The translations under genes and the position numbers were made by a program. From Methylacidiphilum kamchatkense Kam1 (GTDB lineage Bacteria; Verrucomicrobiota; Verrucomicrobiia; Methylacidiphilales; Methylacidiphilaceae), in contig NZ_CP037899.1 in the NCBI RefSeq assembly GCF_007475525.1, forward strand, positions 806,001-870,000: 64,000 nucleotides of DNA. The letters are read 5' to 3'. Positions 1 through 64,000 of this stretch are shown one piece after another. Every line of letters starts with the position of its first letter. Position 1 is the first letter of the stretch. The notes below the pieces were generated by a model that worked only from the letters and a program-made list of their open reading frames with translations, searched no databases and was not told where the DNA came from.

Positions 1-438
1 CACTTCAGCTGCAAAATCATTGATATTTTTACTTCTTAACAGGCGTAATCTCCCTCCTTGAGGTTCCCATTCCTCATTCAAATAAATAAGTAGCGTAACG
101 AGTTTCCATTCTGAATCAGTATGGATATTGCCATCTCTGTCTTTTGAACACCAACCTCTTACTGTTGTTAAAATGGGTCTATTTTGAAGATTGATTCTAA
201 ATTTTTCCTGAATGATTTCAGTCAGTTGCGGGCTTTCCAGTTCTTCTATAAAAGAAGCAAAGGCAGGACCATAATTTAACTCAGAGAGAGGGAAAACACC
301 AGGTTTTTGGATTTTCGGAAAATCTGCAAGCAAAGTTTCTTTGGTTTCGATATTAACGAAACCTTTGACGATGACGTATTCAAAAGGATCCGTAATGACT
401 GGTGCCGACGATAGCTTTTCTAATAAAAGGTATTTCAT
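1..438 (-). CDS. 2-oxoglutarate/Fe(II)-dependent oxygenase, 3' part beyond left edge
   Basis: The reading frame is open from the ATG at 438 to base 1, giving 146 codons, and the gene continues past the window. It contains the segment RGWCSKDRDGNIHTD followed by SEWKLVTLLIYLNEEW and a GGRLRL turn. That is the pattern of 2OG-Fe(II) oxygenases of the prolyl-4-hydroxylase-like group: an HxD iron-binding pair, then the beta-strand region ending in a GGxL turn. The distal His and Arg ligands lie outside the window. An ATG at 447 is also in frame, but the AAGGA-type ribosome site is better spaced for 438. The substrate cannot be told. The family is seen; small-molecule or protein hydroxylation is only inferred. 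Confidence 0.7.
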   Translation of the reverse strand, partial: MKYLLLEKLSSAPVITDPFEYVIVKGFVNIETKETLLADFPKIQKPGVFPLSELNYGPAFASFIEELESPQLTEIIQEKFRINLQNRPILTTVRGWCSKDRDGNIHTDSEWKLVTLLIYLNEEWEPQGGRLRLLRSKNINDFAAEV

Positions 439-574
439 AGGCTTCATCTTCCTTGTTTCTTTTAAAGTTAAATTTTTTGAGTATTTAATGCTTCATTCTT
501 TTTCGAAGTTTTTTTAAAGTTTAAGATAGTTGTTGTTAGTCTAAAAGCTTAAAATATAGTTTATGGATAAAATT

Positions 575-663
575 GGAGCTGTGGCCGAGTGGCTGAAGGC
601 AGCGGTTTGCTAAACCGCTAAGGGACCAAAATCCCTTCGAGGGTTCGAATCCCTCCGGCTCCG
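575..663 (+). tRNA. tRNA-Ser (anticodon GCT)
   Basis: An 89-base cloverleaf can be folded. The acceptor GGAGCTG pairs with CGGCTCC. The D arm is followed by the anticodon stem AGCGG/CCGCT with loop TTGCTAA, giving anticodon GCT. A long variable arm (GGGA/TCCC) is present as expected for serine, and the T arm is GAGGG TTCGAAT CCCTC. The discriminator is G663. CCA is not encoded. Confidence 0.95.
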
Positions 664-1002
664 ATGCCGTTTATTTTTTTAGATGGACTCAAAAAGTGAG
701 CACTCTCTATATCAACACGCCTCTTTTTTTGTTCTCTTTCTTCTCTGTCCGTAGTCTTTGAGAACCTTTTGGTTGTATTTTAAATAATTGTAATTCTATT
801 TATTCAGACAAATAAAAGCCAAAACGGGTATTGTACTTTTTTTTTCTTTCATTTAAAAAAATTCTAAGATTTTTTCTGCAAAAATTTCTGCAAAAAATTT
901 TTTTGGCATATAGCACAAATAGCATTCCTGTGCAGGTCAAGTAAGGCGAACTGATTTAGGTTGTCAGGGAAAGGCAAAGCTTTTCAAAAGAATAAATATC
1001 AA
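664..1002. other. Intergenic stretch between tRNA-Ser and the hydrogenase promoter
   Basis: This is AT-rich with several long T and A runs. I see no reading frame with coding character on either strand and no strong terminator after the tRNA. Confidence 0.5.
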
Positions 1003-1031
1003 TTGACATAAAATCTCCTCAAGAATAAAAT
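1003..1031 (+). promoter_or_regulatory. Sigma70-type promoter for the hydrogenase genes
   Basis: A perfect -35 box TTGACA (1003-1008) is followed by exactly 17 bases and TAAAAT (1026-1031), a 5/6 match to the -10 consensus. It lies just upstream of the small membrane ORF and hhyS on the same strand and is the best promoter match I noticed in the window. Confidence 0.65.
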
Positions 1032-1053
1032 CAGAAACGGAAGTGAACGGTAT

Positions 1054-1191
1054 GTGCGTCAAAAAAAGGAGAAATTCAAAGATGAAATTGTGGCGTTGTC
1101 TTTTTTAGTGTTGTTTGCGTGGGTGATCGTTGCAATTGTGATTCCGTCTTTTCCTGGGTTTGTTAGATATTTAAGAATACGACAAATGTGA
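1054..1191 (+). CDS. Small membrane protein ahead of hhyS
   Basis: A 45-codon frame starts with GTG at 1054 and ends with TGA at 1189. It has a basic, charged N-terminus (VRQKKEKFKDE) and then one strong hydrophobic helix (about residues 15-36, ALSFLVLFAWVIVAIVI) closing with PSFPGFVRYL. The frame stays open upstream to about 1011 without an ATG, so the start is uncertain; GGAAG at 1039-1043 is a weak ribosome site. It lies between the promoter at 1003 and hhyS, so it would be cotranscribed. A small single-helix protein could tether the otherwise soluble hydrogenase to the membrane, but that is inference. No family is recognised. Confidence 0.4.
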   Translation: MRQKKEKFKDEIVALSFLVLFAWVIVAIVIPSFPGFVRYLRIRQM

Positions 1192-1193
1192 AG

Positions 1194-1269
1194 CAGGAGA
1201 AAAAAAGAAAAGTTCGGCTACACGGGGCATATAGAAACCCAAGCCGAACGAACAGGAGAAAAAAAAGAA
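1194..1269 (+). promoter_or_regulatory. Hairpin flanked by duplicated ribosome-site repeats, before hhyS
   Basis: An 8-bp perfect inverted repeat, GTTCGGCT (1212-1219) and AGCCGAAC (1242-1249), encloses 22 bases with a possible inner GGG/CCC pairing. The direct repeat CAGGAGAAAAAAAGAA flanks it at 1194 and, with one extra A, at 1253. The second copy supplies the ribosome site of hhyS. The hairpin may stabilise the hhySL message or affect translation after the small ORF. Confidence 0.5.
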
Positions 1270-2325
1270 ATGAACAATACTGAACAGTCTGTTCAATCAA
1301 AGGAGCTTGAGGTTCATATATTATGGATCAATGCTGGACTTTCTTGTGACGGAGACTCTGTTGCCTTGACTGCTGCTAGCCAGCCTTCCATAGAAGACTT
1401 AGTGCTTGGGGTATTCCCGGCTCTTCCTAAAGTACAGTTTCATTGGCCGCTTATAGATTATCACACGGGCGATGATTTTATCGAATGGTTTTTTAAAGCG
1501 GACCGTGGGGAAGTTGACCCCTTTATTTTAGTGGTTGAGGGTTCCATTCCGAACGAAAAAATAAAGGCTGAGGGATACTGGGCTGGATTTGGAAATGATC
1601 CTTCCACCGGTCAACCCATGACGACCAGCCAATGGATTGATCGGTTGGCTCCTAAGGCATGGGCGGTTGTTGCTGCGGGAACCTGTGCGACCTATGGTGG
1701 AGTTCATGCGATGGCTGGCAATCCGACAGGGGCGATGGGTCTTCCAGACTATCTAGGATGGGAGTGGAAATCGAAGGCAGGAATTCCTATTGTTTGTGTC
1801 CCCGGCTGTCCTATCCAGCCCGATAATCTTTCTGAAACTTTTCTTTATCTCCTTTATCAAGCTGCTGGGAAAGCACCAATGATCCCTCTTGATGAAAACC
1901 TGCGACCTAGTTGGCTTTTTGAACAAACCGTTCATGAAGGCTGTGATCGGGGAGGGTATTATGAGCAAGGACAATTTGTTAACGAGTATGGGGAAAAGGA
2001 ATGTCTAGTAAAGGTTGGTTGTTGGGGGCCGGTGGTAAAGTGCAATGTACCAAAGAGAGGATGGATAGGGGGTATTGGAGGATGTCCTAATGTCGGAGGG
2101 ATTTGCATTGGATGCACCATGCCCGGGTTCCCAGATAAATTTATGCCTTTTATGGATGAGCCTCCTGGGGGAATGGTCTCTTCAATGATAAGTGGAAATT
2201 ATGGAAAGCTTATTCGGAAGCTTCGTTCGATAACGGAACACACCGTTGAAAAAGAACCAAAGTGGAGACACAATCGCCAAGAACTGACGACTGGTTATAA
2301 GCCTCATTGGCAACAAGGAGCATGA
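1270..2325 (+). CDS. hhyS: [NiFe]-hydrogenase small subunit, group 1h (high-affinity uptake type)
   Basis: Iron-sulfur electron-transfer subunit of an uptake hydrogenase, 351 aa. The N-terminal HILWINAGLSCDGDS places Asp29 where most hydrogenases carry the second cysteine of the CxxC proximal-cluster motif. This matches the three-Cys/one-Asp proximal [4Fe-4S] cluster known for the group 1h (formerly group 5) oxygen-tolerant enzymes. Further ligands are in GTCATYGG, CVPGCPIQP, HEGCDRG, KVGCWGP and GGICIGC. There is no twin-arginine signal and no C-terminal membrane anchor, so the enzyme is probably cytoplasmic or peripherally membrane-bound. The start has a clear CAGGAG site. It is followed after 1 base by the large subunit. 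High-affinity H2 oxidation is inferred from the family. Confidence 0.93.
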   Translation: MNNTEQSVQSKELEVHILWINAGLSCDGDSVALTAASQPSIEDLVLGVFPALPKVQFHWPLIDYHTGDDFIEWFFKADRGEVDPFILVVEGSIPNEKIKAEGYWAGFGNDPSTGQPMTTSQWIDRLAPKAWAVVAAGTCATYGGVHAMAGNPTGAMGLPDYLGWEWKSKAGIPIVCVPGCPIQPDNLSETFLYLLYQAAGKAPMIPLDENLRPSWLFEQTVHEGCDRGGYYEQGQFVNEYGEKECLVKVGCWGPVVKCNVPKRGWIGGIGGCPNVGGICIGCTMPGFPDKFMPFMDEPPGGMVSSMISGNYGKLIRKLRSITEHTVEKEPKWRHNRQELTTGYKPHWQQGA

Positions 2326-2326
2326 T

Positions 2327-4141
2327 ATGGCTGATACAAAAACTACAGAGTTTGAAGCAGAAGTCTCTTCCAAAGGAAATTCCCGGATTGTGGAAATGTC
2401 TTGGGATCCTATTACCCGGATTGTGGGTAGCTTAGGAATTTATACGAAAATAGATTTTTCTCAAAGGAAAGTAGTGGAGTGTTTTAGTACCTCTTCGATA
2501 TTTCGTGGCTACAGCATCTTTATGAAGGGGAAAGATCCTCGAGATGCCCACTTTATCACTAGTCGTATTTGTGGGATTTGTGGCGACAATCATGCTGCTT
2601 GTTCAGTTTACAATCAAAACATGGCTTTCAAAGTCAGACCACCGCATCTTGGAGAATGGATCTGTAACTTGGGCGAAGCAGCTGAGTATATGTTTGATCA
2701 TTGTATTTTTCAAGAGAATCTAGTGGCTGTGGATTTTTGCGAAAAAATGGTCAAGGAAACCAATCCTGGAGTATGGGAAAAAGCCACGCGGACAGAAGCC
2801 CCCAATGGTCATATTCATGGGTATAAGACGATTGCTGACATTATGCGAGCTTTCAATCCCATTGAAGGAGAGTTTTATCGCGAGGCTTTATTGATGAGCC
2901 GTGTCACTAGAGAAATGTTCTGTTTAATGGAGGGAAGGCATGTTCATCCTTCTACTTTGTATGCTGGTGGGGTTGGAACTGTTCCCTCGGTACAGCTTTT
3001 TACTGATTATTTAACAAGATTGATGAAATACATAGACTGGGTGAAGAAAGCTGTACCCATGCATGACGATGTATTTAACTTTTTTTATCAAGCTCTCCCT
3101 GGTTATGAAGAAGTAGGTAAAAGGCGAATCTTACTTGGGTGTTGGAGTTCGCTGCCAGATCCTGAGTTTTGTGATTTTCGGTATGAAACGATGACTGATT
3201 GGGCCAGAAAATCTTTCGTAACTCCAGGAATTGTGGTAGATGGGAAGCTTTTGACTACAGATTTGGTAGAAATTAACTTGGGAATCCGAATATTGCTGGG
3301 GAGTTCCTATTATGACGACTGGGTGGAAAGCAATGGACATTATAGGGTAACACGAGATCCTTTAGGGAATCCTGTTGACCCAAGGCATCCTTGGAATGTG
3401 GACACTTTGCCTAAACCTCAAAAAAGGGATTTTAAAGGCAAATATAGTTGGGTAATGTCTCCTCGATGGTTTGACAAGCACAACTATTTAGCTTTAGATA
3501 CGGGAGGAGGTCCATTGGCTCGTCTTTGGGTTACTGCTCTGGCCGGTTTAGTAAAGACTCCTTATGTCGAAGCTACAGGTAATTCGGTGAAGATCCATTT
3601 ACCCAAAACAGCTGCGCGGGGACCACTGAGTCTAGAATGGAAAGTTCCTCAATGGTCTAACACGATTGAAAGGGACCGAGCTCGAAGTTATTTCCAAGCC
3701 TATGCAGCGGGTTTAGGGCTATATTTCGTTGAAAAAGCCTTAGAAGAGGTTCGAAAAGGGCATACAAAAACGTGGACACCTTTTGAAGTGCCAAAGGAAG
3801 CAATCAGTTGCGGATTTACTGAAGCGGTTCGGGGGGTCCTTTCTCATCATATGATTATAGAAAATGGGAAGATTGCCAACTATCAACCTTGGCCGCCAAC
3901 TCCTTGGAATGCCAATCCCCGGGATATCTATGGGACACCTGGTCCTTATGAAGATGCAGTTCAGAATACACCGATTTTTGAGGAGAATAGTGAAGAGCAT
4001 TTCAAGGGAATAGATATTATGCGAACTGTCCGAAGCTTCGATCCTTGTCTGCCTTGTGGAGTGCATATGTATTTACCAAAAGGGAAAGTTGTTGAAGCTT
4101 ATCATTCACCCACTTTTGCAGCGACTCAGTGGAAAAAGTAA
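2327..4141 (+). CDS. hhyL: [NiFe]-hydrogenase large subunit, group 1h
   Basis: Catalytic subunit, 604 aa, splitting H2 at a Ni-Fe(CN)2CO centre. The N-terminal metal motif RICGICGDNHAAC (about residues 80-92) and the C-terminal DPCLPCGVH (about 572-580) provide the four nickel-binding cysteines. A tail of about 24 residues follows the last histidine and should be removed by the maturation protease encoded immediately downstream on the opposite strand. The gene starts 1 base after hhyS, which indicates translational coupling. Electrons probably enter the respiratory quinone pool. No dedicated cytochrome b subunit lies next to it, as is usual for this group. Confidence 0.94.
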   Translation: MADTKTTEFEAEVSSKGNSRIVEMSWDPITRIVGSLGIYTKIDFSQRKVVECFSTSSIFRGYSIFMKGKDPRDAHFITSRICGICGDNHAACSVYNQNMAFKVRPPHLGEWICNLGEAAEYMFDHCIFQENLVAVDFCEKMVKETNPGVWEKATRTEAPNGHIHGYKTIADIMRAFNPIEGEFYREALLMSRVTREMFCLMEGRHVHPSTLYAGGVGTVPSVQLFTDYLTRLMKYIDWVKKAVPMHDDVFNFFYQALPGYEEVGKRRILLGCWSSLPDPEFCDFRYETMTDWARKSFVTPGIVVDGKLLTTDLVEINLGIRILLGSSYYDDWVESNGHYRVTRDPLGNPVDPRHPWNVDTLPKPQKRDFKGKYSWVMSPRWFDKHNYLALDTGGGPLARLWVTALAGLVKTPYVEATGNSVKIHLPKTAARGPLSLEWKVPQWSNTIERDRARSYFQAYAAGLGLYFVEKALEEVRKGHTKTWTPFEVPKEAISCGFTEAVRGVLSHHMIIENGKIANYQPWPPTPWNANPRDIYGTPGPYEDAVQNTPIFEENSEEHFKGIDIMRTVRSFDPCLPCGVHMYLPKGKVVEAYHSPTFAATQWKK

Positions 4142-4170
4142 AAAGTAATGGAAGTCCACCGAACTACTAG

Positions 4171-4722
4171 TTAGGTGAAGGATGAATTCTTTTCGATGTA
4201 AAAATTATCTTCTTGAGAAAAAAATTTAGCCCAAAAATCTTTTGTTGGAATGCAAGATTGATCAACCAACAAACTCTCAATAGCCTTGCTTAAAACATTT
4301 GCTGTTTGACTAACAGCTTGTTGAACACAAGCAGAAAGACCGATCTTTTCTTCAATTGTTTCTGGTTCGCATCCAATCAGATAGGTCTGTTGGGGAATGG
4401 ATCCAAATTGGCCAGCAAATCTTAACACCGAAGGAATATCCATTTGATGAGGATGAAAAGATGAGTTGGAAGAACAATCTTCGGGGTGGAGCAGATAGAT
4501 TTGGCCTGGAAGATTGCCTAAATAGACGGCATCAATAATGACGGACCAATCGTAACCATTGGTCAGTTCAAATGCCAGGTCAACTGTCCGAATGCCAAAA
4601 TCTATGATAGAGAGGGACTCCGATGGATGATAGTAGATTTTTTTTAATGACCGGATCACTTCTACTCCAAATCCATCGTCTCCAAAAAAAATATTCCCGA
4701 CTCCTCCTATTAATCCTTTCAT
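4171..4722 (-). CDS. Hydrogenase maturation protease (HycI/HoxM family)
   Basis: Endopeptidase, 183 aa, that trims the C-terminus of the large subunit after nickel insertion. The N-terminus has the family motif GGVGNIFFGDDGFGVEVI, with the GDDG aspartate that senses nickel; the second metal-binding Asp is likely in SVIIDAVYLG and a His in PHQMDIPS. The length is near the usual 150-190 aa. The gene is convergent with hhyL and overlaps the upstream gene by 4 bases (ATGA), so it is the last gene of a three-gene operon. The neighbouring hhyL carries the expected cleavable tail. Confidence 0.88.
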   Translation of the reverse strand: MKGLIGGVGNIFFGDDGFGVEVIRSLKKIYYHPSESLSIIDFGIRTVDLAFELTNGYDWSVIIDAVYLGNLPGQIYLLHPEDCSSNSSFHPHQMDIPSVLRFAGQFGSIPQQTYLIGCEPETIEEKIGLSACVQQAVSQTANVLSKAIESLLVDQSCIPTKDFWAKFFSQEDNFYIEKNSSFT

Positions 4723-5963
4723 AAAGGCAGGATTTCGTTAGGCTTAAAATAAAGAAATCGGCCATACCATCGGAATACTTCTGCTCCAGGATCCTCTACT
4801 AAAGTCACCCCGATGAAATAGTTTCCTTCGACATCCTTTCGAATTTCTTCCACTCGTGCTATTTTTTGGTTGTAAAAAAGATCGCATGCATCCGCCCTGC
4901 CTTGAGGTTGAAGTTTGACCAGGCTGCCAGTTTTGACCAGTTTGTTCTCAATACACAGCGATTCGATGTAGTCTTCTGAAACCTCTTCCATTTTTCGAAT
5001 AGTTCCATGGAGCTCTGTCAGAGAACGAATATTAAAATCCGACCATCGCTCAATTAATTCATTAGCCTTTGGATCGGTAGCTTTTGCCCATTGTTTTTCT
5101 TCGGGAGTTAGGCATAGTGTGCTTAGTGCAAGAAGTTCTTCGATTTCTGTGGCATCAAAGTCCTGGCCATGGCTTTCAGGAGCAAGCTTAGGATAATCTT
5201 CAATAATAATGGGAGAAACCAGTAGGAGTTGATCAGTTAGAAGAATTGGCCATAGTCCTTGGTTTTTAAGAGCTTGGACTTGATTGTGAAGAGCAGCAGG
5301 AGGATTAGCTAATGAAATGAATTTCCCGGTAGAAAGCTGGCAAAGAATGTTTACGGAAAGAAAAGCGTGTTTGAGGAGGATCTCTCTTTTTGAAGCCAAA
5401 GAAGAATTGAGGACTTTAAGGTTGTGCCATTGGATTTTCAGAAGACAATACTGGTCGATTTGCCTTGAAAAAAGCTGGACCAGTCCTTGTAAGGTTTCTG
5501 AGGATCTCATAATTCTGCCAGAAGAAAATTCTTCGTAAACTTTTTTTGCTGGTATTTCCATGGGTAGTTGTTCCCCACCCCTGGAAAAACCGTTTAGAGG
5601 GAAGCAGAAGCAATATTCGTGTTCAATCGCTTCATCCCAAGGAATCAATAATTTTTTGCCTTCTTGAAGTTGATCAACAGAAACAAATTGATCCTCTTGT
5701 TTTTTTTCTACTGTTCTACTTTGAAGTTGAAGGAATCGAAGATATAGAGTCAATGTTGAAGACTGTGGGGCTTCAATAAGGATGTGAGCGGAGGCAGAAT
5801 ATGGTTCCTGTTGGAATTGAGGATCAGAGAGTTGTGGCATCAGAACCCCAAACTGAAAGCGGGTTGCCGGGTTGTTTTTTAAAGCATTGGCTCGATAAGG
5901 CCATAGAATGTAGCCTTCGTAGAGAAGAGTTTGAGATAAAAGACGGGCTTGTTCTATTGTCAA
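4719..5963 (-). CDS. Conserved hydrogenase-cluster protein of unknown function (414 aa)
   Basis: The protein begins with LLYEGYILWPYRANALKN, a signature I recall from uncharacterised proteins encoded beside group 1h hydrogenases; this is memory, not a search. The middle is mixed alpha/beta, and the C-terminal part holds TPEEKQWAKATDPKA and a beta-rich end. It has no signal peptide, membrane helix or cysteine motif typical of Fe-S proteins. It overlaps both neighbours by 4 bases, which ties its expression to the maturation protease. A role in assembly or quality control of this hydrogenase class is inferred from context only. Confidence 0.75.
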   Translation of the reverse strand: MTIEQARLLSQTLLYEGYILWPYRANALKNNPATRFQFGVLMPQLSDPQFQQEPYSASAHILIEAPQSSTLTLYLRFLQLQSRTVEKKQEDQFVSVDQLQEGKKLLIPWDEAIEHEYCFCFPLNGFSRGGEQLPMEIPAKKVYEEFSSGRIMRSSETLQGLVQLFSRQIDQYCLLKIQWHNLKVLNSSLASKREILLKHAFLSVNILCQLSTGKFISLANPPAALHNQVQALKNQGLWPILLTDQLLLVSPIIIEDYPKLAPESHGQDFDATEIEELLALSTLCLTPEEKQWAKATDPKANELIERWSDFNIRSLTELHGTIRKMEEVSEDYIESLCIENKLVKTGSLVKLQPQGRADACDLFYNQKIARVEEIRKDVEGNYFIGVTLVEDPGAEVFRWYGRFLYFKPNEILPL

Positions 5964-6595
5964 ACTATTCTCCTTGTTTCAGTTTGTTCTTTATCTAATA
6001 GCCTTTCTAAGGCCGTTTGCGGCGAAGGAAGTCCATGGGATAATTGATAATCCTGAAGTCTTTTATAAAGGCTATGATCCAATCGGATCCAAAGGGAATC
6101 TGGATAGTATCTAAAAATTGTTTCTTTCCAGATTTCGTAGGGCATCAGATAGCTGCATTCAGAGCTCCAAGGAATAGATCGGACTGATATTTTGTCTTCA
6201 GTTAAAAGATAACAAATTCCATTGAAAAAAAATTTTAAAAAGATTTCTCCTCCTTCAAGCGAGGAAAAATAATACCATATAGCCGATTCATGATCATCTC
6301 TAATCTCAATCGGTAGATCTATAGTCTGGATCGAATCGGTCCGATTTAAAAGCAGCATCTTTTCACACCACACAATATTATTGATCGATTCGGGTGGACC
6401 AAAACGACGCTCTATCCTTTTTAGTTCCGACAAACTGTAATCTTTGATTTTCGGATCTATCATAACTCGTACTTGCAAAAGAGCTGAATCAAGACGTTCT
6501 TTTCCAAGATAATGCACTTGGACTAAAAAATTTAGCGTAGGAGACAAACATTGCGTTTTAGGATGAGCATTTAGGATTTCAAAATGAAGGTACAC
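5960..6595 (-). CDS. Conserved hydrogenase-cluster protein, DUF6084-like (211 aa)
   Basis: First gene of the operon that ends with the maturation protease, overlapping the next gene by 4 bases. It starts MYLHFEILNAHPKTQ and contains FSSLEGGEIFLKFFFNG, an IPWSSECSYLMPYEIWKE block and a C-terminal YYPDSLWIRL. That layout resembles what I remember of DUF6084 proteins from actinobacterial group 1h hydrogenase loci. No catalytic residues are obvious and there is no export signal. The 66-base gap to the oppositely oriented HypC-like gene at 6662 must contain both promoters. Function unknown. Confidence 0.7.
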   Translation of the reverse strand: MYLHFEILNAHPKTQCLSPTLNFLVQVHYLGKERLDSALLQVRVMIDPKIKDYSLSELKRIERRFGPPESINNIVWCEKMLLLNRTDSIQTIDLPIEIRDDHESAIWYYFSSLEGGEIFLKFFFNGICYLLTEDKISVRSIPWSSECSYLMPYEIWKETIFRYYPDSLWIRLDHSLYKRLQDYQLSHGLPSPQTALERLLDKEQTETRRIV

Positions 6596-6661
6596 TGTTG
6601 GTTTAATTTTTCTTATAGTTTACTATATTGATATTCTTTCAAGATATTATTCTACTGGAAG

Positions 6662-7035
6662 ATGAGATTTATAAAAGAGTTTTATCCTGGAAATTGTCCT
6701 TTTTTTGCTCAAGTTCTTTCCATTACTTATGATCCTGTTCAAAAGGATCTGGTTGGCTGGGTTCAGTGTGGAGATACAAAAAGCAGGATTAACTTTTCTT
6801 TTATACCCGAAATCCAGGTAGGTGATTGGGTTATTGTACAGTTTGGTTTTGCCAAAACCAAAGTGGATTTCTCTAAGTTTTCTGCATACGAAATTCTTTT
6901 GCTTAGAAAACTAGCCACCTTTTTAGGTGAAGAGTCTTGGATTGAAGCGGAAGCTTGTTGTTATGGATCTTTCTCATTGGATCCTCTGCCCCCTTTCTTT
7001 TTTTGCTTGGTTTTTTTAATCTTTCTTTTCTTTAA
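6662..7035 (+). CDS. HypC/HupF-like small chaperone, divergent; reads into the TonB receptor gene
   Basis: The first about 90 codons resemble HypC, the chaperone that carries the Fe(CN)2CO unit with HypD. IQVGDWVIVQFGFAKTKVD aligns with the HypC core LKPGDWVLIHVGFALAKIS encoded at 14992-15318. The usual Met-Cys start is absent; the protein begins MRFIKEFYPGNCPFF, so Cys12 may or may not replace it. As given, the frame continues without a stop into the TonB receptor to 9499. If one T is missing from the 7-T runs at 6998-7004 or 7011-7017, this protein ends at the TAA at 7033 (about 124 aa). I think two genes are more likely than a cytoplasmic chaperone fused to an outer-membrane protein. Confidence 0.55.
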
Positions 7036-9499
7036 GCTGGCAATTCATTTTGAGTCTGTTGCTTGGGCACAAGTAGTGGATGATCCGATCGACGGGGCCA
7101 TAGAAAAGCATTCAAAAGATTCAAATGAACATCCAGGAAGCATTCCGACTATTTCACTACCTGAAGTTACCGTCAGCGCTCAGACTGCTCCTTCCGAGCC
7201 TACTATTTTGCCTACCAGCCGACAGATTTCTTCTTATGGTCCTGAAATGAACATCATAGAAATTCCTCGCGATATTCGTCCTGTAAGTCAAGAGGAGATG
7301 AAAACGGTCATGGCTTTAACTGTTAATGATTTAGCCGCGTTTAGCCCTTCGATAAATCCTACCCAAGCGACGGGTAATATTGTTAGTGAACCTGTCATCC
7401 GAGGCCTACCAGGAACTGTATTTCGTAATGGAATGTTAGTGGGCTTCTCCAGTGGGGGGAATTGGGGTCCTTTAATGAACATGATGGCTTATGATTCTTT
7501 GGATATAGTGACTGGTCCAGTAAGTATTATATTCGGCCCTCAAGAATTTGCTGGGGGTTATGTTAATGAGCTAACTAAACAGCCTTACTTTGATCGGTTT
7601 CATGGCAATGCTTCCTATACTTTTGGCATGTATGGGGATAGCTTTTGGAATGTAGATTTAGGAGGTCCAGTCGGGAAAACCAAAAAAGCCGCTTTCAGAA
7701 TAGATTATTTTGGGCAGGATGGTTATGCACCATTTAATTACTACGATGGGGCATATATGCAAAGGGAGGCTTTCTATTTGGCTTTTAGTGCCCATCCATG
7801 GGAAAATCTTTGGATCGACTGTAATGGAGAAGTGGATCTCAATAATTTTGTTCCTTATGCAGGACTTAATCGACCTACTGCGGCTCTTATCCATGATGGG
7901 CTTTACCAGACAGGAAGTTGGATTGGATCAATAGGTCCCACAGGAGCTTTTATTCCCGGTCATGTCACCCCGCCTCCTTCTGGAGGATACGTGATAGATT
8001 TTGGGCCTGAAGTTCCGATTAGCGGTAGAAACAATATCTTCAATAGTCCTTTGAATTTTACACTTCAAACCTATGGAGTGTTTCAACCGATTATCCGGTT
8101 GGAGATTAACGATCGGCTGCGGATTGTTAATAACCTGATGATCGAGTATTTCCGAACGGAAATTGGCCAACCGGTGCCCATGGACACCTGGGCTTTCCTG
8201 CCTTATGGCTATAATGTAGCCGATCGTCTCGAAGTCATAACTACCTTGGAAGACAATAAAATCAAACAACTGATTGATTCTGGGATGGCTTTTAGATTTT
8301 TATCCGATCTGGAATACTTTGGAACATGGCATGGCCCTGCAAATCAGGTGGATATGACCAGGCCTTTTAGTGGAGGGCAGGATGATCCTCCTCTTGTTTC
8401 TTATGCTACGGCAGTTGCCTATGGTAATCCATTTTTAACAGACATTCCTATTCCTGGATTTCCTGGAGGTTTTTTTAATGTTGATAATTTTCTTTCTACT
8501 CAATGTCGTTTTTTTGAAATTTCTCCTTTTTTTCAAGATCAAATTCAGATTGGTAACAAGTTTTCTATGCTTTTTGGTGGAAGGATGGATTTTTACCATG
8601 TTGATGCTAGTCCACCAGATGGAACGCCAGCCATTCTTCTTGAACCTTTTGAACCCTACGACCGTACTCAATTGACAGCCATATTACCACAGTTAACTTT
8701 CAGCTCTACCTACAGACCTTTTCCGTGGATGAGTCTTTATGCAACAGGCTTTTTTGGACAGACTACTGCTCAATCACAATTTGGAGCTTTTGCTCCAGAA
8801 TTCACTGGATCTTATTACCATCAGCTTAATGAGCTAGAGGAAATTGGTGTCAAATGCAATTTATTGAACAATCGATTATTCTTAGCTCTTTCTGTCTATA
8901 ATCAGACGGGTTTTGTTCCGGCTTTTGTTTTACCTAGCGGAATAACCCCAACAGTTTCAGCTACGGTCAGAGGCTTTCAGATTCAAGGCAGTTACCAACC
9001 CAGCAAACACTGGTGGATCAACTTCGGATACAATCATATCGATGGTTTTGAAAACTGGGCTTCGGATCCTACCGGACCAACAGTTAACCAACCCTATTCT
9101 ACCCGTGTGGCAGCATTGTACCATTTGCCTGTTGATCCTATTGTTTCTCTGGCTCCTGGCCTTTATCCTTTCCCAGGATTTCCTTCCAACTATGCTAATT
9201 GGATGGCAACATACAAAATGGATAATGGATTTGGTATTTCGCTATGGGTCATTGCGGAAACAGGTCAGTGGTTGGGATTTAATTATGCTTTACGCACCCC
9301 TTCATGGTATACGCTTAATGGTAGATTGTTTTATACAGCAAAAAGATGGGAAGCTAGTCTTTGGATTTATAATCTGACCAACAACCATTATTGGCTGGCA
9401 GGAGGAGCTGGATTTACTTCAGCTGCAAGTTTAGATTATGATTATGCCGCTTTGCAAATGCCTTTTTGGATTCAGGCAACTTTGCAAATCTTTTTTTAA
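6963..9499 (+). CDS. TonB-dependent outer-membrane receptor, likely for nickel or another hydrogenase cofactor metal
   Basis: From about 7075 onward the protein is a typical TonB-dependent receptor. The plug has SEPVIRGLPGTVFRNGM and DSLDIVTGPVSIIFGPQ, followed by a long beta-barrel with alternating aromatic strands and a terminal phenylalanine (LQIFF). A start at ATG 6963, with one base restored in the T runs at 6998-7017, gives a good signal peptide (MDLSHWILCPLS, then a hydrophobic core ending VAWAQ). In the sequence as given the receptor is instead in frame with the HypC-like ORF from 6662. Its place between hydrogenase maturation genes and near a nickel permease suggests metal uptake. 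The substrate is inference. Confidence 0.75.
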
Positions 9500-9684
9500 G
9501 AATCATTGTCATTTCTAGAAAAATTTGGGCACTCTAGTTAAATATGAGAGTCTGACTTTATTAGTTTATCATTTGTTTCACAAATTATCTGTGGAAACCC
9601 AAAATAATGAGTGTGTTTCCTGAAAGAAATCTTTAAATAGTTATTTTTTTTTTGTAAAATACTTCTCGATTGATCAAGATTTTG

Positions 9685-10007
9685 ATGGAAAATAAAGAAG
9701 GCGAGACTTCAGAAAGAAAAGAGCCATTTTGGGATGTTAGTCTACTTGTTCTGCACTTTTTCAAATTTTTGGAATCGGAGCTAAACTATTTTGGTAGTAA
9801 GGCTTGGGCTTTTCTTATTCTTCTCTTAATCAGTTTAATTTTTATTATATTTTCTGTAATTTCTTTTCTTGTTGGATTTCTCTATGGAATATGTGGAGTC
9901 TTTGTCTTCTTTTTAGTGCAGGATTAGGAAAAATTGGAGGAGCATTTCTTTGCGGCGCCTTCTTAATGTTATTGTCTGGATTTTTTTATGGACCATACGA
10001 AAAATAG
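9685..10007 (+). CDS. Small membrane protein (YqjE/phage-holin-3_6-like), interrupted by a one-base shift
   Basis: Two hydrophobic helices are split between frames. The first frame (9685-9927) runs MENKEGETSERKE through a helix ending in FFLVQD and a stop. The second frame carries the continuation SAGLGKIGGAFLCGAFL to the stop at 10005. One extra T in the T run at 9910-9914 joins them into a protein of about 107 aa with two or three helices, like YqjE-type holin-fold membrane proteins. It overlaps the next gene by 20 bases. The family call is tentative. Confidence 0.5.
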
Positions 10008-10317
10008 CTCAAAGAATGTTAAAATAAGGCTAGAAGAAGCTCAAACTCGCTTCTTGGAATCATTAAAGCGTGTTAGTAAAAACTTACCTGATGAATACAT
10101 CCTTTTGATCAGTTTGATCATAGGAATTATTATAGGACTTCTCTTATATTCTCTTAGGTGGATTCTTTCCAAAATAATCCGAATCGGTTTCTTCTATTAT
10201 ATTTTTCAACAATTATGGAATATAATAGTGAAAGATAGTCACAAAACGGATTCCAAGACATCACCAGAGGCTTCTAAAGGTCCATCCAAGGAGAAGGAAT
10301 CGCCAGCAGCTAGTTAA
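9988..10317 (+). CDS. Small membrane-anchored protein (YqjD/ElaB-like)
   Basis: 109 aa. It has a soluble amphipathic N-terminal half (EEAQTRFLESLKRVSKNLPD), one strong transmembrane segment (about residues 38-60, ILLISLIIGIIIGLLLYSL) and a hydrophilic tail rich in Lys, Ser and Pro. The arrangement recalls YqjD/ElaB stress-related, ribosome-associated inner-membrane proteins, and the preceding gene would be the usual YqjE partner. No conserved catalytic motif is seen. The start overlaps the end of the upstream gene. Confidence 0.5.
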   Translation: MDHTKNSSKNVKIRLEEAQTRFLESLKRVSKNLPDEYILLISLIIGIIIGLLLYSLRWILSKIIRIGFFYYIFQQLWNIIVKDSHKTDSKTSPEASKGPSKEKESPAAS

Positions 10318-10984
10318 CGCCGTTTTTTTTCTTTATTACGTTTTCACGAATAGCCCTATAGTGAGTAATCAGTTTTTCTTAAGAATACCTAAAAACTTTT
10401 AGAACTGTTTTTTAACAATATTGAATCTAAACTTTTATAATTCATTGATGATGTGGTGACTAGAACATGTTTTTCTGATGGCGTAATGAAATTGCTCGAG
10501 CAAAAATTAGAAGTCATTAGTTTTATGTGAACTTTGATTTATCGGTGGATTGACTGATCGATCCATCACTTCAGGCAAAATATTGTGAGAAAATGTGCCA
10601 TTGGCAAAGTGTTCTTCGAGAACGGTTGAATTAGATTGAAGAGTATATTTTCCAGCTTGATGTTGCCTATGGATGAGGAGCAACACTTTCAGAATGATGG
10701 AAGCCAGTTCTCCAAAAACTGAAGAAAAAAAGAGCGCTGAGTTTATTTAGAAGGTAAGGTTGTTCTTCGACAATTGATTTGAAAGAAGCTAAAGAGCTGA
10801 AAATCTCTAGGTCTTTTTCACTTGTTTTTTAGCTTCTGCCCTGAATCCTTAGAAGGATATAAAGCTTGGGTGTGGCCATCAAAATCTCCATAGCCACAAA
10901 TTTCACTTTAGAAAAAAAGAAAATGACCTATACTTTATACTCATATTCTAAACAACTATTGTTTATTGCGGGGAGGATAGACTT
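10318..10984. other. Long intergenic stretch ahead of hypB
   Basis: About 670 bases with stops in every frame. A frame near 10540-10620 looks faintly coding (SIHHFRQNIVRKC) but is soon interrupted and not recognised. No hypA, normally the partner of hypB, can be found here. A good ribosome site (GGGGAGG) lies just before hypB. Confidence 0.5.
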
Positions 10985-11770
10985 ATGTGCGAACATTGCG
11001 GTTGTCAGCCTGCTTCTCATCAATCAGCTCAGTCAGTAAACCACCATCCGGAGATAATCCATGCTCACCATGATCATAATGATCACAAAGAGAATAAGGC
11101 TGAGAAACCAAGAGAGAAGGTAAAACTTCAAATGGATGTTCTTGAAAAAAACAGCCGATTTGCAAAGGCGAACCGCTCTTTGTTTTCTGCCCAGAAAATT
11201 TTGGCTCTAAATGTAATTTCAAGCCCAGGTTCAGGAAAAACCTCTCTTTTAGTGAAAACCATTGAGGCCTTTCAAGGGAAATTCCCTCAAGGGGTTATTG
11301 AAGGGGATCAGCAGAGTGAAATAGACGCCCAAAGGATTCGGCAGACCGGTGTCGAAGCGGTACAAATCCAAACAGGTAAAGGTTGTCATTTGGATGCCCA
11401 TTCCATTGGTCATGCTCTAGAAGAGATCCATTTACCTTCAGAGGGGATCTTATGGATAGAGAACGTAGGCAATTTGATTTGTCCTGCTCTTTTCGATCTA
11501 GGTGAAACAAAAAGAGTATTGCTTTTGTCTGTAGCTGAAGGAGATGATAAACCCCTTAAATATCCTGAAGCTTTTTATGGAGCTGATTTATTGGTTTTGA
11601 CCAAGATCGACTTACTCCCTTATGTCGACTTTTCGGTGGAAAAATGTATGGATGGTCTTCGAAGGATTCGTCCAGGAATGGAAGTTGTTGGTTTATCAGC
11701 AAAAACAGGAGAAGGAATAGAAAAGTGGTTGCATTGGGTTAGTCAACAATTGGCCACTGTTAGAGGATAA
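10985..11770 (+). CDS. hypB: Hydrogenase nickel-insertion GTPase HypB
   Basis: GTPase, 261 aa, that delivers nickel to the hydrogenase large subunit. The N-terminus MCEHCGC is the high-affinity nickel site motif, and a His-rich stretch (HHPEIIHAHHDHNDH) probably stores nickel. The SIMIBI GTPase core follows: P-loop SSPGSGKTSLL, switch region EGDQQSEIDAQRI, the metal-binding GKGCHLDA loop, and base recognition LTKIDLLP. The length fits His-rich HypB proteins. It opens the hyp operon and is followed after 11 bases by a nickel permease. HypA, its usual partner, is not encoded in this window. Confidence 0.95.
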   Translation: MCEHCGCQPASHQSAQSVNHHPEIIHAHHDHNDHKENKAEKPREKVKLQMDVLEKNSRFAKANRSLFSAQKILALNVISSPGSGKTSLLVKTIEAFQGKFPQGVIEGDQQSEIDAQRIRQTGVEAVQIQTGKGCHLDAHSIGHALEEIHLPSEGILWIENVGNLICPALFDLGETKRVLLLSVAEGDDKPLKYPEAFYGADLLVLTKIDLLPYVDFSVEKCMDGLRRIRPGMEVVGLSAKTGEGIEKWLHWVSQQLATVRG

Positions 11771-11781
11771 GTATCTATCTG

Positions 11782-12525
11782 TTGAATTTTTACCAGTTCG
11801 ATAAGAGGCGTTTCGTGGATTTATCCCCAGAACTTGTTTTGATTACTGGCCTAGTTGCAGGATTCATTCATGCTTTAACGGGACCAGATCATTTGAGCGC
11901 CATTGCTCCCTTGGCTATTGAAAGTAGGAAGGCAGCCTGGAAAATTGGTTTGTTCTGGGGACTAGGACATAGCGGAGGAATCTGGATTTTAGCAGTTATT
12001 TTATTTTTTTTTCGTAACCTCTTCCCGATCGCTCAGCTTTCACGGTGGTCGGAAAAAGCGGTTGGGATTGTCTTGATTGGGATAGGGATTTGGAGCATTC
12101 GCCGGGTCTTTCAAAAGAAAATTCATATCCATAGCCATCATCATGATGGGATAGAACATTGTCATATTCATTACCACGAAGAAACTCCGGCTGTCTCCTC
12201 TACTTCCCCTTTACACGAGCATAGCCCACATTATCATACGCATGCATCATTAGGGATAGGGTTACTGCATGGTGTTGCGGGATCCAACCATTTTCTCGGA
12301 GCCCTTCCCGTTTTGGCATTTCCCACTCAAACACTTGCAGCTCTTTATGTTTTAGGTTTTGGGTTAGGAGCTATACTGGGAATGATCGTTTTTTCATTCT
12401 TTTTATCCAGGATGGTTTTTAGTCGACTATTAGATACGAAAAGGAAAGGGAAATGGTTAAATATCTGTTTTGGCAGCTTGGCTATAGGAGTGGGTTTGTT
12501 CTGGTTGTTTGGAGGAGGAGAGTGA
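11782..12525 (+). CDS. Nickel/cobalt permease (UreH/NiCoT-like) with His-rich loop
   Basis: Inner-membrane protein, 247 aa, with about six hydrophobic segments. The first helix pair carries FIHALTGPDHLSAIAPLA, the HAxxGPDH signature of UreH/HupE-like nickel transporters. A central cytoplasmic or periplasmic loop is packed with histidines (HIHSHHHDGIEHCHIHYH, then HEHSPHYHTHAS), and a second signature-like helix follows (LLHGVAGSNHFLGALPVL). The start codon is TTG. Sitting between hypB and hypF, it most likely supplies nickel for the hydrogenase. Cobalt transport is the alternative. Confidence 0.82.
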   Translation: MNFYQFDKRRFVDLSPELVLITGLVAGFIHALTGPDHLSAIAPLAIESRKAAWKIGLFWGLGHSGGIWILAVILFFFRNLFPIAQLSRWSEKAVGIVLIGIGIWSIRRVFQKKIHIHSHHHDGIEHCHIHYHEETPAVSSTSPLHEHSPHYHTHASLGIGLLHGVAGSNHFLGALPVLAFPTQTLAALYVLGFGLGAILGMIVFSFFLSRMVFSRLLDTKRKGKWLNICFGSLAIGVGLFWLFGGGE

Positions 12526-12580
12526 AGATAAAAAACTCAGCTTTTTAATTAACACCTTAGCTGATGTCAAAGCATCTGTA

Positions 12581-14920
12581 ATGAAAAAAGCCTTACGCAT
12601 TCATTTAAAAGGCAAAGTTCAAGGTGTTGGTTTTCGGCCTTTTGTTTATAGGCTTGCTCAAAGACTTGGATTGCAGGGTTGGGTCAACAATACGACAAGT
12701 GGAGTACACATCCATGTCGAGGGGACTCAAGAAAATGTTGAGACTTTCTGCCGTGATCTTATCGATCAAGCTCCGTCTATTGCGTTTATTAGTTCGTCGG
12801 TCTTCGAACAAACAGAAATCAAAAATTATAAGTATTTTACCATCGAACAAAGTCAAGAAGAAGGGAAACCATCGGTCCTTCTTTTGCCTGATCTTGATCT
12901 TTGTGAGGACTGCCTGGTGGAGCTTCGTTCACCAACTAATCGGCGCTTTGGTTATCCGTTCATAACCTGCACGCAATGTGGACCACGTTTCTCCATCACC
13001 CTTTCGTTACCGTATGATAGGCAGAGGACGACGATGGCTTCTTTTAGGATGTGTGATGAATGCCAAAGGGAGTATGAGGAGCCACTGGATCGCCGATTTT
13101 ATTCTCAAACCAATTCATGCAAAGACTGCGGGATAACCCTAAGACTTTATGATAAACAAAGAAACGAATTAACCTGCAATCAGGCTGCGCTTGAGGAGGC
13201 AGCTAAAGGAATCTTAGCAGGAGAAATTGTTGCTGTTAAGGGTATTGGAGGATTTTTAATTGTTGCAGATGGCTACAGCAATCAGACTGTCTTACGCCTG
13301 AGAGAAAGCAAAAAAAGGGTTCATAAACCTTTTGCCTTAATGTTTCAAGACCTCAAGACGGTTAAAGAATATACTGAAATTTCCTGTGAAGAAGAAAGAT
13401 GGCTGACATCCCGCCAAAAGCCAATTATGCTTCTAAGGAAAAAAACCAACTTCTCTTCGGCCCTTTCTGAGCACATTGCCCCTTTTCAAGATACTCTTGG
13501 GATCATGCTTGCTTACGCTCCCTTGTACGTTTTGCTTCTTGATCTCATCCAACATCCAGTGGTAGCAACCAGCGCGAACATTTCCGGCTCACCCATACTA
13601 ACTACAGAAGAAGAAGTATTCTCTCAACTCCAAGGGGTTGTTGATAAAGTTCTTAGTCATAACAGAGACATTGCTGTTCCTCAGGATGATTCGGTCATGG
13701 CATGTTCCCCAGTGACGAAGACGCCGATTTTGCTCCGAAGAAGTCGTTCTTTTGCTCCATTTTATAGTTTAGACTCTTACGAATTTTCACAATCAGCTTG
13801 TTTGTTGGCTTTGGGATCGGATCTCAAGGCTACTTTCAGTCTTTGTCACGAATCAAACGTTTATGTTTCTCAATATTTAGGGGATTTAGGCAACTGGAAT
13901 GCCTATGCAACCTATCAGAACGTATTGTCTCATTTTACAAAACTTTTTGATTTTATCCCAACAGCTGTCGCTGTTGACCTTCATCCTCGGTATCATTCAA
14001 CTGAATTGGGGCTGGAGATTTCAAAGAGCTATAATCTCAACCCTTTTTTTGTACAGCATCATAAAGCCCATTTTTGGGCGGTTTTAGCCGAAAACGACCT
14101 TCTTTGGCAACAGCAGCCTGTATTGGGTGTCGTATGGGATGGGACTGGATATGGGGAAGACGGAAGAATTTGGGGGGGAGAATTTTTTCTTTTTCAAAAG
14201 AATCAAGAAATGAAGAGGCTAGCTCATTTCGAATATTTCCCACTTCTCTTAGCTGACAAGGGCATTAAAGAACCGCGTATTTCTGCTCTTGGCATGTGGT
14301 CATCACAGGTTGGAGCATTAGAGGAACTGAATTTTTTAAGACCGAAGTTTTCTGCTATCGAATGGAGAACTTATCTGAAGATGCTTGGAGCAAAAAAATA
14401 TGTTTTAAGTTCAAGTGTTGGCAGAATTTTTGATGGAGTAGCCTCGATACTTGGTCTTTGCGATTATACTACTTTTGAAGGTCAAGCAGCCATAGAGTTG
14501 CAAAAGCAAGCCACTCGATACGCTTTATCTGTAGATCTTTGGAACAACTGGCTTGCAATAAAAAATTGGAAAGTTCCTGAAGTTAAGCTTTATGACAGGG
14601 TTGTTCAACTTGGTCAGTTGGTTCAATGGATAAAGCAGATGTCAGAAGACAAAAGACCGAAGGAAGAGATCGCTTTTGGCCTACACTATTGGCTAGCCCA
14701 GCTTGTCGGAAGATTAGCGAAGGAGTTTCAAGTGCGGAAAATAGCTTTTTCTGGTGGGGTCTTTCAAAATGGCTTATTAGTTGATCTTTTGAAGCTTTTA
14801 TGGGGAGAAAAATTTGAACTCTTCTTTCATTCGGCTCTTTGTCCCAATGACGAGAATATTAGTTTTGGTCAGCTCATTGCCCTTGCTTATGAAAATCACT
14901 GGATAAGGAAGAAGCTGTGA
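12581..14920 (+). CDS. hypF: Carbamoyltransferase HypF
   Basis: 779 aa from the ATG at 12581. An in-frame TTG at 12509 would add 24 poorly conserved residues. HypF makes the cyanide ligands from carbamoyl phosphate. Domains in order: acylphosphatase (KGKVQGVGFRPFVYRLA), two zinc-finger pairs (CEDC ... CTQCGPRFS and CDEC ... CKDCG), a YrdC-like adenylation domain (AVKGIGGFLI, HKPFALMFQD) and a Kae1-like C-terminal domain (HHKAHFWAVLAE, DGTGYGEDGRIWGGEF, FSGGVFQN). All expected blocks are present and the length is normal. The next gene follows closely. Confidence 0.95.
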   Translation: MKKALRIHLKGKVQGVGFRPFVYRLAQRLGLQGWVNNTTSGVHIHVEGTQENVETFCRDLIDQAPSIAFISSSVFEQTEIKNYKYFTIEQSQEEGKPSVLLLPDLDLCEDCLVELRSPTNRRFGYPFITCTQCGPRFSITLSLPYDRQRTTMASFRMCDECQREYEEPLDRRFYSQTNSCKDCGITLRLYDKQRNELTCNQAALEEAAKGILAGEIVAVKGIGGFLIVADGYSNQTVLRLRESKKRVHKPFALMFQDLKTVKEYTEISCEEERWLTSRQKPIMLLRKKTNFSSALSEHIAPFQDTLGIMLAYAPLYVLLLDLIQHPVVATSANISGSPILTTEEEVFSQLQGVVDKVLSHNRDIAVPQDDSVMACSPVTKTPILLRRSRSFAPFYSLDSYEFSQSACLLALGSDLKATFSLCHESNVYVSQYLGDLGNWNAYATYQNVLSHFTKLFDFIPTAVAVDLHPRYHSTELGLEISKSYNLNPFFVQHHKAHFWAVLAENDLLWQQQPVLGVVWDGTGYGEDGRIWGGEFFLFQKNQEMKRLAHFEYFPLLLADKGIKEPRISALGMWSSQVGALEELNFLRPKFSAIEWRTYLKMLGAKKYVLSSSVGRIFDGVASILGLCDYTTFEGQAAIELQKQATRYALSVDLWNNWLAIKNWKVPEVKLYDRVVQLGQLVQWIKQMSEDKRPKEEIAFGLHYWLAQLVGRLAKEFQVRKIAFSGGVFQNGLLVDLLKLLWGEKFELFFHSALCPNDENISFGQLIALAYENHWIRKKL

Positions 14921-14991
14921 AGCCTCTTCCGCTTTTAAAGCTATTACTTGGCATTGACATCAATGGGAAAAAGAATAGCCTACAAAAAGAT

Positions 14992-15318
14992 ATGTGTTTA
15001 GCAATTCCTGGAAAAATAGTTGAAATGGATCCTAACGACCAAACACCTTTTGTTCAAACGGCTCTTGTTGAGGTTTCTTCAGTGAGAAGGAGGATCAACA
15101 TTGAATTAATAAAGGACGAAGAGCTGAAACCAGGGGATTGGGTATTAATTCATGTCGGTTTTGCATTGGCGAAAATATCTGAACGTGAAGCTCAGGATCA
15201 GTTGCGGATTCTTTCAATGCTTGGAGAAGATAAACAGGCAATGGAAGAGCTTCAAGGTTATTCTATGGAAGAAGAAAAAAAAAACATAAAAGATACCATT
15301 TTGAAGAATCTGATTTAG
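14992..15318 (+). CDS. hypC: Hydrogenase maturation chaperone HypC
   Basis: The start is set at the ATG at 14992 because it gives the essential Met-Cys N-terminus (MCLAIPGKIVEMDP). An upstream in-frame start at 14917 would bury it. HypC binds HypD and carries the Fe(CN)2CO unit to the large subunit. The core LKPGDWVLIHVGFALAKIS is typical. At 108 aa it is slightly longer than usual because of a charged C-terminal tail. It precedes hypD by 9 bases. A second, divergent HypC-like protein is encoded near 6662. Confidence 0.93.
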   Translation: MCLAIPGKIVEMDPNDQTPFVQTALVEVSSVRRRINIELIKDEELKPGDWVLIHVGFALAKISEREAQDQLRILSMLGEDKQAMEELQGYSMEEEKKNIKDTILKNLI

Positions 15319-15327
15319 AAAGTACAG

Positions 15328-16434
15328 ATGCAATATGTGGATGAATTTCGGGACAGCCGACTTATTAAAAAGACAATAGAAATGATTCAACAGCTAGCTG
15401 ATCCTACGGTACATTACCGGATCATGGAAGTCTGTGGAGGCCATACTTTTTCTATTTACCGATTTGGCCTACATGATCTTATTCCTTCAAATGTTGAATT
15501 GATCCATGGTCCAGGATGTCCTGTATGTGTATTGCCGATGGGAAGAATTGACGAGGGGCTGAGAATTGCTGAAGATCCAAAAGTGATTTTAACCGCTTTT
15601 GGGGATATGATGCGAGTGCCAGGTCAAACAGGCAGTCCTCTAGTCCTGAAAGCAAAAGGCAGAGACATTCGAATGGTGTATTCCCCGTTAGACAGTCTGA
15701 AGCTGGCTAAAGAACATCCTAAAAAAGAGGTTGTTTTTTTTGCAATTGGTTTTGAAACTACAGCTCCAGCAACGGCTCTAACGCTTTTAAAGGCACAGGA
15801 ATGGGGAATAAAAAACTTTTCTGTATTTTGTAATCATGTATTGATTCTGCCTGCCATTCGAGCGATTCTAGATTCGCCCGACATGCGGCTTGATGGGTTT
15901 ATTGGCCCTGGTCATGTGTCTACAGTGATTGGTTGTCGGCCATATGCATTTGTTGCCCAAAATTATAAGAAACCAATAGTGATTTCAGGTTTTGAGCCTT
16001 TGGATATTTTAGAATCCATTCTACGAATCTTGCGCCAGTTGAAAGAAAAAAAGAGCGAGGTGGAAAATCAGTATGGCCGCGTTGTCCTTTGGGAAGGAAA
16101 CCGTACGGCGTTGAAACTTCTTGAACGGGTATTTGAGCTTCGTTCCTATTTTGAATGGCGTGGACTGGGATTCATAGCTCAGTCGGCCCTCAAAATTAAA
16201 AAGGAATTTTCCTATTGGGATGCTGAACTACGTTTTGGCACTCAAGGGATAACTCTTACCGATCCGAAGGCAGCGCAATGTGGAGAAGTCCTTAAAGGAG
16301 TGCTTAAGCCTTATCAGTGTAAGCTCTTTGGGAGAAGCTGCAATCCAGAACATCCAGTAGGAGCTTTGATGGTATCTTCTGAAGGAGCTTGTGCAGCCTA
16401 TTTTCATCACGTCTATCAGAAAACAGAGGTCTAG
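15328..16434 (+). CDS. hypD: Hydrogenase maturation scaffold HypD
   Basis: 368 aa Fe-S protein on which the Fe(CN)2CO moiety is assembled with HypC. Conserved blocks are visible: EVCGGHTFSIYRFGL, HGPGCPVCVLP, FAIGFETTAPATAL, FCNHVLILPA, GFIGPGHVSTVIG and the C-terminal cysteine region KPYQCKLFGRSCNPEHP for the [4Fe-4S] cluster. The length is standard. It lies between hypC and hypE in the same orientation with short gaps. Confidence 0.96.
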   Translation: MQYVDEFRDSRLIKKTIEMIQQLADPTVHYRIMEVCGGHTFSIYRFGLHDLIPSNVELIHGPGCPVCVLPMGRIDEGLRIAEDPKVILTAFGDMMRVPGQTGSPLVLKAKGRDIRMVYSPLDSLKLAKEHPKKEVVFFAIGFETTAPATALTLLKAQEWGIKNFSVFCNHVLILPAIRAILDSPDMRLDGFIGPGHVSTVIGCRPYAFVAQNYKKPIVISGFEPLDILESILRILRQLKEKKSEVENQYGRVVLWEGNRTALKLLERVFELRSYFEWRGLGFIAQSALKIKKEFSYWDAELRFGTQGITLTDPKAAQCGEVLKGVLKPYQCKLFGRSCNPEHPVGALMVSSEGACAAYFHHVYQKTEV

Positions 16435-16488
16435 GCATAGGGACAAGAGGGCTTCCAAGTTCAATGGGTTTTGCAATGGAATTGGAAA

Positions 16489-17505
16489 ATGAAAAAGGAA
16501 CAGTGCATAGAACTAGCTCATGGGGCGGGAGGCAAATCGAGTAGGAAGTTAATTGAACAGGTGATATTAGCTGAATGCAAGAACCCACTTTTAGAACCTC
16601 TTGCTGACGCTGCGATTATCGAATGGGATAAAACAAGATTTGCGCTAACAACAGACAGTTATGTGGTCAGCCCCTTAGCGTTTCCGGGAGGGTCCATTGG
16701 TGAACTTGCGGTCAACGGGACAGTTAATGACCTGGCCGTTTCGGGAGCAAAGCCGCTTGTTATTTTATCCAGTTGGATTCTGGAAGCAGGGCTTTCTATG
16801 GAGGTTTTTCAACGGGAAGTCAAAGCCATGGCTCGGGCTGCCAAAGCTTCCTCGGTTATTATTGCTGGAGGAGATACAAAAGTCGTTGAGCACGGAAAAG
16901 GAGACGGGCTTTATATTACAACGACTGGATATGGGCTTGTGGAGCCAGGGGTGAATTTAGGTCCTCATAGAGTGGAAGTTGGAGATAAAATTTTACTTTC
17001 AGGTCCTATCGGTGACCATGGGATTACAGTTCTTTTAGCTCGAGGAGAAATAGAACTGGAAGCAACTCTTAAAACAGATAGCCGCCCTCTTTGGCCAATG
17101 ATTGAACCCATGATTAGATTGGAGCCAGCGGCTATCAAGTGGATGCGGGATCCGACAAGGGGAGGCTTGGCTTCAGTCCTTAATGAACTTGCCCATGACA
17201 TTGGCTTTGGAATTATGATCGAAGAGGAGTTGATCCCAATTCGTCAAGAAGTTCGGGGAGCTTGTGAGATCTTGGGTTTGGATCCCCTGCACATAGCTTC
17301 TGAAGGGCAATTTGTTGCTGTTGTGGATCAGAAGAAGGCCGTTGATTTTCAAAAGCTATTAAATGATACCCCTGGAGGAGAAGAAGCCAGAATTATTGGG
17401 GTAATTTCTGACAAACCTTCTGGAAAAGTGGTTGCTCTTTCTGAATATGGCGGGAGTCGGATGGTTGATATGCTTATAGGAGATCCCTTGCCAAGGATAT
17501 GTTAA
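16489..17505 (+). CDS. hypE: Carbamoyl dehydratase HypE
   Basis: 338 aa from the ATG at 16489. HypE dehydrates the S-carbamoyl group received from HypF to a thiocyanate for cyanide transfer. The protein has the N-terminal ELAHGAGGKSS, the PurM-like ATP-binding core (DTKVVEHGKGDG, DPTRGGLASVLNEL) and the diagnostic C-terminal PRIC, whose last cysteine is the modified residue. The TTG at 16471 is an alternative start. Its end overlaps the following SIS gene by 7 bases. Confidence 0.95.
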   Translation: MKKEQCIELAHGAGGKSSRKLIEQVILAECKNPLLEPLADAAIIEWDKTRFALTTDSYVVSPLAFPGGSIGELAVNGTVNDLAVSGAKPLVILSSWILEAGLSMEVFQREVKAMARAAKASSVIIAGGDTKVVEHGKGDGLYITTTGYGLVEPGVNLGPHRVEVGDKILLSGPIGDHGITVLLARGEIELEATLKTDSRPLWPMIEPMIRLEPAAIKWMRDPTRGGLASVLNELAHDIGFGIMIEEELIPIRQEVRGACEILGLDPLHIASEGQFVAVVDQKKAVDFQKLLNDTPGGEEARIIGVISDKPSGKVVALSEYGGSRMVDMLIGDPLPRIC

Positions 17506-18704
17506 GAAAAGAAAAATTACCAAAAGAGCTTAATTGGATAAGGCAACGGGTTGAAAAGCGGAACGAGCTCTCAACCCTGTTTTTCCAAAAAGAAGCTCTA
17601 TCATTGGCTACAATCTGCCAGCAAATTGCTAGCCGGTTTTTGAATGGAGGTAGAATTTTGGCTTTTGGTCGAGGCTCTTCTCAAACTGATGCACAGCATG
17701 TTTCGGTAGAGTTTGTCCATCCTGTAATTGTTGGCAAACGAGCGCTGCCGGCTTTAGATATCTCAGCGGATTTTTTTAATTGGCTTAAGGCCATCTGCAA
17801 GGCTAATGATATTGTTTTTGGATTTAGTGGAATTGAAGGAGATGTTTTAGTTGAAAAGGCCATTGACCTAGCATTAGAAAGGGGAGCTTTGACTTTAGCG
17901 CTCCCTGGAAAGAAGGGAAGTTATTTTATAGAAAATCCTTCTGAAGAACCTTTTATATTTCAAGAGATCGTCGAAATCCTTTATCATACCTTATGGGAAA
18001 CGGTGCATCTTTTTTTTGAACGCCGTCAGTTGGGACAATCAGGAGGAGAAGCACATTTTCTCTATCCCTTTTTGGGTAGGGATGCACAACCAGAGGAAGG
18101 GGTTATTGAGGAGGTGAGTTGGTCAATACGAGAAAAAGCCAAAGAAGATGAAAGATTGAGATTAAAGTTGGTAGAAGAAGAGGGCGAAAAGATTCTTCAG
18201 GCAGCTAAACTACTTAAAGAAAAAGGTCAACAGGGGGCTAAAATTATTCTCTTTGGCAATGGAGGATCAGCTACGGATGCCAATGACTTTGCTTTAGACT
18301 TACTGAGTATCTCTGTGGAATGGCCCAAACCTTTAACTGCCTATTCATTATCTATGGAACCAGCGGTGATCTCTGCACTAGCAAATGATGTTGGAGCAGA
18401 AGTCATTTTTTCGCGTCAATTGATGGCTCATTTGGAATCTGGGGATGTAGTCGTTGGAATTTCAACAAGTGGTGGATCACGCAATGTTTTGGCCTGTTTT
18501 GAGGAAGCAAGAAAAAAGGGGCTTTCTACTATCGCCATTTTAGGATACGATGGAGGGGAGATCGTTCGAAGAGGGCTTGCGGACCTATCGATTATCGTTC
18601 GTTCTGACTACATTCCTCGAATTCAGGAAGTGCAGGCTACTGTTTACCATTTGATCTGTGAGCTTTTAATAGAAGAGGAACCAGTAGGAAAGAGTCTAGA
18701 ATAG
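17499..18704 (+). CDS. Tandem SIS-domain protein (GmhA-like), end of the hyp operon
   Basis: 401 aa with two sugar-isomerase (SIS) domains of phosphoheptose-isomerase type. The first (about residues 20-180) has AFGRGSSQTDAQHVSVEFVH. The second (about 210-395) has LFGNGGSATDANDFALDLL, VVGISTSGGSRNVLACFEEA and a C-terminal helix with YHLICELL. The gene overlaps hypE by 7 bases, so it belongs to the operon. I recall GmhA-like genes in other group 1h hydrogenase loci, which argues for a link to maturation rather than heptose synthesis. rfaE2 at 40536 in this window keeps a lipopolysaccharide-heptose role possible. Confidence 0.8.
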   Translation: MLRKEKLPKELNWIRQRVEKRNELSTLFFQKEALSLATICQQIASRFLNGGRILAFGRGSSQTDAQHVSVEFVHPVIVGKRALPALDISADFFNWLKAICKANDIVFGFSGIEGDVLVEKAIDLALERGALTLALPGKKGSYFIENPSEEPFIFQEIVEILYHTLWETVHLFFERRQLGQSGGEAHFLYPFLGRDAQPEEGVIEEVSWSIREKAKEDERLRLKLVEEEGEKILQAAKLLKEKGQQGAKIILFGNGGSATDANDFALDLLSISVEWPKPLTAYSLSMEPAVISALANDVGAEVIFSRQLMAHLESGDVVVGISTSGGSRNVLACFEEARKKGLSTIAILGYDGGEIVRRGLADLSIIVRSDYIPRIQEVQATVYHLICELLIEEEPVGKSLE

Positions 18705-19199
18705 GTAGATATTTGATGACAACATAAGTCTTTTAGAGAAGAAAAGCTAGACCACAAAGAGTCAGTGGTTCTGGGGGAATGGGTTTCAAGGACAAAAAGA
18801 AAGGCAGCAAGCTTTGGTTGAAGTCCTGTGAATTTCTCTTTAGGTGGTGATGTACGAATAAAGGCTTCTCAAGAGGATTATCGAATGGAGAAAATTGGGG
18901 GAATATAGTCTACCAATACAGAAATGTGCAGTCTGAAGGAGTCTAGGCAATCTTTAAGAGCGGTATTCAAATAGAAAAAATAATGTTTTTATTGTTTTTG
19001 CTTTAATCTTCTTTGTGGGCGTGAGGTTAGCAGAACTGAATAATAGTTAGAAAATAATCCTTTACGAACAGGCTCAAGACCGATCACCCCGGAGAGAGTA
19101 ACAGACAGGTCTTGCCTGTAAAACCCAACGACTCATGCATAAGTACCCAACTCAGTTTCGGAATGCAGATACAGCAGTCGTTATTCCCGCAGTCTGCTG
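18705..19199. other. Non-coding stretch after the hyp operon
   Basis: About 500 bases with frequent stops in all frames and no recognised motif or terminator. It leads into the TnpB remnant and may include its decayed 5' part. Confidence 0.45.
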
Positions 19200-19541
19200 C
19201 GCAAGCTGGAGGCTGATAGAGCTAAGCTCAACTTTGCAGACGATTCGCAGATTCCCAAAGGCAAATGGATACCGGTGTCGAAGAAAACAAGAAAGTTCAG
19301 AGCCAAGCTCTCCCGGCTCCATGTCCAAGTTGCAAATATACTACAAGATGCCCTGCACAAGCTCATCTCTGACCTCCAGGGTTGATTCTATACGGTCGTC
19401 ATCGAGGACTTGAATGTGTGCGGGATGCTGAAGAACCGCCACCTGGCCCGGTCCATTGCCGATGTGAGTTTTTTCATGTTTCGGCGGCAACTGGAATACA
19501 AGGCTGAGCAGCATGGTGGTTTCGTTCTAAGACTGGAGTAA
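19200..19541 (+). pseudogene. Remnant of IS200/IS605-family TnpB
   Basis: One frame reads WIPVSKKTRKFRAKLSRLHV then ANILQDALHKLISDLQG, a stop (TGA at 19383), and continues in frame as VVIEDLNVCGMLKNRHLARS then ADVSFFMFRRQLEYKAEQHG to a stop at 19541. This is the middle of TnpB, including the EDLN glutamate of the RuvC site. The N-terminal third, the first catalytic Asp and the zinc-finger end are missing, so the element is dead. GC content is locally higher than its surroundings, fitting a transferred element. Confidence 0.75.
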
Positions 19542-19653
19542 AACCGCCTTGTGAAGCAAGAAGTCAGCTTAAAGCAGGATTAGGCGGATACGAGTAGGTC
19601 TTATAGAACGGCAAACAGCTGCTTCGTTTATCTTTGAGTCTTTTCTCCGACCA

Positions 19654-20673
19654 TTATTTTGAAGCTAATAGCAGTGGGGAATGGTACCCGATGTCGTGAT
19701 AGGCAAATTTCGAAAATCCGGCATCTTTTAGCCAATCTTCATATTCTTCCCTGGAATACACTCCTCCTTCTTTTGTGTATAAGAGCATTTGTAACCCAAA
19801 AAGGACGGCTTCCAAGGGTTCTGTCCGCTGTCGGTTCGGTAAAAATTCTAAAATGGCTATGCGTCCATCCGAAGCAATAACTTTAGCGATCTTCTTAAAC
19901 AGTTGTCGGCTTTTGTTTTCGCCTTCCATATGCAGAATATGGCCAAAAATCACAAGATTGAAATTGTTATGAGGAAAATCTATTTCATCAATATTTCCAG
20001 CTAAAAACTCATAGCGATCAAGCAGCCCATATCTTTGAACATAATTTCTGGTATATTCAAGAACGCCAGGGTAATCCACGGCGGTGACCTTTGAATTTCT
20101 ATCTGCCAATGCAACGGCAATACTCCATACAGCCGAGCCACAGCCTATGTCCAACACTTGAAGTCCATTGCTTGTACGGCCGGCTCCTATTGTTTCCGCT
20201 GCTTTTATTGCAGGATTACGATGAAAGATGTGGAGAAAGTTAATGAGTTTTGGGAAAAACTCTTCGGCTTTAGTCTTATCATCCACTGTTTCTGAAAGTC
20301 CTCCTTTCAGTATGGCTGTGGTTAAGGCTTCCCAATTCTTATTTAAGAAAGAATCTATAAAGAAGTTACCTATATAATCTGGACTTTCTTCAATAAACAA
20401 ATTTTTGGAAAGGGCAGAAAGGCTGTAGAGGTGGTTTTCTTTTTCGAGGAGTCCTAAGGCCGTAAGACTGTCCAGAAAAAAAATCACACCTCTTTGACTA
20501 GCTCCCAATTTTTCAGTTATATCCCTAACTGTCATTGCGTGGCTGTTCAATATCCGGAAAATAGAAAGATCGATAGCGGATTTTATAATATGAAAAATTC
20601 TAATATCAGACAGAAAGTTGAAGTTAAAAAGAGTTGAAGAGTTAAAATCAAGGGCGAAGGTGTTTTTAAGCAT
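19654..20673 (-). CDS. SAM-dependent O-methyltransferase (Methyltransf_2 type)
   Basis: 339 aa. The N-terminal 100 residues form a winged-helix dimerisation domain (LNSHAMTVRDITEKLGASQR). A Rossmann methyltransferase domain follows with SAM motif I VLDIGCGSAVWSIAVAL, acidic loop VTAVDYPGVLEY, GNIDEIDFP and VIFGHILHMEGENKSR. The layout matches hydroxyneurosporene or small-molecule O-methyltransferases. It is isolated: a TnpB remnant lies downstream and an integrase remnant upstream, suggesting it arrived with mobile DNA. The substrate is unknown. Confidence 0.8.
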   Translation of the reverse strand: MLKNTFALDFNSSTLFNFNFLSDIRIFHIIKSAIDLSIFRILNSHAMTVRDITEKLGASQRGVIFFLDSLTALGLLEKENHLYSLSALSKNLFIEESPDYIGNFFIDSFLNKNWEALTTAILKGGLSETVDDKTKAEEFFPKLINFLHIFHRNPAIKAAETIGAGRTSNGLQVLDIGCGSAVWSIAVALADRNSKVTAVDYPGVLEYTRNYVQRYGLLDRYEFLAGNIDEIDFPHNNFNLVIFGHILHMEGENKSRQLFKKIAKVIASDGRIAILEFLPNRQRTEPLEAVLFGLQMLLYTKEGGVYSREEYEDWLKDAGFSKFAYHDIGYHSPLLLASK

Positions 20674-20938
20674 GATAGCTTTTATATATAGTCATAAATG
20701 TCCTGTAAAGGAAATTTCGAAACTCAGTTAGTCTCTTTATATTTTTAAGAACCTATTCGATAACGACTTGTGCAAAATACTTCTGCCTCAGATACTATCT
20801 AGCATAACAAAAACAGTAGAAATATAAAATTGGTTATGTAGGTCGAAACAGCAAGACAGAGGATCATTCAGGAACTTTCTAATTTGGCTATTTTGTTAGA
20901 GATGTATCGGAAGGAAAAAGGAAAAATTATGTCAGTAA

Positions 20939-21088
20939 ATTTCAGAAAGAAAAAAAGAGCGCGTTGTTAAGGAAGCAGGTATGTTGTGGAACAATAAGGG
21001 CATAAGGCATTCCTTTGATAGCTATAGTCTGTCTCAAGCCAACAATGTCCAGCAAGTCAGCCTTGAACTTAGGCATTTATCACAATAA
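20939..21088 (+). pseudogene. C-terminal remnant of a tyrosine recombinase/integrase
   Basis: An open stretch reads ERVVKEAGMLWNNKGIRHSF then DSYSLSQANNVQQVSLEL and stops at 21086. The RHSF-x-SY pattern after a KEAG-x-W segment matches the second catalytic-Arg region of tyrosine recombinases common in Verrucomicrobia and Planctomycetes. The expected H/W box and the catalytic Tyr are absent, and a stop precedes the segment at 20936, so only a fragment survives. Confidence 0.55.
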
Positions 21089-21689
21089 AGGCTTTTCAGC
21101 ATTACAGGAGATGATGAAATCCTACGAGGTCCAAAGATATTTCTTTATATTCCTGCATACATTGTGTTCTAAGGTAATAGCGTTTTACATTAGCGAATCA
21201 AATCCTAGAATATAGAAGATAGATCATTGCATAAGGTTTATCGACAGGAATCTATGCAGTACGACAGTGAATTTAGGCTTTGAGCATAATACAAAGTATT
21301 AATTTGACGAGAGTAAATAGAACATCACAAGTATTTGGTTAATATTTAAAAAATAGAAGCGTATTCACGATATTTAAAAACTGGCATTTCATCATAACTT
21401 TTTGGTCAATGGTTCTTCCATTTTTATTCTTTCAGACACATCCCTACGGCTTGAAAAAGAGCGCGACGCAGGGGCAAGGCACTGGTATTGGATACTTCGA
21501 ACCCATTCACGCTGTATTAGCCGAGCTGCCAAACCGGATTCTCCCCAGATAATTACCTAGTGGATACTTTCGAGAGGTATATTTTTAATGGGGGATTAAC
21601 AGCTGACGAGATAAAAGTAGTATGGCTGCAGGATACAGTTTTAGTGTTGCTCTTTATTTGTTATAACATATTTATTCTTTTTTAATTCT
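21089..21689. other. Intergenic stretch, no gene recognised
   Basis: About 600 bases with stops in all frames. A short frame near 21475-21550 reads GIGYFEPIHAVLAELPNRIL before a stop and looks like a coding remnant, but I do not recognise it. Confidence 0.4.
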
Positions 21690-21701
21690 TTGAAGTCGAC
21701 T

Positions 21702-22007
21702 ATGACGGCTCTAGCTAAATTTTTTCTACCAATTCAATTCATTTTTCCTGGTCTCAGAAACGAGCGATGCATTTTAGAAAGCAAATTATTCATTCTATTA
21801 CTTTGGTTATCTCATCTGGATTTCATTGCTGAACAAAAATTAGTTGTCCTTTTTTCTATTGCTTCATTATTTTTACCATACTTCGGATTGCTTATTCGAA
21901 TGTACAGCATTCTAATGCAGAAGTTTTCCGGATCATTACTCTATGCAAAAGATAATGTGATTGTGGTGGAGATTCTGAACGACCTGTTTGCTGGAAAAAA
22001 ACAGTGA
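21702..22007 (+). CDS. Hypothetical small hydrophobic protein, possibly not a real gene
   Basis: 101 aa from the ATG at 21702 (a TTG at 21690 is also in frame). It has two hydrophobic stretches, SKLFILLLWLSHLDF and LVVLFSIASLFLPYFGLLI, and a charged end. There is no recognised family, no good ribosome site, and it lies in a decayed region, so it may be a chance ORF or a fragment. Confidence 0.25.
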   Translation: MTALAKFFLPIQFIFPGLRNERCILESKLFILLLWLSHLDFIAEQKLVVLFSIASLFLPYFGLLIRMYSILMQKFSGSLLYAKDNVIVVEILNDLFAGKKQ

Positions 22008-22283
22008 TTCTTCAAAACCTCTTAAAAATAGAGTTAATATTTTTTATGAGGAATACGATTGTTCTGTTAAGCTACCGTTAAAAACCAGGTAAAATCTTTT
22101 TAAGCAGACCTTCCAGCTTTATCATCAAAGGGATTACTCAATACCCCTTAATGTAGTTACAAAAATTGGGATTTTTTGATTTTAAAAATTCCAATATTGA
22201 ATTTGTCTTATTTTATTTTGTCTTATAGTTTTCTCTTTTAAAAGAATTTTTCTCAATATTGGAAAACCTTTATTCCTTATTAT

Positions 22284-23327
22284 ATGCGCCCTTTAGTAGT
22301 AAATCTAAAAAAACATCAATTCTTTTGGATGATTCTTGCAGCTTATTTGTTCGGAGGTCTTTTTCCTGAATTTGGAAATTGGATGAGACAAACCCAAATC
22401 TGTAAAATTCATCTTTTCATGCAATCGCTGTCTATCAACATAGCAATGATCCTTTTAGTTATAGTTCTCTTTTTTAGTGGTATTCATGCAAAGTTCTCAT
22501 CGATCTTTTCTTCACCTACATCTTTGGTAAGAACTGTAATAGGATTGTGTGCAGCGATCATTTTCCCTCCATTTTTTTTGTTCATTTTTAAGTTCTTTTC
22601 AATTCCTTTTAGTCAATACGAGCTTATTGAGAGTATTTTTTTGGGATTAGCCATTGTCTCAGCAATGCCTGTGGCAGGATTCTCAACGGTATGGTCACAA
22701 TATGCTGGAGGAAATGTGATTTTTTCTCTCCAATTAGTTCTTTTTACTACTTTCCTCAGTCCCCTTTTTTCTCCTTGGGTATTGCAGTGGATGGAAAAGA
22801 TGATTAGTGGTTCCTATGCACTAGACCTTCATGCAGTAATTGCTAAAAGAATAGGAATTTTTCTTTTATTGTTTGTTATTTTTCCTACCGTAAGTGGTTC
22901 ATTATGTCGTTGTGTTTTAAAAGACCTAAAGTTGACTTCAGTTCACTATATAGAAAATACTTTTTTACTTCTTCTTTGCTATGCAAATAGCACGGCTTCT
23001 TTACCGAAAATATTTCAACAAGCAAATTTTTTATTTTTATTAACAGTTTTATGTTTTTCTTTTATTTATTGTTTTTCTCGTTTCTATGTTGGGAATATTA
23101 TTGGTTGGTTGTTTCATTATCAGGAAGACGTGAGAAAGTCACTCGTTTTTGGAACAGGAATGAGTAATACTGGTAGTGCTTTGGTTTTAGCCAACTTAGC
23201 TTTGTCAAATCATCCAAGGGCAATATTTGTAATTCTTTTGTATGATGTTATCCAACTATTTGTAGGATTATATATGTTATCGTTCTTCCAAAATCAAAAA
23301 TCTATATCTCTTAAAATAAATTCTTAA
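22284..23327 (+). CDS. BASS-family (bile acid:sodium symporter-like) transporter
   Basis: 347 aa integral membrane protein with about nine or ten hydrophobic helices. The segment LGLAIVSAMPVAGFSTVWSQ then YAGGNVIFSLQLVLFTTFLS is the conserved first crossing helix of SBF/BASS and ArsB-like carriers, and GTGMSNTGSALVLANLAL is the second, near the C-terminus. The family moves organic anions, or arsenite in the ACR3 branch; ACR3's characteristic cysteine is not evident. The gene stands alone in a region rich in decayed mobile DNA. Confidence 0.72.
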   Translation: MRPLVVNLKKHQFFWMILAAYLFGGLFPEFGNWMRQTQICKIHLFMQSLSINIAMILLVIVLFFSGIHAKFSSIFSSPTSLVRTVIGLCAAIIFPPFFLFIFKFFSIPFSQYELIESIFLGLAIVSAMPVAGFSTVWSQYAGGNVIFSLQLVLFTTFLSPLFSPWVLQWMEKMISGSYALDLHAVIAKRIGIFLLLFVIFPTVSGSLCRCVLKDLKLTSVHYIENTFLLLLCYANSTASLPKIFQQANFLFLLTVLCFSFIYCFSRFYVGNIIGWLFHYQEDVRKSLVFGTGMSNTGSALVLANLALSNHPRAIFVILLYDVIQLFVGLYMLSFFQNQKSISLKINS

Positions 23328-24658
23328 AATGTTTTCGTTTGAGTTACCAAAGCTTTTGATCTTGCTCAAAATCTTTAAACATGTATTTTCTGAGTTCTTT
23401 TTTTTGAAGAAAGCATTCATGCGTTCCACGAGCTTTGCTTTCTCTTCTGAAGAATATTCTAACTTATTTACGATATGTTTTGTTCATATTACAAGAATAA
23501 ATACAAGCTCATGGAAAATCTCAGGCACACCTTGGTTACTCCACTACGGGTCGATAGCAAGGTTCGAAAAAAGCGGAATAGTAAACAATTCCCAGTGTAG
23601 GAACTTCCTGGCTTTCTGCTATTTGCTGGAAATAAGCCTGTATATTTTTAACTTCTATGACTGCATGTTCTCCTTTTCTCCGATGCTCCATCCTTCTTTA
23701 ATTTTCGTTGCCTCGTACAACTTAAGTTCAGGTTAACGGCTATTTTTCTTATGCCCCAATCCTTTATCAGTTCCCAATGTATCGATGACCACTTTGATAC
23801 CTTCCTGTTTCCCACAGTTTCTTCTCATTCTCCCATTTCAGATTTTCAAAAATTAACATAAGAAATGATTTCCAATGCCAGCTCAAAATCTTCTACCGCA
23901 TAATGCTGCTTTTTTATTTCTATGGGTTGAATGGTCGAAGCCAGCCTCTCCTTGCTATAATACGTTATGTCCATTCGATAGGACCTGAATACTATAATAT
24001 TTCCCTTTCAGATTTCACTTTGTTAGGAATGCCATATTGCTTGCAGTAATGAAAAGCTCATCGCATCATCAGTGGAGTTTATTTTGATGTTTTTCATTAG
24101 CAGGAGACATTCCTCATTCTCCGTATTCATTGAGCAGGACGGAGAGGAGAATTCCTCGAGAAGTTCAAGAGACTGTCCTGCCGCTTTGGTCTTCCGTTAG
24201 CACTGACAACCTTGCCCTCCATGACGACAATACTTAGGTAAATCATCCAAAAGATCTAACAGATGGTCTTCATCAAACTTTTCTGAAATTTCCAGCGCAA
24301 GGCTCTTGTTCAGAGCATTTAGGGTTTAACTAATCCTACATATCACCCTTCTTCGAAAGTAAAATGCGGCATATCTCTTGTCCAGCTTGATAAGAGGACA
24401 TTACAGACGGTCGATAAGATTATATATTGACCCTGCCGTACTGAAAGGGATAGCATCGAGCATTATTTGTTTATTTAAAATTATAGAGCTTCTTTATATG
24501 CGCATCCAATGTTTCTTAAACTTGTCCAGTCAAACGTCTCAATGATACGGTTATGGAAGATATTAACATTGTAGAAATAATCCAAGCAAAAGATAAAGTT
24601 AGATACTGCTTTATTGCAACTCTCAAATCGCTATAAAGATAAAGACTGCTACAATATT
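23328..24658. other. Degenerate region, probably decayed coding DNA on the minus strand
   Basis: Some 1.3 kb without an intact gene. On the minus strand, short coding-like pieces separated by stops and shifts can be read, such as NRIIETFDWTSLRNIGCAYK near 24500-24560, EISEKFDEDHLLDLLDDLPK near 24240-24300 and NMQS-type fragments near 23660. They resemble a broken transposase-sized protein, but I cannot name the family. The plus-strand frame 23329-23736 appears to be a chance opening across this material. Confidence 0.4.
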
Positions 24659-25132
24659 TTATTGAGCAATAAGATCAAGTGGCTTCTGTTGGTAAAATAT
24701 CCGATTTAAACGGTTATCTTCATCAGAAAAAATAAAGTATGTCTCATAAACATAATGAGAAGGATCTTTGTAGCTCCATTTCAATACATGGGCTCGGATT
24801 AAATTCCCATTTTGTTTGTTACTCGTTGCTATATATCCTGACATTATACGCCCTCTTCGGTAGTGGAGATTCATGACATCAAACCGCTCATATTCCTCGC
24901 CCATGATTTTAATAACTTGTTCTTGAGGCATTCCTTGTTGAAAATGATGGCCTTTCAGTTCCCAAGTAGACCAGAAAGTCTGCACAAAGGGTGTCCCAAA
25001 TGGAGGGTGAATTGATGGTTCTTTAATATTTGGTCGTTTAGGAAAATCAGGAATAGGGTAAACTTGTGCATAACTGCTAAGAGCAAATACCATTATTCCA
25101 ACAGCAAAGGAAAGAAAAGTAAACTTTTTCAT
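24659..25132 (-). CDS. Small exported protein of unknown function
   Basis: 157 aa with a clear signal peptide (MKKFTFLSFAVGIMVFALSS, cleavage after YAQ). The mature part is Pro-rich at first (YPIPDFPKRPNIKEP), then has a GMPQEQVIKIMGEEYERFDV segment resembling the SmpA/OmlA (BamE-like) turn that follows a helix, and a final beta-rich part (HYVYETYFIFSDEDNRLNRI). It is probably periplasmic. There is no lipobox cysteine and no operon partner. Confidence 0.6.
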   Translation of the reverse strand: MKKFTFLSFAVGIMVFALSSYAQVYPIPDFPKRPNIKEPSIHPPFGTPFVQTFWSTWELKGHHFQQGMPQEQVIKIMGEEYERFDVMNLHYRRGRIMSGYIATSNKQNGNLIRAHVLKWSYKDPSHYVYETYFIFSDEDNRLNRIFYQQKPLDLIAQ

Positions 25133-25559
25133 ATGGAAAAATATAGAACCATAAGTTTCTTAGCTAGGACAAAGCTTTTCTATTCCCCCTAAAAGAATAG
25201 GAGAAAGCGGATGCAAACTTATGTTGTTTTTTCTCACAGCATAGAGAGACTGTCCATTGTAAACAATTTGAAAAAAAGACGGTCTTTGAAGATCTGCTGT
25301 TAGGCGATTCTATTTTATTTTAAAAATTTTAGATGTAATAATTGTAATCATTTCCATATAAAAGAAGATATATTTGACACAAGTAAAGTTATAGAATAGG
25401 CTAATAAACAGCTTTGATGAGGTGGCTTTGTATTGGTTAAAGGATAAAGAGCTTCCCTTACAAGACTCAAAGAAGATAATCGATGATGGGAAGTTTCTTA
25501 TTCTTATAATAGAAGCTCATAAAAAAGGTCATCTCACACATTCTATAAAGGAGGATCTT
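25133..25559. other. Divergent upstream region of the exported protein and the His-rich gene
   Basis: No coding sequence is seen beyond an in-frame upstream extension of the His-rich gene. A TTGACA lies at 25374-25379 but is not followed by a good -10 box at normal spacing. Confidence 0.4.
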
Positions 25560-25775
25560 ATGGCCGATACGGTTGCTGAAGAACATGAAAAAGCCGCGAT
25601 GCATCACGAACATGCAGCAGTGCACTACAGAAAAGCTGCAGAACATCATCGAGCTGGTGAACATGCAGATTCAGGTCATCATGCTCATATAGCTCACGGG
25701 CATGCCAAACATGCTCAAGCTCATGCCGAGGCTGCAGCTAAAGAAGAAGCAAACATGCATGATAAGAAACCTTGA
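25560..25775 (+). CDS. Small His/Ala-rich protein, possible metal-binding helix bundle
   Basis: 71 aa from the ATG at 25560, chosen because a perfect AAAGGAGG site lies just upstream; an in-frame GTG/ATG extension to 25422 lacks one. About a fifth of the residues are histidine, arranged in a helical pattern of EHEKAAMHHEHAAVHYRKAAEHH and similar shorter repeats, such as HHAHIAHGHAKHAQAHAEAA. There is no signal peptide. Similar short proteins occur widely in soil bacteria without known function. Metal or acid buffering is a plausible inference in an acidophile with nickel enzymes. Confidence 0.7.
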   Translation: MADTVAEEHEKAAMHHEHAAVHYRKAAEHHRAGEHADSGHHAHIAHGHAKHAQAHAEAAAKEEANMHDKKP

Positions 25776-26123
25776 GCATGATTGTAAGTAGATTAAAACA
25801 TATTAATGAATAAATATAACGCATTCAAGAACGGTTACATATATGTTTCTGAAAATTTAGGAAAGATTTGAAATAGAAAAGTGGTAAATGGCAGTATATG
25901 CGTTTGTACGTTATAGATAAATAAATAATGGAATGGTGGTATTGTATAAGAATGAGAAGCAGTTCAGGCGTGTTCCTGCAGAAAATATAAGATTTAATCA
26001 TAAGCTATTGTGTAAAAAGAGATTTACTTGGCTGTAATTGCAAAGGTCATTTTTGAATGAAATAGATTTCAAAAAATTAAATTAATGTAATAGTTTTTTA
26101 TACTGTTTAAATTCATTAGAAGA
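25776..26123. other. Intergenic stretch, nothing recognised
   Basis: AT-rich, with stops in all frames and no clear hairpin or promoter. Confidence 0.4.
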
Positions 26124-26648
26124 ATGAAGAAAATACCATTTCCTGCTTTTGTTTTCTTTTATTTATGCTATTTGATTGTTCTGAATCAGTTATCAGCTCT
26201 TCCAATTGGCTCGGAAGTTCCGGATGTTACAGCAGTAGATCAAGATGGTAATTTAGTTTCATTGCGCAAAGTGGCCCAAAACGGATGGGTTTTATTTTAT
26301 TTTTATCCCAAGGCGGAAACTCCTGGATGTATTAGAGAAGCACATAGCCTAAAAGATAACTACAAACAATTGTTGGATAATGGAATCAAAGTTTATGGGA
26401 TTAGTATGGATACAGTAGAAGCACAAAAGAAATTCAAAGAGAATCATCAACTTCCGTTTACTCTTTTGGCAGATCCGGAAGGAAAAGTTGTTGATAAATT
26501 TGGTGTACCTAAAAAATATGGGATGGCATCACGACAATCATTTTTGGCAAAAGAAGGAAAGATTGTTTGGTTTAACTTGCATGTTAATCCTGATGGGCAT
26601 GCTCAAGAAGTTTTAGAAGTGGTCAAAAAGATAAAAGAATCCTCTTAG
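26124..26648 (+). CDS. Exported peroxiredoxin (AhpC/TSA, Bcp-like)
   Basis: 174 aa. An N-terminal hydrophobic signal (FPAFVFFYLCYLIVLNQLSA) directs it to the envelope. The thioredoxin-fold peroxiredoxin domain follows, with LFYFYPKAETPGCIREAHSL containing the peroxidatic Cys, YGISMDTVEAQKKF, FTLLADPEGKVVDKFGV and a C-terminal strand. The usual Bcp resolving Cys five residues later is absent, so it acts as a 1-Cys type or uses a distal partner. It sits upstream of cytochrome bd genes, consistent with oxygen and peroxide defence. Confidence 0.85.
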   Translation: MKKIPFPAFVFFYLCYLIVLNQLSALPIGSEVPDVTAVDQDGNLVSLRKVAQNGWVLFYFYPKAETPGCIREAHSLKDNYKQLLDNGIKVYGISMDTVEAQKKFKENHQLPFTLLADPEGKVVDKFGVPKKYGMASRQSFLAKEGKIVWFNLHVNPDGHAQEVLEVVKKIKESS

Positions 26649-26966
26649 CTATATTATTTCTATATTATTTTAATCTTGGTACCATATAACGACATCTTGT
26701 GAATTGGTTCTTTTCTTTTTATCTCACGAAGAAATAAAACTTTCCTTGGACCTAAGTGGATAACTTTTATGGAGTTTCCAAATTTTCCTAGAATAGTCTT
26801 ATATCGTTTTATTTTGTATTTTTAGCATAACAGAACGACTTTAGGTTTAGCTGGAAACTGAAATCGTGTCTATGTCCTTTCTGACTATTTTTAGGTTGAA
26901 AGAAAGAGCCATCATTTTTCTTTTTTTTCTTGGATTATTCCTACCAATTTTCATTAATTGATTTCT
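26649..26966. other. Intergenic stretch upstream of cydA
   Basis: About 320 AT-rich bases. It must hold the cydAB promoter, but no box pair stands out and no operator palindrome was recognised. Confidence 0.4.
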
Positions 26967-28295
26967 ATGGAGTATCATCGATTGCAGTTTGCCCTTGCTG
27001 CAATGTTTCATTACCTCTTTCCTCAATTAACCATGGGTCTTTCTTTTTTTGTAGTGCTTTTTAAAACATTCGGACTTTTATTGAAAAAAGAATTGTTATT
27101 AGAAAGCAGTAGGTTTTGGGTCAAGTTCCTGGCCCTGAGTTTTATTTTTGGTGTTGTAACAGGCATTCCGATGGAATTTCTCTTTGGTACTAACTGGTCA
27201 AGATTTTCTCAATATTGTGGTTCAGTTATAGGGCAGACATTGGCGATGGAAGGAGTTTTTGCCTTTTTTCTTGAGTCTTCTTTTTTGGGAATCCTTCTTT
27301 TTGGAGAAAAACGACTAGGGCAAAAAATACATCTATTATCAGCCTGGTTAGTTTTTCTTGGAAGTTGGCTTTCGGCATATTTTATTTTAACTACAAATGC
27401 GTGGATGCAACATCCCATCGGTTATAGACTAAATGCAAATAATAATCTAGAATTGATTGATATCCGCAATCTACTGTTTAATCCATGGCTGTTTTGGCAG
27501 TTTTTTCATAACATGGTTGCAGCAGTGGTAACCTCCTCTTTTGTCGTATGTTCTGTTGGGGCCTTCTACAAACTATCTAATCAACATATTCCTTTTGCTG
27601 CTATTTTTCTTAAACATGGAATAGTCGTTGGATTACTTGCCACTATCTTCGTAATTTTTCCAACGGGAGATGGAGAGAGTAAGCAAGTCTTTACTTATCA
27701 GCCAACAAAAGCAGCAGCCATGGAAGGTATCTTTCACACTGAGAAAAATGCCCCTTTAATTATTTTTGGACAGCCTAATCTTCAAACTTTGACTCTTGAC
27801 AATCCGCTTTATCTTCCTGGAATGCTGAGCTTTTTGACCTACCATCGATTTGCTGCTGAAGTAAAAGGATTGGATCATTTTGATCGTAACCAATGGCCAG
27901 ATAACATTCCTCTTGTCTATTATGCCTATCATATAATGGTTGGGCTTGGAACCTATTTTGTAGCTTTGATGACGGTTGCTGTTTGTTTTCTTCTGGCCAG
28001 AAATTTAGACAAGCAACAATGGCTTCTTTGGCTCCTTTTTCTTAGTTTTCCTTTTCCCTTTATTGCCAATACGGCTGGTTGGATTACAACCGAAGTTGGA
28101 AGACAGCCTTGGGTAATCTTTGGGATTTTAAAAACGGCGGATGGTACTTCTCAAGCTGTGAATGCTGGGAATGCTCTCTTTACTTTGCTTGGTTTTTTAG
28201 GCCTGTATGTCTGCTTGGGAGTGCTTTTTCTTTTTCTTTTTATCTTAGAAATCAGTAGAGGACCTCAAAAAAACGTTCACATGGAAAACGTTTAA
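26967..28295 (+). CDS. cydA: Cytochrome bd-type quinol oxidase subunit I
   Basis: 442 aa from the ATG at 26967; a TTG at 26958 is in frame. Subunit I binds hemes b558, b595 and d. The conserved blocks are present: RLQFALAAMFHYLFPQLTMG with the heme-d-side His, the FGTNWSRFSQYCGSVIG and EGVFAFFLESSFLGIL helices, NPWLFWQFFHNMVAA with a second His ligand, and TTEVGRQPWVIFG near the quinol site. The Q-loop is short, as in cyanide-insensitive-type enzymes. cydB follows after 12 bases. It gives low-oxygen, high-affinity respiration, a plausible sink for hydrogenase electrons. Confidence 0.93.
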   Translation: MEYHRLQFALAAMFHYLFPQLTMGLSFFVVLFKTFGLLLKKELLLESSRFWVKFLALSFIFGVVTGIPMEFLFGTNWSRFSQYCGSVIGQTLAMEGVFAFFLESSFLGILLFGEKRLGQKIHLLSAWLVFLGSWLSAYFILTTNAWMQHPIGYRLNANNNLELIDIRNLLFNPWLFWQFFHNMVAAVVTSSFVVCSVGAFYKLSNQHIPFAAIFLKHGIVVGLLATIFVIFPTGDGESKQVFTYQPTKAAAMEGIFHTEKNAPLIIFGQPNLQTLTLDNPLYLPGMLSFLTYHRFAAEVKGLDHFDRNQWPDNIPLVYYAYHIMVGLGTYFVALMTVAVCFLLARNLDKQQWLLWLLFLSFPFPFIANTAGWITTEVGRQPWVIFGILKTADGTSQAVNAGNALFTLLGFLGLYVCLGVLFLFLFILEISRGPQKNVHMENV

Positions 28296-28307
28296 AAAAA
28301 TAAAAAT

Positions 28308-29354
28308 ATGGAAACCATATGGTTTTGGCTCTTAGTGGTAATGTTTTCTGGATATGTAATTCTTGACGGCTTGGATTTTGGAGTAGGAATGCTTTTACCT
28401 TTTATAAGTAAAAATCTTCAAGAAAGGAAGCTCATTTATCAACAGATTCTTCCGGTTTGGGATGGCAATGAAGTCTGGCTAATTGCAGGAGGCGGTATTC
28501 TTTTTTTTTCTTTTCCTAGAGCTTATGCCGTTGCCTTTAGTGGCTTTTATCTTGCTTTTATCATATTGCTTTGGCTCTTAATATTACGTGGTATATCGAT
28601 CGAAGTCCGTTCAAAGATTAACCATGAATTGTGGCAAAAATTTTGGGATTTTCTTTTTTCTTTTTCCAGCTATCTCATTTCTTTCACTCTTGGTATCGCA
28701 TTGGGCAATCTTTTTCGAGGAGTACCTATTAATAAAAACGGAAATTTTTTCTTGCCTTTGTGGACGTATTTTCTACCAGGAATAGATGCTGGAATTGTGG
28801 ATATTTATACTTTACTCTTTGGTTTTTTATCTTCTGTTTTTTTTGCCCTTCATGGATCTCTATTCTTAAACCTGAAAATGAGCCATGCACTTCAAAAAAA
28901 ATGTCAACGGATTGCAAGTAGTCTTCTTTTATTACTAGCCTTATTAAGCTTTATCAGTTTTTTTTGGACTTCAAAGGTCCAAACTTTCTTCTTAAAAAAT
29001 TTTGTTGAATTTCCCATTTATCTAATCTTTCCAATTGGAGCTGTTGTATGCTTACTAAGCATTTTTCTAAGTTTAAAATACCATAAATCATTCTCTGCGT
29101 TTCTTTGTTCTTCATTCTTTGTATGCATGATGTTGGGGTCTTCGGCTGTAGCTTTATATCCTTACCTTTTAATTTCTTCTATTGATCCTTTTCTCCGAAG
29201 CCTCACCATATTCAATTCAGCTGCTTCAAAAGAAACCTTGAAAATTGGCCTTTTTTGGTTTCCTTTTGGTTTTCTACTTATTCTTCTCTATACGATTATT
29301 GTATATCGGGCATTTAAAGGAAAAATGAATTCTCAAGATGTTATAAGTTACTGA
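28308..29354 (+). CDS. cydB: Cytochrome bd-type quinol oxidase subunit II
   Basis: 348 aa with eight or nine hydrophobic helices. The N-terminus WFWLLVVMFSGYVILDGLDF then GVGMLLPFI is the CydB signature, followed by PVWDGNEVWLIAGGGILFF and RGISIEVRSK. It forms the heterodimer with the upstream cydA product. No cydC/cydD assembly transporter genes and no CydX-like small gene follow. Confidence 0.93.
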   Translation: METIWFWLLVVMFSGYVILDGLDFGVGMLLPFISKNLQERKLIYQQILPVWDGNEVWLIAGGGILFFSFPRAYAVAFSGFYLAFIILLWLLILRGISIEVRSKINHELWQKFWDFLFSFSSYLISFTLGIALGNLFRGVPINKNGNFFLPLWTYFLPGIDAGIVDIYTLLFGFLSSVFFALHGSLFLNLKMSHALQKKCQRIASSLLLLLALLSFISFFWTSKVQTFFLKNFVEFPIYLIFPIGAVVCLLSIFLSLKYHKSFSAFLCSSFFVCMMLGSSAVALYPYLLISSIDPFLRSLTIFNSAASKETLKIGLFWFPFGFLLILLYTIIVYRAFKGKMNSQDVISY

Positions 29355-29764
29355 GGGCAAAATGGCTAAAATTGTCTTTAGATTATTATATGCCCCTTAA
29401 ACCAATTAAGGAGCCGTATCAAAAAGAGGAAGTAGAGGAACTAGAAAGAATCCGTTTTTTCCAAACACATGTTGAGTTCACCAGAGTATGTACTTTATGA
29501 ACAAAGCAACATGACAACTTCTGTAGCTCGTTTAAAATGGAACCTCAATGGTAATTCCATTCCCAATCGCAGGCTATTATGAAAGGCAACTACTTCTCTA
29601 GTAACAGTAAGTAACGCCAGTAGACTTGTCTGAATCCTCTCCATGACACAAGATTATCTGCTATTCTATTTTTTTTTTAAGAAAACTAAGATGCTTGCTC
29701 TCAGTATGAGCATAGGGCGTTAGTTTTCTTGCAAAAAAGATAAAACACTGGATAATCTTAAGTA
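29355..29764. other. Intergenic stretch after cydB
   Basis: About 410 bases with no coding frame that I can support. A few charged codons read as a short remnant (KRGSRGTRKNPFF) but are stopped quickly. Confidence 0.4.
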
Positions 29765-30130
29765 GTGGAGTGGGTTCAAACAATTACAGTAATCGTTACT
29801 GTTATAGGGGCTGTGGTCTGGTTTCAGAACGGTCTACGAGGAGAGATGAACAGCCTTCGTGGGGAAATGAATAGTCTTCGAGGAGAGATGAACAGCCTTC
29901 GAGGGGAGATGAACAATTTACGGGGAGAGATGAACAGCCTACGGTTAGAAATGAATTCTAGGTTTGAAGCGATGGAGAAAAGACTGGATGACCTTCGCTC
30001 AGAAATGAATTCCAGGTTTGAAGCGGTGAACGCGAGGTTTGCCGAGCAAGGGAAAAGAATAGAGTTAATAGAAAAAATTCTGGCTAAAGCCGTTCGGTTG
30101 GACGTAGAAGAACTTAAAAAGTCTTCTTGA
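29765..30130 (+). CDS. Membrane-anchored heptad-repeat coiled-coil protein
   Basis: 121 aa starting at GTG 29765. One N-terminal hydrophobic helix (QTITVIVTVIGAVVWFQ) is followed by six tandem copies of a seven-residue unit LRGEMNS (residues 24-65), then LRSEMNSRFEAV and a helical end (AEQGKRIELIEKILAKAV). The unit length equals a coiled-coil heptad, so the protein should form a rod projecting from the membrane and multimerise. Such proteins resemble DUF1640-like or small apolipoprotein-like bacterial proteins. Function unknown. Confidence 0.65.
   Translation: MEWVQTITVIVTVIGAVVWFQNGLRGEMNSLRGEMNSLRGEMNSLRGEMNNLRGEMNSLRLEMNSRFEAMEKRLDDLRSEMNSRFEAVNARFAEQGKRIELIEKILAKAVRLDVEELKKSS
29834..29959 (+). 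repeat. 21-bp tandem repeat, six units
   Basis: Six consecutive 21-base units encode LRGEMNS or near variants. Nucleotide differences are mostly synonymous (CTA/CTT/TTA, CGA/CGT/CGG, GGA/GGG), so the protein heptad is conserved while the DNA has drifted. The unit is a candidate for copy-number variation between strains. Confidence 0.85.
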
Positions 30131-30342
30131 TCGTTATCCCTTTTCTCGAAAACCTCAAACGGAATACTTTCTTTCTTCCCTTTGAGGTAGACGGTAGAGC
30201 AAAAATTTTAAAAATCCTTGTAGGATAAGTAAAGATTTAGGATTTTTCTCTCATTTTATAGCATGAATATTGGGGTTTTTTGATGTGTTTTTTTGATTTA
30301 ACTTACAATCTTGGTCTATTCTTGATTTGCAGCTATTTGTAT

Positions 30343-30418
30343 TGGCGCACCCGGCGTGATTCGAACACGCGACCAACGGATTAGAAATCCGCTGCTCTAT
30401 CCACTGAGCTACGGGTGC
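30343..30418 (-). tRNA. tRNA-Arg (anticodon TCT), CCA encoded
   Basis: On the minus strand, acceptor GCACCCG pairs with CGGGTGC. The D loop reads AGCTCAGTGGATAGAGC, the anticodon loop ATTTCTAAT gives TCT, and the T arm has GTTCGAATC. Discriminator G and CCA are encoded (30343-30346). Confidence 0.95.
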
Positions 30419-30640
30419 ATAGCTATCATAATACTATAGCTTCATTCCTAGAGGAATTTCCAACCTTTGCTAAATTTGTTTTCCTTTTGGGAAAGGATAG
30501 TTCAAATATCTTATTTATCTTCAAAAAGAGTGAATAAGATTTTTCTTTTATTTTTAGGAATTTAATTTTTTCTTTTTTTTTTCTTTTTATTAAAACGAAA
30601 AAATAAAGCACTATCCAGTTATAGAAAAAGGAGGACTTAA

Positions 30641-31416
30641 TTGATACAGCGTCTTGGGCATCAGTGTATTCAATTTTTAAGAAGCACGGGTGAAATTTTT
30701 TTCCTCCTCCTCGATACCATTTATTCCTTTTTTAGCTTTCCATTGCGTTGGAAGCTGTTTTTGATGCAGATTTTATCTATTGGGGCAAAATCCCAGATTA
30801 TAGTTTTAATAACCGGGGCTTTTACAGGTGCTGTTTTTGCAGCCCAAGTGCAGTTTCATTTTGGAAAACTTGGAATGAGTTCAGCTACGGGCCCAGTCGT
30901 AACTTTAGCCATGTTAAGGGAATTGGGGCCTGTACTCTGTGCTCTAATGGTGTCGGGTCGAGTAGGGTCGGCAATGGCTGCAGAAATTTCAACAATGAGA
31001 GTGACCGAACAGATTGACGCCTTGAGGGCTCTGGGAGTATATGTGACCCAATATCTGGTTGTGCCACGTTTTTTGGGCTTGGTTGTTTCTATGCCGTTGC
31101 TTGTGGCTATTACTTCTGGGATAGGTATCCTCTGTGGCTATTTGGTCTCTGTGCCATTGTTGGGGTGGAGCCTGCTTATTATTGGGAAAATACAATCAGG
31201 TTTACCTCTCTTGATGATGTATGGATGGGAGAATTAAAGGGGATGTTTTTTGGGGGACTGATTGTATTAATTAGCTGCTATCGAGGACTTAATTGTCAAT
31301 TGAGTGCTGAAGGAGTAGGAATTGCTGCGACGCAGGCAATGGTATATTCTTCGATATCCATTCTTATTTCTAACTTTTTCTTTAGTTTTCTTATGAATAT
31401 CCTGTTTACAGGATAA
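30641..31416 (+). CDS. mlaE: Lipid-transport ABC permease MlaE, interrupted by a one-base shift
   Basis: Inner-membrane permease of the Mla/MCE system for phospholipid or related lipid transport. It starts with TTG at 30641 behind a strong AAGGAGG site. The family core is present: ITGAFTGAVFAAQVQFHF, LRELGPVLCALMVSGRVGSA and EISTMRVTEQIDALRALGV. The first frame stops at 31237, while the conserved end (FTSLDDVWMGELKGMFFGGL, GVGIAATQAMVYSSI) continues in the next frame to 31416. Adding one G to the run at 31162-31165 restores a 258-aa protein. It is followed by mlaF and mlaD. Confidence 0.82.
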
Positions 31417-31607
31417 AGAAGAGATAGATAAATGAGAAATGCTTATAAGAATGGGGATTTGTAAGAAAATAAAAATATGTGGGCTCTATGAGCTATTGTT
31501 TATGTCTGATTTAACTGATAAATGATGGAGAAGGCTAGAGAAACAAGGAAAGAGAGCAGGGAAAAGAACTTATTTGTTCTTGAATCGCACAAAGAGGTAG
31601 CAGAAAG

Positions 31608-32354
31608 ATGCTGAAGGTAGTCAATATCAAAAAAACTTTCAATGGAACTGTTGTTTTAGATGGAGTCAATTTTGAAGTCCTTGAAGGAGACCGGTTCATG
31701 ATTATTGGAAGGAGCGGAGGGGGTAAAAGTGTCCTTTTACGCATTATTCTTGGCTTAATAAAGCCAGATTCTGGAGAAGTTTGGTATAAGGGTCAAAATA
31801 TTGTAACCCTTTCGGAAAGAAAACTTGCTCCCTTACGGAGAGATATGGGAATGGTTTTTCAGAATGGTGCCCTATTTGATTTTATGACTGTTGAAGAAAA
31901 TGTTGCTTTTGCCTTGCGGGAAAAAGGAGGAATGAGTGAAAAAGAGATTAAGAAAGAAGTGAGTGAACTTTTAGAAAGGCTATTATTAAAAGGCCAGGAA
32001 AAGAAGATGCCATCTGAGCTTAGTGGAGGAATGCGAAAAAGAGTAGCCGTGGCTCGTGCAGTTATAGCTAAACCAAAGATCATATTTTTCGATGAACCAA
32101 CTGCTGGACTTGATCCTATAGCCTCTTCGGAACTTAACGCTCTTATTTGTTCTTTAAATAAGGAATTTAATGTGACTACTGTTATAGTTACCCATGATAT
32201 GGAGGCGGTTCGACAACTGGGAATCACTGTAGCCATGCTCTATAATGGTAAAATTTACAGGATAGGGACTCCCCAAGAGTTTGAGGCTTCAAAGGATCCT
32301 GTGATTCGTAATTTTGTACATGGGATTATAGAATCCGAAGTGAGGTGTAATTGA
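31608..32354 (+). CDS. mlaF: Lipid-transport ABC ATPase MlaF
   Basis: 248 aa ATPase energising the Mla complex. It has Walker A GRSGGGKSVLLRIILGL, a Q loop in DMGMVFQNGALFD, signature ELSGGMRKRVAVARAVI, Walker B KIIFFDEPTAGLDP and the switch VTHDMEAVRQL. The signature with RKR after GGM is typical of the MCE-associated branch. It overlaps nothing but ends 1 base before mlaD. Confidence 0.93.
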   Translation: MLKVVNIKKTFNGTVVLDGVNFEVLEGDRFMIIGRSGGGKSVLLRIILGLIKPDSGEVWYKGQNIVTLSERKLAPLRRDMGMVFQNGALFDFMTVEENVAFALREKGGMSEKEIKKEVSELLERLLLKGQEKKMPSELSGGMRKRVAVARAVIAKPKIIFFDEPTAGLDPIASSELNALICSLNKEFNVTTVIVTHDMEAVRQLGITVAMLYNGKIYRIGTPQEFEASKDPVIRNFVHGIIESEVRCN

Positions 32355-32355
32355 A

Positions 32356-33171
32356 ATGGAACCAAAAAATTTGGAATTGAAGGTGGGTTTATTTCTTTTG
32401 ATAGGGCTGGCGATTTTAGGGGCAATGATCATTTATTTCGGTCGGTATGGGGAAAAATTTCGTCCTTCTTATCAAATTACTGTCGAGTTTCCTAATGCTT
32501 ATGGATTGATTAAGGGTGCTCCTGTTTATTTTGCAGGCGCTCCAGTTGGTAGAGTGATCAGTACTCCCCGGCAAATTAGGGAAGGGAGAGCAGTAGAGGT
32601 AGATATAAAGGTTAACGCTGATGCTAAAATCCGTAAGGATGCTTTGTTCCAAATTGTTGATGTGGGGATGCTAGGGGATAAAGCTATTGCGATTACCCCT
32701 AAGGGAGTAACGGCTCCTTTTTTACGGAATGGGGATAAGGTTAGGGGAACTAGAGCTTCGACCCTGAGTGATGTGACGAGTCAGATTACTCCTTTAATAA
32801 ATTCGGCGACTCAATTACTTGAAGGGGCGGGAACCATTGTAAACAGGATCAATCAGAATGTATTGACAGAGGAAACCGCAGCTGATCTTCGAGCTACTAT
32901 AAAGGAATTGCGGTTAGTTCTGAGTCGAACTGATCAGCTACTTGCAGACGCTCAGTATGGTAAAGGACCACTAGCAAAGATTCTTAACGATCCTGAAATT
33001 TCAGAAAATCTGTCCGCTTTCGTTTTTAATCTCCGGAAAAAAGGTATTCTTTTTTATTCGGATGTTGCTGCCAAAGAAGAAGCTAAAGAAGAATCGGTGC
33101 AATCCCGAGAAGGGGCAAAAACCAAAGGCCCGGTTCTAAAGGCAAAAATGGGAAAAAGCAATGCCAAATAG
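32356..33171 (+). CDS. mlaD: MCE-domain lipid-binding protein MlaD
   Basis: 271 aa. One N-terminal membrane anchor (KVGLFLLIGLAILGAMIIYF) is followed by the MCE domain (about residues 40-125), with ITVEFPNAYGLIKGAPVYFA then GAPVGRV and the GDKAIAITPKG segment. After it comes a long helical region (TQLLEGAGTIVNRINQNVL) and a Lys/Glu-rich tail. It should hang in the periplasm and pass lipids to the MlaFE complex. It is third in the mlaE-mlaF-mlaD order, with ispD 5 bases downstream. Confidence 0.9.
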   Translation: MEPKNLELKVGLFLLIGLAILGAMIIYFGRYGEKFRPSYQITVEFPNAYGLIKGAPVYFAGAPVGRVISTPRQIREGRAVEVDIKVNADAKIRKDALFQIVDVGMLGDKAIAITPKGVTAPFLRNGDKVRGTRASTLSDVTSQITPLINSATQLLEGAGTIVNRINQNVLTEETAADLRATIKELRLVLSRTDQLLADAQYGKGPLAKILNDPEISENLSAFVFNLRKKGILFYSDVAAKEEAKEESVQSREGAKTKGPVLKAKMGKSNAK

Positions 33172-33176
33172 ACCCG

Positions 33177-33872
33177 ATGAATGCTTTTATAGGAACCATT
33201 CTTGTTGCAGCTGGACAAAGCAAGCGGATGGGTTTTGACAAGATCTTCAAACCGTTTGCCAATGGACTATGTCCTTTGGAAATCTGTTTGCATAGAATTC
33301 TGAGCTCTCCTTTAGTGGGACAAATTGTAGTGGTTGTATCGAAAGAAAATCTCGAAAGAGCGACAGAAAAAATTTCAACCCTTTGTCATGGTAAAGATGT
33401 AAAAATTGCATTAGGGGGAAAAGAAAGGCAGGATTCGGTCTATCAAGGATTATTGGCTTTGGATCCTCTTTGGGAATATGTAATGGTTCATGACTCGGCT
33501 AGACCTTTTATTAGAGAAGAACTTATTTCAGTAGTCTTCCAGGCAGCAAGAGAAATGGGAGCAGCTGTTTGCGGCAAGCCTTGCTCGGATACCCTAAAAG
33601 AAGTGGATATGGATGGAAAAATCCTAAAGACCTTGGACAGAAGCAAAATTTGGACGGTCCAGACGCCTCAGATTTTTAAAAGGTCTTTATTGGAAAAGGC
33701 CTATAAGGCATTACAAAACCAAGGGGATATAGTAACCGATGATGCCTCCGCTGTTGAGCGGATTGGGGGAACTGTAAAAATCGTTTTCTATAAAGGCAAT
33801 AACATGAAGATGACATTGCAAGAGGATTGGGATATAGCAAATCTCCTTTTGCAAAAGGAAAAATTTAACTAA
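33177..33872 (+). CDS. ispD: 2-C-methyl-D-erythritol 4-phosphate cytidylyltransferase
   Basis: 231 aa enzyme of the non-mevalonate isoprenoid pathway, converting MEP and CTP to CDP-methylerythritol. The CTP-binding N-terminus is LVAAGQSKRMGFDKIFKPF; HDSARPFIREELI, CSDTLKEVD and VQTPQIFKRSLLEKAY are present, with DDASAVE near the end. The length is standard. It is close behind mlaD and probably transcribed with it. Confidence 0.93.
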   Translation: MNAFIGTILVAAGQSKRMGFDKIFKPFANGLCPLEICLHRILSSPLVGQIVVVVSKENLERATEKISTLCHGKDVKIALGGKERQDSVYQGLLALDPLWEYVMVHDSARPFIREELISVVFQAAREMGAAVCGKPCSDTLKEVDMDGKILKTLDRSKIWTVQTPQIFKRSLLEKAYKALQNQGDIVTDDASAVERIGGTVKIVFYKGNNMKMTLQEDWDIANLLLQKEKFN

Positions 33873-33900
33873 TCCATTAGCCTATTGTTGTATGGCTTTT

Positions 33901-34068
33901 TTATTTAATTTCTCGATGTAGGGTATGCCGTCTAAGAAAAGGATTATATTTTCTGAGTTCAATTTTGCCTTGTTGTAACTTTTTGTTCTTTGTTCCATAG
34001 TACCGAGAAGCAGGTTTGCCTTCGGCCTTCGCTTCCGTGCATTCAAGGATGATCTGTTCTCTAGGCAT
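33901..34068 (-). CDS. rpmG: 50S ribosomal protein L33
   Basis: A 55-aa gene, easily missed because of its size. It starts [17 protein letters not shown] and continues [20 protein letters not shown] then [16 protein letters not shown], the standard L33 sequence including the YNP[12 protein letters not shown] end. Only one of the four zinc-ribbon cysteines remains, so it is the zinc-independent form. It is not in the usual place between tuf and secE. Confidence 0.92.
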
Positions 34069-34181
34069 GTTTTAAACTTTATTTCTTAAAAAAATATTGT
34101 CAATGGAAAGAATAAAAGAGAATAAATTGGCCCTTTTTTTTCTTTTTAAACTGATAGATATTTTTTAACCGATCTTTTCTT

Positions 34182-35074
34182 ATGGAAAAGCTAATGAGGA
34201 GAGTAAGCAATCAGCAGGAATGCCTAGATTTATGGGATACCGCCTCCAAGGACCTTTTGAAATGGAAAAATCCAGAAAACTTTGAGGAACAGATCCATGA
34301 TCTGAGAGTATTAGGCAAAAAATTGCGTGCCCTTTTTTATTTTTTTAAGCCTGTGCTTGATAGCCGTTTTTTAGAAAAAGAAAAGCATCGAGTCAAGATG
34401 GCTATGTCAAGCTTAGGTTCTATAAGAGACTCGCATGTATCGCTAGATATTCTTAGAAAGATTAAGACAGATTATCCTCAATTGGAAATTCCCAACAAAA
34501 TTAATCGTCTTTTGGAAGAACAATCCTTGCAAGGAAACCAAAACCAATCTTTTTCTAATGGGGATAAGATGGATGCTTCTAAAAAGCTTGCTTTGGCTAT
34601 GGAAGTGCTTTTGGAAGCCAAAGAAAATCTGCTTAGTTAACTATCTAACCGAGCAATCGAAAAAAAATAATCTTAGAAAGGCTAACAAAAGGTTTTAAAG
34701 CTGTAAAAAAAACAATGGAAAGAGCTATAAAAGAAGAATCGGCTGATTCATTTCATCGTTGGAGACTCAAAACAAAGAGATTTTACTATCTTCTTGATCT
34801 TTGCATGCGGCAAAACTCTTCTAAAGAGCTAAGCAAAGTCCTAAAAAAATTTAAACAGATCGAACAACTACTTGGTCAAGCACATGATTTTCATGTGCTC
34901 GCCTCCTTTCTTACGAACAGGAAATATCTTAAAGAAGGACAGAATAAATTTTTTAAAAACTTTATTTTACTACTGGATACTCTTGAAAAGGAAAAGGAAA
35001 AAAAAGCGTTATCAGTGGCTAAAAAAGTTGTAACGGCTGATTTTGAAAAAAACATTCAACAGATTTTTAATTAA
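34182..35074 (+). pseudogene. CHAD-domain protein, split into two frames
   Basis: The first part (34182-34640) has IHDLRVLGKKLRALFYFFKP and SSLGSIRDSHVSLDIL. The second (open from 34649, ATG at 34715, to 35074) has ESADSFHRWRLKTKRFYYLL and LGQAHDFHVLASFL. Together they form one CHAD (conserved histidine alpha-helical) domain, a family that binds polyphosphate. Unlike the other interrupted genes here, no single-base change joins the parts, because both frames carry stops between 34634 and 34648. It may be a true pseudogene, two interacting half-proteins, or a locally bad sequence. The polyphosphate kinase gene ppk2 lies 3 kb away. Confidence 0.65.
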
Positions 35075-35194
35075 AAGATTCAGAGTCCTCAGTCCTTTTG
35101 ACCTTCTGTGCCTTTTTGATGGGAATTTTGTTTTCTAAGATTTTTTCCTTACTTGGGTAGAGTAAATAACTGTTTCTGGCTAATAAAAAAGCGT

Positions 35195-36364
35195 TTAGGT
35201 CATGAGCCCATTTTCGTGCAATGGATTGGGGGATCGGTAGGTATCGAGCTCTGTCCGAATGAGAGGACTGCCATAGACTTTGAAAAAAAGGTTTCTATGG
35301 GCAACAGAAGATCTTTGGAAAGGACTAGGATGGGCCATATTGTGGATTCGAGAAGCAAGAAAGACAGCAAGGGCGGTGAGATTTGCAGGAGTTTTAGGAT
35401 CGATCTGCAATTCTAATCCAATAAGTCCATTAATAGGTCTAGGAACAGCAAGGACTCCTGGAAGATTCAATCCATTTATTTCTCTTGCCAACTGATAACC
35501 ATCCAGTCCTTTGGCAGCTATTACCCTAAAGGCTTCTGTTGTGCCTGTTCCAAGCTCAAGTCCAGATAGACTGCCAACAAGACCTGTGACGACATAGTAC
35601 ACAGGGGTGTCTTCTCTTGGTATATTGGGAGAAGTAGGAATCCATCGCAAGCCAGTGTCTTGCCATACCATGGATCGATTCCATCCTTTCATGGGAATTA
35701 CATAAAGTTTACAGGGATGCGAGATGAACCCCATCCCATTAGCCATCTGGGCTATTTCTCCTACTGTCATTCCATGAACATAAGGTACAGGAATAAAACT
35801 GACGAAAGATTTCCAGTTGGGATTAACCAGTGGTCCCTCCACCCTGAGCCCACCAAGAGGATTAGGCCTATCCAGAACATAAAAAGGAATGCCAGCTTCT
35901 CCACAAGCCTCCATCGCTGCCACCATAGTGCTTACGAAAGTATAGCTTCTGCAGCCAATGTCCTGAACGTCGAAAACTAAACAATCAAGATTTTTTAGCA
36001 TTGCTTGTGTGGGTTTTTTTGTTTCTCCATAAAGGGAAAAAACCTTTAAACCCGTCAGTCTGTCTCGATGAGATGGTACTTCCTCTCCGGCTTTGATTTT
36101 TCCATCTATGCCATGCTCTGGGGCAAAAAGGCTGACCAGTTTGACTCCAGGTGCCTTTTGGAGTATCAGTCTCGTAGGCACTCCATGGGAATCTACGCCA
36201 CTTTGATTAGTAATCAGTCCTACTCTTTTCCCTCTTAAGGAGGCAAAATTTTCTTCCCTTAACACATCAATCCCAAGAAGAACGGCTGCGTTAAGACAGG
36301 AGAAGAAGTTGTGAATTGAAACAAAAAGAATGAAAAGAAATGGACCCAGCAGGGATCTTTTCAT
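35195..36364 (-). CDS. namZ: Exo-beta-N-acetylmuramidase NamZ family (DUF1343)
   Basis: 389 aa with a signal peptide (FLFILFVSIHNFFSCLNA). The DUF1343/NamZ domain has GKRVGLITNQSGVDSHG, SLFAPEHGIDGKIKAGEEV, CLVFDVQDIGCRSYTFVSTM, FYVLDRPNPLGG, VPYVHGMTVGEIAQMANG and PTSPNIPREDTPVYY. The family releases terminal MurNAc from peptidoglycan fragments, so the enzyme probably serves cell-wall recycling in the periplasm. It ends in a normal C-terminus. It stands alone on the minus strand between the CHAD gene and the phosphorylase. Confidence 0.87.
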   Translation of the reverse strand: MKRSLLGPFLFILFVSIHNFFSCLNAAVLLGIDVLREENFASLRGKRVGLITNQSGVDSHGVPTRLILQKAPGVKLVSLFAPEHGIDGKIKAGEEVPSHRDRLTGLKVFSLYGETKKPTQAMLKNLDCLVFDVQDIGCRSYTFVSTMVAAMEACGEAGIPFYVLDRPNPLGGLRVEGPLVNPNWKSFVSFIPVPYVHGMTVGEIAQMANGMGFISHPCKLYVIPMKGWNRSMVWQDTGLRWIPTSPNIPREDTPVYYVVTGLVGSLSGLELGTGTTEAFRVIAAKGLDGYQLAREINGLNLPGVLAVPRPINGLIGLELQIDPKTPANLTALAVFLASRIHNMAHPSPFQRSSVAHRNLFFKVYGSPLIRTELDTYRSPNPLHENGLMT

Positions 36365-36514
36365 TCTTTTTAATTTTTAAGCATGAGAACAAAGTAAGCA
36401 AGACAATATTTTTGTTTATAGGAGTTGGGAATAAAACTTGATTATTATCTATTCTTAAGTATAGAATCAAAAGTCTAAGCATAGTCCTCTGGGTGTAAAG
36501 CCATACCCCACAAA

Positions 36515-38233
36515 ATGAATCATCTAAAAAATTCTTTCTCCCGCATTATTGCTTATTTTTCAATGGAAATCGCTGTTGATGAGCGCATTCCCACTTATAG
36601 TGGGGGACTTGGTGTTTTGGCTGGAGACACATTAAGTGCCGCTGCTTCGGTCGGCTTTTCCATGGTTGGAGTTAGTCTGCTTTATCGCAAAGGGTATTTT
36701 TTTCAAAAGATTGATGAGCAGGGAGTTCAAAGAGAAGAACCGGTAGAATGGGTTGTTGATGATTTTCTTGTCGAACAGCAACCCCGAATAAAAATTCAAC
36801 TGGAAAATAGAGAGGTGACGGTTCGATGTTGGCTCTATGAAATTGAGCAGAATGAGCATAAAGTTCCCGTTTATTTTTTGGATACCGATCTTCCAGAAAA
36901 CGATCCTTATGATAGAAGTCTCAGTGGTTTTTTGTATGGGGGAGATGATCGCTATAGATTATGCCAAGAGGCTGTTTTAGGGATTGGAGGCGTACGGATG
37001 CTTCGGGCTTTAGGCTATAAGAAAATAGACAGATTTCACATGAATGAGGGCCATTCTAGCCTCTTGACTCTTGAGTTGCTTAGGGAAATATCTGAAGCAA
37101 AGCATGAGCCTATCACTTGGGAAGATATTGAAGCGGTTCGAGCCCTTTGTGTGTTTACAACGCATACACCGGTGGCTTCCGGTCATGATAAATTTCCCCT
37201 TTCTCTTGTAAAAGAAGTTTTGCCTTTCTTCCCTTTTTCTTATGGAGAGCTCAGGGATATTTTCTGTTGTGGTGACTTCCTAAACATGACTTATCTAGCT
37301 TTAAATCTTAGTCATTACATTAACGGCGTTGCCAAAAGACATTCGGAAGTTTCTCGCATGCTCTTTTCCCATTATGAAATAGATGCTATCACTAATGGGG
37401 TCCATGTGCCCTCTTGGGTTAGTCAGCCAATTCAGGAACTTTTTGATAAACATATTCCTCACTGGAGAGAGGATATTTTCAGTATTCGTTATGCTATTGC
37501 TATTCCTTTAAAGCAAATTTGGGAAGCCCATTTGATTAACAAGAGGCATTTGTTGGACTTTGTGAATAGACAGAAAAACATTGGTATGGAAATTGATAAT
37601 TTTACAATTGGTTTTGCTCGAAGAATGACCGCATACAAAAGACCTGAGCTTATTTTTTCGAATCTTGATCGGCTCAAGTCTATTGCAAAAGCAATAGGAC
37701 CGCTGCAATTAGTCTTTGCAGGTAAGGCGCACCCTAAAGATGAGGAGGGAAAAAAAATTATCCAAAGAATACATGCTATCCATTCCTCTCTGAGTCCGGA
37801 AGTAAAACTTGTTTTTTTAGAAAATTATGATTTGGCTTTAGCTAAAAGGATTGTGGCTGGAGTCGATCTCTGGTTAAACAATCCGCTGCCGCCATTAGAA
37901 GCTTCTGGAACGAGTGGGATGAAAGCGGCTATCAACGGTGTTCCCTCTTTGAGCGTTCTGGATGGATGGTGGATAGAAGGCTGCATTGAGGGGATGACGG
38001 GATGGTCTATTGGGATGGATCATTTTCAAAGAAAAGAAGGAATAGAAAATGGCTATAGCTCTGATCGTGATGCTGATGCTCTCTATGACAAGCTAGAAAA
38101 AGTAGTTATGCCCCTTTTTTATAAAAATAAGGAAGCTTATTCTTTGATTATGCGTTCCTGCATCGCCATTAATGGTTCTTTTTTTAATGCACAACGGATG
38201 CTCATGCAGTATGTAATAAAAGCCTATTATTGA
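36515..38233 (+). CDS. Alpha-glucan (glycogen) phosphorylase, short GT35 form
   Basis: 572 aa. It cleaves alpha-1,4-glucans with phosphate to glucose 1-phosphate. It shows FSMEIAVDERIPTYSGGLGV then LAGDTLSAAASV, HMNEGHSSLLTLELLRE, TTHTPVASGHDKF, TNGVHVPSWVS, RRMTAYKRPELIF, AGKAHPKDEEGKK, NNPLPPLEASGTSGMKAAIN and the pyridoxal-phosphate region near the C-terminus. The short N-terminus is typical of the bacterial MalP-like branch (often annotated GlgP). It overlaps the upstream end of the ppk2 reading frame, suggesting coexpression of carbon and phosphate store metabolism. Confidence 0.9.
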   Translation: MNHLKNSFSRIIAYFSMEIAVDERIPTYSGGLGVLAGDTLSAAASVGFSMVGVSLLYRKGYFFQKIDEQGVQREEPVEWVVDDFLVEQQPRIKIQLENREVTVRCWLYEIEQNEHKVPVYFLDTDLPENDPYDRSLSGFLYGGDDRYRLCQEAVLGIGGVRMLRALGYKKIDRFHMNEGHSSLLTLELLREISEAKHEPITWEDIEAVRALCVFTTHTPVASGHDKFPLSLVKEVLPFFPFSYGELRDIFCCGDFLNMTYLALNLSHYINGVAKRHSEVSRMLFSHYEIDAITNGVHVPSWVSQPIQELFDKHIPHWREDIFSIRYAIAIPLKQIWEAHLINKRHLLDFVNRQKNIGMEIDNFTIGFARRMTAYKRPELIFSNLDRLKSIAKAIGPLQLVFAGKAHPKDEEGKKIIQRIHAIHSSLSPEVKLVFLENYDLALAKRIVAGVDLWLNNPLPPLEASGTSGMKAAINGVPSLSVLDGWWIEGCIEGMTGWSIGMDHFQRKEGIENGYSSDRDADALYDKLEKVVMPLFYKNKEAYSLIMRSCIAINGSFFNAQRMLMQYVIKAYY

Positions 38234-38241
38234 AAAGTCTG

Positions 38242-39093
38242 ATGAAAACGGCTTCTTATCTAATTAAAGAAGGGCAAAAGGTCTCTTTAGCGGATTTTGA
38301 TCCTGCCGATACAGGGCATTTTAAGAGTAAAGAAGAAGCTTTAACAAAGCTGCGGGCAGACATAGAAAAGATGATCAGCTTGCAGGATAGATTTTATGCC
38401 CGGAATACCTATTCTTTACTGATTATTCTACAAGGAATGGATTGTGCGGGAAAGGATAGTCTGATTAAACATGTTTTGTCTGGATTAAATCCGCAGGGGG
38501 TAGAGGTTTATAGTTTTAAAAAACCTACAGTTGAGGAATTAGAACATGACTTTTTGTGGCGATGTTGGAAAAGATTACCTGCCAAAGGTCACATCGGAAT
38601 TTTCAATAGATCTTATTATGAAGAACTTCTGGTGACCAGAGTCCATCCAGAACTCCTCGAAAAAGAAAGGCTTCCTCAAGAGACTTTTGATGAAAAATTC
38701 TGGGAAAAAAGATTTTCGGCCATCAACCACTTTGAACAGTTTCTTGTAGAAAACGGGCTGTTGATTATCAAATTTTTTCTTCATTTATCAAAAAAAGAGC
38801 AGGATAAGCGATTGGCGGAAAGAATCGAAAGGGAAGATAAGCAGTGGAAAATATCTCTTTCGGATCTGATGGAAAGAAAAAAATGGCATGATTATATGTC
38901 TGCCTATGAAAAGCTGCTTTCTGAGACTTCTACCAAACACTGTCCTTGGTACATTTTACCGGCAGATCACAAGTGGTACAGCCAACTGCTGGCTGCTAGC
39001 ATACTCGTAGAAAAAATGGAAGCCTTACAACTAGAGTATCCTAAATTAAGTGAAGAGGAAAAAGAAAAGCTAAAAGCTCTATTTTACAACTAA
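38242..39093 (+). CDS. ppk2: Polyphosphate kinase 2 family protein
   Basis: 283 aa from the ATG at 38242. PPK2 enzymes transfer phosphate between polyphosphate and nucleotides. It has Walker [38 protein letters not shown], Walker [20 protein letters not shown] and the lid helix region [15 protein letters not shown]. The size fits the short single-domain class I/III. The gene begins 8 bases after the phosphorylase stop. Whether it makes ATP from AMP/ADP or synthesises polyphosphate cannot be told. Confidence 0.9.
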
Positions 39094-39130
39094 CCTTTTG
39101 CGATTGTTAAAAATAACAAAAAGGAAATTT

Positions 39131-40521
39131 ATGGTAAAATACCGACAAGAAACAGATTCTCTTGGAACTATTGATGTTCCTTCAGATAAATATTATGGAG
39201 CACAGACGGCTAGATCCTTGATCCATTTTTCAATTGGTCAAGAAAAAATGCCCATTGAGGTGATTAGAGCCTTGGCCTTGATCAAGAAAGCTGCTGCATT
39301 AACCAATGCCGAATTAAAGTTGCTTTCCGAAGAGAAAAAAAATGGATTCTGAAAGCTTGTGATGAAATTTATCAAGGTCAGTTGGATGATCATTTTCCAC
39401 TCCATGTGTGGCAAACTGGCAGTGGCACTCAAACAAATATGAATTGCAATGAAGTCATTGCCAATCGAGCAAACGAATTGGCTGGGTTCCCTCTTGGATC
39501 GAAAAGTCCAGTACATCCTAATGACGATGTGAACCGCTGCCAGTCTTCTAATGATGTTTTCCCATCGGCTATGCATATTGCTGCCGCTTTATCAATTCAC
39601 AATCTTCTTTTGCCTGAAGTTTCGAAGCTAAGGAATGCTATAGAATCGAAATCAAAGGAATTTTTTCACATTATAAAAATTGGTCGTACCCATCTGATGG
39701 ATGCGACGCCGATTTCCGTTGGACAAGAATTCAGTGGTTATGTTTTTCAGATTGATATGGGTATATCTCATATAAGATCTAGCTTAGAGAAAGTCTATGG
39801 ATTGGCTATTGGCGGTACAGCCGTAGGCACAGGTATCAATGCACATCCGCTTTTTGGAGAAGAGGTAGCAAAAAAAATAGCCCAATGGACGAATCTTCCC
39901 TTTTTTTCGGTTCAAAATAAGTTTGCTTATCTAGCTGGTCACGAACCACTTCTAGCATTGAGTTCGGCTCTTAAAGGATTAGCTGCCTCTCTGTTTAAAA
40001 TTGCTTCTGATATTCGTTTAATGGGATCTGGCCCACGATGTGGTCTTGCTGAATTAATCCTTCCCGAAAACGAACCCGGCTCTTCTATTATGCCTGGCAA
40101 GGTGAATCCCACGCAAGCGGAGGCGCTCTCCATGGTCTGCATTGAGGTCATGGGGAATGATACAGCTGTAGCCATAGCGGGCAGCCAGGGGAATTTTGAA
40201 TTGAATGTTTTTAAGCCTCTTATTATATGGAATGTCCTTCGGTCCATCCGTCTTTTAGCTGATGCATGTAAGAACTTTAGACGATTTTGTATCGAGGGTT
40301 TGCAGGTCAATGTTAAGAAATTGAAAGAATATGTTGATAATTCCTTGATGCTCATCACAGTGCTGACCCCTAAAATTGGATATGATTTGGCTGCAAAAAT
40401 CGTCAAAAAAGCATATCAGGAAAACTGCTCTTTGAAAACAGCAGCTATAGCGTTGGGAATATTGACTGCAGAGGAATATGACCAGTATGTGCAACCTGAA
40501 AAAATGATCGGTAGTGAATAA
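39131..40521 (+). CDS. fumC: Class II fumarate hydratase, interrupted by a one-base shift
   Basis: TCA-cycle enzyme converting fumarate to malate. The start at 39131 has an AAAAGGAAA site. The first part has [20 protein letters not shown] then AQTARSL and stops at 39352. The next frame continues from [15 protein letters not shown] to the end with [60 protein letters not shown] and the family loop [17 protein letters not shown]. Adding one A to the A8 run at 39335-39342 restores one protein of about 463 aa. No other fumarase is visible here. Confidence 0.88.
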
Positions 40522-40535
40522 TTCAAAGCACAAAC

Positions 40536-41057
40536 ATGAATACTCGAGGTGCTTTTTTGGGAATGGAAACAAGTTTTTGGTTTGTACCCATGGATAAAGT
40601 GGTTGCTTTTCGTCAGTTTCTAGAAACCAGAAGCATTGTCGTAACCAATGGATGTTTTGATCTATTCCATTTTGGACATTTGACCCTCCTCAGAGAGGCA
40701 AAAAAATTGGGAGATTTTCTTTGGGTAGGCATCAATGGGGATCAGTCGGTAAAAGAATTAAAAGGGGCGGAAAGACCTTACTTTTCTGAGTGGGAAAGGG
40801 CAACGATTGTTGGGTCATTAAAGTATGTGGATGCCGTGACTATTTTTCCAGAAGCACGAGCGACGACATTTCTTTCTTTAGTCAGGCCTGTGATTTATGT
40901 TAAGGGCGCAGACTATTCTTCCCAAACGATCCACCAGGAGGAAAAAGAAGTTCTAGAAAGACACCAGTCGCTCATCAAATTTGTTCCTTTATATCCAGGT
41001 CGATCGACTTCGGGAATAGTTGAAAGAATACGAAGAGGAGTACAATCTGTAGATTAA
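40536..41057 (+). CDS. rfaE2: D-glycero-beta-D-manno-heptose 1-phosphate adenylyltransferase
   Basis: 173 aa, corresponding to the C-terminal (adenylyltransferase) half of HldE, making ADP-heptose for lipopolysaccharide. The cytidylyltransferase fold motif is VVTNGCFDLFHFGHLTLLRE, with GINGDQSVKELKGAERPY, YVDAVTIFPEARATTFLSL, VYVKGADY-like IYVKGADYSSQ and PGRSTSGIVERI. The true start may be at 40563 or 40590, because the first about 20 residues are not conserved. The GmhA-like tandem SIS protein at 17499 is the other heptose-type protein in the window. Confidence 0.85.
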   Translation: MNTRGAFLGMETSFWFVPMDKVVAFRQFLETRSIVVTNGCFDLFHFGHLTLLREAKKLGDFLWVGINGDQSVKELKGAERPYFSEWERATIVGSLKYVDAVTIFPEARATTFLSLVRPVIYVKGADYSSQTIHQEEKEVLERHQSLIKFVPLYPGRSTSGIVERIRRGVQSVD

Positions 41058-41084
41058 TGAAGAATGTGAAAGGCAAGCATTCTC

Positions 41085-41693
41085 ATGTCAAACTCTAAGC
41101 TAGTCAACATTGCTGTGCTTGGTTCAGGCAAAGGCAGCAATTTTTTATCAATTGCTAAAGCGGTCTCTATGGGCGAACTCCCTGCTAGGATTTGTGTGGT
41201 AGTTTCAGACAATCCTGAGGCTTTGATTATAAAAAAAGCAAACGAGCTGGGTATTCCTACAGCAGTGTTGCCTTGTGGAAAATACAAAACTTGGCTTGAG
41301 CCATGGATTGAGGAAGAACTTGTTCGTATTTTAAAAGAGTATCATACTGAGTTAGTTGTCTTAGCTGGCTTTATGCGTGTTTTAAAAGAGACTTTTCTTA
41401 ACGCCTTTGAAGGCAGGACAGTAAATATTCATCCTTCTTTGTTACCTGCTTTCAAAGGAAAGGAAGCGTGGAAAGCAGCGTTAGAGGCTTGCGTTGCGGA
41501 AACTGGCTGCACCATTCATTGGGTAAGCAAAGAGGTGGATGGGGGTAAAATCATTGCCCAATCTAGGGTTCCTATTCTGCCAGGGGATACCCCGGAAAGT
41601 CTACATGCTAGAATACAACAAGCAGAGCATGAATTGTATCCCAAGGTGCTGAAAGATCTCTGCTTGGATTGGATCAAAAAATATGCGAAATAA
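41085..41693 (+). CDS. purN: Phosphoribosylglycinamide formyltransferase
   Basis: 202 aa purine-synthesis enzyme transferring formyl from 10-formyl-THF to GAR. The N-terminus NIAVLGSGKGSNFLSIAKAV is followed by VVLAGFMRVLKETFLNAFEG, VNIHPSLLPAFKGKEAWKAA, TIHWVSKEVDGGKIIAQSRV and PGDTPESLHARIQQAEHELY. The catalytic Asn-His-Asp set is recognisable: the NIHPSL His, and the Asp in EVDGG. It lies 27 bases after rfaE2 and 24 before xseA. Confidence 0.93.
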   Translation: MSNSKLVNIAVLGSGKGSNFLSIAKAVSMGELPARICVVVSDNPEALIIKKANELGIPTAVLPCGKYKTWLEPWIEEELVRILKEYHTELVVLAGFMRVLKETFLNAFEGRTVNIHPSLLPAFKGKEAWKAALEACVAETGCTIHWVSKEVDGGKIIAQSRVPILPGDTPESLHARIQQAEHELYPKVLKDLCLDWIKKYAK

Positions 41694-41717
41694 TTTCTTT
41701 ATCCACTAAAATCAGTA

Positions 41718-43070
41718 ATGAAAGAAACGGAATTGGATCTATGGCAGAGCGATGTGGCACGGCAAAATGCTCTTTATGATGGCTTCAGTGCCCCTTGGAC
41801 GGTTGGTGAGTTGACAAAAAAAATTCGATTTCTTTTGGAAGGGCAAATTGGAGAAGTCTGGGTACTTGGGGAAATTTCCAACTTCAGAATTCCTAGTTCT
41901 GGACATTGTTATTTTACATTGAAAGATGAAACAGCTGTGATCAACGCTGTATTTTTTAGGAGTGACGCCCAAAAGCTCACATTCGAGTTAAAAGATGGGC
42001 TTTCTGTTGTGGTCAGGGGGTTATTAACGGTTTACGAGACAAAGGGACAGTATCAACTCAGGGTGCTAGAAGCTAAGAAAAAAGGGGCTGGATCACTGTT
42101 AGAAAAGTTCGAGGAATTGAAACGAAAGCTTTCTCAAGAAGGCCTTTTTGATTTATCTAGGAAAAAAAAGCTCCCTCTTTTTCCAGAAAAAATAGGAATT
42201 ATAACCTCTTTAAAAGGAGCGGTGATTCAAGATTTTTCCAGAATTTTGCAACGAAGGGCTCCAGGCATAAGAATTTATGTTCGAGATGTAAGAGTGCAAG
42301 GAAATGGAGCGGCTGTCGAAATAGCAAGGGCAATAGATGAATTTAGTGTAGCTCGTGAGGTTGACATTTTGGTTCTAGCTCGAGGAGGCGGCAGTCTGGA
42401 AGATTTGTGGGCTTTTAATGAGGAGCAAGTGGCAAGAGCGCTTTTTCGCTGTATGATACCAACGGTTTCTGCTGTTGGACATGAAACGGATTTTACAATC
42501 GCCGATTTTGTTGCTGATGTGAGAGCTCCAACGCCTTCGGCGGCGGCAGAGATTGTATCCCGGGATTGGGAAGAATGGAGGCAAGAGCTTGAGCATTTGC
42601 GCCAGAGAATTTATCGGTTTTCTCTCCAATTTATTGAAATATGGAAAGAAAGGTTAGAAAAAATCAGGAACAGTTCTAGTCTTGCGGAACCTTCCCGATA
42701 CGTAGGACTGCTTCGGCAAAATGTGGATATGCTTGAACAATCCCTTGAAAAATCGGCCATGATGGCTGTCGAACGAATGCGGACAAAACACACTCAACTG
42801 CGATTACGTCTCCAGTCCTACGATCCTCTGCAGCATATTCGTAGTCTTGCAGAGGCATTAAAACTTTGGGCAGCAAGGCTAGAATCGGTTAGCCCTCAGG
42901 TTGTTCTTGACAGAGGCTATGCAATGGCCTTTGATCAACAGGGCCAACTACTAAAAGATGCTGGAAATGTTGTCAGTGGAGAAAAAGTCATTGTCGTTCT
43001 TTCGAAAGGAAAGCTGTTAGGGATAGTGGAGAAAACAGTTCGAAACAACCAGGAAGATTTTCCTCTTTGA
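41718..43070 (+). CDS. xseA: Exodeoxyribonuclease VII large subunit
   Basis: 450 aa. The N-terminal OB-fold is WVLGEISNFRIPSSGHCYFT then LKDETAVINAVFFR, followed by the catalytic domain (FPEKIGIITSLKGAVIQDFS, RGGGSLEDLWAFNEEQVARA, VSAVGHETDFTIADFVADVR then APTPSAAAEI) and a long coiled-coil C-terminus ending in LDRGYAMAFD. It degrades single-stranded DNA together with XseB. No xseB gene follows; the next genes are tRNA-Thr and tuf. Confidence 0.93.
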   Translation: MKETELDLWQSDVARQNALYDGFSAPWTVGELTKKIRFLLEGQIGEVWVLGEISNFRIPSSGHCYFTLKDETAVINAVFFRSDAQKLTFELKDGLSVVVRGLLTVYETKGQYQLRVLEAKKKGAGSLLEKFEELKRKLSQEGLFDLSRKKKLPLFPEKIGIITSLKGAVIQDFSRILQRRAPGIRIYVRDVRVQGNGAAVEIARAIDEFSVAREVDILVLARGGGSLEDLWAFNEEQVARALFRCMIPTVSAVGHETDFTIADFVADVRAPTPSAAAEIVSRDWEEWRQELEHLRQRIYRFSLQFIEIWKERLEKIRNSSSLAEPSRYVGLLRQNVDMLEQSLEKSAMMAVERMRTKHTQLRLRLQSYDPLQHIRSLAEALKLWAARLESVSPQVVLDRGYAMAFDQQGQLLKDAGNVVSGEKVIVVLSKGKLLGIVEKTVRNNQEDFPL

Positions 43071-43101
43071 AGGAGAAAGGTTTTTTGTTTGCTAGGAGTT
43101 C

Positions 43102-43130
43102 TTGACTAAAAGAAAATTCTTGTATTATAT
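43102..43130 (+). promoter_or_regulatory. Candidate promoter upstream of tRNA-Thr/tuf
   Basis: TTGACT (43102-43107) is followed at a 17-base spacing by TTATAT (43125-43130), or at 15 bases by TATTAT. It lies 115 bases before tRNA-Thr in a gene-free gap. Confidence 0.45.
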
Positions 43131-43213
43131 TGCTAACTCTTTTCATATTCATTGAAACAAAAGAGTATATCAGGAATATAGTATATATTATTTTAATAAG
43201 CATTGGATTGATT

Positions 43214-43219
43214 TATAAT
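43214..43219 (+). promoter_or_regulatory. Perfect -10 box just before tRNA-Thr
   Basis: TATAAT at 43214-43219 lies 27 bases before the tRNA 5' end. The matching -35 region (TTTTAA) is poor. It may be the proximal promoter of the tRNA-tuf unit. Confidence 0.4.
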
Positions 43220-43245
43220 ACAATAATGGAAAAATATTGTTTTTT

Positions 43246-43318
43246 GCCCATGTAGCTCAGTTGGTAGAGCACGTCCTTGGTAAGGACGGGGTCACCGGTT
43301 CAATCCCGGTCATGGGCT
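43246..43318 (+). tRNA. tRNA-Thr (anticodon GGT)
   Basis: Acceptor GCCCATG pairs with CATGGGC; the D loop is AGCTCAGTTGGTAGAGC, the anticodon loop CTTGGTAAG gives GGT, and the T arm is CCGG TTCAATC CCGG. The discriminator is T43318. It sits 51 bases before tuf. Confidence 0.95.
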
Positions 43319-43369
43319 CGTAAAAAAATAATAACTTAGGAATAACTGAACTAAAAAGAGGGAAGGTCA

Positions 43370-44554
43370 ATGGCAAAGGAGGCATTTTTACGAAAAAAAC
43401 CCCATATTAATGTGGGAACAATTGGTCATGTCGATCATGGTAAAACAACTTTAACTTCGGCTATAACATATGTGCTCGCCAAAAAAGGGCTTGCACAAAA
43501 AATGGCTTATGAGCAGATCGACAAAGCTCCAGAGGAAAAAGAACGTGGCATTACCATCAACACGGCTCACGTTGAATATGAGTCGGACAAAAGACACTAT
43601 GCCCATGTGGATTGTCCCGGTCATGCAGATTATATCAAAAACATGATTACTGGGGCAGCCCAAATGGATGGGGCGATCTTGGTGGTAAGTGCGGCTGATG
43701 GTCCGATGCCTCAAACAAGAGAGCATATCCTTTTAGCCCGGCAAGTTGGGGTTCCCTATATCGTTGTTTTCCTTAATAAAGTGGATATGGTCGATGATAA
43801 GGAATTGCTGGAACTAGTCGAGCTCGAAGTAAGAGAGTTGTTGACTCAATATGGGTTTCCTGGAGATAAAATTCCGATTATCAAAGGGAGTGCCTTGAAG
43901 GCTCTCGAAGGCGATCCTGAATACGAAAAGAGCATTCTTGAGCTTGTTGAAGCGATGGACAATTATATTCCAATTCCAGAAAGACCTAAGGATCAACCCT
44001 TCCTGATGCCGATCGAAGATGTCTTCAACATTGAAGGTCGTGGTACCGTGGTCACAGGTAGAGTCGAGAGAGGAACATTAAAGCGGATGGAAGAAGTAGA
44101 GATTGTGGGGCTTAGGCCAACGATCAAGACAGTGGTGACAGACATAGAGATGTTTAGGAAGACTTTGGATACAGCGGAAGCAGGGGATAATGTTGGGATC
44201 TTGCTTCGAGGCATTAAAAAGGATGATGTGGAAAGAGGACAGGTCGTTGCTAAGCCTGGTACAATAACTCCCCATCATAAATTTAAGGCGCAGGTCTACG
44301 TTTTAAAGAAAGAAGAAGGAGGCAGACATACCGCTTTTTTCAATGGCTATAGGCCGCAATTTTTCTTCAGGACAACCGATGTGACCGGAACGGTTACATT
44401 GAAAGAAGGCGTGGAGATGGTCATGCCAGGGGATAATGTTGAATTTACGGTGGAGTTGATTTCTCCTATCGCCATGGAAAAGTCAATGCGCTTTGCCATT
44501 CGCGAAGGAGGAAAGACGGTAGGAGCGGGAGTTGTGACTGAAATTATTGAATAA
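43370..44554 (+). CDS. tuf: Elongation factor Tu
   Basis: 394 aa GTPase delivering aminoacyl-tRNA to the ribosome. It has P-loop [17 protein letters not shown], switch I region [36 protein letters not shown], base recognition [10 protein letters not shown], and domains 2 and 3 with [10 protein letters not shown] and [15 protein letters not shown]. Complete with normal length. It lies between tRNA-Thr and tRNA-Trp, the classic order. Confidence 0.98.
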
Positions 44555-44589
44555 AAGGGGCTTGAAAAACTGATCAAAAACAGTAAATT

Positions 44590-44662
44590 AGGGCAGTAGC
44601 TCAATTGGTAGAGTAGCGGTCTCCAAAACCGTCGGTTGGGGGTTCGAGTCCCTCCTGCCCTG
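44590..44662 (+). tRNA. tRNA-Trp (anticodon CCA)
   Basis: Acceptor AGGGCAG pairs with CTGCCCT; the D loop is AGCTCAATTGGTAGAGT, the anticodon loop TCTCCAAAA gives CCA, and the T arm is GGGGG TTCGAGT CCCTC. The discriminator is G44662. It lies between tuf and secE, as in many bacteria. Confidence 0.95.
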
Positions 44663-44672
44663 TAATATAAAA

Positions 44673-44975
44673 ATGGCTATTTCTTGGATCGAGGTTGTTA
44701 ACATTGTTGTCCTTTTTTTGAGTGCAGCTCTCTTAGTCTGGCTCTGGAAGAAAAAGGGGACTTTGATTCGAGCTTTTATTGGAGAGGTGATCGTTGAGCT
44801 TAAAAAGTGTACATGGCCATGGGATCCAAAGGAAAAGGGGATAAGAAAGTATAAAGAATTGATTGATTCGACGTTGGCTGTGTCCATATATTCCATTATA
44901 TTAGCGGCAATAGTGACTTCTGCTGATTTTATATTAGTAAGAGTAGTGCATTTTATAATAACACTACATTTTTAG
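44673..44975 (+). CDS. secE: Preprotein translocase subunit SecE
   Basis: 100 aa. It has an N-terminal hydrophobic helix (VVNIVVLFLSAALLVWLW), the conserved amphipathic segment FIGEVIVELKKCTWPWDPKE, and a C-terminal helix (VSIYSIILAAIVTSADFILV). The longer form with an additional first helix is unusual relative to one-helix SecE but known. It starts 10 bases after tRNA-Trp and precedes nusG. Confidence 0.9.
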   Translation: MAISWIEVVNIVVLFLSAALLVWLWKKKGTLIRAFIGEVIVELKKCTWPWDPKEKGIRKYKELIDSTLAVSIYSIILAAIVTSADFILVRVVHFIITLHF

Positions 44976-45030
44976 TTGCAATGGAGGGGAGTCTTTGATC
45001 TCTTCTAATTAGAGAACAAGTACAGTAAGG

Positions 45031-45633
45031 ATGAAAGTGGAATATTCTAATGCGCCAATAGATGAGATTGCTGCAAAATCTCAGAAAATGCAATGGTATG
45101 CCTTACATGTTCTTTCTGGACAGGAAGAAAAAGTTAAAAAAAATTTAGAAAAGAGGATCAAGACCGAAGAAATGCAGGATCTTGTTGGCGAGGTGATTAT
45201 TCCGGTAGAAAGAGTATCAGAAGTCCGAAAGGGGAAAAGAATTGAGGTTAATAGAAAACTCTATCCAGGCTATGTATTTATCCAGATTCAATTAAGGGAT
45301 AGTTCTGGAAAGTTAATTGAGCGCTGTTGGTATTTTATTCGAGATACTCCTGGCGTGATAGGATTTGCGGATGGAGAAAATCCTTTACCTATGCCCAAGG
45401 AACAAGTCGAGGGGATGTTGAGGCAAGTTCAGGAAAGGACAGAAAGTATTTTACCCAAAACTGTTTTCTCCGTTGGAGATCGAGTTAAAGTGGGAGATGG
45501 GCCGTTTTTGAATTCCGAGGGAGTAGTTGAGGAGGTTGATTTGGAAAGAGGCAAACTGAGGGTTTCTGTTAATATTTTTGGGCGTTCTACCCCAGTGGAA
45601 CTTGAGTATTGGCAAGTAGAAAAGGCAACTTAA
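45031..45633 (+). CDS. nusG: Transcription elongation/antitermination factor NusG
   Basis: 200 aa. The NGN domain begins MQWYALHVLSGQEEKVKKNL and includes LYPGYVFIQIQL and DTPGVIGFADGENPLPMPKE. The KOW domain is FSVGDRVKVGDGPFLNSEGV. It couples RNA polymerase to the ribosome or Rho. It is followed by rplK after 63 bases. Confidence 0.95.
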   Translation: MKVEYSNAPIDEIAAKSQKMQWYALHVLSGQEEKVKKNLEKRIKTEEMQDLVGEVIIPVERVSEVRKGKRIEVNRKLYPGYVFIQIQLRDSSGKLIERCWYFIRDTPGVIGFADGENPLPMPKEQVEGMLRQVQERTESILPKTVFSVGDRVKVGDGPFLNSEGVVEEVDLERGKLRVSVNIFGRSTPVELEYWQVEKAT

Positions 45634-45696
45634 AATTTATCTTTGATCCAAAGCTCATTCTATTGCAAGGAATCATTTTAAAAATTGGGAAAAATT

Positions 45697-46122
45697 ATGG
45701 CTAAAGAAGTGAGTGCTATTGTTCGGTTGCAGATACCTGCTGGCCAGGCTAATCCTGCTCCTCCAGTTGGTCCGGCCTTAGGACAGCATGGGGTTAATAT
45801 TATGGCATTTTGTAAGGAATTTAATGCGGCAACTCAGAAGGAAGCAGGGAACATATTGCCCGTGGTAATTACTATCTATAAAGACAAGACATTTACTTTC
45901 ATAACGAAGTCCCCACCCGCTTCTGTATTACTTAAGAAGGCCGCCAACATCGCTAGTGGTTCTAAAGAGCCAAACCGAACGAAAGTGGGAAAAGTAACTC
46001 GGGCTCAGATTAAGGATATTGTAAAAATCAAATGGAAAGATCTAAACGCTTCGACCGAAGAGGCAGCAATGAGAATGATCGAGGGGACTGCAAGGAATAT
46101 GGGAATAGAGGTTGTAGATTAG
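45697..46122 (+). CDS. rplK: 50S ribosomal protein L11
   Basis: 141 aa from the ATG at 45697, giving the standard start [20 protein letters not shown]; a TTG at 45685 is in frame but not conserved. It has [38 protein letters not shown] and a C-terminal [15 protein letters not shown]. It binds the GTPase-centre rRNA. Confidence 0.97.
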
Positions 46123-46168
46123 TGGATAATTTAATGGAGAATCAAAGATGGATGGGGAGGAGAAACTC

Positions 46169-46867
46169 ATGGCGAAGAAAAGAAGCAAAAGATACCGGTT
46201 GGCTGCTGAAAAAGTCGAAAAGAATAGGATCTATTCTTTGCCTGAGGCATTAGAGCTATTACAGAACATGCCAAAAGCACGATTCGACGAATCAGTAGAT
46301 GTGGCTTTTCATTTAGGGGTGGATCCTAAGCAAAGTGATCAGATGGTTCGTGGGACGGTGAGTCTACCACATGGATCAGGAAAATCAATGAAGATTGCTG
46401 TTTTTGCCAAGGGCAGTGCAGCTGAAAGTGCAAAAGAGGCAGGGGCGGATTATGTTGGTTATGAGGATTTGATAAAGAAAGTGCAGGAAGGATTTACTGA
46501 TTTTGATGTGGCTATTGCGACACCCGATGCGATGCAAGAGGTTAGAAAACTTGGAAAAATTCTTGGACCTAGAGGGCTCATGCCGAATCCTAGAACGGGC
46601 ACAGTCACAGAAGATGTTGTTGGAGCTATAAAGGAGTTTAGGAAGGGAAGAGTGGAATTTAAGGTGGACAAGACGGCTAACCTCCATGTAGTCGCTGGGA
46701 AAGCTTCTTTTTCCAAAGAGGCTTTGGAAGACAATATAAAAGCTATAGTGGAAGCAGTGGCAAAAGCCAAACCACATTCCTCAAAAGGCAAATACTTTCA
46801 GTCTATGGCCATATCTTTAAGCCAATCGCCAAGTATTCATGTTGATCCTTACTTGGTTGTCAAATAA
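46169..46867 (+). CDS. rplA: 50S ribosomal protein L1
   Basis: 232 aa from the ATG at 46169, which has a GGGAGGAG site. An ATG at 46148 adds seven non-conserved residues. It has ARFDESVDVAFHLGVDPKQS then DQMVRGTVSLPHG, GPRGLMPNPRTGTVTEDV and the C-terminal FQSMAISLSQSPSIHVD. In many bacteria L1 represses its own operon. Confidence 0.97.
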   Translation: MAKKRSKRYRLAAEKVEKNRIYSLPEALELLQNMPKARFDESVDVAFHLGVDPKQSDQMVRGTVSLPHGSGKSMKIAVFAKGSAAESAKEAGADYVGYEDLIKKVQEGFTDFDVAIATPDAMQEVRKLGKILGPRGLMPNPRTGTVTEDVVGAIKEFRKGRVEFKVDKTANLHVVAGKASFSKEALEDNIKAIVEAVAKAKPHSSKGKYFQSMAISLSQSPSIHVDPYLVVK

Positions 46868-46880
46868 GGAATAAGTTTCT

Positions 46881-47417
46881 ATGAGAACAGAAAAAATAGC
46901 TTTAAAAGAACAAATTTCTGAAATTGTTAAGGCTTCTTCATTGATCGTTTTGATCGATTTTACGGGGCTAAAGGTTGCCGTTTTTTCTGAATTAAGAAAA
47001 AGGCTAAGAGCGGTTAATTGTCGCTGCCTTGTTTTGAAAAATACATTGCTAAGGCTTGCATTAGAAGAAGCCAAAATGATTATGCCTCAGCAGAATGATT
47101 CTACTGTAGAGAGCTTATTGAAAGGTCCAACGGCGATTCTGTTTTCGGAAGCTAAAGATATAGCTGGGGTGGCCAAAGTTTTGAAAAATTTTATTGCTGA
47201 GTTTCAACTGCCAAAAGTTAAGGGCGCTTTCATGGACAACGCCCTTATTAGCGAGCATGATTTTCTGAAATTGGCGGAGTTGCCTAGTTTGGAAGTTTTA
47301 AGGGGACAAATTCTTGGGACTCTTCAATTACCTGCGGTAAGATTGGTGAGATTAATTAACGAACCAGCTGCTGCCCTTGCACGATTAGTAGAGATCTATT
47401 CAAAGAAAGAAAATTAA
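46881..47417 (+). CDS. rplJ: 50S ribosomal protein L10
   Basis: 178 aa. It has a helical N-terminus (KIALKEQISEIVKASSLIVL), LIDFTGLKVAVFSELRKRLR, VLKNTLLRLALEEA and KGAFMDNALISEHDFLKLAE, and a C-terminal helix that binds L7/L12 dimers. It starts only 13 bases after rplA, leaving no room for the usual L10 leader upstream. Instead a 277-base gap with a structured RNA follows it. Confidence 0.95.
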   Translation: MRTEKIALKEQISEIVKASSLIVLIDFTGLKVAVFSELRKRLRAVNCRCLVLKNTLLRLALEEAKMIMPQQNDSTVESLLKGPTAILFSEAKDIAGVAKVLKNFIAEFQLPKVKGAFMDNALISEHDFLKLAELPSLEVLRGQILGTLQLPAVRLVRLINEPAAALARLVEIYSKKEN

Positions 47418-47616
47418 AAACCGTGCATTGTCTTATTATAGAGAATGGAAAATAAATTTGTTTATCACGGAAAAGACACCTCTTCCAACTAAGAGAAAAA
47501 CGGAGAAAATTTTTGGATTTTATATGTCAGAAAAGTTTATCCTTTGTAAAGTATTTTTTTTGAAAACATTCAAGAAAAATAGGGACAAAGGAACATAAAA
47601 AGAAGAGGGCGAAATG

Positions 47617-47678
47617 TCCACCTAGCCTTGGAGCCCTCCAAGGAGAATTGACAGAGCGGGTGCCTGTCTCTAGGTGGA
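47617..47678 (+). ncRNA. Three-way-junction RNA element between rplJ and rplL, candidate regulatory leader
   Basis: A closing stem of 9 perfect pairs (TCCACCTAG 47617-47625 with CTAGGTGGA 47670-47678) encloses two hairpins. One is CCTTGGA-GCCC-TCCAAGG (47626-47643, 7 perfect pairs). The other is GACAG (47650-47654) with CTGTC (47664-47668) around AGCGGGTGC. The element ends 6 bases before the rplL ribosome site GGAGG (47685-47689). CCTCC at 47635-47639, in the first hairpin's loop and 3' arm, is complementary to that site, so a switch that hides it is possible. The structure is seen; the regulatory role is inferred. Confidence 0.65.
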
Positions 47679-47694
47679 ATGAAAGGAGGATACA

Positions 47695-48084
47695 ATGGCT
47701 GATCTGGATGCGCTTGTCGATCAATTAAGTAAACTGACGATATTGGAAGCTTCTGAGCTAGTAAAAAAGTTGGAAGCCAAGTGGGGGGTTAGTGCTGCAG
47801 CTCCTGTAGCAGTGGCAGCAGCAGCCCCGGCTGGAGCTCAGCAAGCTGCAGCAGCTCCTGCTGAAGAGAAAACAACCTTTGCGGTTTATCTGAAAGAAAT
47901 TGGGCCAAATAAAATTGCCGTGATTAAAGAGGTGAGGGCGGCGATTGCGGGACTTGGGCTGGCAGAAGCCAAAGCGCTTGTCGAAGGGGCTCCAAAACTT
48001 CTAAAAGATGGGGTATCAAAGGAGGAAGCTGAAGAGATAAAGAAAAAAATAGAGGCTGCTGGAGCTAAAGTCGAAATTAAATAA
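47695..48084 (+). CDS. rplL: 50S ribosomal protein L7/L12
   Basis: 129 aa. It has the N-terminal dimerisation helices [20 protein letters not shown], an Ala-rich hinge and a C-terminal domain with [20 protein letters not shown] and [20 protein letters not shown] then [10 protein letters not shown]. It forms the multicopy ribosomal stalk with L10. A perfect AAAGGAGG site precedes it. The large gap and structured RNA upstream suggest separate control from rplJ. Confidence 0.97.
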
Positions 48085-48111
48085 TAACTGCGTCATTGTG
48101 GGGCTTAGGAT

Positions 48112-51100
48112 ATGAATCAGAAAATGCAGAGAATCAATTTTGGGAAAATTCGGGAAGGATTGAGTTTGCCTAATCTTATTGAACATCAAACAAAATCTTA
48201 TGCCGATTTTCTCCAACTCTCGGTAGCTCCACAGGATAGGAAACCTGAGGGGTTGCATGGAGTTTTTCAGGAAGTTTTTCCGATAGAAAGTTACGATGGG
48301 AAAGTCAGGCTGGAATATGTCAATTACGAAATTGGCGAACCTAAATTTAGTCCCATCGATTGTCTTCGGGATGGAAAAACTTATGCAGCCCCTTTGCATG
48401 TTACATTTCGGCTTAAAGATGAGGAAGGGGTAAAAGAAGAGAAGGTTTACATGGGTGAGTTACCAATGATGACTCCTCAGGGAAGTTTCATCATCAATGG
48501 GGCTGAAAGGGTAATAGTCAACCAATTACATAGATCTCCTGGGATCTGTTTTGAATCTTCTTTTCACAGTAATGGAAAGACGCTCTATTCCTTTCGAATC
48601 ATTCCTGACAGAGGCAGTTGGCTTGAAGTTGCCTTTGATTCCAACGATCTGCTTTATGTCTACTTGGACAGAAGGAAAAAGAGAAGAAAATTTCTTATTA
48701 CTACCTTGTTACGAGCCCTTGCCGCTGCATTGTCTGGGACCTCATCTCCCTTGGGGACAGGTGGGGATGAAGAAATTATCAGACTTTTTTACACGGTTGA
48801 GGAAATCAATCTTTCGGAGGGTATCGAAGAAGAAAAAGTTGCCACCAAAGTACTCGTTAACGAAGTCCGAGATCCCAATAACCCAGAGGTGGTTTTGGCT
48901 AGGGCTTATGAGCCAGTAACAAGAAGTGTGGTTAGGCAGCTGTTGGATTTGGGCATTAAGACGATTCAGGTGGTCGATGTGCAATATGATGATACGCTGA
49001 TTAAGTGTATAAAGAAAGATCCAACGAAAGACCCAATTGAGGCTTTAAAAGAAATATATAGAAGGCTGCGGCCTGGAGACCCGCCAACTGAATCGAATGC
49101 AAAACTCCTTTTGAAAAGGCTTCTACTGGATCCAAAAAGATATGATTTAGGAAGAGTTGGCAGGTATAAACTCAATCAAAAATTGAACATTCAAGTAGAT
49201 CCAGAGATTCGCATATTGACTTGGGAGGATCTTGTAGCTGCCACCCGTTATTTAATAAAACTTAAAAAAGGGGAAGGGATTACTGATGATATTGATCATT
49301 TAGGGAGCAGGCGCGTGCGTGCAGTTGGTGAGCTTGTAGCCAATCAGTGTCGAATGGGACTAGCTCGAACCGAAAGACTCGTCAAGGAGCGGATGACGCT
49401 TTTTGATGTCAATACGGAAGGAATGACCCCTCAAAAATTGATTAATCCTAAGGCGTTATCGGCTACAATAAGAGATTTTTTTGCTCGCAGCCAGCTTTCT
49501 CAGTTAATGGATCAAATTAATCCTCTTTCAGAGCTGACTCATAAGAGAAGGCTTTCGGCTTTAGGTCCAGGGGGCTTATCAAGAGAACGAGCCGGTTTTG
49601 AGGTCAGAGATGTGCACCCTTCCCATTATGGAAGGATATGTCCTATTGAAACTCCAGAAGGACCAAATATTGGGCTTATTGCCACAATGGCTTCTTATAG
49701 CCGCTTTAATGAATACGGCATTTTGGAAACGCCTTATCGTAAGGTTGTTAATGGCAAGGTAACCAATGAAATCGTTTATTTTACAGCTGATCAGGAAGAA
49801 AATTACGTGATAGCCATGGCCAATACGGCGGTTTCTGATGATGGAATGATATTAGATCAGCGAGTTGCTGTCCGCTTTCGCAGAGAGTTTATGGAAGTGG
49901 AACGAGAAAAAGTAGAATACATTGATGTCTCTCCCAAGCAGATAGTTTCTATAGCTGCGGGGCTCATTCCATTTCTTGAACATGATGATGCGAATCGGGC
50001 ACTCATGGGTTCTAATATGCAAAGGCAGGCTGTTCCCCTCATCCAGCCAGAAGCACCGATTGTGGGTACAGGAATTGAGGAAAGAGTTGCTAGGGACATT
50101 CAAGCTGTGGTGGTTAGTGAAACAGACGGTGTGGTAGCATCGGTTACGGGAAATGAAATCATTGTAACGCCGACTGGATCTATTGCCGATCTTAAGAAAA
50201 AGAAAATCAAACAAGGTTCTGAAAAGGAAGTTGGTATATATAAGCTTAACAAGTTCATGCGATCTAATGCTGGGACTTGTATCAATCAAAAACCCATTGT
50301 GAAAAAAGGACAGGCAGTTAAAAAAGGAGATATTCTAGCCGACGGTCCAAGTACGCAGAATGGAGAACTTGCTCTGGGAAGAAATCTGCTTGTGGCCTTT
50401 ATGCCTTGGAATGGATATAACTTTGAGGATGCTATCATTGTTTCAGAAAGGATTGTCAAAGAAGACCTTTTTACAAGTATTTATATCGATGAATTTGAGA
50501 TAGTGGCTCGGGATACGAAATTGGGACCGGAAGAAATCACTAGAGATATTCCTAACGTAGGAGATGAGGCACTAAAAAACCTTGGCCCTGATGGAATCAT
50601 TCGAGTTGGGGCGGAAGTTAAGCCTGGGGATATCCTTGTAGGAAAAATAACGCCTAAAAGCGAAACCGAACTGGCTCCAGAAGAGAGGCTTTTAAGAGCT
50701 ATTTTTGGAGAAAAAGCTGCTGATGTGAAAGACTCATCTTTGAGGGTCCCATCGGGCACTTATGGCATCGTAATGGATGTACGGGTCAGTTCAGGGACGG
50801 CTCGTGTTAGAAAAGAAAAGATAAGTGCTTCGGAAGCGAAACAGAAAATCAAAGAGATCGAAGAAAGGTATGATAAAAAAGAAGAAGAGCTTCGAGAAGA
50901 ACTGACGCAGGCTCTTTCCAATATCTTACTGAACGAAAAAATTCCACTGGATGTGGTGAATGTGGAGACGGGAGAGATTATCATCCCTGCTAACCGGAAA
51001 ATCACAAAGGTTCTTTTAAGGAAAATGGCTCAAGCCTACGATAAGATTGAGATTGATCCAAGTCCAATCCGTTCCAAGATCTTTGATATTATTGGTAATT

Positions 51101-51981
51101 TTGAAGCCAAATTTGAACAACTAAGAAACGATAGAGAGTTAGAACTTGATCAAATAGAAAGTGGGGAAGATACAGAACCTGGGATCATCAAGCAGGTAAA
51201 AGTATTTATTGCTAACAAAAGAAAGCTTTCGGTTGGAGACAAAATGGCTGGAAGGCATGGGAATAAGGGAGTTGTTTCAAAAATTGTTCCCGTAGAAGAC
51301 ATGCCCTATCTTCCCGATGGTACCCCAGTAGATATTGTTCTTAATCCGCTGGGAGTTCCTTCTCGAATGAATGTTGGGCAAGTGCTTGAAACCCATCTTG
51401 GGATAGCTGCAAAGAAGCTAGGCTTCAATGTAGCCACTCCTGTGTTTGATGGAGTGAAAGAAGAGAAAATACGGGAATTTTTGGTGAAGGCGGGTATGGA
51501 TGAAGATGGGAAAAGCATCCTTTATGACGGTCGAACTGGAGAACGGTTTAATCAAAGAGTGGTTGTTGGAGTGATCTACATGATGAAACTCAATCATATG
51601 GTTGCTGATAAAATCCATGCCCGTGCTGTTGGACCTTATTCCCTAGTAACGCAGCAGCCTTTGGGAGGCAAAGCGCAGTATGGTGGCCAACGGTTTGGTG
51701 AAATGGAAGTTTGGGCAATGGAAGCCTATGGCGCTGCTTATGTCTTGCAGGAGTTGTTAACGGTTAAATCAGACGACGTGCAAGGTCGAACCAGAATTTA
51801 TGAGAGCATTGTTAAAGGGGAAAATTATTTAGAGACGACAACACCAGAATCTTTTAATGTGCTTGTCAAAGAAATGCAAGGGTTGTGTCTTGAAGTCACC
51901 ATCGGCCAGCGATCGGATTCGTTTGGCTTACATATGAAACCAACCTCTTCGAAAGCCTTAAATGGGGGTGAAGCAGCTTAA
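48112..51981 (+). CDS. rpoB: DNA-directed RNA polymerase subunit beta
   Basis: 1289 aa, a normal length. It has the rifampicin region [20 protein letters not shown] then [77 protein letters not shown] and a C-terminal [20 protein letters not shown]. Asp, His and Ser at the rifampicin positions are those of sensitive enzymes. There are no frame interruptions over 3.9 kb. rpoC follows after 22 bases. Confidence 0.98.
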
Positions 51982-52003
51982 AATAAAGAAGGAGTAAGAT
52001 GAT

Positions 52004-55000
52004 ATGGAAGCAAATAATTTAACAGCTCGCCAGGTGCTTGGTTTTCAAAAAACAATAGGATTTGATGAGGTAAGAATTTCCATTGCTTCCCCTGAAACGA
52101 TCGAGTCATGGAGTAAGGGAGAAGTACGCAACCCGGAAACTATTAATTATCGGACCTTTAAACCCGAAAAAGGAGGATTGTTTTGCGAAAGGATTTTTGG
52201 TCCAACAAAAGATTGGGAGTGTGCTTGTGGGAAGTACAAAAGAATCAAATATAAGGGGGTTATTTGTGATAGATGTGGCGTAGAAGTGACTTTATCAAGG
52301 GTAAGAAGAGAACGGATGGGTCATATCCGACTGGCTGTGCCTGTTTCTCATATTTGGTTTTTAAAATGCATGCCTAGTCGACTGGGTTTGATGATGGATA
52401 TGACCGCAAAGGATCTTGAGCGGGTGATTTATTATGAAGATTATCTTGTGGTAGATCCAGGGAAAACGCCTTTGAAGTTTAAACAGCTTCTTTCAGAACA
52501 GGAATATCGAGACGCATTGGCACAATACGGAGAGGGTTCCTTTGTAGCGAAAATGGGAGCTGAAGCTGTAAGAGACGTGTTAAAGCAAATCAATTTGGAA
52601 TCCCTTGCAAGTGATCTAGCCAGAGCAATTGAAGGAACGAGAAGCAAACAACTTAAAAAGAAGCTTTCGAAAAGGCTGAAACTAGTGCAAGGACTTATAA
52701 GCTCGGAAACGAGGCCTGAATGGATGATATTGGAGGTGTTGCCTGTGATCCCTCCAGATTTAAGGCCTTTAGTTCCTCTTGAAGGAGGAAGATTTGCCAC
52801 TTCAGATTTGAACGATCTTTACCGAAGGGTCATAAATCGAAATAACAGATTACGAACCCTTCTACAGTTGAAGACTCCTGATGTGATTATCAGAAATGAA
52901 AAACGGATGTTGCAGGAGGCTGTAGATGCCCTCTTGGATAATGGCAGGCATGGAAGGGCTGTAACTGGGGCGGGGAATCGACCACTAAAATCGTTATCGG
53001 ACATGCTTCAGGGAAAAACGGGGCGGTTCCGGATGAATCTATTAGGCAAACGGGTTGACTACAGCGGCCGATCAGTCATCGTTATCGGCCCAGAGTTAAA
53101 GCTCCACCAGTGCGGCCTTCCTAAAAAAATGGCTCTTGTTCTTTTTGAGCCTTTTATGATTAGAAGACTGAGAGAGCTGGGGCATGTCCATACGGTGCGA
53201 ACGGCCAAGAAGATGATTGAAAAACAGGATCCACTGGTATGGGACGTGCTTGAACAAGTAACTGCCGGACACTTAGTTCTTTTAAACAGGGCTCCGACAT
53301 TGCACAGGCTTTCTATTCAAGCTTTTGAACCGATCCTTATCGAAGGAGATGCGATTCGTATCCATCCTTTGGTTTGTACTGCCTACAATGCAGATTTCGA
53401 TGGGGATCAGATGGCAGTCCATGTTCCACTTTCCATAGAAGCTCAGTTGGAGGCTCGACTTTTAATGCTTGCTCCATTGAACATCTTTTCGCCTTCCAGC
53501 GGTAAGCCGATCACTACGCCCTCCCAAGATATCACGCTTGGTTGTTACTACATAACGCAAGCTCCCCTGAAGATCAAAGCTCAGGAACAAAAAAGAAAGC
53601 CGCTATTTTCCGATCCTTTGGAAGTCATCTTTGCTTACAATGATGGAAATTTGCAGGTACATGATCTCATTTTTCTTAAAAATCCTGATTATGGAAAAGA
53701 AACGATTTTTGGTGATAAAAACAAAAAAGTAATTGAGACCACTCCTGGCAGAGTCATTTTTAATCAAATATGGCCTGAAGAACTCGGCTTTTACAATAAA
53801 CCTGCTGGCAAAAAGCAGCTTGGAGAAATAATCCTGAAGTGCTATCAAAAGGTTGGCAGGGAAAAAACGGTTCAATGTCTTGATAAGCTCAAGCAATTAG
53901 GCTTTTCTGAAGCCACAAAAGCTGGCATTTCCATTGGAATGGATGATATGATTGTTCCCACTGAGAAATCCAGGATCATTGCAAAAGCTTATGAGATGGT
54001 CAATGTTGTGGAGCGACAATACAGATCAGGGGCTATAACTGATGGAGAAAGATATAATAAAATTGTAGATATCTGGACACAAGCTACTGAAGAAATTTCT
54101 AGTGTCATTTACAAGACTTTAGAGAGTAATCTAGGAAGACCGGAGTACAATCCTCTTTATCTTATGGTGGATTCGGGAGCCAGAGGGAATCGGCAACAGG
54201 TCAGGCAACTTGCTGGAATGAGAGGACTCATGGCCAAGCCCTCCGGGGAAATTATAGAAAGACCTATTATTTCAAATTTCAGAGAAGGACTTTCTGTTTT
54301 GGAATATTTTATTAGTACCCATGGGGCAAGGAAAGGACTTGCTGACACAGCTTTAAAGACGGCTGATGCGGGCTATTTGACAAGAAAATTGCATGATGTT
54401 GCCCAAGACGTTGTGATTACTGCTGAAGATTGTGGGACGAATAAGGGAATTATCGTCAAAGCGATTTATGAGGGGGACGAAGAAATTGTGAAATTATCCG
54501 AAAGAATTTATGGAAGGGTGTGTTGTGATGAAATCTTCGATCCAATGACTGGGAAGAAAATCATCCAACCTGGAGAACTCATCGATGAAAGGAAAGCTAA
54601 AGAGATCGAAGAGGCTGGAGTTGAAAAAGTAAAGATTCGTTCTGTCTTAACCTGCGAAAACAAGTGGGGCGTTTGTGCCATGTGTTATGGGTTGAATCTG
54701 GCTACAAATAAAATGGCAAAGCTTGGTGAATCAGTTGGAGTAATTGCTGCTCAATCTATTGGAGAACCAGGCACACAGCTGACCATGCGAACCTTTCATA
54801 TTGGAGGGACCGCCTCCCAAGTCTTCAAACAACCTCAGATTCGAGCTCGAAACGATGGCATCGTCCAATACATTGATCTTCGGACAGTTAAAACAGCTGA
54901 AAACCATTTCATAGTGTTGAGTAAAAGCGGTTATCTTGCTGTTCTGGATCCCTCAGGCAGGGAATTGGAAAGACATACGGTTATTGTTGGGTCGATTATT

Positions 55001-56176
55001 TTGATTCCAGATGGAGAGATGGTGAAAAAGGGACAGGTTTTTGTTCAATGGGATCCTTATAATGTTCCAATTTTGACGGAGAAAGGAGGCATTGTTGAAT
55101 TTAGGGATATCATTGAAGGGGTAACTGTGAAAAAGGAGTTGGATGAAACGACCAAACAGATTAGCACGATTGTCATTGAGCACAAACATGATCTTCATCC
55201 TCAGTTACTCATCCTGGACGAAAACACTCGAGAAGTTATTGCTTTTTATGGTATTCCCGCTGGAGCAAGAATCGAAGTGAAGCCAGGAGATAAGGTCGTA
55301 GCTGGACAAAGAATAGCTAGAACTCCTAGAAAGATGGTTCAAACAAAGGATATAACTGGAGGGTTACCTCGAGTTGCAGAGCTTTTTGAAGCAAGAAAAC
55401 CCAAAGATTCCGCCGAGATTGCCAAAATAGATGGGATTGTGGAAGATGGAGGAATTATCCGTGGCAAAAGAAGGATACTGATTAGGGACATACAAACGGG
55501 GATAGAAGAAGAGCATCTGATTCCCCTTTCTAAACATTTGATTGTTTATAAGGGGGATGTTGTTAAAAAGGGCCAGCAATTAACAGAAGGGCCGATTGTG
55601 CCCCAAGAAATTCTCGAAGTATGCGGTATTCAGGAATTACAGGAATACCTACTCAATGAAGTGCAAGAAGTCTATAGACTACAAGGAGTCGAGATCAATG
55701 ATAAGCATATTGAGATTATCATCAAACAAATGCTTAAAAAGGTAAAAATTCTTGATTCCGGAGATACCTCTTTCTTGTGGGAAGAACAGGTCGACCGATT
55801 AAAATTTGAAGAAGAAAATAGAATCGTTGAAGCTAAGGGAGGTAAGCCCGCTGTTGGGGTGCCAGTCCTTCTTGGAATTACCAAAGCTTCCTTGGATACG
55901 GACAGCTTCATAGCGGCTGCCAGCTTTCAGGATACAACAAGGGTTTTAACGGATGCGGCTACCCTGGGAAAAGTAGACCCTCTCAAAGGCTTTAAGGAAA
56001 ACATCATTATGGGGAATTTAATCCCTTCGGGTACTGGATTCAGAGCGTATAGGAATATCCGGTTAGTGGAGCTCCGACCTGCTGAAAGCAAAGAAGAACA
56101 AAAGGAGCAGAAGGCTTCTGAAAATGGAGAGGGTAGTACTCTAGAAGAAAAATGGATTCCTCAGGCTGGGACATAA
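52004..56176 (+). CDS. rpoC: DNA-directed RNA polymerase subunit beta'
   Basis: 1390 aa. The zinc ribbon is [20 protein letters not shown], and the catalytic magnesium loop is [16 protein letters not shown]. Bridge and trigger-loop regions are [20 protein letters not shown] and [18 protein letters not shown]. The second zinc site cysteines are in [17 protein letters not shown] short acidic tail ([16 protein letters not shown]) ends the protein. The start has an AAGGAG site. It is convergent with folD. Confidence 0.98.
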
Positions 56177-56245
56177 GTGGCATGGAATGGCCATCTCAGC
56201 AGTGTAATGAATATGCATGATATTGCAGAAGCAGAAAATGGGGAA

Positions 56246-57134
56246 TTATGAAAAGAGAGAAAGTTCAGCGGCCTTAACGGTATTGGATAAAAGCATTGCT
56301 ATGGTCATGGGACCAACTCCTCCTGGGTTTGGCGTAATCCAGGAGGCTATTTTTTTATTTCATCAAAATCAACATCTCCAACAATCTTAAATCCCTTATG
56401 TGAGGAAGCATCAGCAACCCTGCTAACTCCAACATCAACAACCACTGCACCAGCTTTGACAAAATCTTTTGTTACAAACCGGGCTTTGCCCATTGCGGCT
56501 ATCAGGATATCGGCTCTCTGACAATGTTCTTTAATGTTTTGACTGAAGGAATGGACAATAGTCACTGTTGCATTCGCATACTTCGATTTTTGGAGTAGTA
56601 GAGCTGCCATTGGTTTTCCAACAATATTGCTTCTTCCAAGGATAACCACTTCTTTTCCTTCGATCTCGATGTTATAGCGCTTCAACAGTTCTTGAATACC
56701 CAAGGGAGTGCAGGGATAAAAGCAGTCTTTTTCTCCAAGGAGCATTTTTCCAAGGTTCAAAGGATGAAATCCATCAATATCCTTTTTAGGATCAATAGCA
56801 AGAGCTATTTCTTTCTCAGAAAGATGTTTGGGAAGTGGGAGTTGGACAAGGATGCCGTGGATGGAAGGATCTTGATTTAATTGATAGAGCTTCTCTAAGA
56901 CTTCGTTTTGTGATACATCCTCAGCAAAAGAAATAACTTCGGATTTGATCCCAAGTTCTTGAGCTTTCTTCTGTTTCATTCTAACATAAAGTTCAGATGG
57001 TGGGAACTGTCCAGCTCTTATAAAACGACAGAAGGTTGAACTCCACGTTGTCGCAACTTCTGAACAATCTCCATTGTTTCTCTATGAATCTGTTGTGCCA
57101 CTAGCCTACCGTCCAGCAAATTGGCTTCTTTCAT
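56246..57134 (-). CDS. folD: Methylenetetrahydrofolate dehydrogenase/cyclohydrolase FolD, interrupted by two one-base shifts
   Basis: Bifunctional folate enzyme. Three consecutive frames on the minus strand give one Fol[21 protein letters not shown] from the ATG at 57134, then [20 protein letters not shown], then the main block 56347-56979 with [62 protein letters not shown] and [10 protein letters not shown]. After a stop at 56347, [20 protein letters not shown] continues in the next frame to 56246. Adding one base at the A run 57022-57025 and one at the T run 56350-56356 restores about 296 aa. All FolD motifs are intact. Confidence 0.87.
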
Positions 57135-57150
57135 TGCAGCTTATCCTAAT

Positions 57151-57990
57151 TCAACCAATGGATTTAAAAAATTTGATGAGTTCAGAATATCCTTCCTTAA
57201 AGGTTGGGAAATCAAGCATAAAACCAAAAGTTTTAGCTTTTTTATTGGAGACCCTTTTATTGGAATATCCTCTCTTGGGATGATGAGCTTTGGGTTCAAT
57301 GGGAGGAAGGGGAAGGTCAAATCTTTGACATAGCCAGTGGTAAAAGTCTTCCTCGAGGGTGGGAAGGTCGTCTGTGATATTAAATAAGCCAGGAATAGTT
57401 AAAAAATGAACAATGGCAGTTGCTAAATCCCGTCCATGGATCTGATTAATCCATTTTTTCCGAGGATCGATTCGAACGGTATTTTGTAGCAATCCAGTGA
57501 CCCGATAAACTCTTTGCGGTCCATAAATTCCGGATGCTCTTAGAACGGTACCACCTCTGTCTAAAACTTTTACTTCAGCTTTTTTTAAAATTTCTCCAGA
57601 GGAAGTTGTCGGAGTTGCTGGAGACTCTTCATCTACCCACTGGCCTTCTGTTTGCGTATAGAGTGAAGTAGAAGAAACTAATAGGAAAGGGCAATTTTTG
57701 GCTATTTTCAAGGCATTGTCGAGTCCAATTGAAAAGATTTTTTCAAATGCTAAAGGCCCACTCCTATTTGAAGAAGCAGAAAAAATGACGGCTGAGATTT
57801 TGGGTAGAGAATTTATAGAATCATGATCGGTAATATCTAAAGCTACCGCGGGAATTCCCAGCTGTTGCAAACGGTTTTTACTCTCCAGGCTTTTTACTAA
57901 GCCGATCACCTCTTGATTTTTCTGTTGTAAGCTTTTAGCTACTAGTTTTCCTATATATCCACAGCCAATGATTAATACTGGATGATCCAT
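57151..57990 (-). CDS. NAD(P)-dependent epimerase/dehydratase-like SDR protein (YeeZ-like)
   Basis: 279 aa. It has the N-terminal Rossmann motif VLIIGCGYIGKLVAKSLQQK, LVSSTSLYTQTEGQWVDEES, VLRASGIYGPQRVYRVTGLL and QIHGRDLATAIVHFLTIPG. The usual Tyr-x-x-x-Lys pair is degenerate, as in YeeZ/extended atypical SDR proteins. The substrate is unknown. It is followed by folD on the same strand after 16 bases, so the two may be cotranscribed. Confidence 0.78.
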   Translation of the reverse strand: MDHPVLIIGCGYIGKLVAKSLQQKNQEVIGLVKSLESKNRLQQLGIPAVALDITDHDSINSLPKISAVIFSASSNRSGPLAFEKIFSIGLDNALKIAKNCPFLLVSSTSLYTQTEGQWVDEESPATPTTSSGEILKKAEVKVLDRGGTVLRASGIYGPQRVYRVTGLLQNTVRIDPRKKWINQIHGRDLATAIVHFLTIPGLFNITDDLPTLEEDFYHWLCQRFDLPLPPIEPKAHHPKRGYSNKRVSNKKAKTFGFMLDFPTFKEGYSELIKFFKSIG

Positions 57991-58107
57991 TTGTTTTTTT
58001 TAGTATAGTTTAATGACAAAATACAAAATAGAGAGAGAGAAAATGCCCGTTTTATTATTTTCTATTGTCTTTTTTCTGCTATCCTAAATTATTTCATTGT
58101 TTAAGAC

Positions 58108-58919
58108 ATGAAACCAGAAAGATGGGTGATCAAGTTAGGAACAGGAGTGTTGAGCACCAGGGAAGGTTCTCTTGATTTGCCTCAAATGGAGAATCTTACA
58201 AAGCAGCTCATAGAAATCAAAAAGAAAAATATTGATGTGATTATTGTTAGCTCTGGCGCTATAAGCTGTGGAATGGATATTTTAGGTTATTCCAAAAGGC
58301 CGGAGAGCATTGAGGAACTTCAGACCTGTTCTACGCTAGGTCAACCTTATCTCATGCATTATTACAAACAACTCTTTTCAGCTCATGGGTTTCATGTTGC
58401 CCAACTCCTTGTGACGTATTTTGATCTAGATAGTCTTTCTTTGCGTAAGAATATTCAGAAACTTTTAGAGAATTTATTGCTCAAGAAAACCATTATCCCT
58501 ATCATTAATGAAAACGATTGTGTTTCTTACGAAGAAATTCGGTTTGGGGACAACGATCGGCTTTCTTCTCATATTGCAGTTTTAGCAGAAGCGCAAAGGC
58601 TGATTATTCTCTCCAATGTTGCTGGGCTGATGGATTGTAGAAATGGAGAAATAAAATGATCTCCTATGTGGAAGAAATCGACAGCACGATTGAAAAGCTA
58701 GCAGAAGGAACCAGGAGCGAGAGATCGGTGGGAGGGATGATAACAAAAATTGAAGCAGCTAAAATAGCTCAAGCAAGTGGTATTCTAACACAGATTGCTG
58801 ATGGAAGAGAAAAGAATGTTTTAGTTCGCATTTATAATGGGGAGCCATTGGGCACAATTTTTGAAACGAAAAAAAATAATGAAAGAACTGTCAGAACAAA
58901 TTCAGTGTCTTTGCCGTAA
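58108..58919 (+). CDS. proB: Glutamate 5-kinase, interrupted by a one-base shift
   Basis: First enzyme of proline synthesis, phosphorylating glutamate. The amino-acid-kinase domain has RWVIKLGTGVLSTREGSLDL, VIIVSSGAISCGMDILGYSK, PIINENDCVSYEEIRFGDND then RLSSHIAVLAEAQRLIILSN. The first frame ends at 58659; the next frame continues SYVEEIDSTIEKLAEGTRSE then RSVGGMITKIEAAKIAQASG to 58919. One more A at 58653-58656 restores about 270 aa. There is no PUA domain, the short form. Its end overlaps the start of proA by 41 bases. Confidence 0.87.
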
Positions 58920-60139
58920 GGCCAAAGAGGCAAGTCGCTTCTTGTCTGAGCTTTCTTCTAAAAAGATTGATCAAGCATTGATTGCTATAGGAGAGGAGCT
59001 TCTGGCAAGAAAGGCTACCGTTCTTGCTGCTAATGATAGGGATATCGATAACGCAAAAATATGGGTCTTTCCGAGGCGATCATAGACAGACTTTATCTTG
59101 GGGAAAAAAGGTTTACAGCCCTTCTAAAATCCTTGGAAGACATAATATTGCTTCCTTGTCCAATTGGAGAAATTATCGAGCAATGGAAAAGGCCTAATGG
59201 AATGTTGATTAAAAAAGTGAGAGTTCCAATTGGAGTCATTGGAATCATTTATGAATCAAGACCTAATGTCACTGTTGATTCTGCAGCCTTATGTTTAAAA
59301 TCAGGTAATGTGGCTATTCTTAGAGGAGGTAGGGAAGCTTTTAACACAAATAAGGAGCTTGTTACTGCTATACGCGAAGGACTTAGGAAAACGAATATTG
59401 CAGAAGACGCTGTCATTCTCATTCCTACAATGGATCGGCAGTCTATCCCCATTCTCTGCGCACAAAGAGATTTCATCGATCTGCTAATACCCAGAGGAGG
59501 AAAAGGATTGATTGAAACGGTAATAAACCATGCAAAAGTACCGGTCATTAAGCATTACCAGGGGATCTGTCATGTTTATGTCCACAGTAAAGCTTCCTTT
59601 GAAAAAGCCTTGGACATTGTCTGAATGCTAAATGTCAAAGGCCGGCTGTCTGTAATGCTATGGAAACGCTTTTGGTGGATGAAAAAATTGCGCCTGATTT
59701 TCTTCCATTGATTGTCAATGAGCTTCAAAATAGAGGAGTAGAAATTCGTGGTGATGAAAAGTGCCTTCACATAATGGGAGATCGAATAAGCACCGCTACG
59801 GAAGAGGACTGGTCCACAGAGTATCTGGATCTTATTTTATCGATAAAGATTGTTAGCAATCTTGACGAGGCCATCAATCACATCCATAAATATGGGTCTA
59901 ATCATTCCGATGCAATTGTAACGGAAGACCCTGCCACAGCGGAGGCTTTTTTACACAAAATCGATTCCGCTGCGGTTTACTGGAATGCTTCCACACGTTT
60001 TACTGATGGATTTGAATTTGGATTTGGAGCCGAAATAGGTATCAGCACGGACAAAATTCACGCTCGTGGTCCCATGGGGCTGAAAGAGCTTACTTCCTAT
60101 AAGTACATTATTTATGGAAATGGTCAGGTTCGAAACTGA
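58879..60139 (+). CDS. proA: Gamma-glutamyl phosphate reductase, interrupted by two one-base shifts
   Basis: Second enzyme of proline synthesis. Three frames make one protein. Frame one, [20 protein letters not shown] to [11 protein letters not shown], stops at 59085. The main part 59061-59624 has [40 protein letters not shown] and [13 protein letters not shown]. The last part to 60139 has [20 protein letters not shown] with the catalytic Cys, [20 protein letters not shown] and [17 protein letters not shown]. One base added at the A run 59055-59059 and one near 59622 restore about 420 aa. Every catalytic motif is intact. Confidence 0.87.
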
Positions 60140-60300
60140 AAGACAAGTGAGATAAAAGCATTAGGATATTAAAACAAAAACAATACGCATTGGCTTATTA
60201 ACTCTCTTGATGGCTATAGAAAACCATTGATTCTGTTGAAAGGCAAGTTTTAATCCGATAGGTATTCTTAACTTAAAGGCTTAGCGGATTTCTTTTGAAC

Positions 60301-60969
60301 TTATCCATGCTGTTTCCCATTGCCATTTTTCTTTTCTTGTTTGTTTTGTTTTTCTTGTTCTTTTGAAGAATCTTCTTCTTTTAATTTTTCTTTGCCTGTT
60401 TCTGCTTTCTCATCTATTTCTTCTTCTTCTTCTTCTTCCTCTTCTTCCCACTCTTCAATGAGAATTTCTTCAGTGTAGAGACTTTCTTCGGATTCGTCTT
60501 CTTCGTCTTCTTCGTCAGTCATTTCTAAAGCTTCATATTTTAAAACACTTGTCATCATATCATCGAAATCCTTAAATTCGACTACTTCCTGAAGATCCTC
60601 CTCATCCAAAGCCAAATATTTGTTTGTAGGGAAATGATAGGCATACCAGAAAAGATTGGAATAGCCTAATATGAGATAATCCTTGTTTTGTTCAAAGGTC
60701 CCAAGGGCTAGATTTTCAGATATTAATCCTGGAATTACCTGAAATTCATCTCTTTCGTGGTCTGTGGAAAAAAAGACGACCCCATTATGGGCAAAACCAT
60801 CGGCAACTTTTAAAAAATCAAGATAATCCTCTGGGATTTCTATACCGTATTTTTCCTTAACCTGATCTCTATAAGCCAAAATTTTTTCTTCTGGTCTCCC
60901 TCTAAAAGGCTCGAAGCCTGCATCGGTTTCTTCTTTATTGACCATTTCTAAATATTCGAGGTATTTCAT
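60301..60969 (-). CDS. SUKH (SMI1/KNR4-like) protein with long acidic tail, candidate immunity protein
   Basis: 222 aa. The first about 150 residues form a SUKH domain: PFRGRPEEKILAYRDQVKEK, YGIEIPEDYLDFLKVADGFA, a beta-rich FFSTDHERDEFQVIPG and NLFWYAYHFPTNKYLALDEE. The C-terminal about 70 residues are extremely acidic (runs of Glu), then Lys/Gln-rich. SUKH proteins are known immunity proteins of polymorphic and contact-dependent toxins. It starts 14 bases after the candidate nuclease gene ends, the usual toxin-immunity order. Confidence 0.7.
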   Translation of the reverse strand: MKYLEYLEMVNKEETDAGFEPFRGRPEEKILAYRDQVKEKYGIEIPEDYLDFLKVADGFAHNGVVFFSTDHERDEFQVIPGLISENLALGTFEQNKDYLILGYSNLFWYAYHFPTNKYLALDEEDLQEVVEFKDFDDMMTSVLKYEALEMTDEEDEEDESEESLYTEEILIEEWEEEEEEEEEEIDEKAETGKEKLKEEDSSKEQEKQNKQEKKNGNGKQHG

Positions 60970-60983
60970 AACATAGCCTTTGA

Positions 60984-62092
60984 TTAGCGATATAACGCTT
61001 GGTTCTTTAGTTCTTTGTCCTTTGTATAAAATTTAGACGTTGCGACTGCCCAATTCATTTTATTTTCACTGTTAATAATTGGCAATATAAATTTTGGTTT
61101 ATGGTTCGAAGGAAGCTTGATCCCATTGATAATGGCGCCTGCAGGTAGCCAGTCTTTTGCAAAACAACCTCCTTCTTTTGCAGCCAAATTTCTTATATGA
61201 ATATTTTGTGAAGGTTCCTTGTTTTCTTTGGAATGTATTTTTTGGAAAAGCTTTATAGCTTTTCTATATTTTTGATCAATTTGGTATGGTTGTTCTCCGA
61301 TAAGACGAGAGAAGGCGACAATCTTATTTTCCCAAGAAAGTGGGAGAGTTGCATGTGGATCAAGCATTTTTAATTCTTTACGCAATTGTTCGACCGAATG
61401 GATCGGTTTTTGAATGGGAGGATAAATAGGAAAAAGAGGTCTTACTGCATAATATGGTTGTGGGGTTTGGGTGTTCCCATTTATTTGTGGGTGAAGAAAA
61501 ATGGCATGCCAGAAATGGTGTGGATTCATTTGGTTATTGCTGCTTTTAAAAGTTTGAACAAGCACAAGATTAGCTGGATCATTTGGCGAAGGATGATTTT
61601 TGGACAGGACACTTTTCTGAATGATATGATGACAATTATAACTGTCTTGGATAGTTTCCAATCTGCTTTGACGCAGCCTCTTGACATTATAAAAAGCAAC
61701 GGCATTACGCCGAATACCATCTTCATCTAGGATGGTTCCTAAGTTTCTTTTAGGAACCTTTCCTTTTTTCATAAGTTCTAGTCCCTCCTTACCAACAGCA
61801 AGGAGACTAAGCGATTTGCCCACTGGATGAGATGCAAGGGCTGCTAAGAATTGAGGCCTTATTTTTCATATTCTTTAACAATTTTTTTGTAATTTTTACT
61901 TTCCCTGTCCAGTGGTGTAACGATCGATTTTTCTAGGACTATTCCGGGGGCTTCTGGACAACCCTGAAGTATTGATGAAGGGCTAGCAAGGCCATCAAGG
62001 TTTTTAAGCATTCGATCCACTTTTAAGACCATCTCTTTTGAGGGAATAATGTTCCCTTTAGAATCTCTTAATAGACTCCTTTTCTTTTTCAT
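60984..62092 (-). CDS. Candidate HNH/EndoVII-type nuclease toxin, interrupted by a one-base shift
   Basis: The N-terminal 77 aa (61859-62092, MKKKRSLLRDSKGNIIPSKE to KIVKEYEK) and the main part (open from 61850 to 60984) join if one base is added in the T run 61862-61866, giving about 369 aa. In the joined protein EYEK is followed by IRPQFLAALASHPVGKSLSL. The middle has YNCHHIIQKSVLSKNHPSPN then DPANLVLVQTFKSSNNQMNP and HHFWHAIFLHPQ, a His-rich pattern like HNH/EndoVII-fold nucleases (compare the AHH family). There is no export signal or known delivery domain. The downstream SUKH gene suggests toxin-immunity pairing. The nuclease assignment is inference. Confidence 0.5.
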
Positions 62093-62458
62093 AAAAAAGG
62101 AGTGGGTCGATAAGAAAAGGGCGTTAAAATATAAAGAGGTTTTTGTTTAAAAACCCTTTTTGAAAAGAGGATTGAAAAAGCTATGAATTTACTGGTAGTT
62201 TCCTCTTATGGAGAACATTGTAGGCTCTCCGCTATTGCTCAGTGGACTAAATGAACGCTAGTAGAGCCGAAAAAGGCCTATCTAACGGAGTTTGAATGCC
62301 AGAAGCAGTTAAAAAGAAGAAACTATTGCAACAGAGTTATCTATACTCTTTGTGGTCAAATGGGTTCTTGGAAAGCGCGCGGTTATTTCTGGCTTGACTG
62401 AGGATGGAGTGAGAGCCTGAGTTCTGTTGTCTAGAAGCTCTTTTGAGTTAAAGAGCGG
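62093..62458. other. Intergenic stretch with possible coding remnant
   Basis: About 370 bases. GGTTTTT (62138-62144) pairs with AAAAACC (62149-62155) in a weak AT-rich hairpin followed by C and T. A plus-strand frame reads MNLLVVSSYGEHCRLSAIAQ and later LKRRNYCNRVIYTLCGQMGS with stops between; I do not recognise it. Confidence 0.35.
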
Positions 62459-63265
62459 TTAATGGGATTTCCATTCGATTGCAAAGATCACCAAGAGGAC
62501 AAGCCCAAGTCCAACTCGATACCAGACAAAGGGAATAAATGTGTGGGTTTGAATAAAAGAAAGAAGCCATTTGACAGCAATGAAAGCAACAGCGGCTGAA
62601 ACGAAAAATCCAAGCAAAAGGGTGAGAGGAGGGTCAGTAGGAGGTACTTTTAAAAAATTAGTCTGTTCTATCCAAGAAAAAAGGCTTGCGGCAAACATAG
62701 TTGGAATTCCTAGCAGAAAGGCAAATTCAGTAGCGGCAGGTCGTGATACTCCGAAGAGTACAGCCATCAGAATGGTGGCGGCCGATCTTGAAAAACCTGG
62801 TAGAACCCCTGCCACCACCTGACTTGCCCCAACAGCTATGGCAGTTAACCAGCTAATATCTTCCACAGCAGATTGATTGCGACAAGACACTTTTTCGACA
62901 AAGTAGATCCAAAATGCTCCACCAAAAATAGCAATGATTACAGGTCCAAGATCTTTAGGAAGCTCCCACCCCATTTTTTTTACCCATAATCCAAGTAACG
63001 CAGTAATGAAGAAAGCTAAAGTGAGTTTCAAAAAGTAGGGAATTTTTTCTTTGTTCTTCCACAAGAAAAGAAAACTAGAAACCCGTTCTTTATAAATAAG
63101 ACAAACGGCCAAGACAGCTCCAAGCTGGATAAAAATGTTGAAAGTTTCAGATTTTTCTCCCATCCAATGCTCCGCAATAAGGAGATGACCGGTACTTGAT
63201 ATGGGAAGAAATTCACTGACCCCTTCGATAATCCCTAAAAGAACAGTCTGCCATATGTCATTCAT
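62459..63265 (-). CDS. uppP: Undecaprenyl-diphosphatase UppP/BacA
   Basis: 268 aa multi-helix membrane enzyme that recycles the undecaprenyl-diphosphate lipid carrier of peptidoglycan synthesis. It has LGIIEGVSEFLPISSTGHLL with the catalytic EGxxEFLPxSSTGH motif, GVLPGFSRSAATILMAVLFG then VSRPAATEFAFLLGIP, and about eight hydrophobic helices. It precedes no gene on its strand for 366 bases. It is adjacent to the D,D-carboxypeptidase gene, a related cell-wall function. Confidence 0.95.
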   Translation of the reverse strand: MNDIWQTVLLGIIEGVSEFLPISSTGHLLIAEHWMGEKSETFNIFIQLGAVLAVCLIYKERVSSFLFLWKNKEKIPYFLKLTLAFFITALLGLWVKKMGWELPKDLGPVIIAIFGGAFWIYFVEKVSCRNQSAVEDISWLTAIAVGASQVVAGVLPGFSRSAATILMAVLFGVSRPAATEFAFLLGIPTMFAASLFSWIEQTNFLKVPPTDPPLTLLLGFFVSAAVAFIAVKWLLSFIQTHTFIPFVWYRVGLGLVLLVIFAIEWKSH

Positions 63266-63310
63266 AAGGAAAGACAGTTAATAATCAGGGTCTTTGCTTC
63301 TTTAAAAGCG

Positions 63311-64000
63311 TTAGAATTTCTCCTCGACCGTATATTGTGGCTTAGTTTGAGAAAATCCATAATCGAATAGGATTCGAGCGTCATACCATTTGTCAGGGCT
63401 ATGCAGTAAGGTCAGATAAAGAGTATGGCCGTTTCTTTCACAAGAAGCTGCATAAGTATGTAAGGAAATTCTTGTCCATCCTGTCTTTGCTGGTCCCATG
63501 CCCATATAACTGCCCAGTAATCGGTTGTGGTTATACATAACTCTAGATATGCCTCCATTTTGAAAATGAATTTTTTTAGTTTGACAGATTTGGTTAATAA
63601 TTGGATTCTTTATGGCCGCTTGAAAGATTCGCATGAGATCTTGAGCTGTTGTGTATTGTCCAGGTTCAAATAGCCCATGAGGATTAACAAAATGGGTATT
63701 CCGACAGCCTAAAGAGGCCGCTTTTTGATTCATCTCTTCAACAAATTTCTCAACGGAGCCACTACTATATCTAGCTAGGGCTAAAGCGGCATCATTACAG
63801 GAACCGATTAGAAGTTCTTCTACCAGTTGACTGACTGGAACAACTTCTCCTGCAATAAGAGGAACATGAGACGGTTGCACCAGTGTGTCTTCTCTTTTGA
63901 TCCGTACGCTACCTTTGAATGCTGTTTTATCGTAAGCGACCAAAGCAGTCATAAGCTTGGTGGTACTAGCAGGGGCATAGGGAACATCCTCATTTCTTGC
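63311..64000 (-). CDS. D-alanyl-D-alanine carboxypeptidase (peptidase S11), 5' part beyond right edge
   Basis: The frame is open from the right window edge to the stop at 63311 (229 codons). The three penicillin-binding motifs are present: STTK (PYAPASTTKLMTALVAYD) just inside the edge, SCN (ELLIGSCNDAALALARYS) and KTG (MGMGPAKTGWTRIS). It removes the terminal D-Ala of muropeptides. The signal peptide lies outside the window. There is no C-terminal beta-sandwich domain, so it is the short DacD/DacB-like S11 form. It is next to uppP. Confidence 0.9.
   Translation of the reverse strand, partial: ARNEDVPYAPASTTKLMTALVAYDKTAFKGSVRIKREDTLVQPSHVPLIAGEVVPVSQLVEELLIGSCNDAALALARYSSGSVEKFVEEMNQKAASLGCRNTHFVNPHGLFEPGQYTTAQDLMRIFQAAIKNPIINQICQTKKIHFQNGGISRVMYNHNRLLGSYMGMGPAKTGWTRISLHTYAASCERNGHTLYLTLLHSPDKWYDARILFDYGFSQTKPQYTVEEKF

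Follow-up and report, generated by a model that had tools for sequence, protein, structure and literature searches.

A conserved three-way-junction RNA between rplJ and rplL in a class of Verrucomicrobiota

A structured RNA that is missing from Rfam is located just upstream of rplL in most sampled families of the Verrucomicrobiota class that includes Methylacidiphilum kamchatkense Kam1. We are close to certain that it is a genuine RNA acting in cis on rplL, and it probably lets the cell adjust its amount of ribosomal protein L12. A ribosome requires several copies of L12 but only one of L10, and how one operon yields more L12 than L10 is a standing question. An RNA that sits exactly between rplJ and rplL, and does so class-wide, makes this question directly testable. 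It also adds a family of three-way-junction RNAs with strong covariation, one subtype of which has two alternative partners for a single loop.

The element lies in a 64,000-nucleotide stretch of M. kamchatkense Kam1 DNA, which we call the window. The gene order here is rplK-rplA-rplJ-rplL-rpoB, and from rplA to rpoB it is the same in relatives. Upstream of the element, the open reading frame of rplJ (ribosomal protein L10) occupies positions 46881-47417 of the + strand. Downstream, that of rplL (ribosomal protein L12) occupies positions 47695-48084 of the same strand and has relatives in 316 of 321 genomes. The sequence and its open reading frames confirm the spacing pointed out in the preliminary description, with only 13 bases between rplA and rplJ and a long gap of 277 bases from the end of the rplJ stop codon (47417) to the rplL start (47695). 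The RNA is single-copy in the genome, which rules out a mobile repeat, and a scan of the + strand beside it found neither a promoter nor an intrinsic terminator. The genus has, between rplJ and the element, a short sequence resembling a hairpin (CCTTTGTAAAG, 47541-47561 in the window) and then a T run. This hairpin is imperfect in the window, and perfect and terminator-like in genomes G004 and G002.

The three-way junction spans positions 47617-47678 and consists of stems P1, P2 and P3, all read on the + strand. P1 joins its 5′ strand, UCCACCUAG (47617-47625), to its 3′ strand, CUAGGUGGA (47670-47678), through nine pairs, seven of which have changed on both sides among 45 sequences. P2 is a hairpin (47626-47643) in which 47626-47632 pair with 47637-47643 around loop 2, GCCC (47633-47636). 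Six of its seven pairs have changed on both sides and 100% of cells are paired in an order-wide alignment. The linker J2/3, AGAAUU (47644-47649), which has the form NNAA(A/U) in nearly all members, leads into the P3 hairpin (47650-47668). There, 47650-47654 pair with 47664-47668 (five pairs) and, past one bulged A, 47656-47657 pair with 47662-47663 (two pairs), enclosing loop 3, GGGU (47658-47661), which is complementary to loop 2. Both-side changes occur in six of the seven P3 pairs in the order-wide alignment. The preliminary description had placed stems of nine, seven and five pairs six bases before the Shine-Dalgarno sequence of rplL, GGAGG (47685-47689), with every coordinate correct. The two pairs at the top of P3 and the bulged A are additions to it.

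Folding energy alone is no more than suggestive. The 83-nucleotide element has a predicted energy of -32.1 kcal/mol (z = -3.2), which none of 200 dinucleotide shuffles equalled, and its stems have predicted pair probabilities of 0.88-1.0. Because a 121-nucleotide segment gives a z of only -1.2 against shuffles, it is conservation and covariation that settle whether the structure is real. The element precedes rplL in all five genomes of the genus and in six genomes of the sister genus, and a pattern scan names members of the two as Methylacidiphilum and Methylacidimicrobium. The outer part of P1 differs between these genera, with pairing kept and a shift of one base. A covariance model built from 11 sequences (R1) finds the element in 43 of the 62 genomes of the order at E < 1e-5, while a second model (R2), run on 335 genomes of the class, has matches in 58 of them. 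These matches lie between rplJ and rplL in 57 of 58 cases, with the order rplA-rplJ-RNA-rplL-rpoB within the DNA fetched. One R2 match (L101) was judged to be due to chance, as rplA, rplJ, rplL and rpoB are all missing nearby.

Forty-six R2 loci were aligned with MAFFT, without fitting the alignment to the structure. In this alignment, 90.8% of cells are paired, compared with 33-49% in slid controls, and 20 of 27 scored pairs (a set that includes four loop 2-loop 3 pairs) show changes on both sides. Such changes amount to 232 cells, against 88 in shuffles. Within the window's own family, the element was not found at one locus (L013, genome G005), even though rplJ, rplL and about 130 bases between them are present there. 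Nor was it found in two reduced 0.9 Mb genomes of family f22 (L165 and L166; genomes G084 and G076), whereas L125, from a larger f22 genome, has it.

Most other sampled families of the class also hold a three-way junction in the rplJ-rplL gap, with a different sequence. This second subtype follows the pattern UCGUCG-P2-UNAAA-P3-CGACGA and has GGCU-type loops. In a MAFFT alignment of 34 sequences, likewise not fitted to the structure, 89.9% of cells pair, 18 of 24 pairs have changed on both sides, and 140 cells carry such changes against 42 in shuffles. A covariance model from second-subtype sequences (R3) extends the subtype to more genera, among them the large genus g17 of family f11, and rplL is directly downstream in all 30 loci fetched within the class. 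The R2 and R3 searches usually found one element per genome. The preliminary description had staked its reading on stems and covariation in the rplJ-rplL gaps of relatives. Both are present, far above the level of shuffles, and a covariance model has matches that lie nearly all before rplL. In both alignments, variable pairs pass via G-U rather than A-C, and the functional strand is therefore that of rplL sense.

Second-subtype loci such as L121, L139 and L181 have an rplL without a recognisable Shine-Dalgarno sequence, preceded only by an A-rich spacer, and a P1 with a conserved 3:1 internal loop (UCC or AAA opposite U or G). Families f16, f20, f43, f61 and f62 appear to have a third and divergent version of the junction, in which the linker is UUAAA and the loops are not GC-centred (L151, L152, L155, L156, L157, L168 and L169, recognised partly by eye). 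Outside the class, samples of the whole phylum yielded nothing convincing. R3 matches there (L212-L214) were judged to be chance, since rplL is not nearby, as were exact-pattern matches in Planctomycetota and Deltaproteobacteria (L052, L053 and L056), where the junction is not formed.

An early idea of how the fold might work did not survive. The preliminary description proposed that CCTCC at 47635-47639 could pair with GGAGG and so hide the ribosome site of rplL. The predicted probability of this pairing is about zero, forcing it costs about 10.6 kcal/mol, and the Shine-Dalgarno sequence is predicted to be 73-100% unpaired. The complementarity is lost in the sister genus, which has GGAAAGGA in place of GGAGG, and many other members also lack GGAGG before rplL. 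We therefore reject Shine-Dalgarno hiding as a conserved function, on both energy and relatives. The CCUC segment instead matches a conserved strand further upstream and changes together with it.

This upstream strand gives loop 2 a candidate second partner in the window subtype. The sequence GAGGGC (47605-47610, + strand) is the complement of GCCCUC (47633-47638), that is, of loop 2 and the next two bases, and may compete with loop 3. Of 54 distinct loci, 45 have an exact six-base complement no more than 60 bases upstream, where shuffles give 2.0. Strand and loop come as matched sets, AAGGGC with GCCCUU, AAAGGC with GCCUUU, and GAGGGC with GCCCUC. All 21 GCCUUU loops have the matching complement and none of the 21 has that of GCCCUU, while for GCCCUU loops the counts are 17 of 18 for their own and 1 of 18 for the other. 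Loop 2 can have only one partner at a time, loop 3 or the upstream strand, and two states are therefore likely for this subtype. Predicted energies place the junction about 9 kcal/mol ahead of the upstream pairing.

A general upstream competitor was rejected for the second subtype, where complements were counted for loop 2 in 6 of 75 loci (3.5 expected) and for loop 3 in 11 of 75 (2.6 expected). About ten members of this subtype have a hairpin 28-40 bases upstream whose loop, GAAGCC, is complementary to loop 3 (GGCUUC). These loci (L119, L124, L125, L134, L139, L167, L170, L181, L195 and L197) come from several families.

The subtypes share a core anatomy. Stems 1 and 2 abut, and the linker between stems 2 and 3 has AA at its third and fourth positions in 107 of 108 members. 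In the window subtype the P2 loop is GCCC or GCCU and the P3 loop GGGU, GGGC or AGGU; in the second subtype both are mostly RGCY. The two loops are fully complementary in 86 of 108 members and could form their two central pairs in 106, so that, to judge by their sequences, the two hairpin loops can kiss. When the subtypes are crossed, mean loop complementarity is 2.6 and 2.8, down from 4.0 and 3.6. The observed value is not reached by any shuffle across all sequences. Shuffles within subtypes do reach it (536 and 147 of 2000), and the loop-loop covariation therefore rests on few events.

A similar anatomy is found in the GTPase-associated centre of 23S rRNA (helices 42-43-44), a three-way junction with abutting stems 1 and 2, a UUAAA linker between stems 2 and 3, and hairpin loops that touch. 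This likeness makes L11 the main alternative ligand, and the RNA could be supposed to imitate the centre and to be bound by L11, or by L11 and L10. The helices and linkers are laid out in a similar way, although short A-rich linkers like these are common in junctions and not specific. The host 23S rRNA has AUUUAAA at the corresponding place, and L11 and L10 are encoded in one gene cluster. However, the sequence differs, the loops of the centre are not those of the element, and R2 and R3 miss the GTPase-associated site in the host rRNA operon (L020) even with filters off. We consider such imitation quite unlikely, and mimicry of rRNA by sequence is rejected, the host rRNA operon having no match. 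Mimicry of the L1 site was also rejected, as the L1 region of host 23S shares no clear motif by eye.

A more ambitious version would make the element a class-wide switch within the operon. It would set the L12:L10 ratio by mimicking the GTPase-associated centre, with L10(L12)4 and/or L11 binding and the upstream strand competing with loop 3 for loop 2. If true, this switch would take the place of the kink-turn L10 leader found in other bacteria, and we give it little credence. The combination of a junction with kissing loops also brings to mind purine riboswitches, which similarly have three helices and complementary loops. Yet the element precedes rplL only, and not metabolic genes, and all riboswitch families of Rfam are unmatched, leaving a small-molecule riboswitch a highly improbable explanation.

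On balance, we lean towards a leader whose ligand is a ribosomal protein, L10 or L10(L12)4. The mRNA between rplJ and rplL would fold into the junction of P1, P2 and P3, with its complementary, kissing-capable loops. One of the operon's ribosomal proteins, with L10 or L10(L12)4 the best candidate, would bind and stabilise the junction when in excess over rRNA. The bound fold, beside the start site, would then hinder loading of the small ribosomal subunit on rplL, and L12 supply would thereby be tuned separately from that of L10. In the window subtype, the upstream strand may take loop 2 from loop 3 and so produce a second state. Among candidate ligands, L10(L12)4 appears most likely, as it is the regulator of this operon in other bacteria, and hindered initiation is suggested because in most members about 15-40 bases separate the end of the element from the rplL start. 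The blocking step itself is uncertain, because members differ in how far the element lies from the start codon, and in many of them no clear Shine-Dalgarno sequence is seen. Several points count against a leader. The kink-turn, the known recognition element of L10, is not seen in the element, and the element is missing in G005 and in the two 0.9 Mb genomes. Further, L10 itself would escape regulation by an element that stands only before rplL.

Alternatively, the fold might mark or protect a new 5′ end of rplL(-rpoBC) mRNA, raising L12 above L10 with no protein sensor. Its position would suit such a processing or stability element, between rplJ and rplL, where several L12 per L10 must arise, and the stretch between rplJ and the element often contains further hairpins. 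A plain protective stem-loop, however, would need no invariant linker bases, complementary loops or upstream strand that tracks one of them, and we regard this explanation as unlikely.

The element matches no family of Rfam 15, which at gathering score recognises only tRNAs in the window, and no family matches 18 loci of relatives at E 0.05. Literature searches returned no description of the element, with incomplete coverage that makes an earlier description possible. To this extent, the statement of the preliminary description that no element is described at this position holds. It had also proposed a relocated or new autoregulatory leader. A new leader is the best reading of a structure that covaries and is specific to rplL, whereas relocation of the L10 leader in the strict sense is rejected. 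The L10 leader family, RF00557, has no match in the window. A search of 320 genomes of the class gave none over the cut-off, and of ten weak matches that were fetched, not one is near rplJ. Inspection of P1 by eye in 108 members found no bulge followed by tandem G-A pairs, as in a kink-turn. In many members the linker contains UAA, whereas in the window genus it reads AGAAU.

One of the closest known systems is the L10 leader itself (RF00557), the rplJL leader of E. coli and B. subtilis, where L10(L12)4 regulates the operon (PMC4538822, PMC10931766). Both RNAs are structures in rplJ-rplL operon mRNA with probable autoregulation by L10(L12)4. The L10 leader is located before rplJ and has a kink-turn and an unpaired UAA (PMC4538822), whereas the present element is a three-way junction whose place, in every member examined, is between rplJ and rplL. 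A review of where the L10 leader occurs names Fusobacteria, Actinobacteria, Cyanobacteria and Chloroflexi (PMC10931766), and the new family sits in a part of the bacterial tree on which that review's distribution is silent. In architecture, the element resembles the uS15 leader of rpsO in thermophiles, also an mRNA three-way junction near a ribosome site. uS15 represses via such junctions, and stabilisation by the protein may prevent ribosome binding (PMC10931766). The two differ in gene and sequence, and we do not claim the U-G/C-G motif for our element. A 50-genome survey names neither L10, L12 nor Verrucomicrobia (PMC11109978). The same is true of the main text of Eckert and Weinberg 2020, in which the one rplL-like match stands in the S6:S18 row of a table (PMC7247131). 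The leaders predicted in that work stand on the same type of evidence as the element, a covarying, conserved structure upstream of ribosomal protein genes, and the element has one of the general marks of ribosomal-protein leaders: a covarying, conserved cis RNA structure adjoining a ribosomal protein gene.
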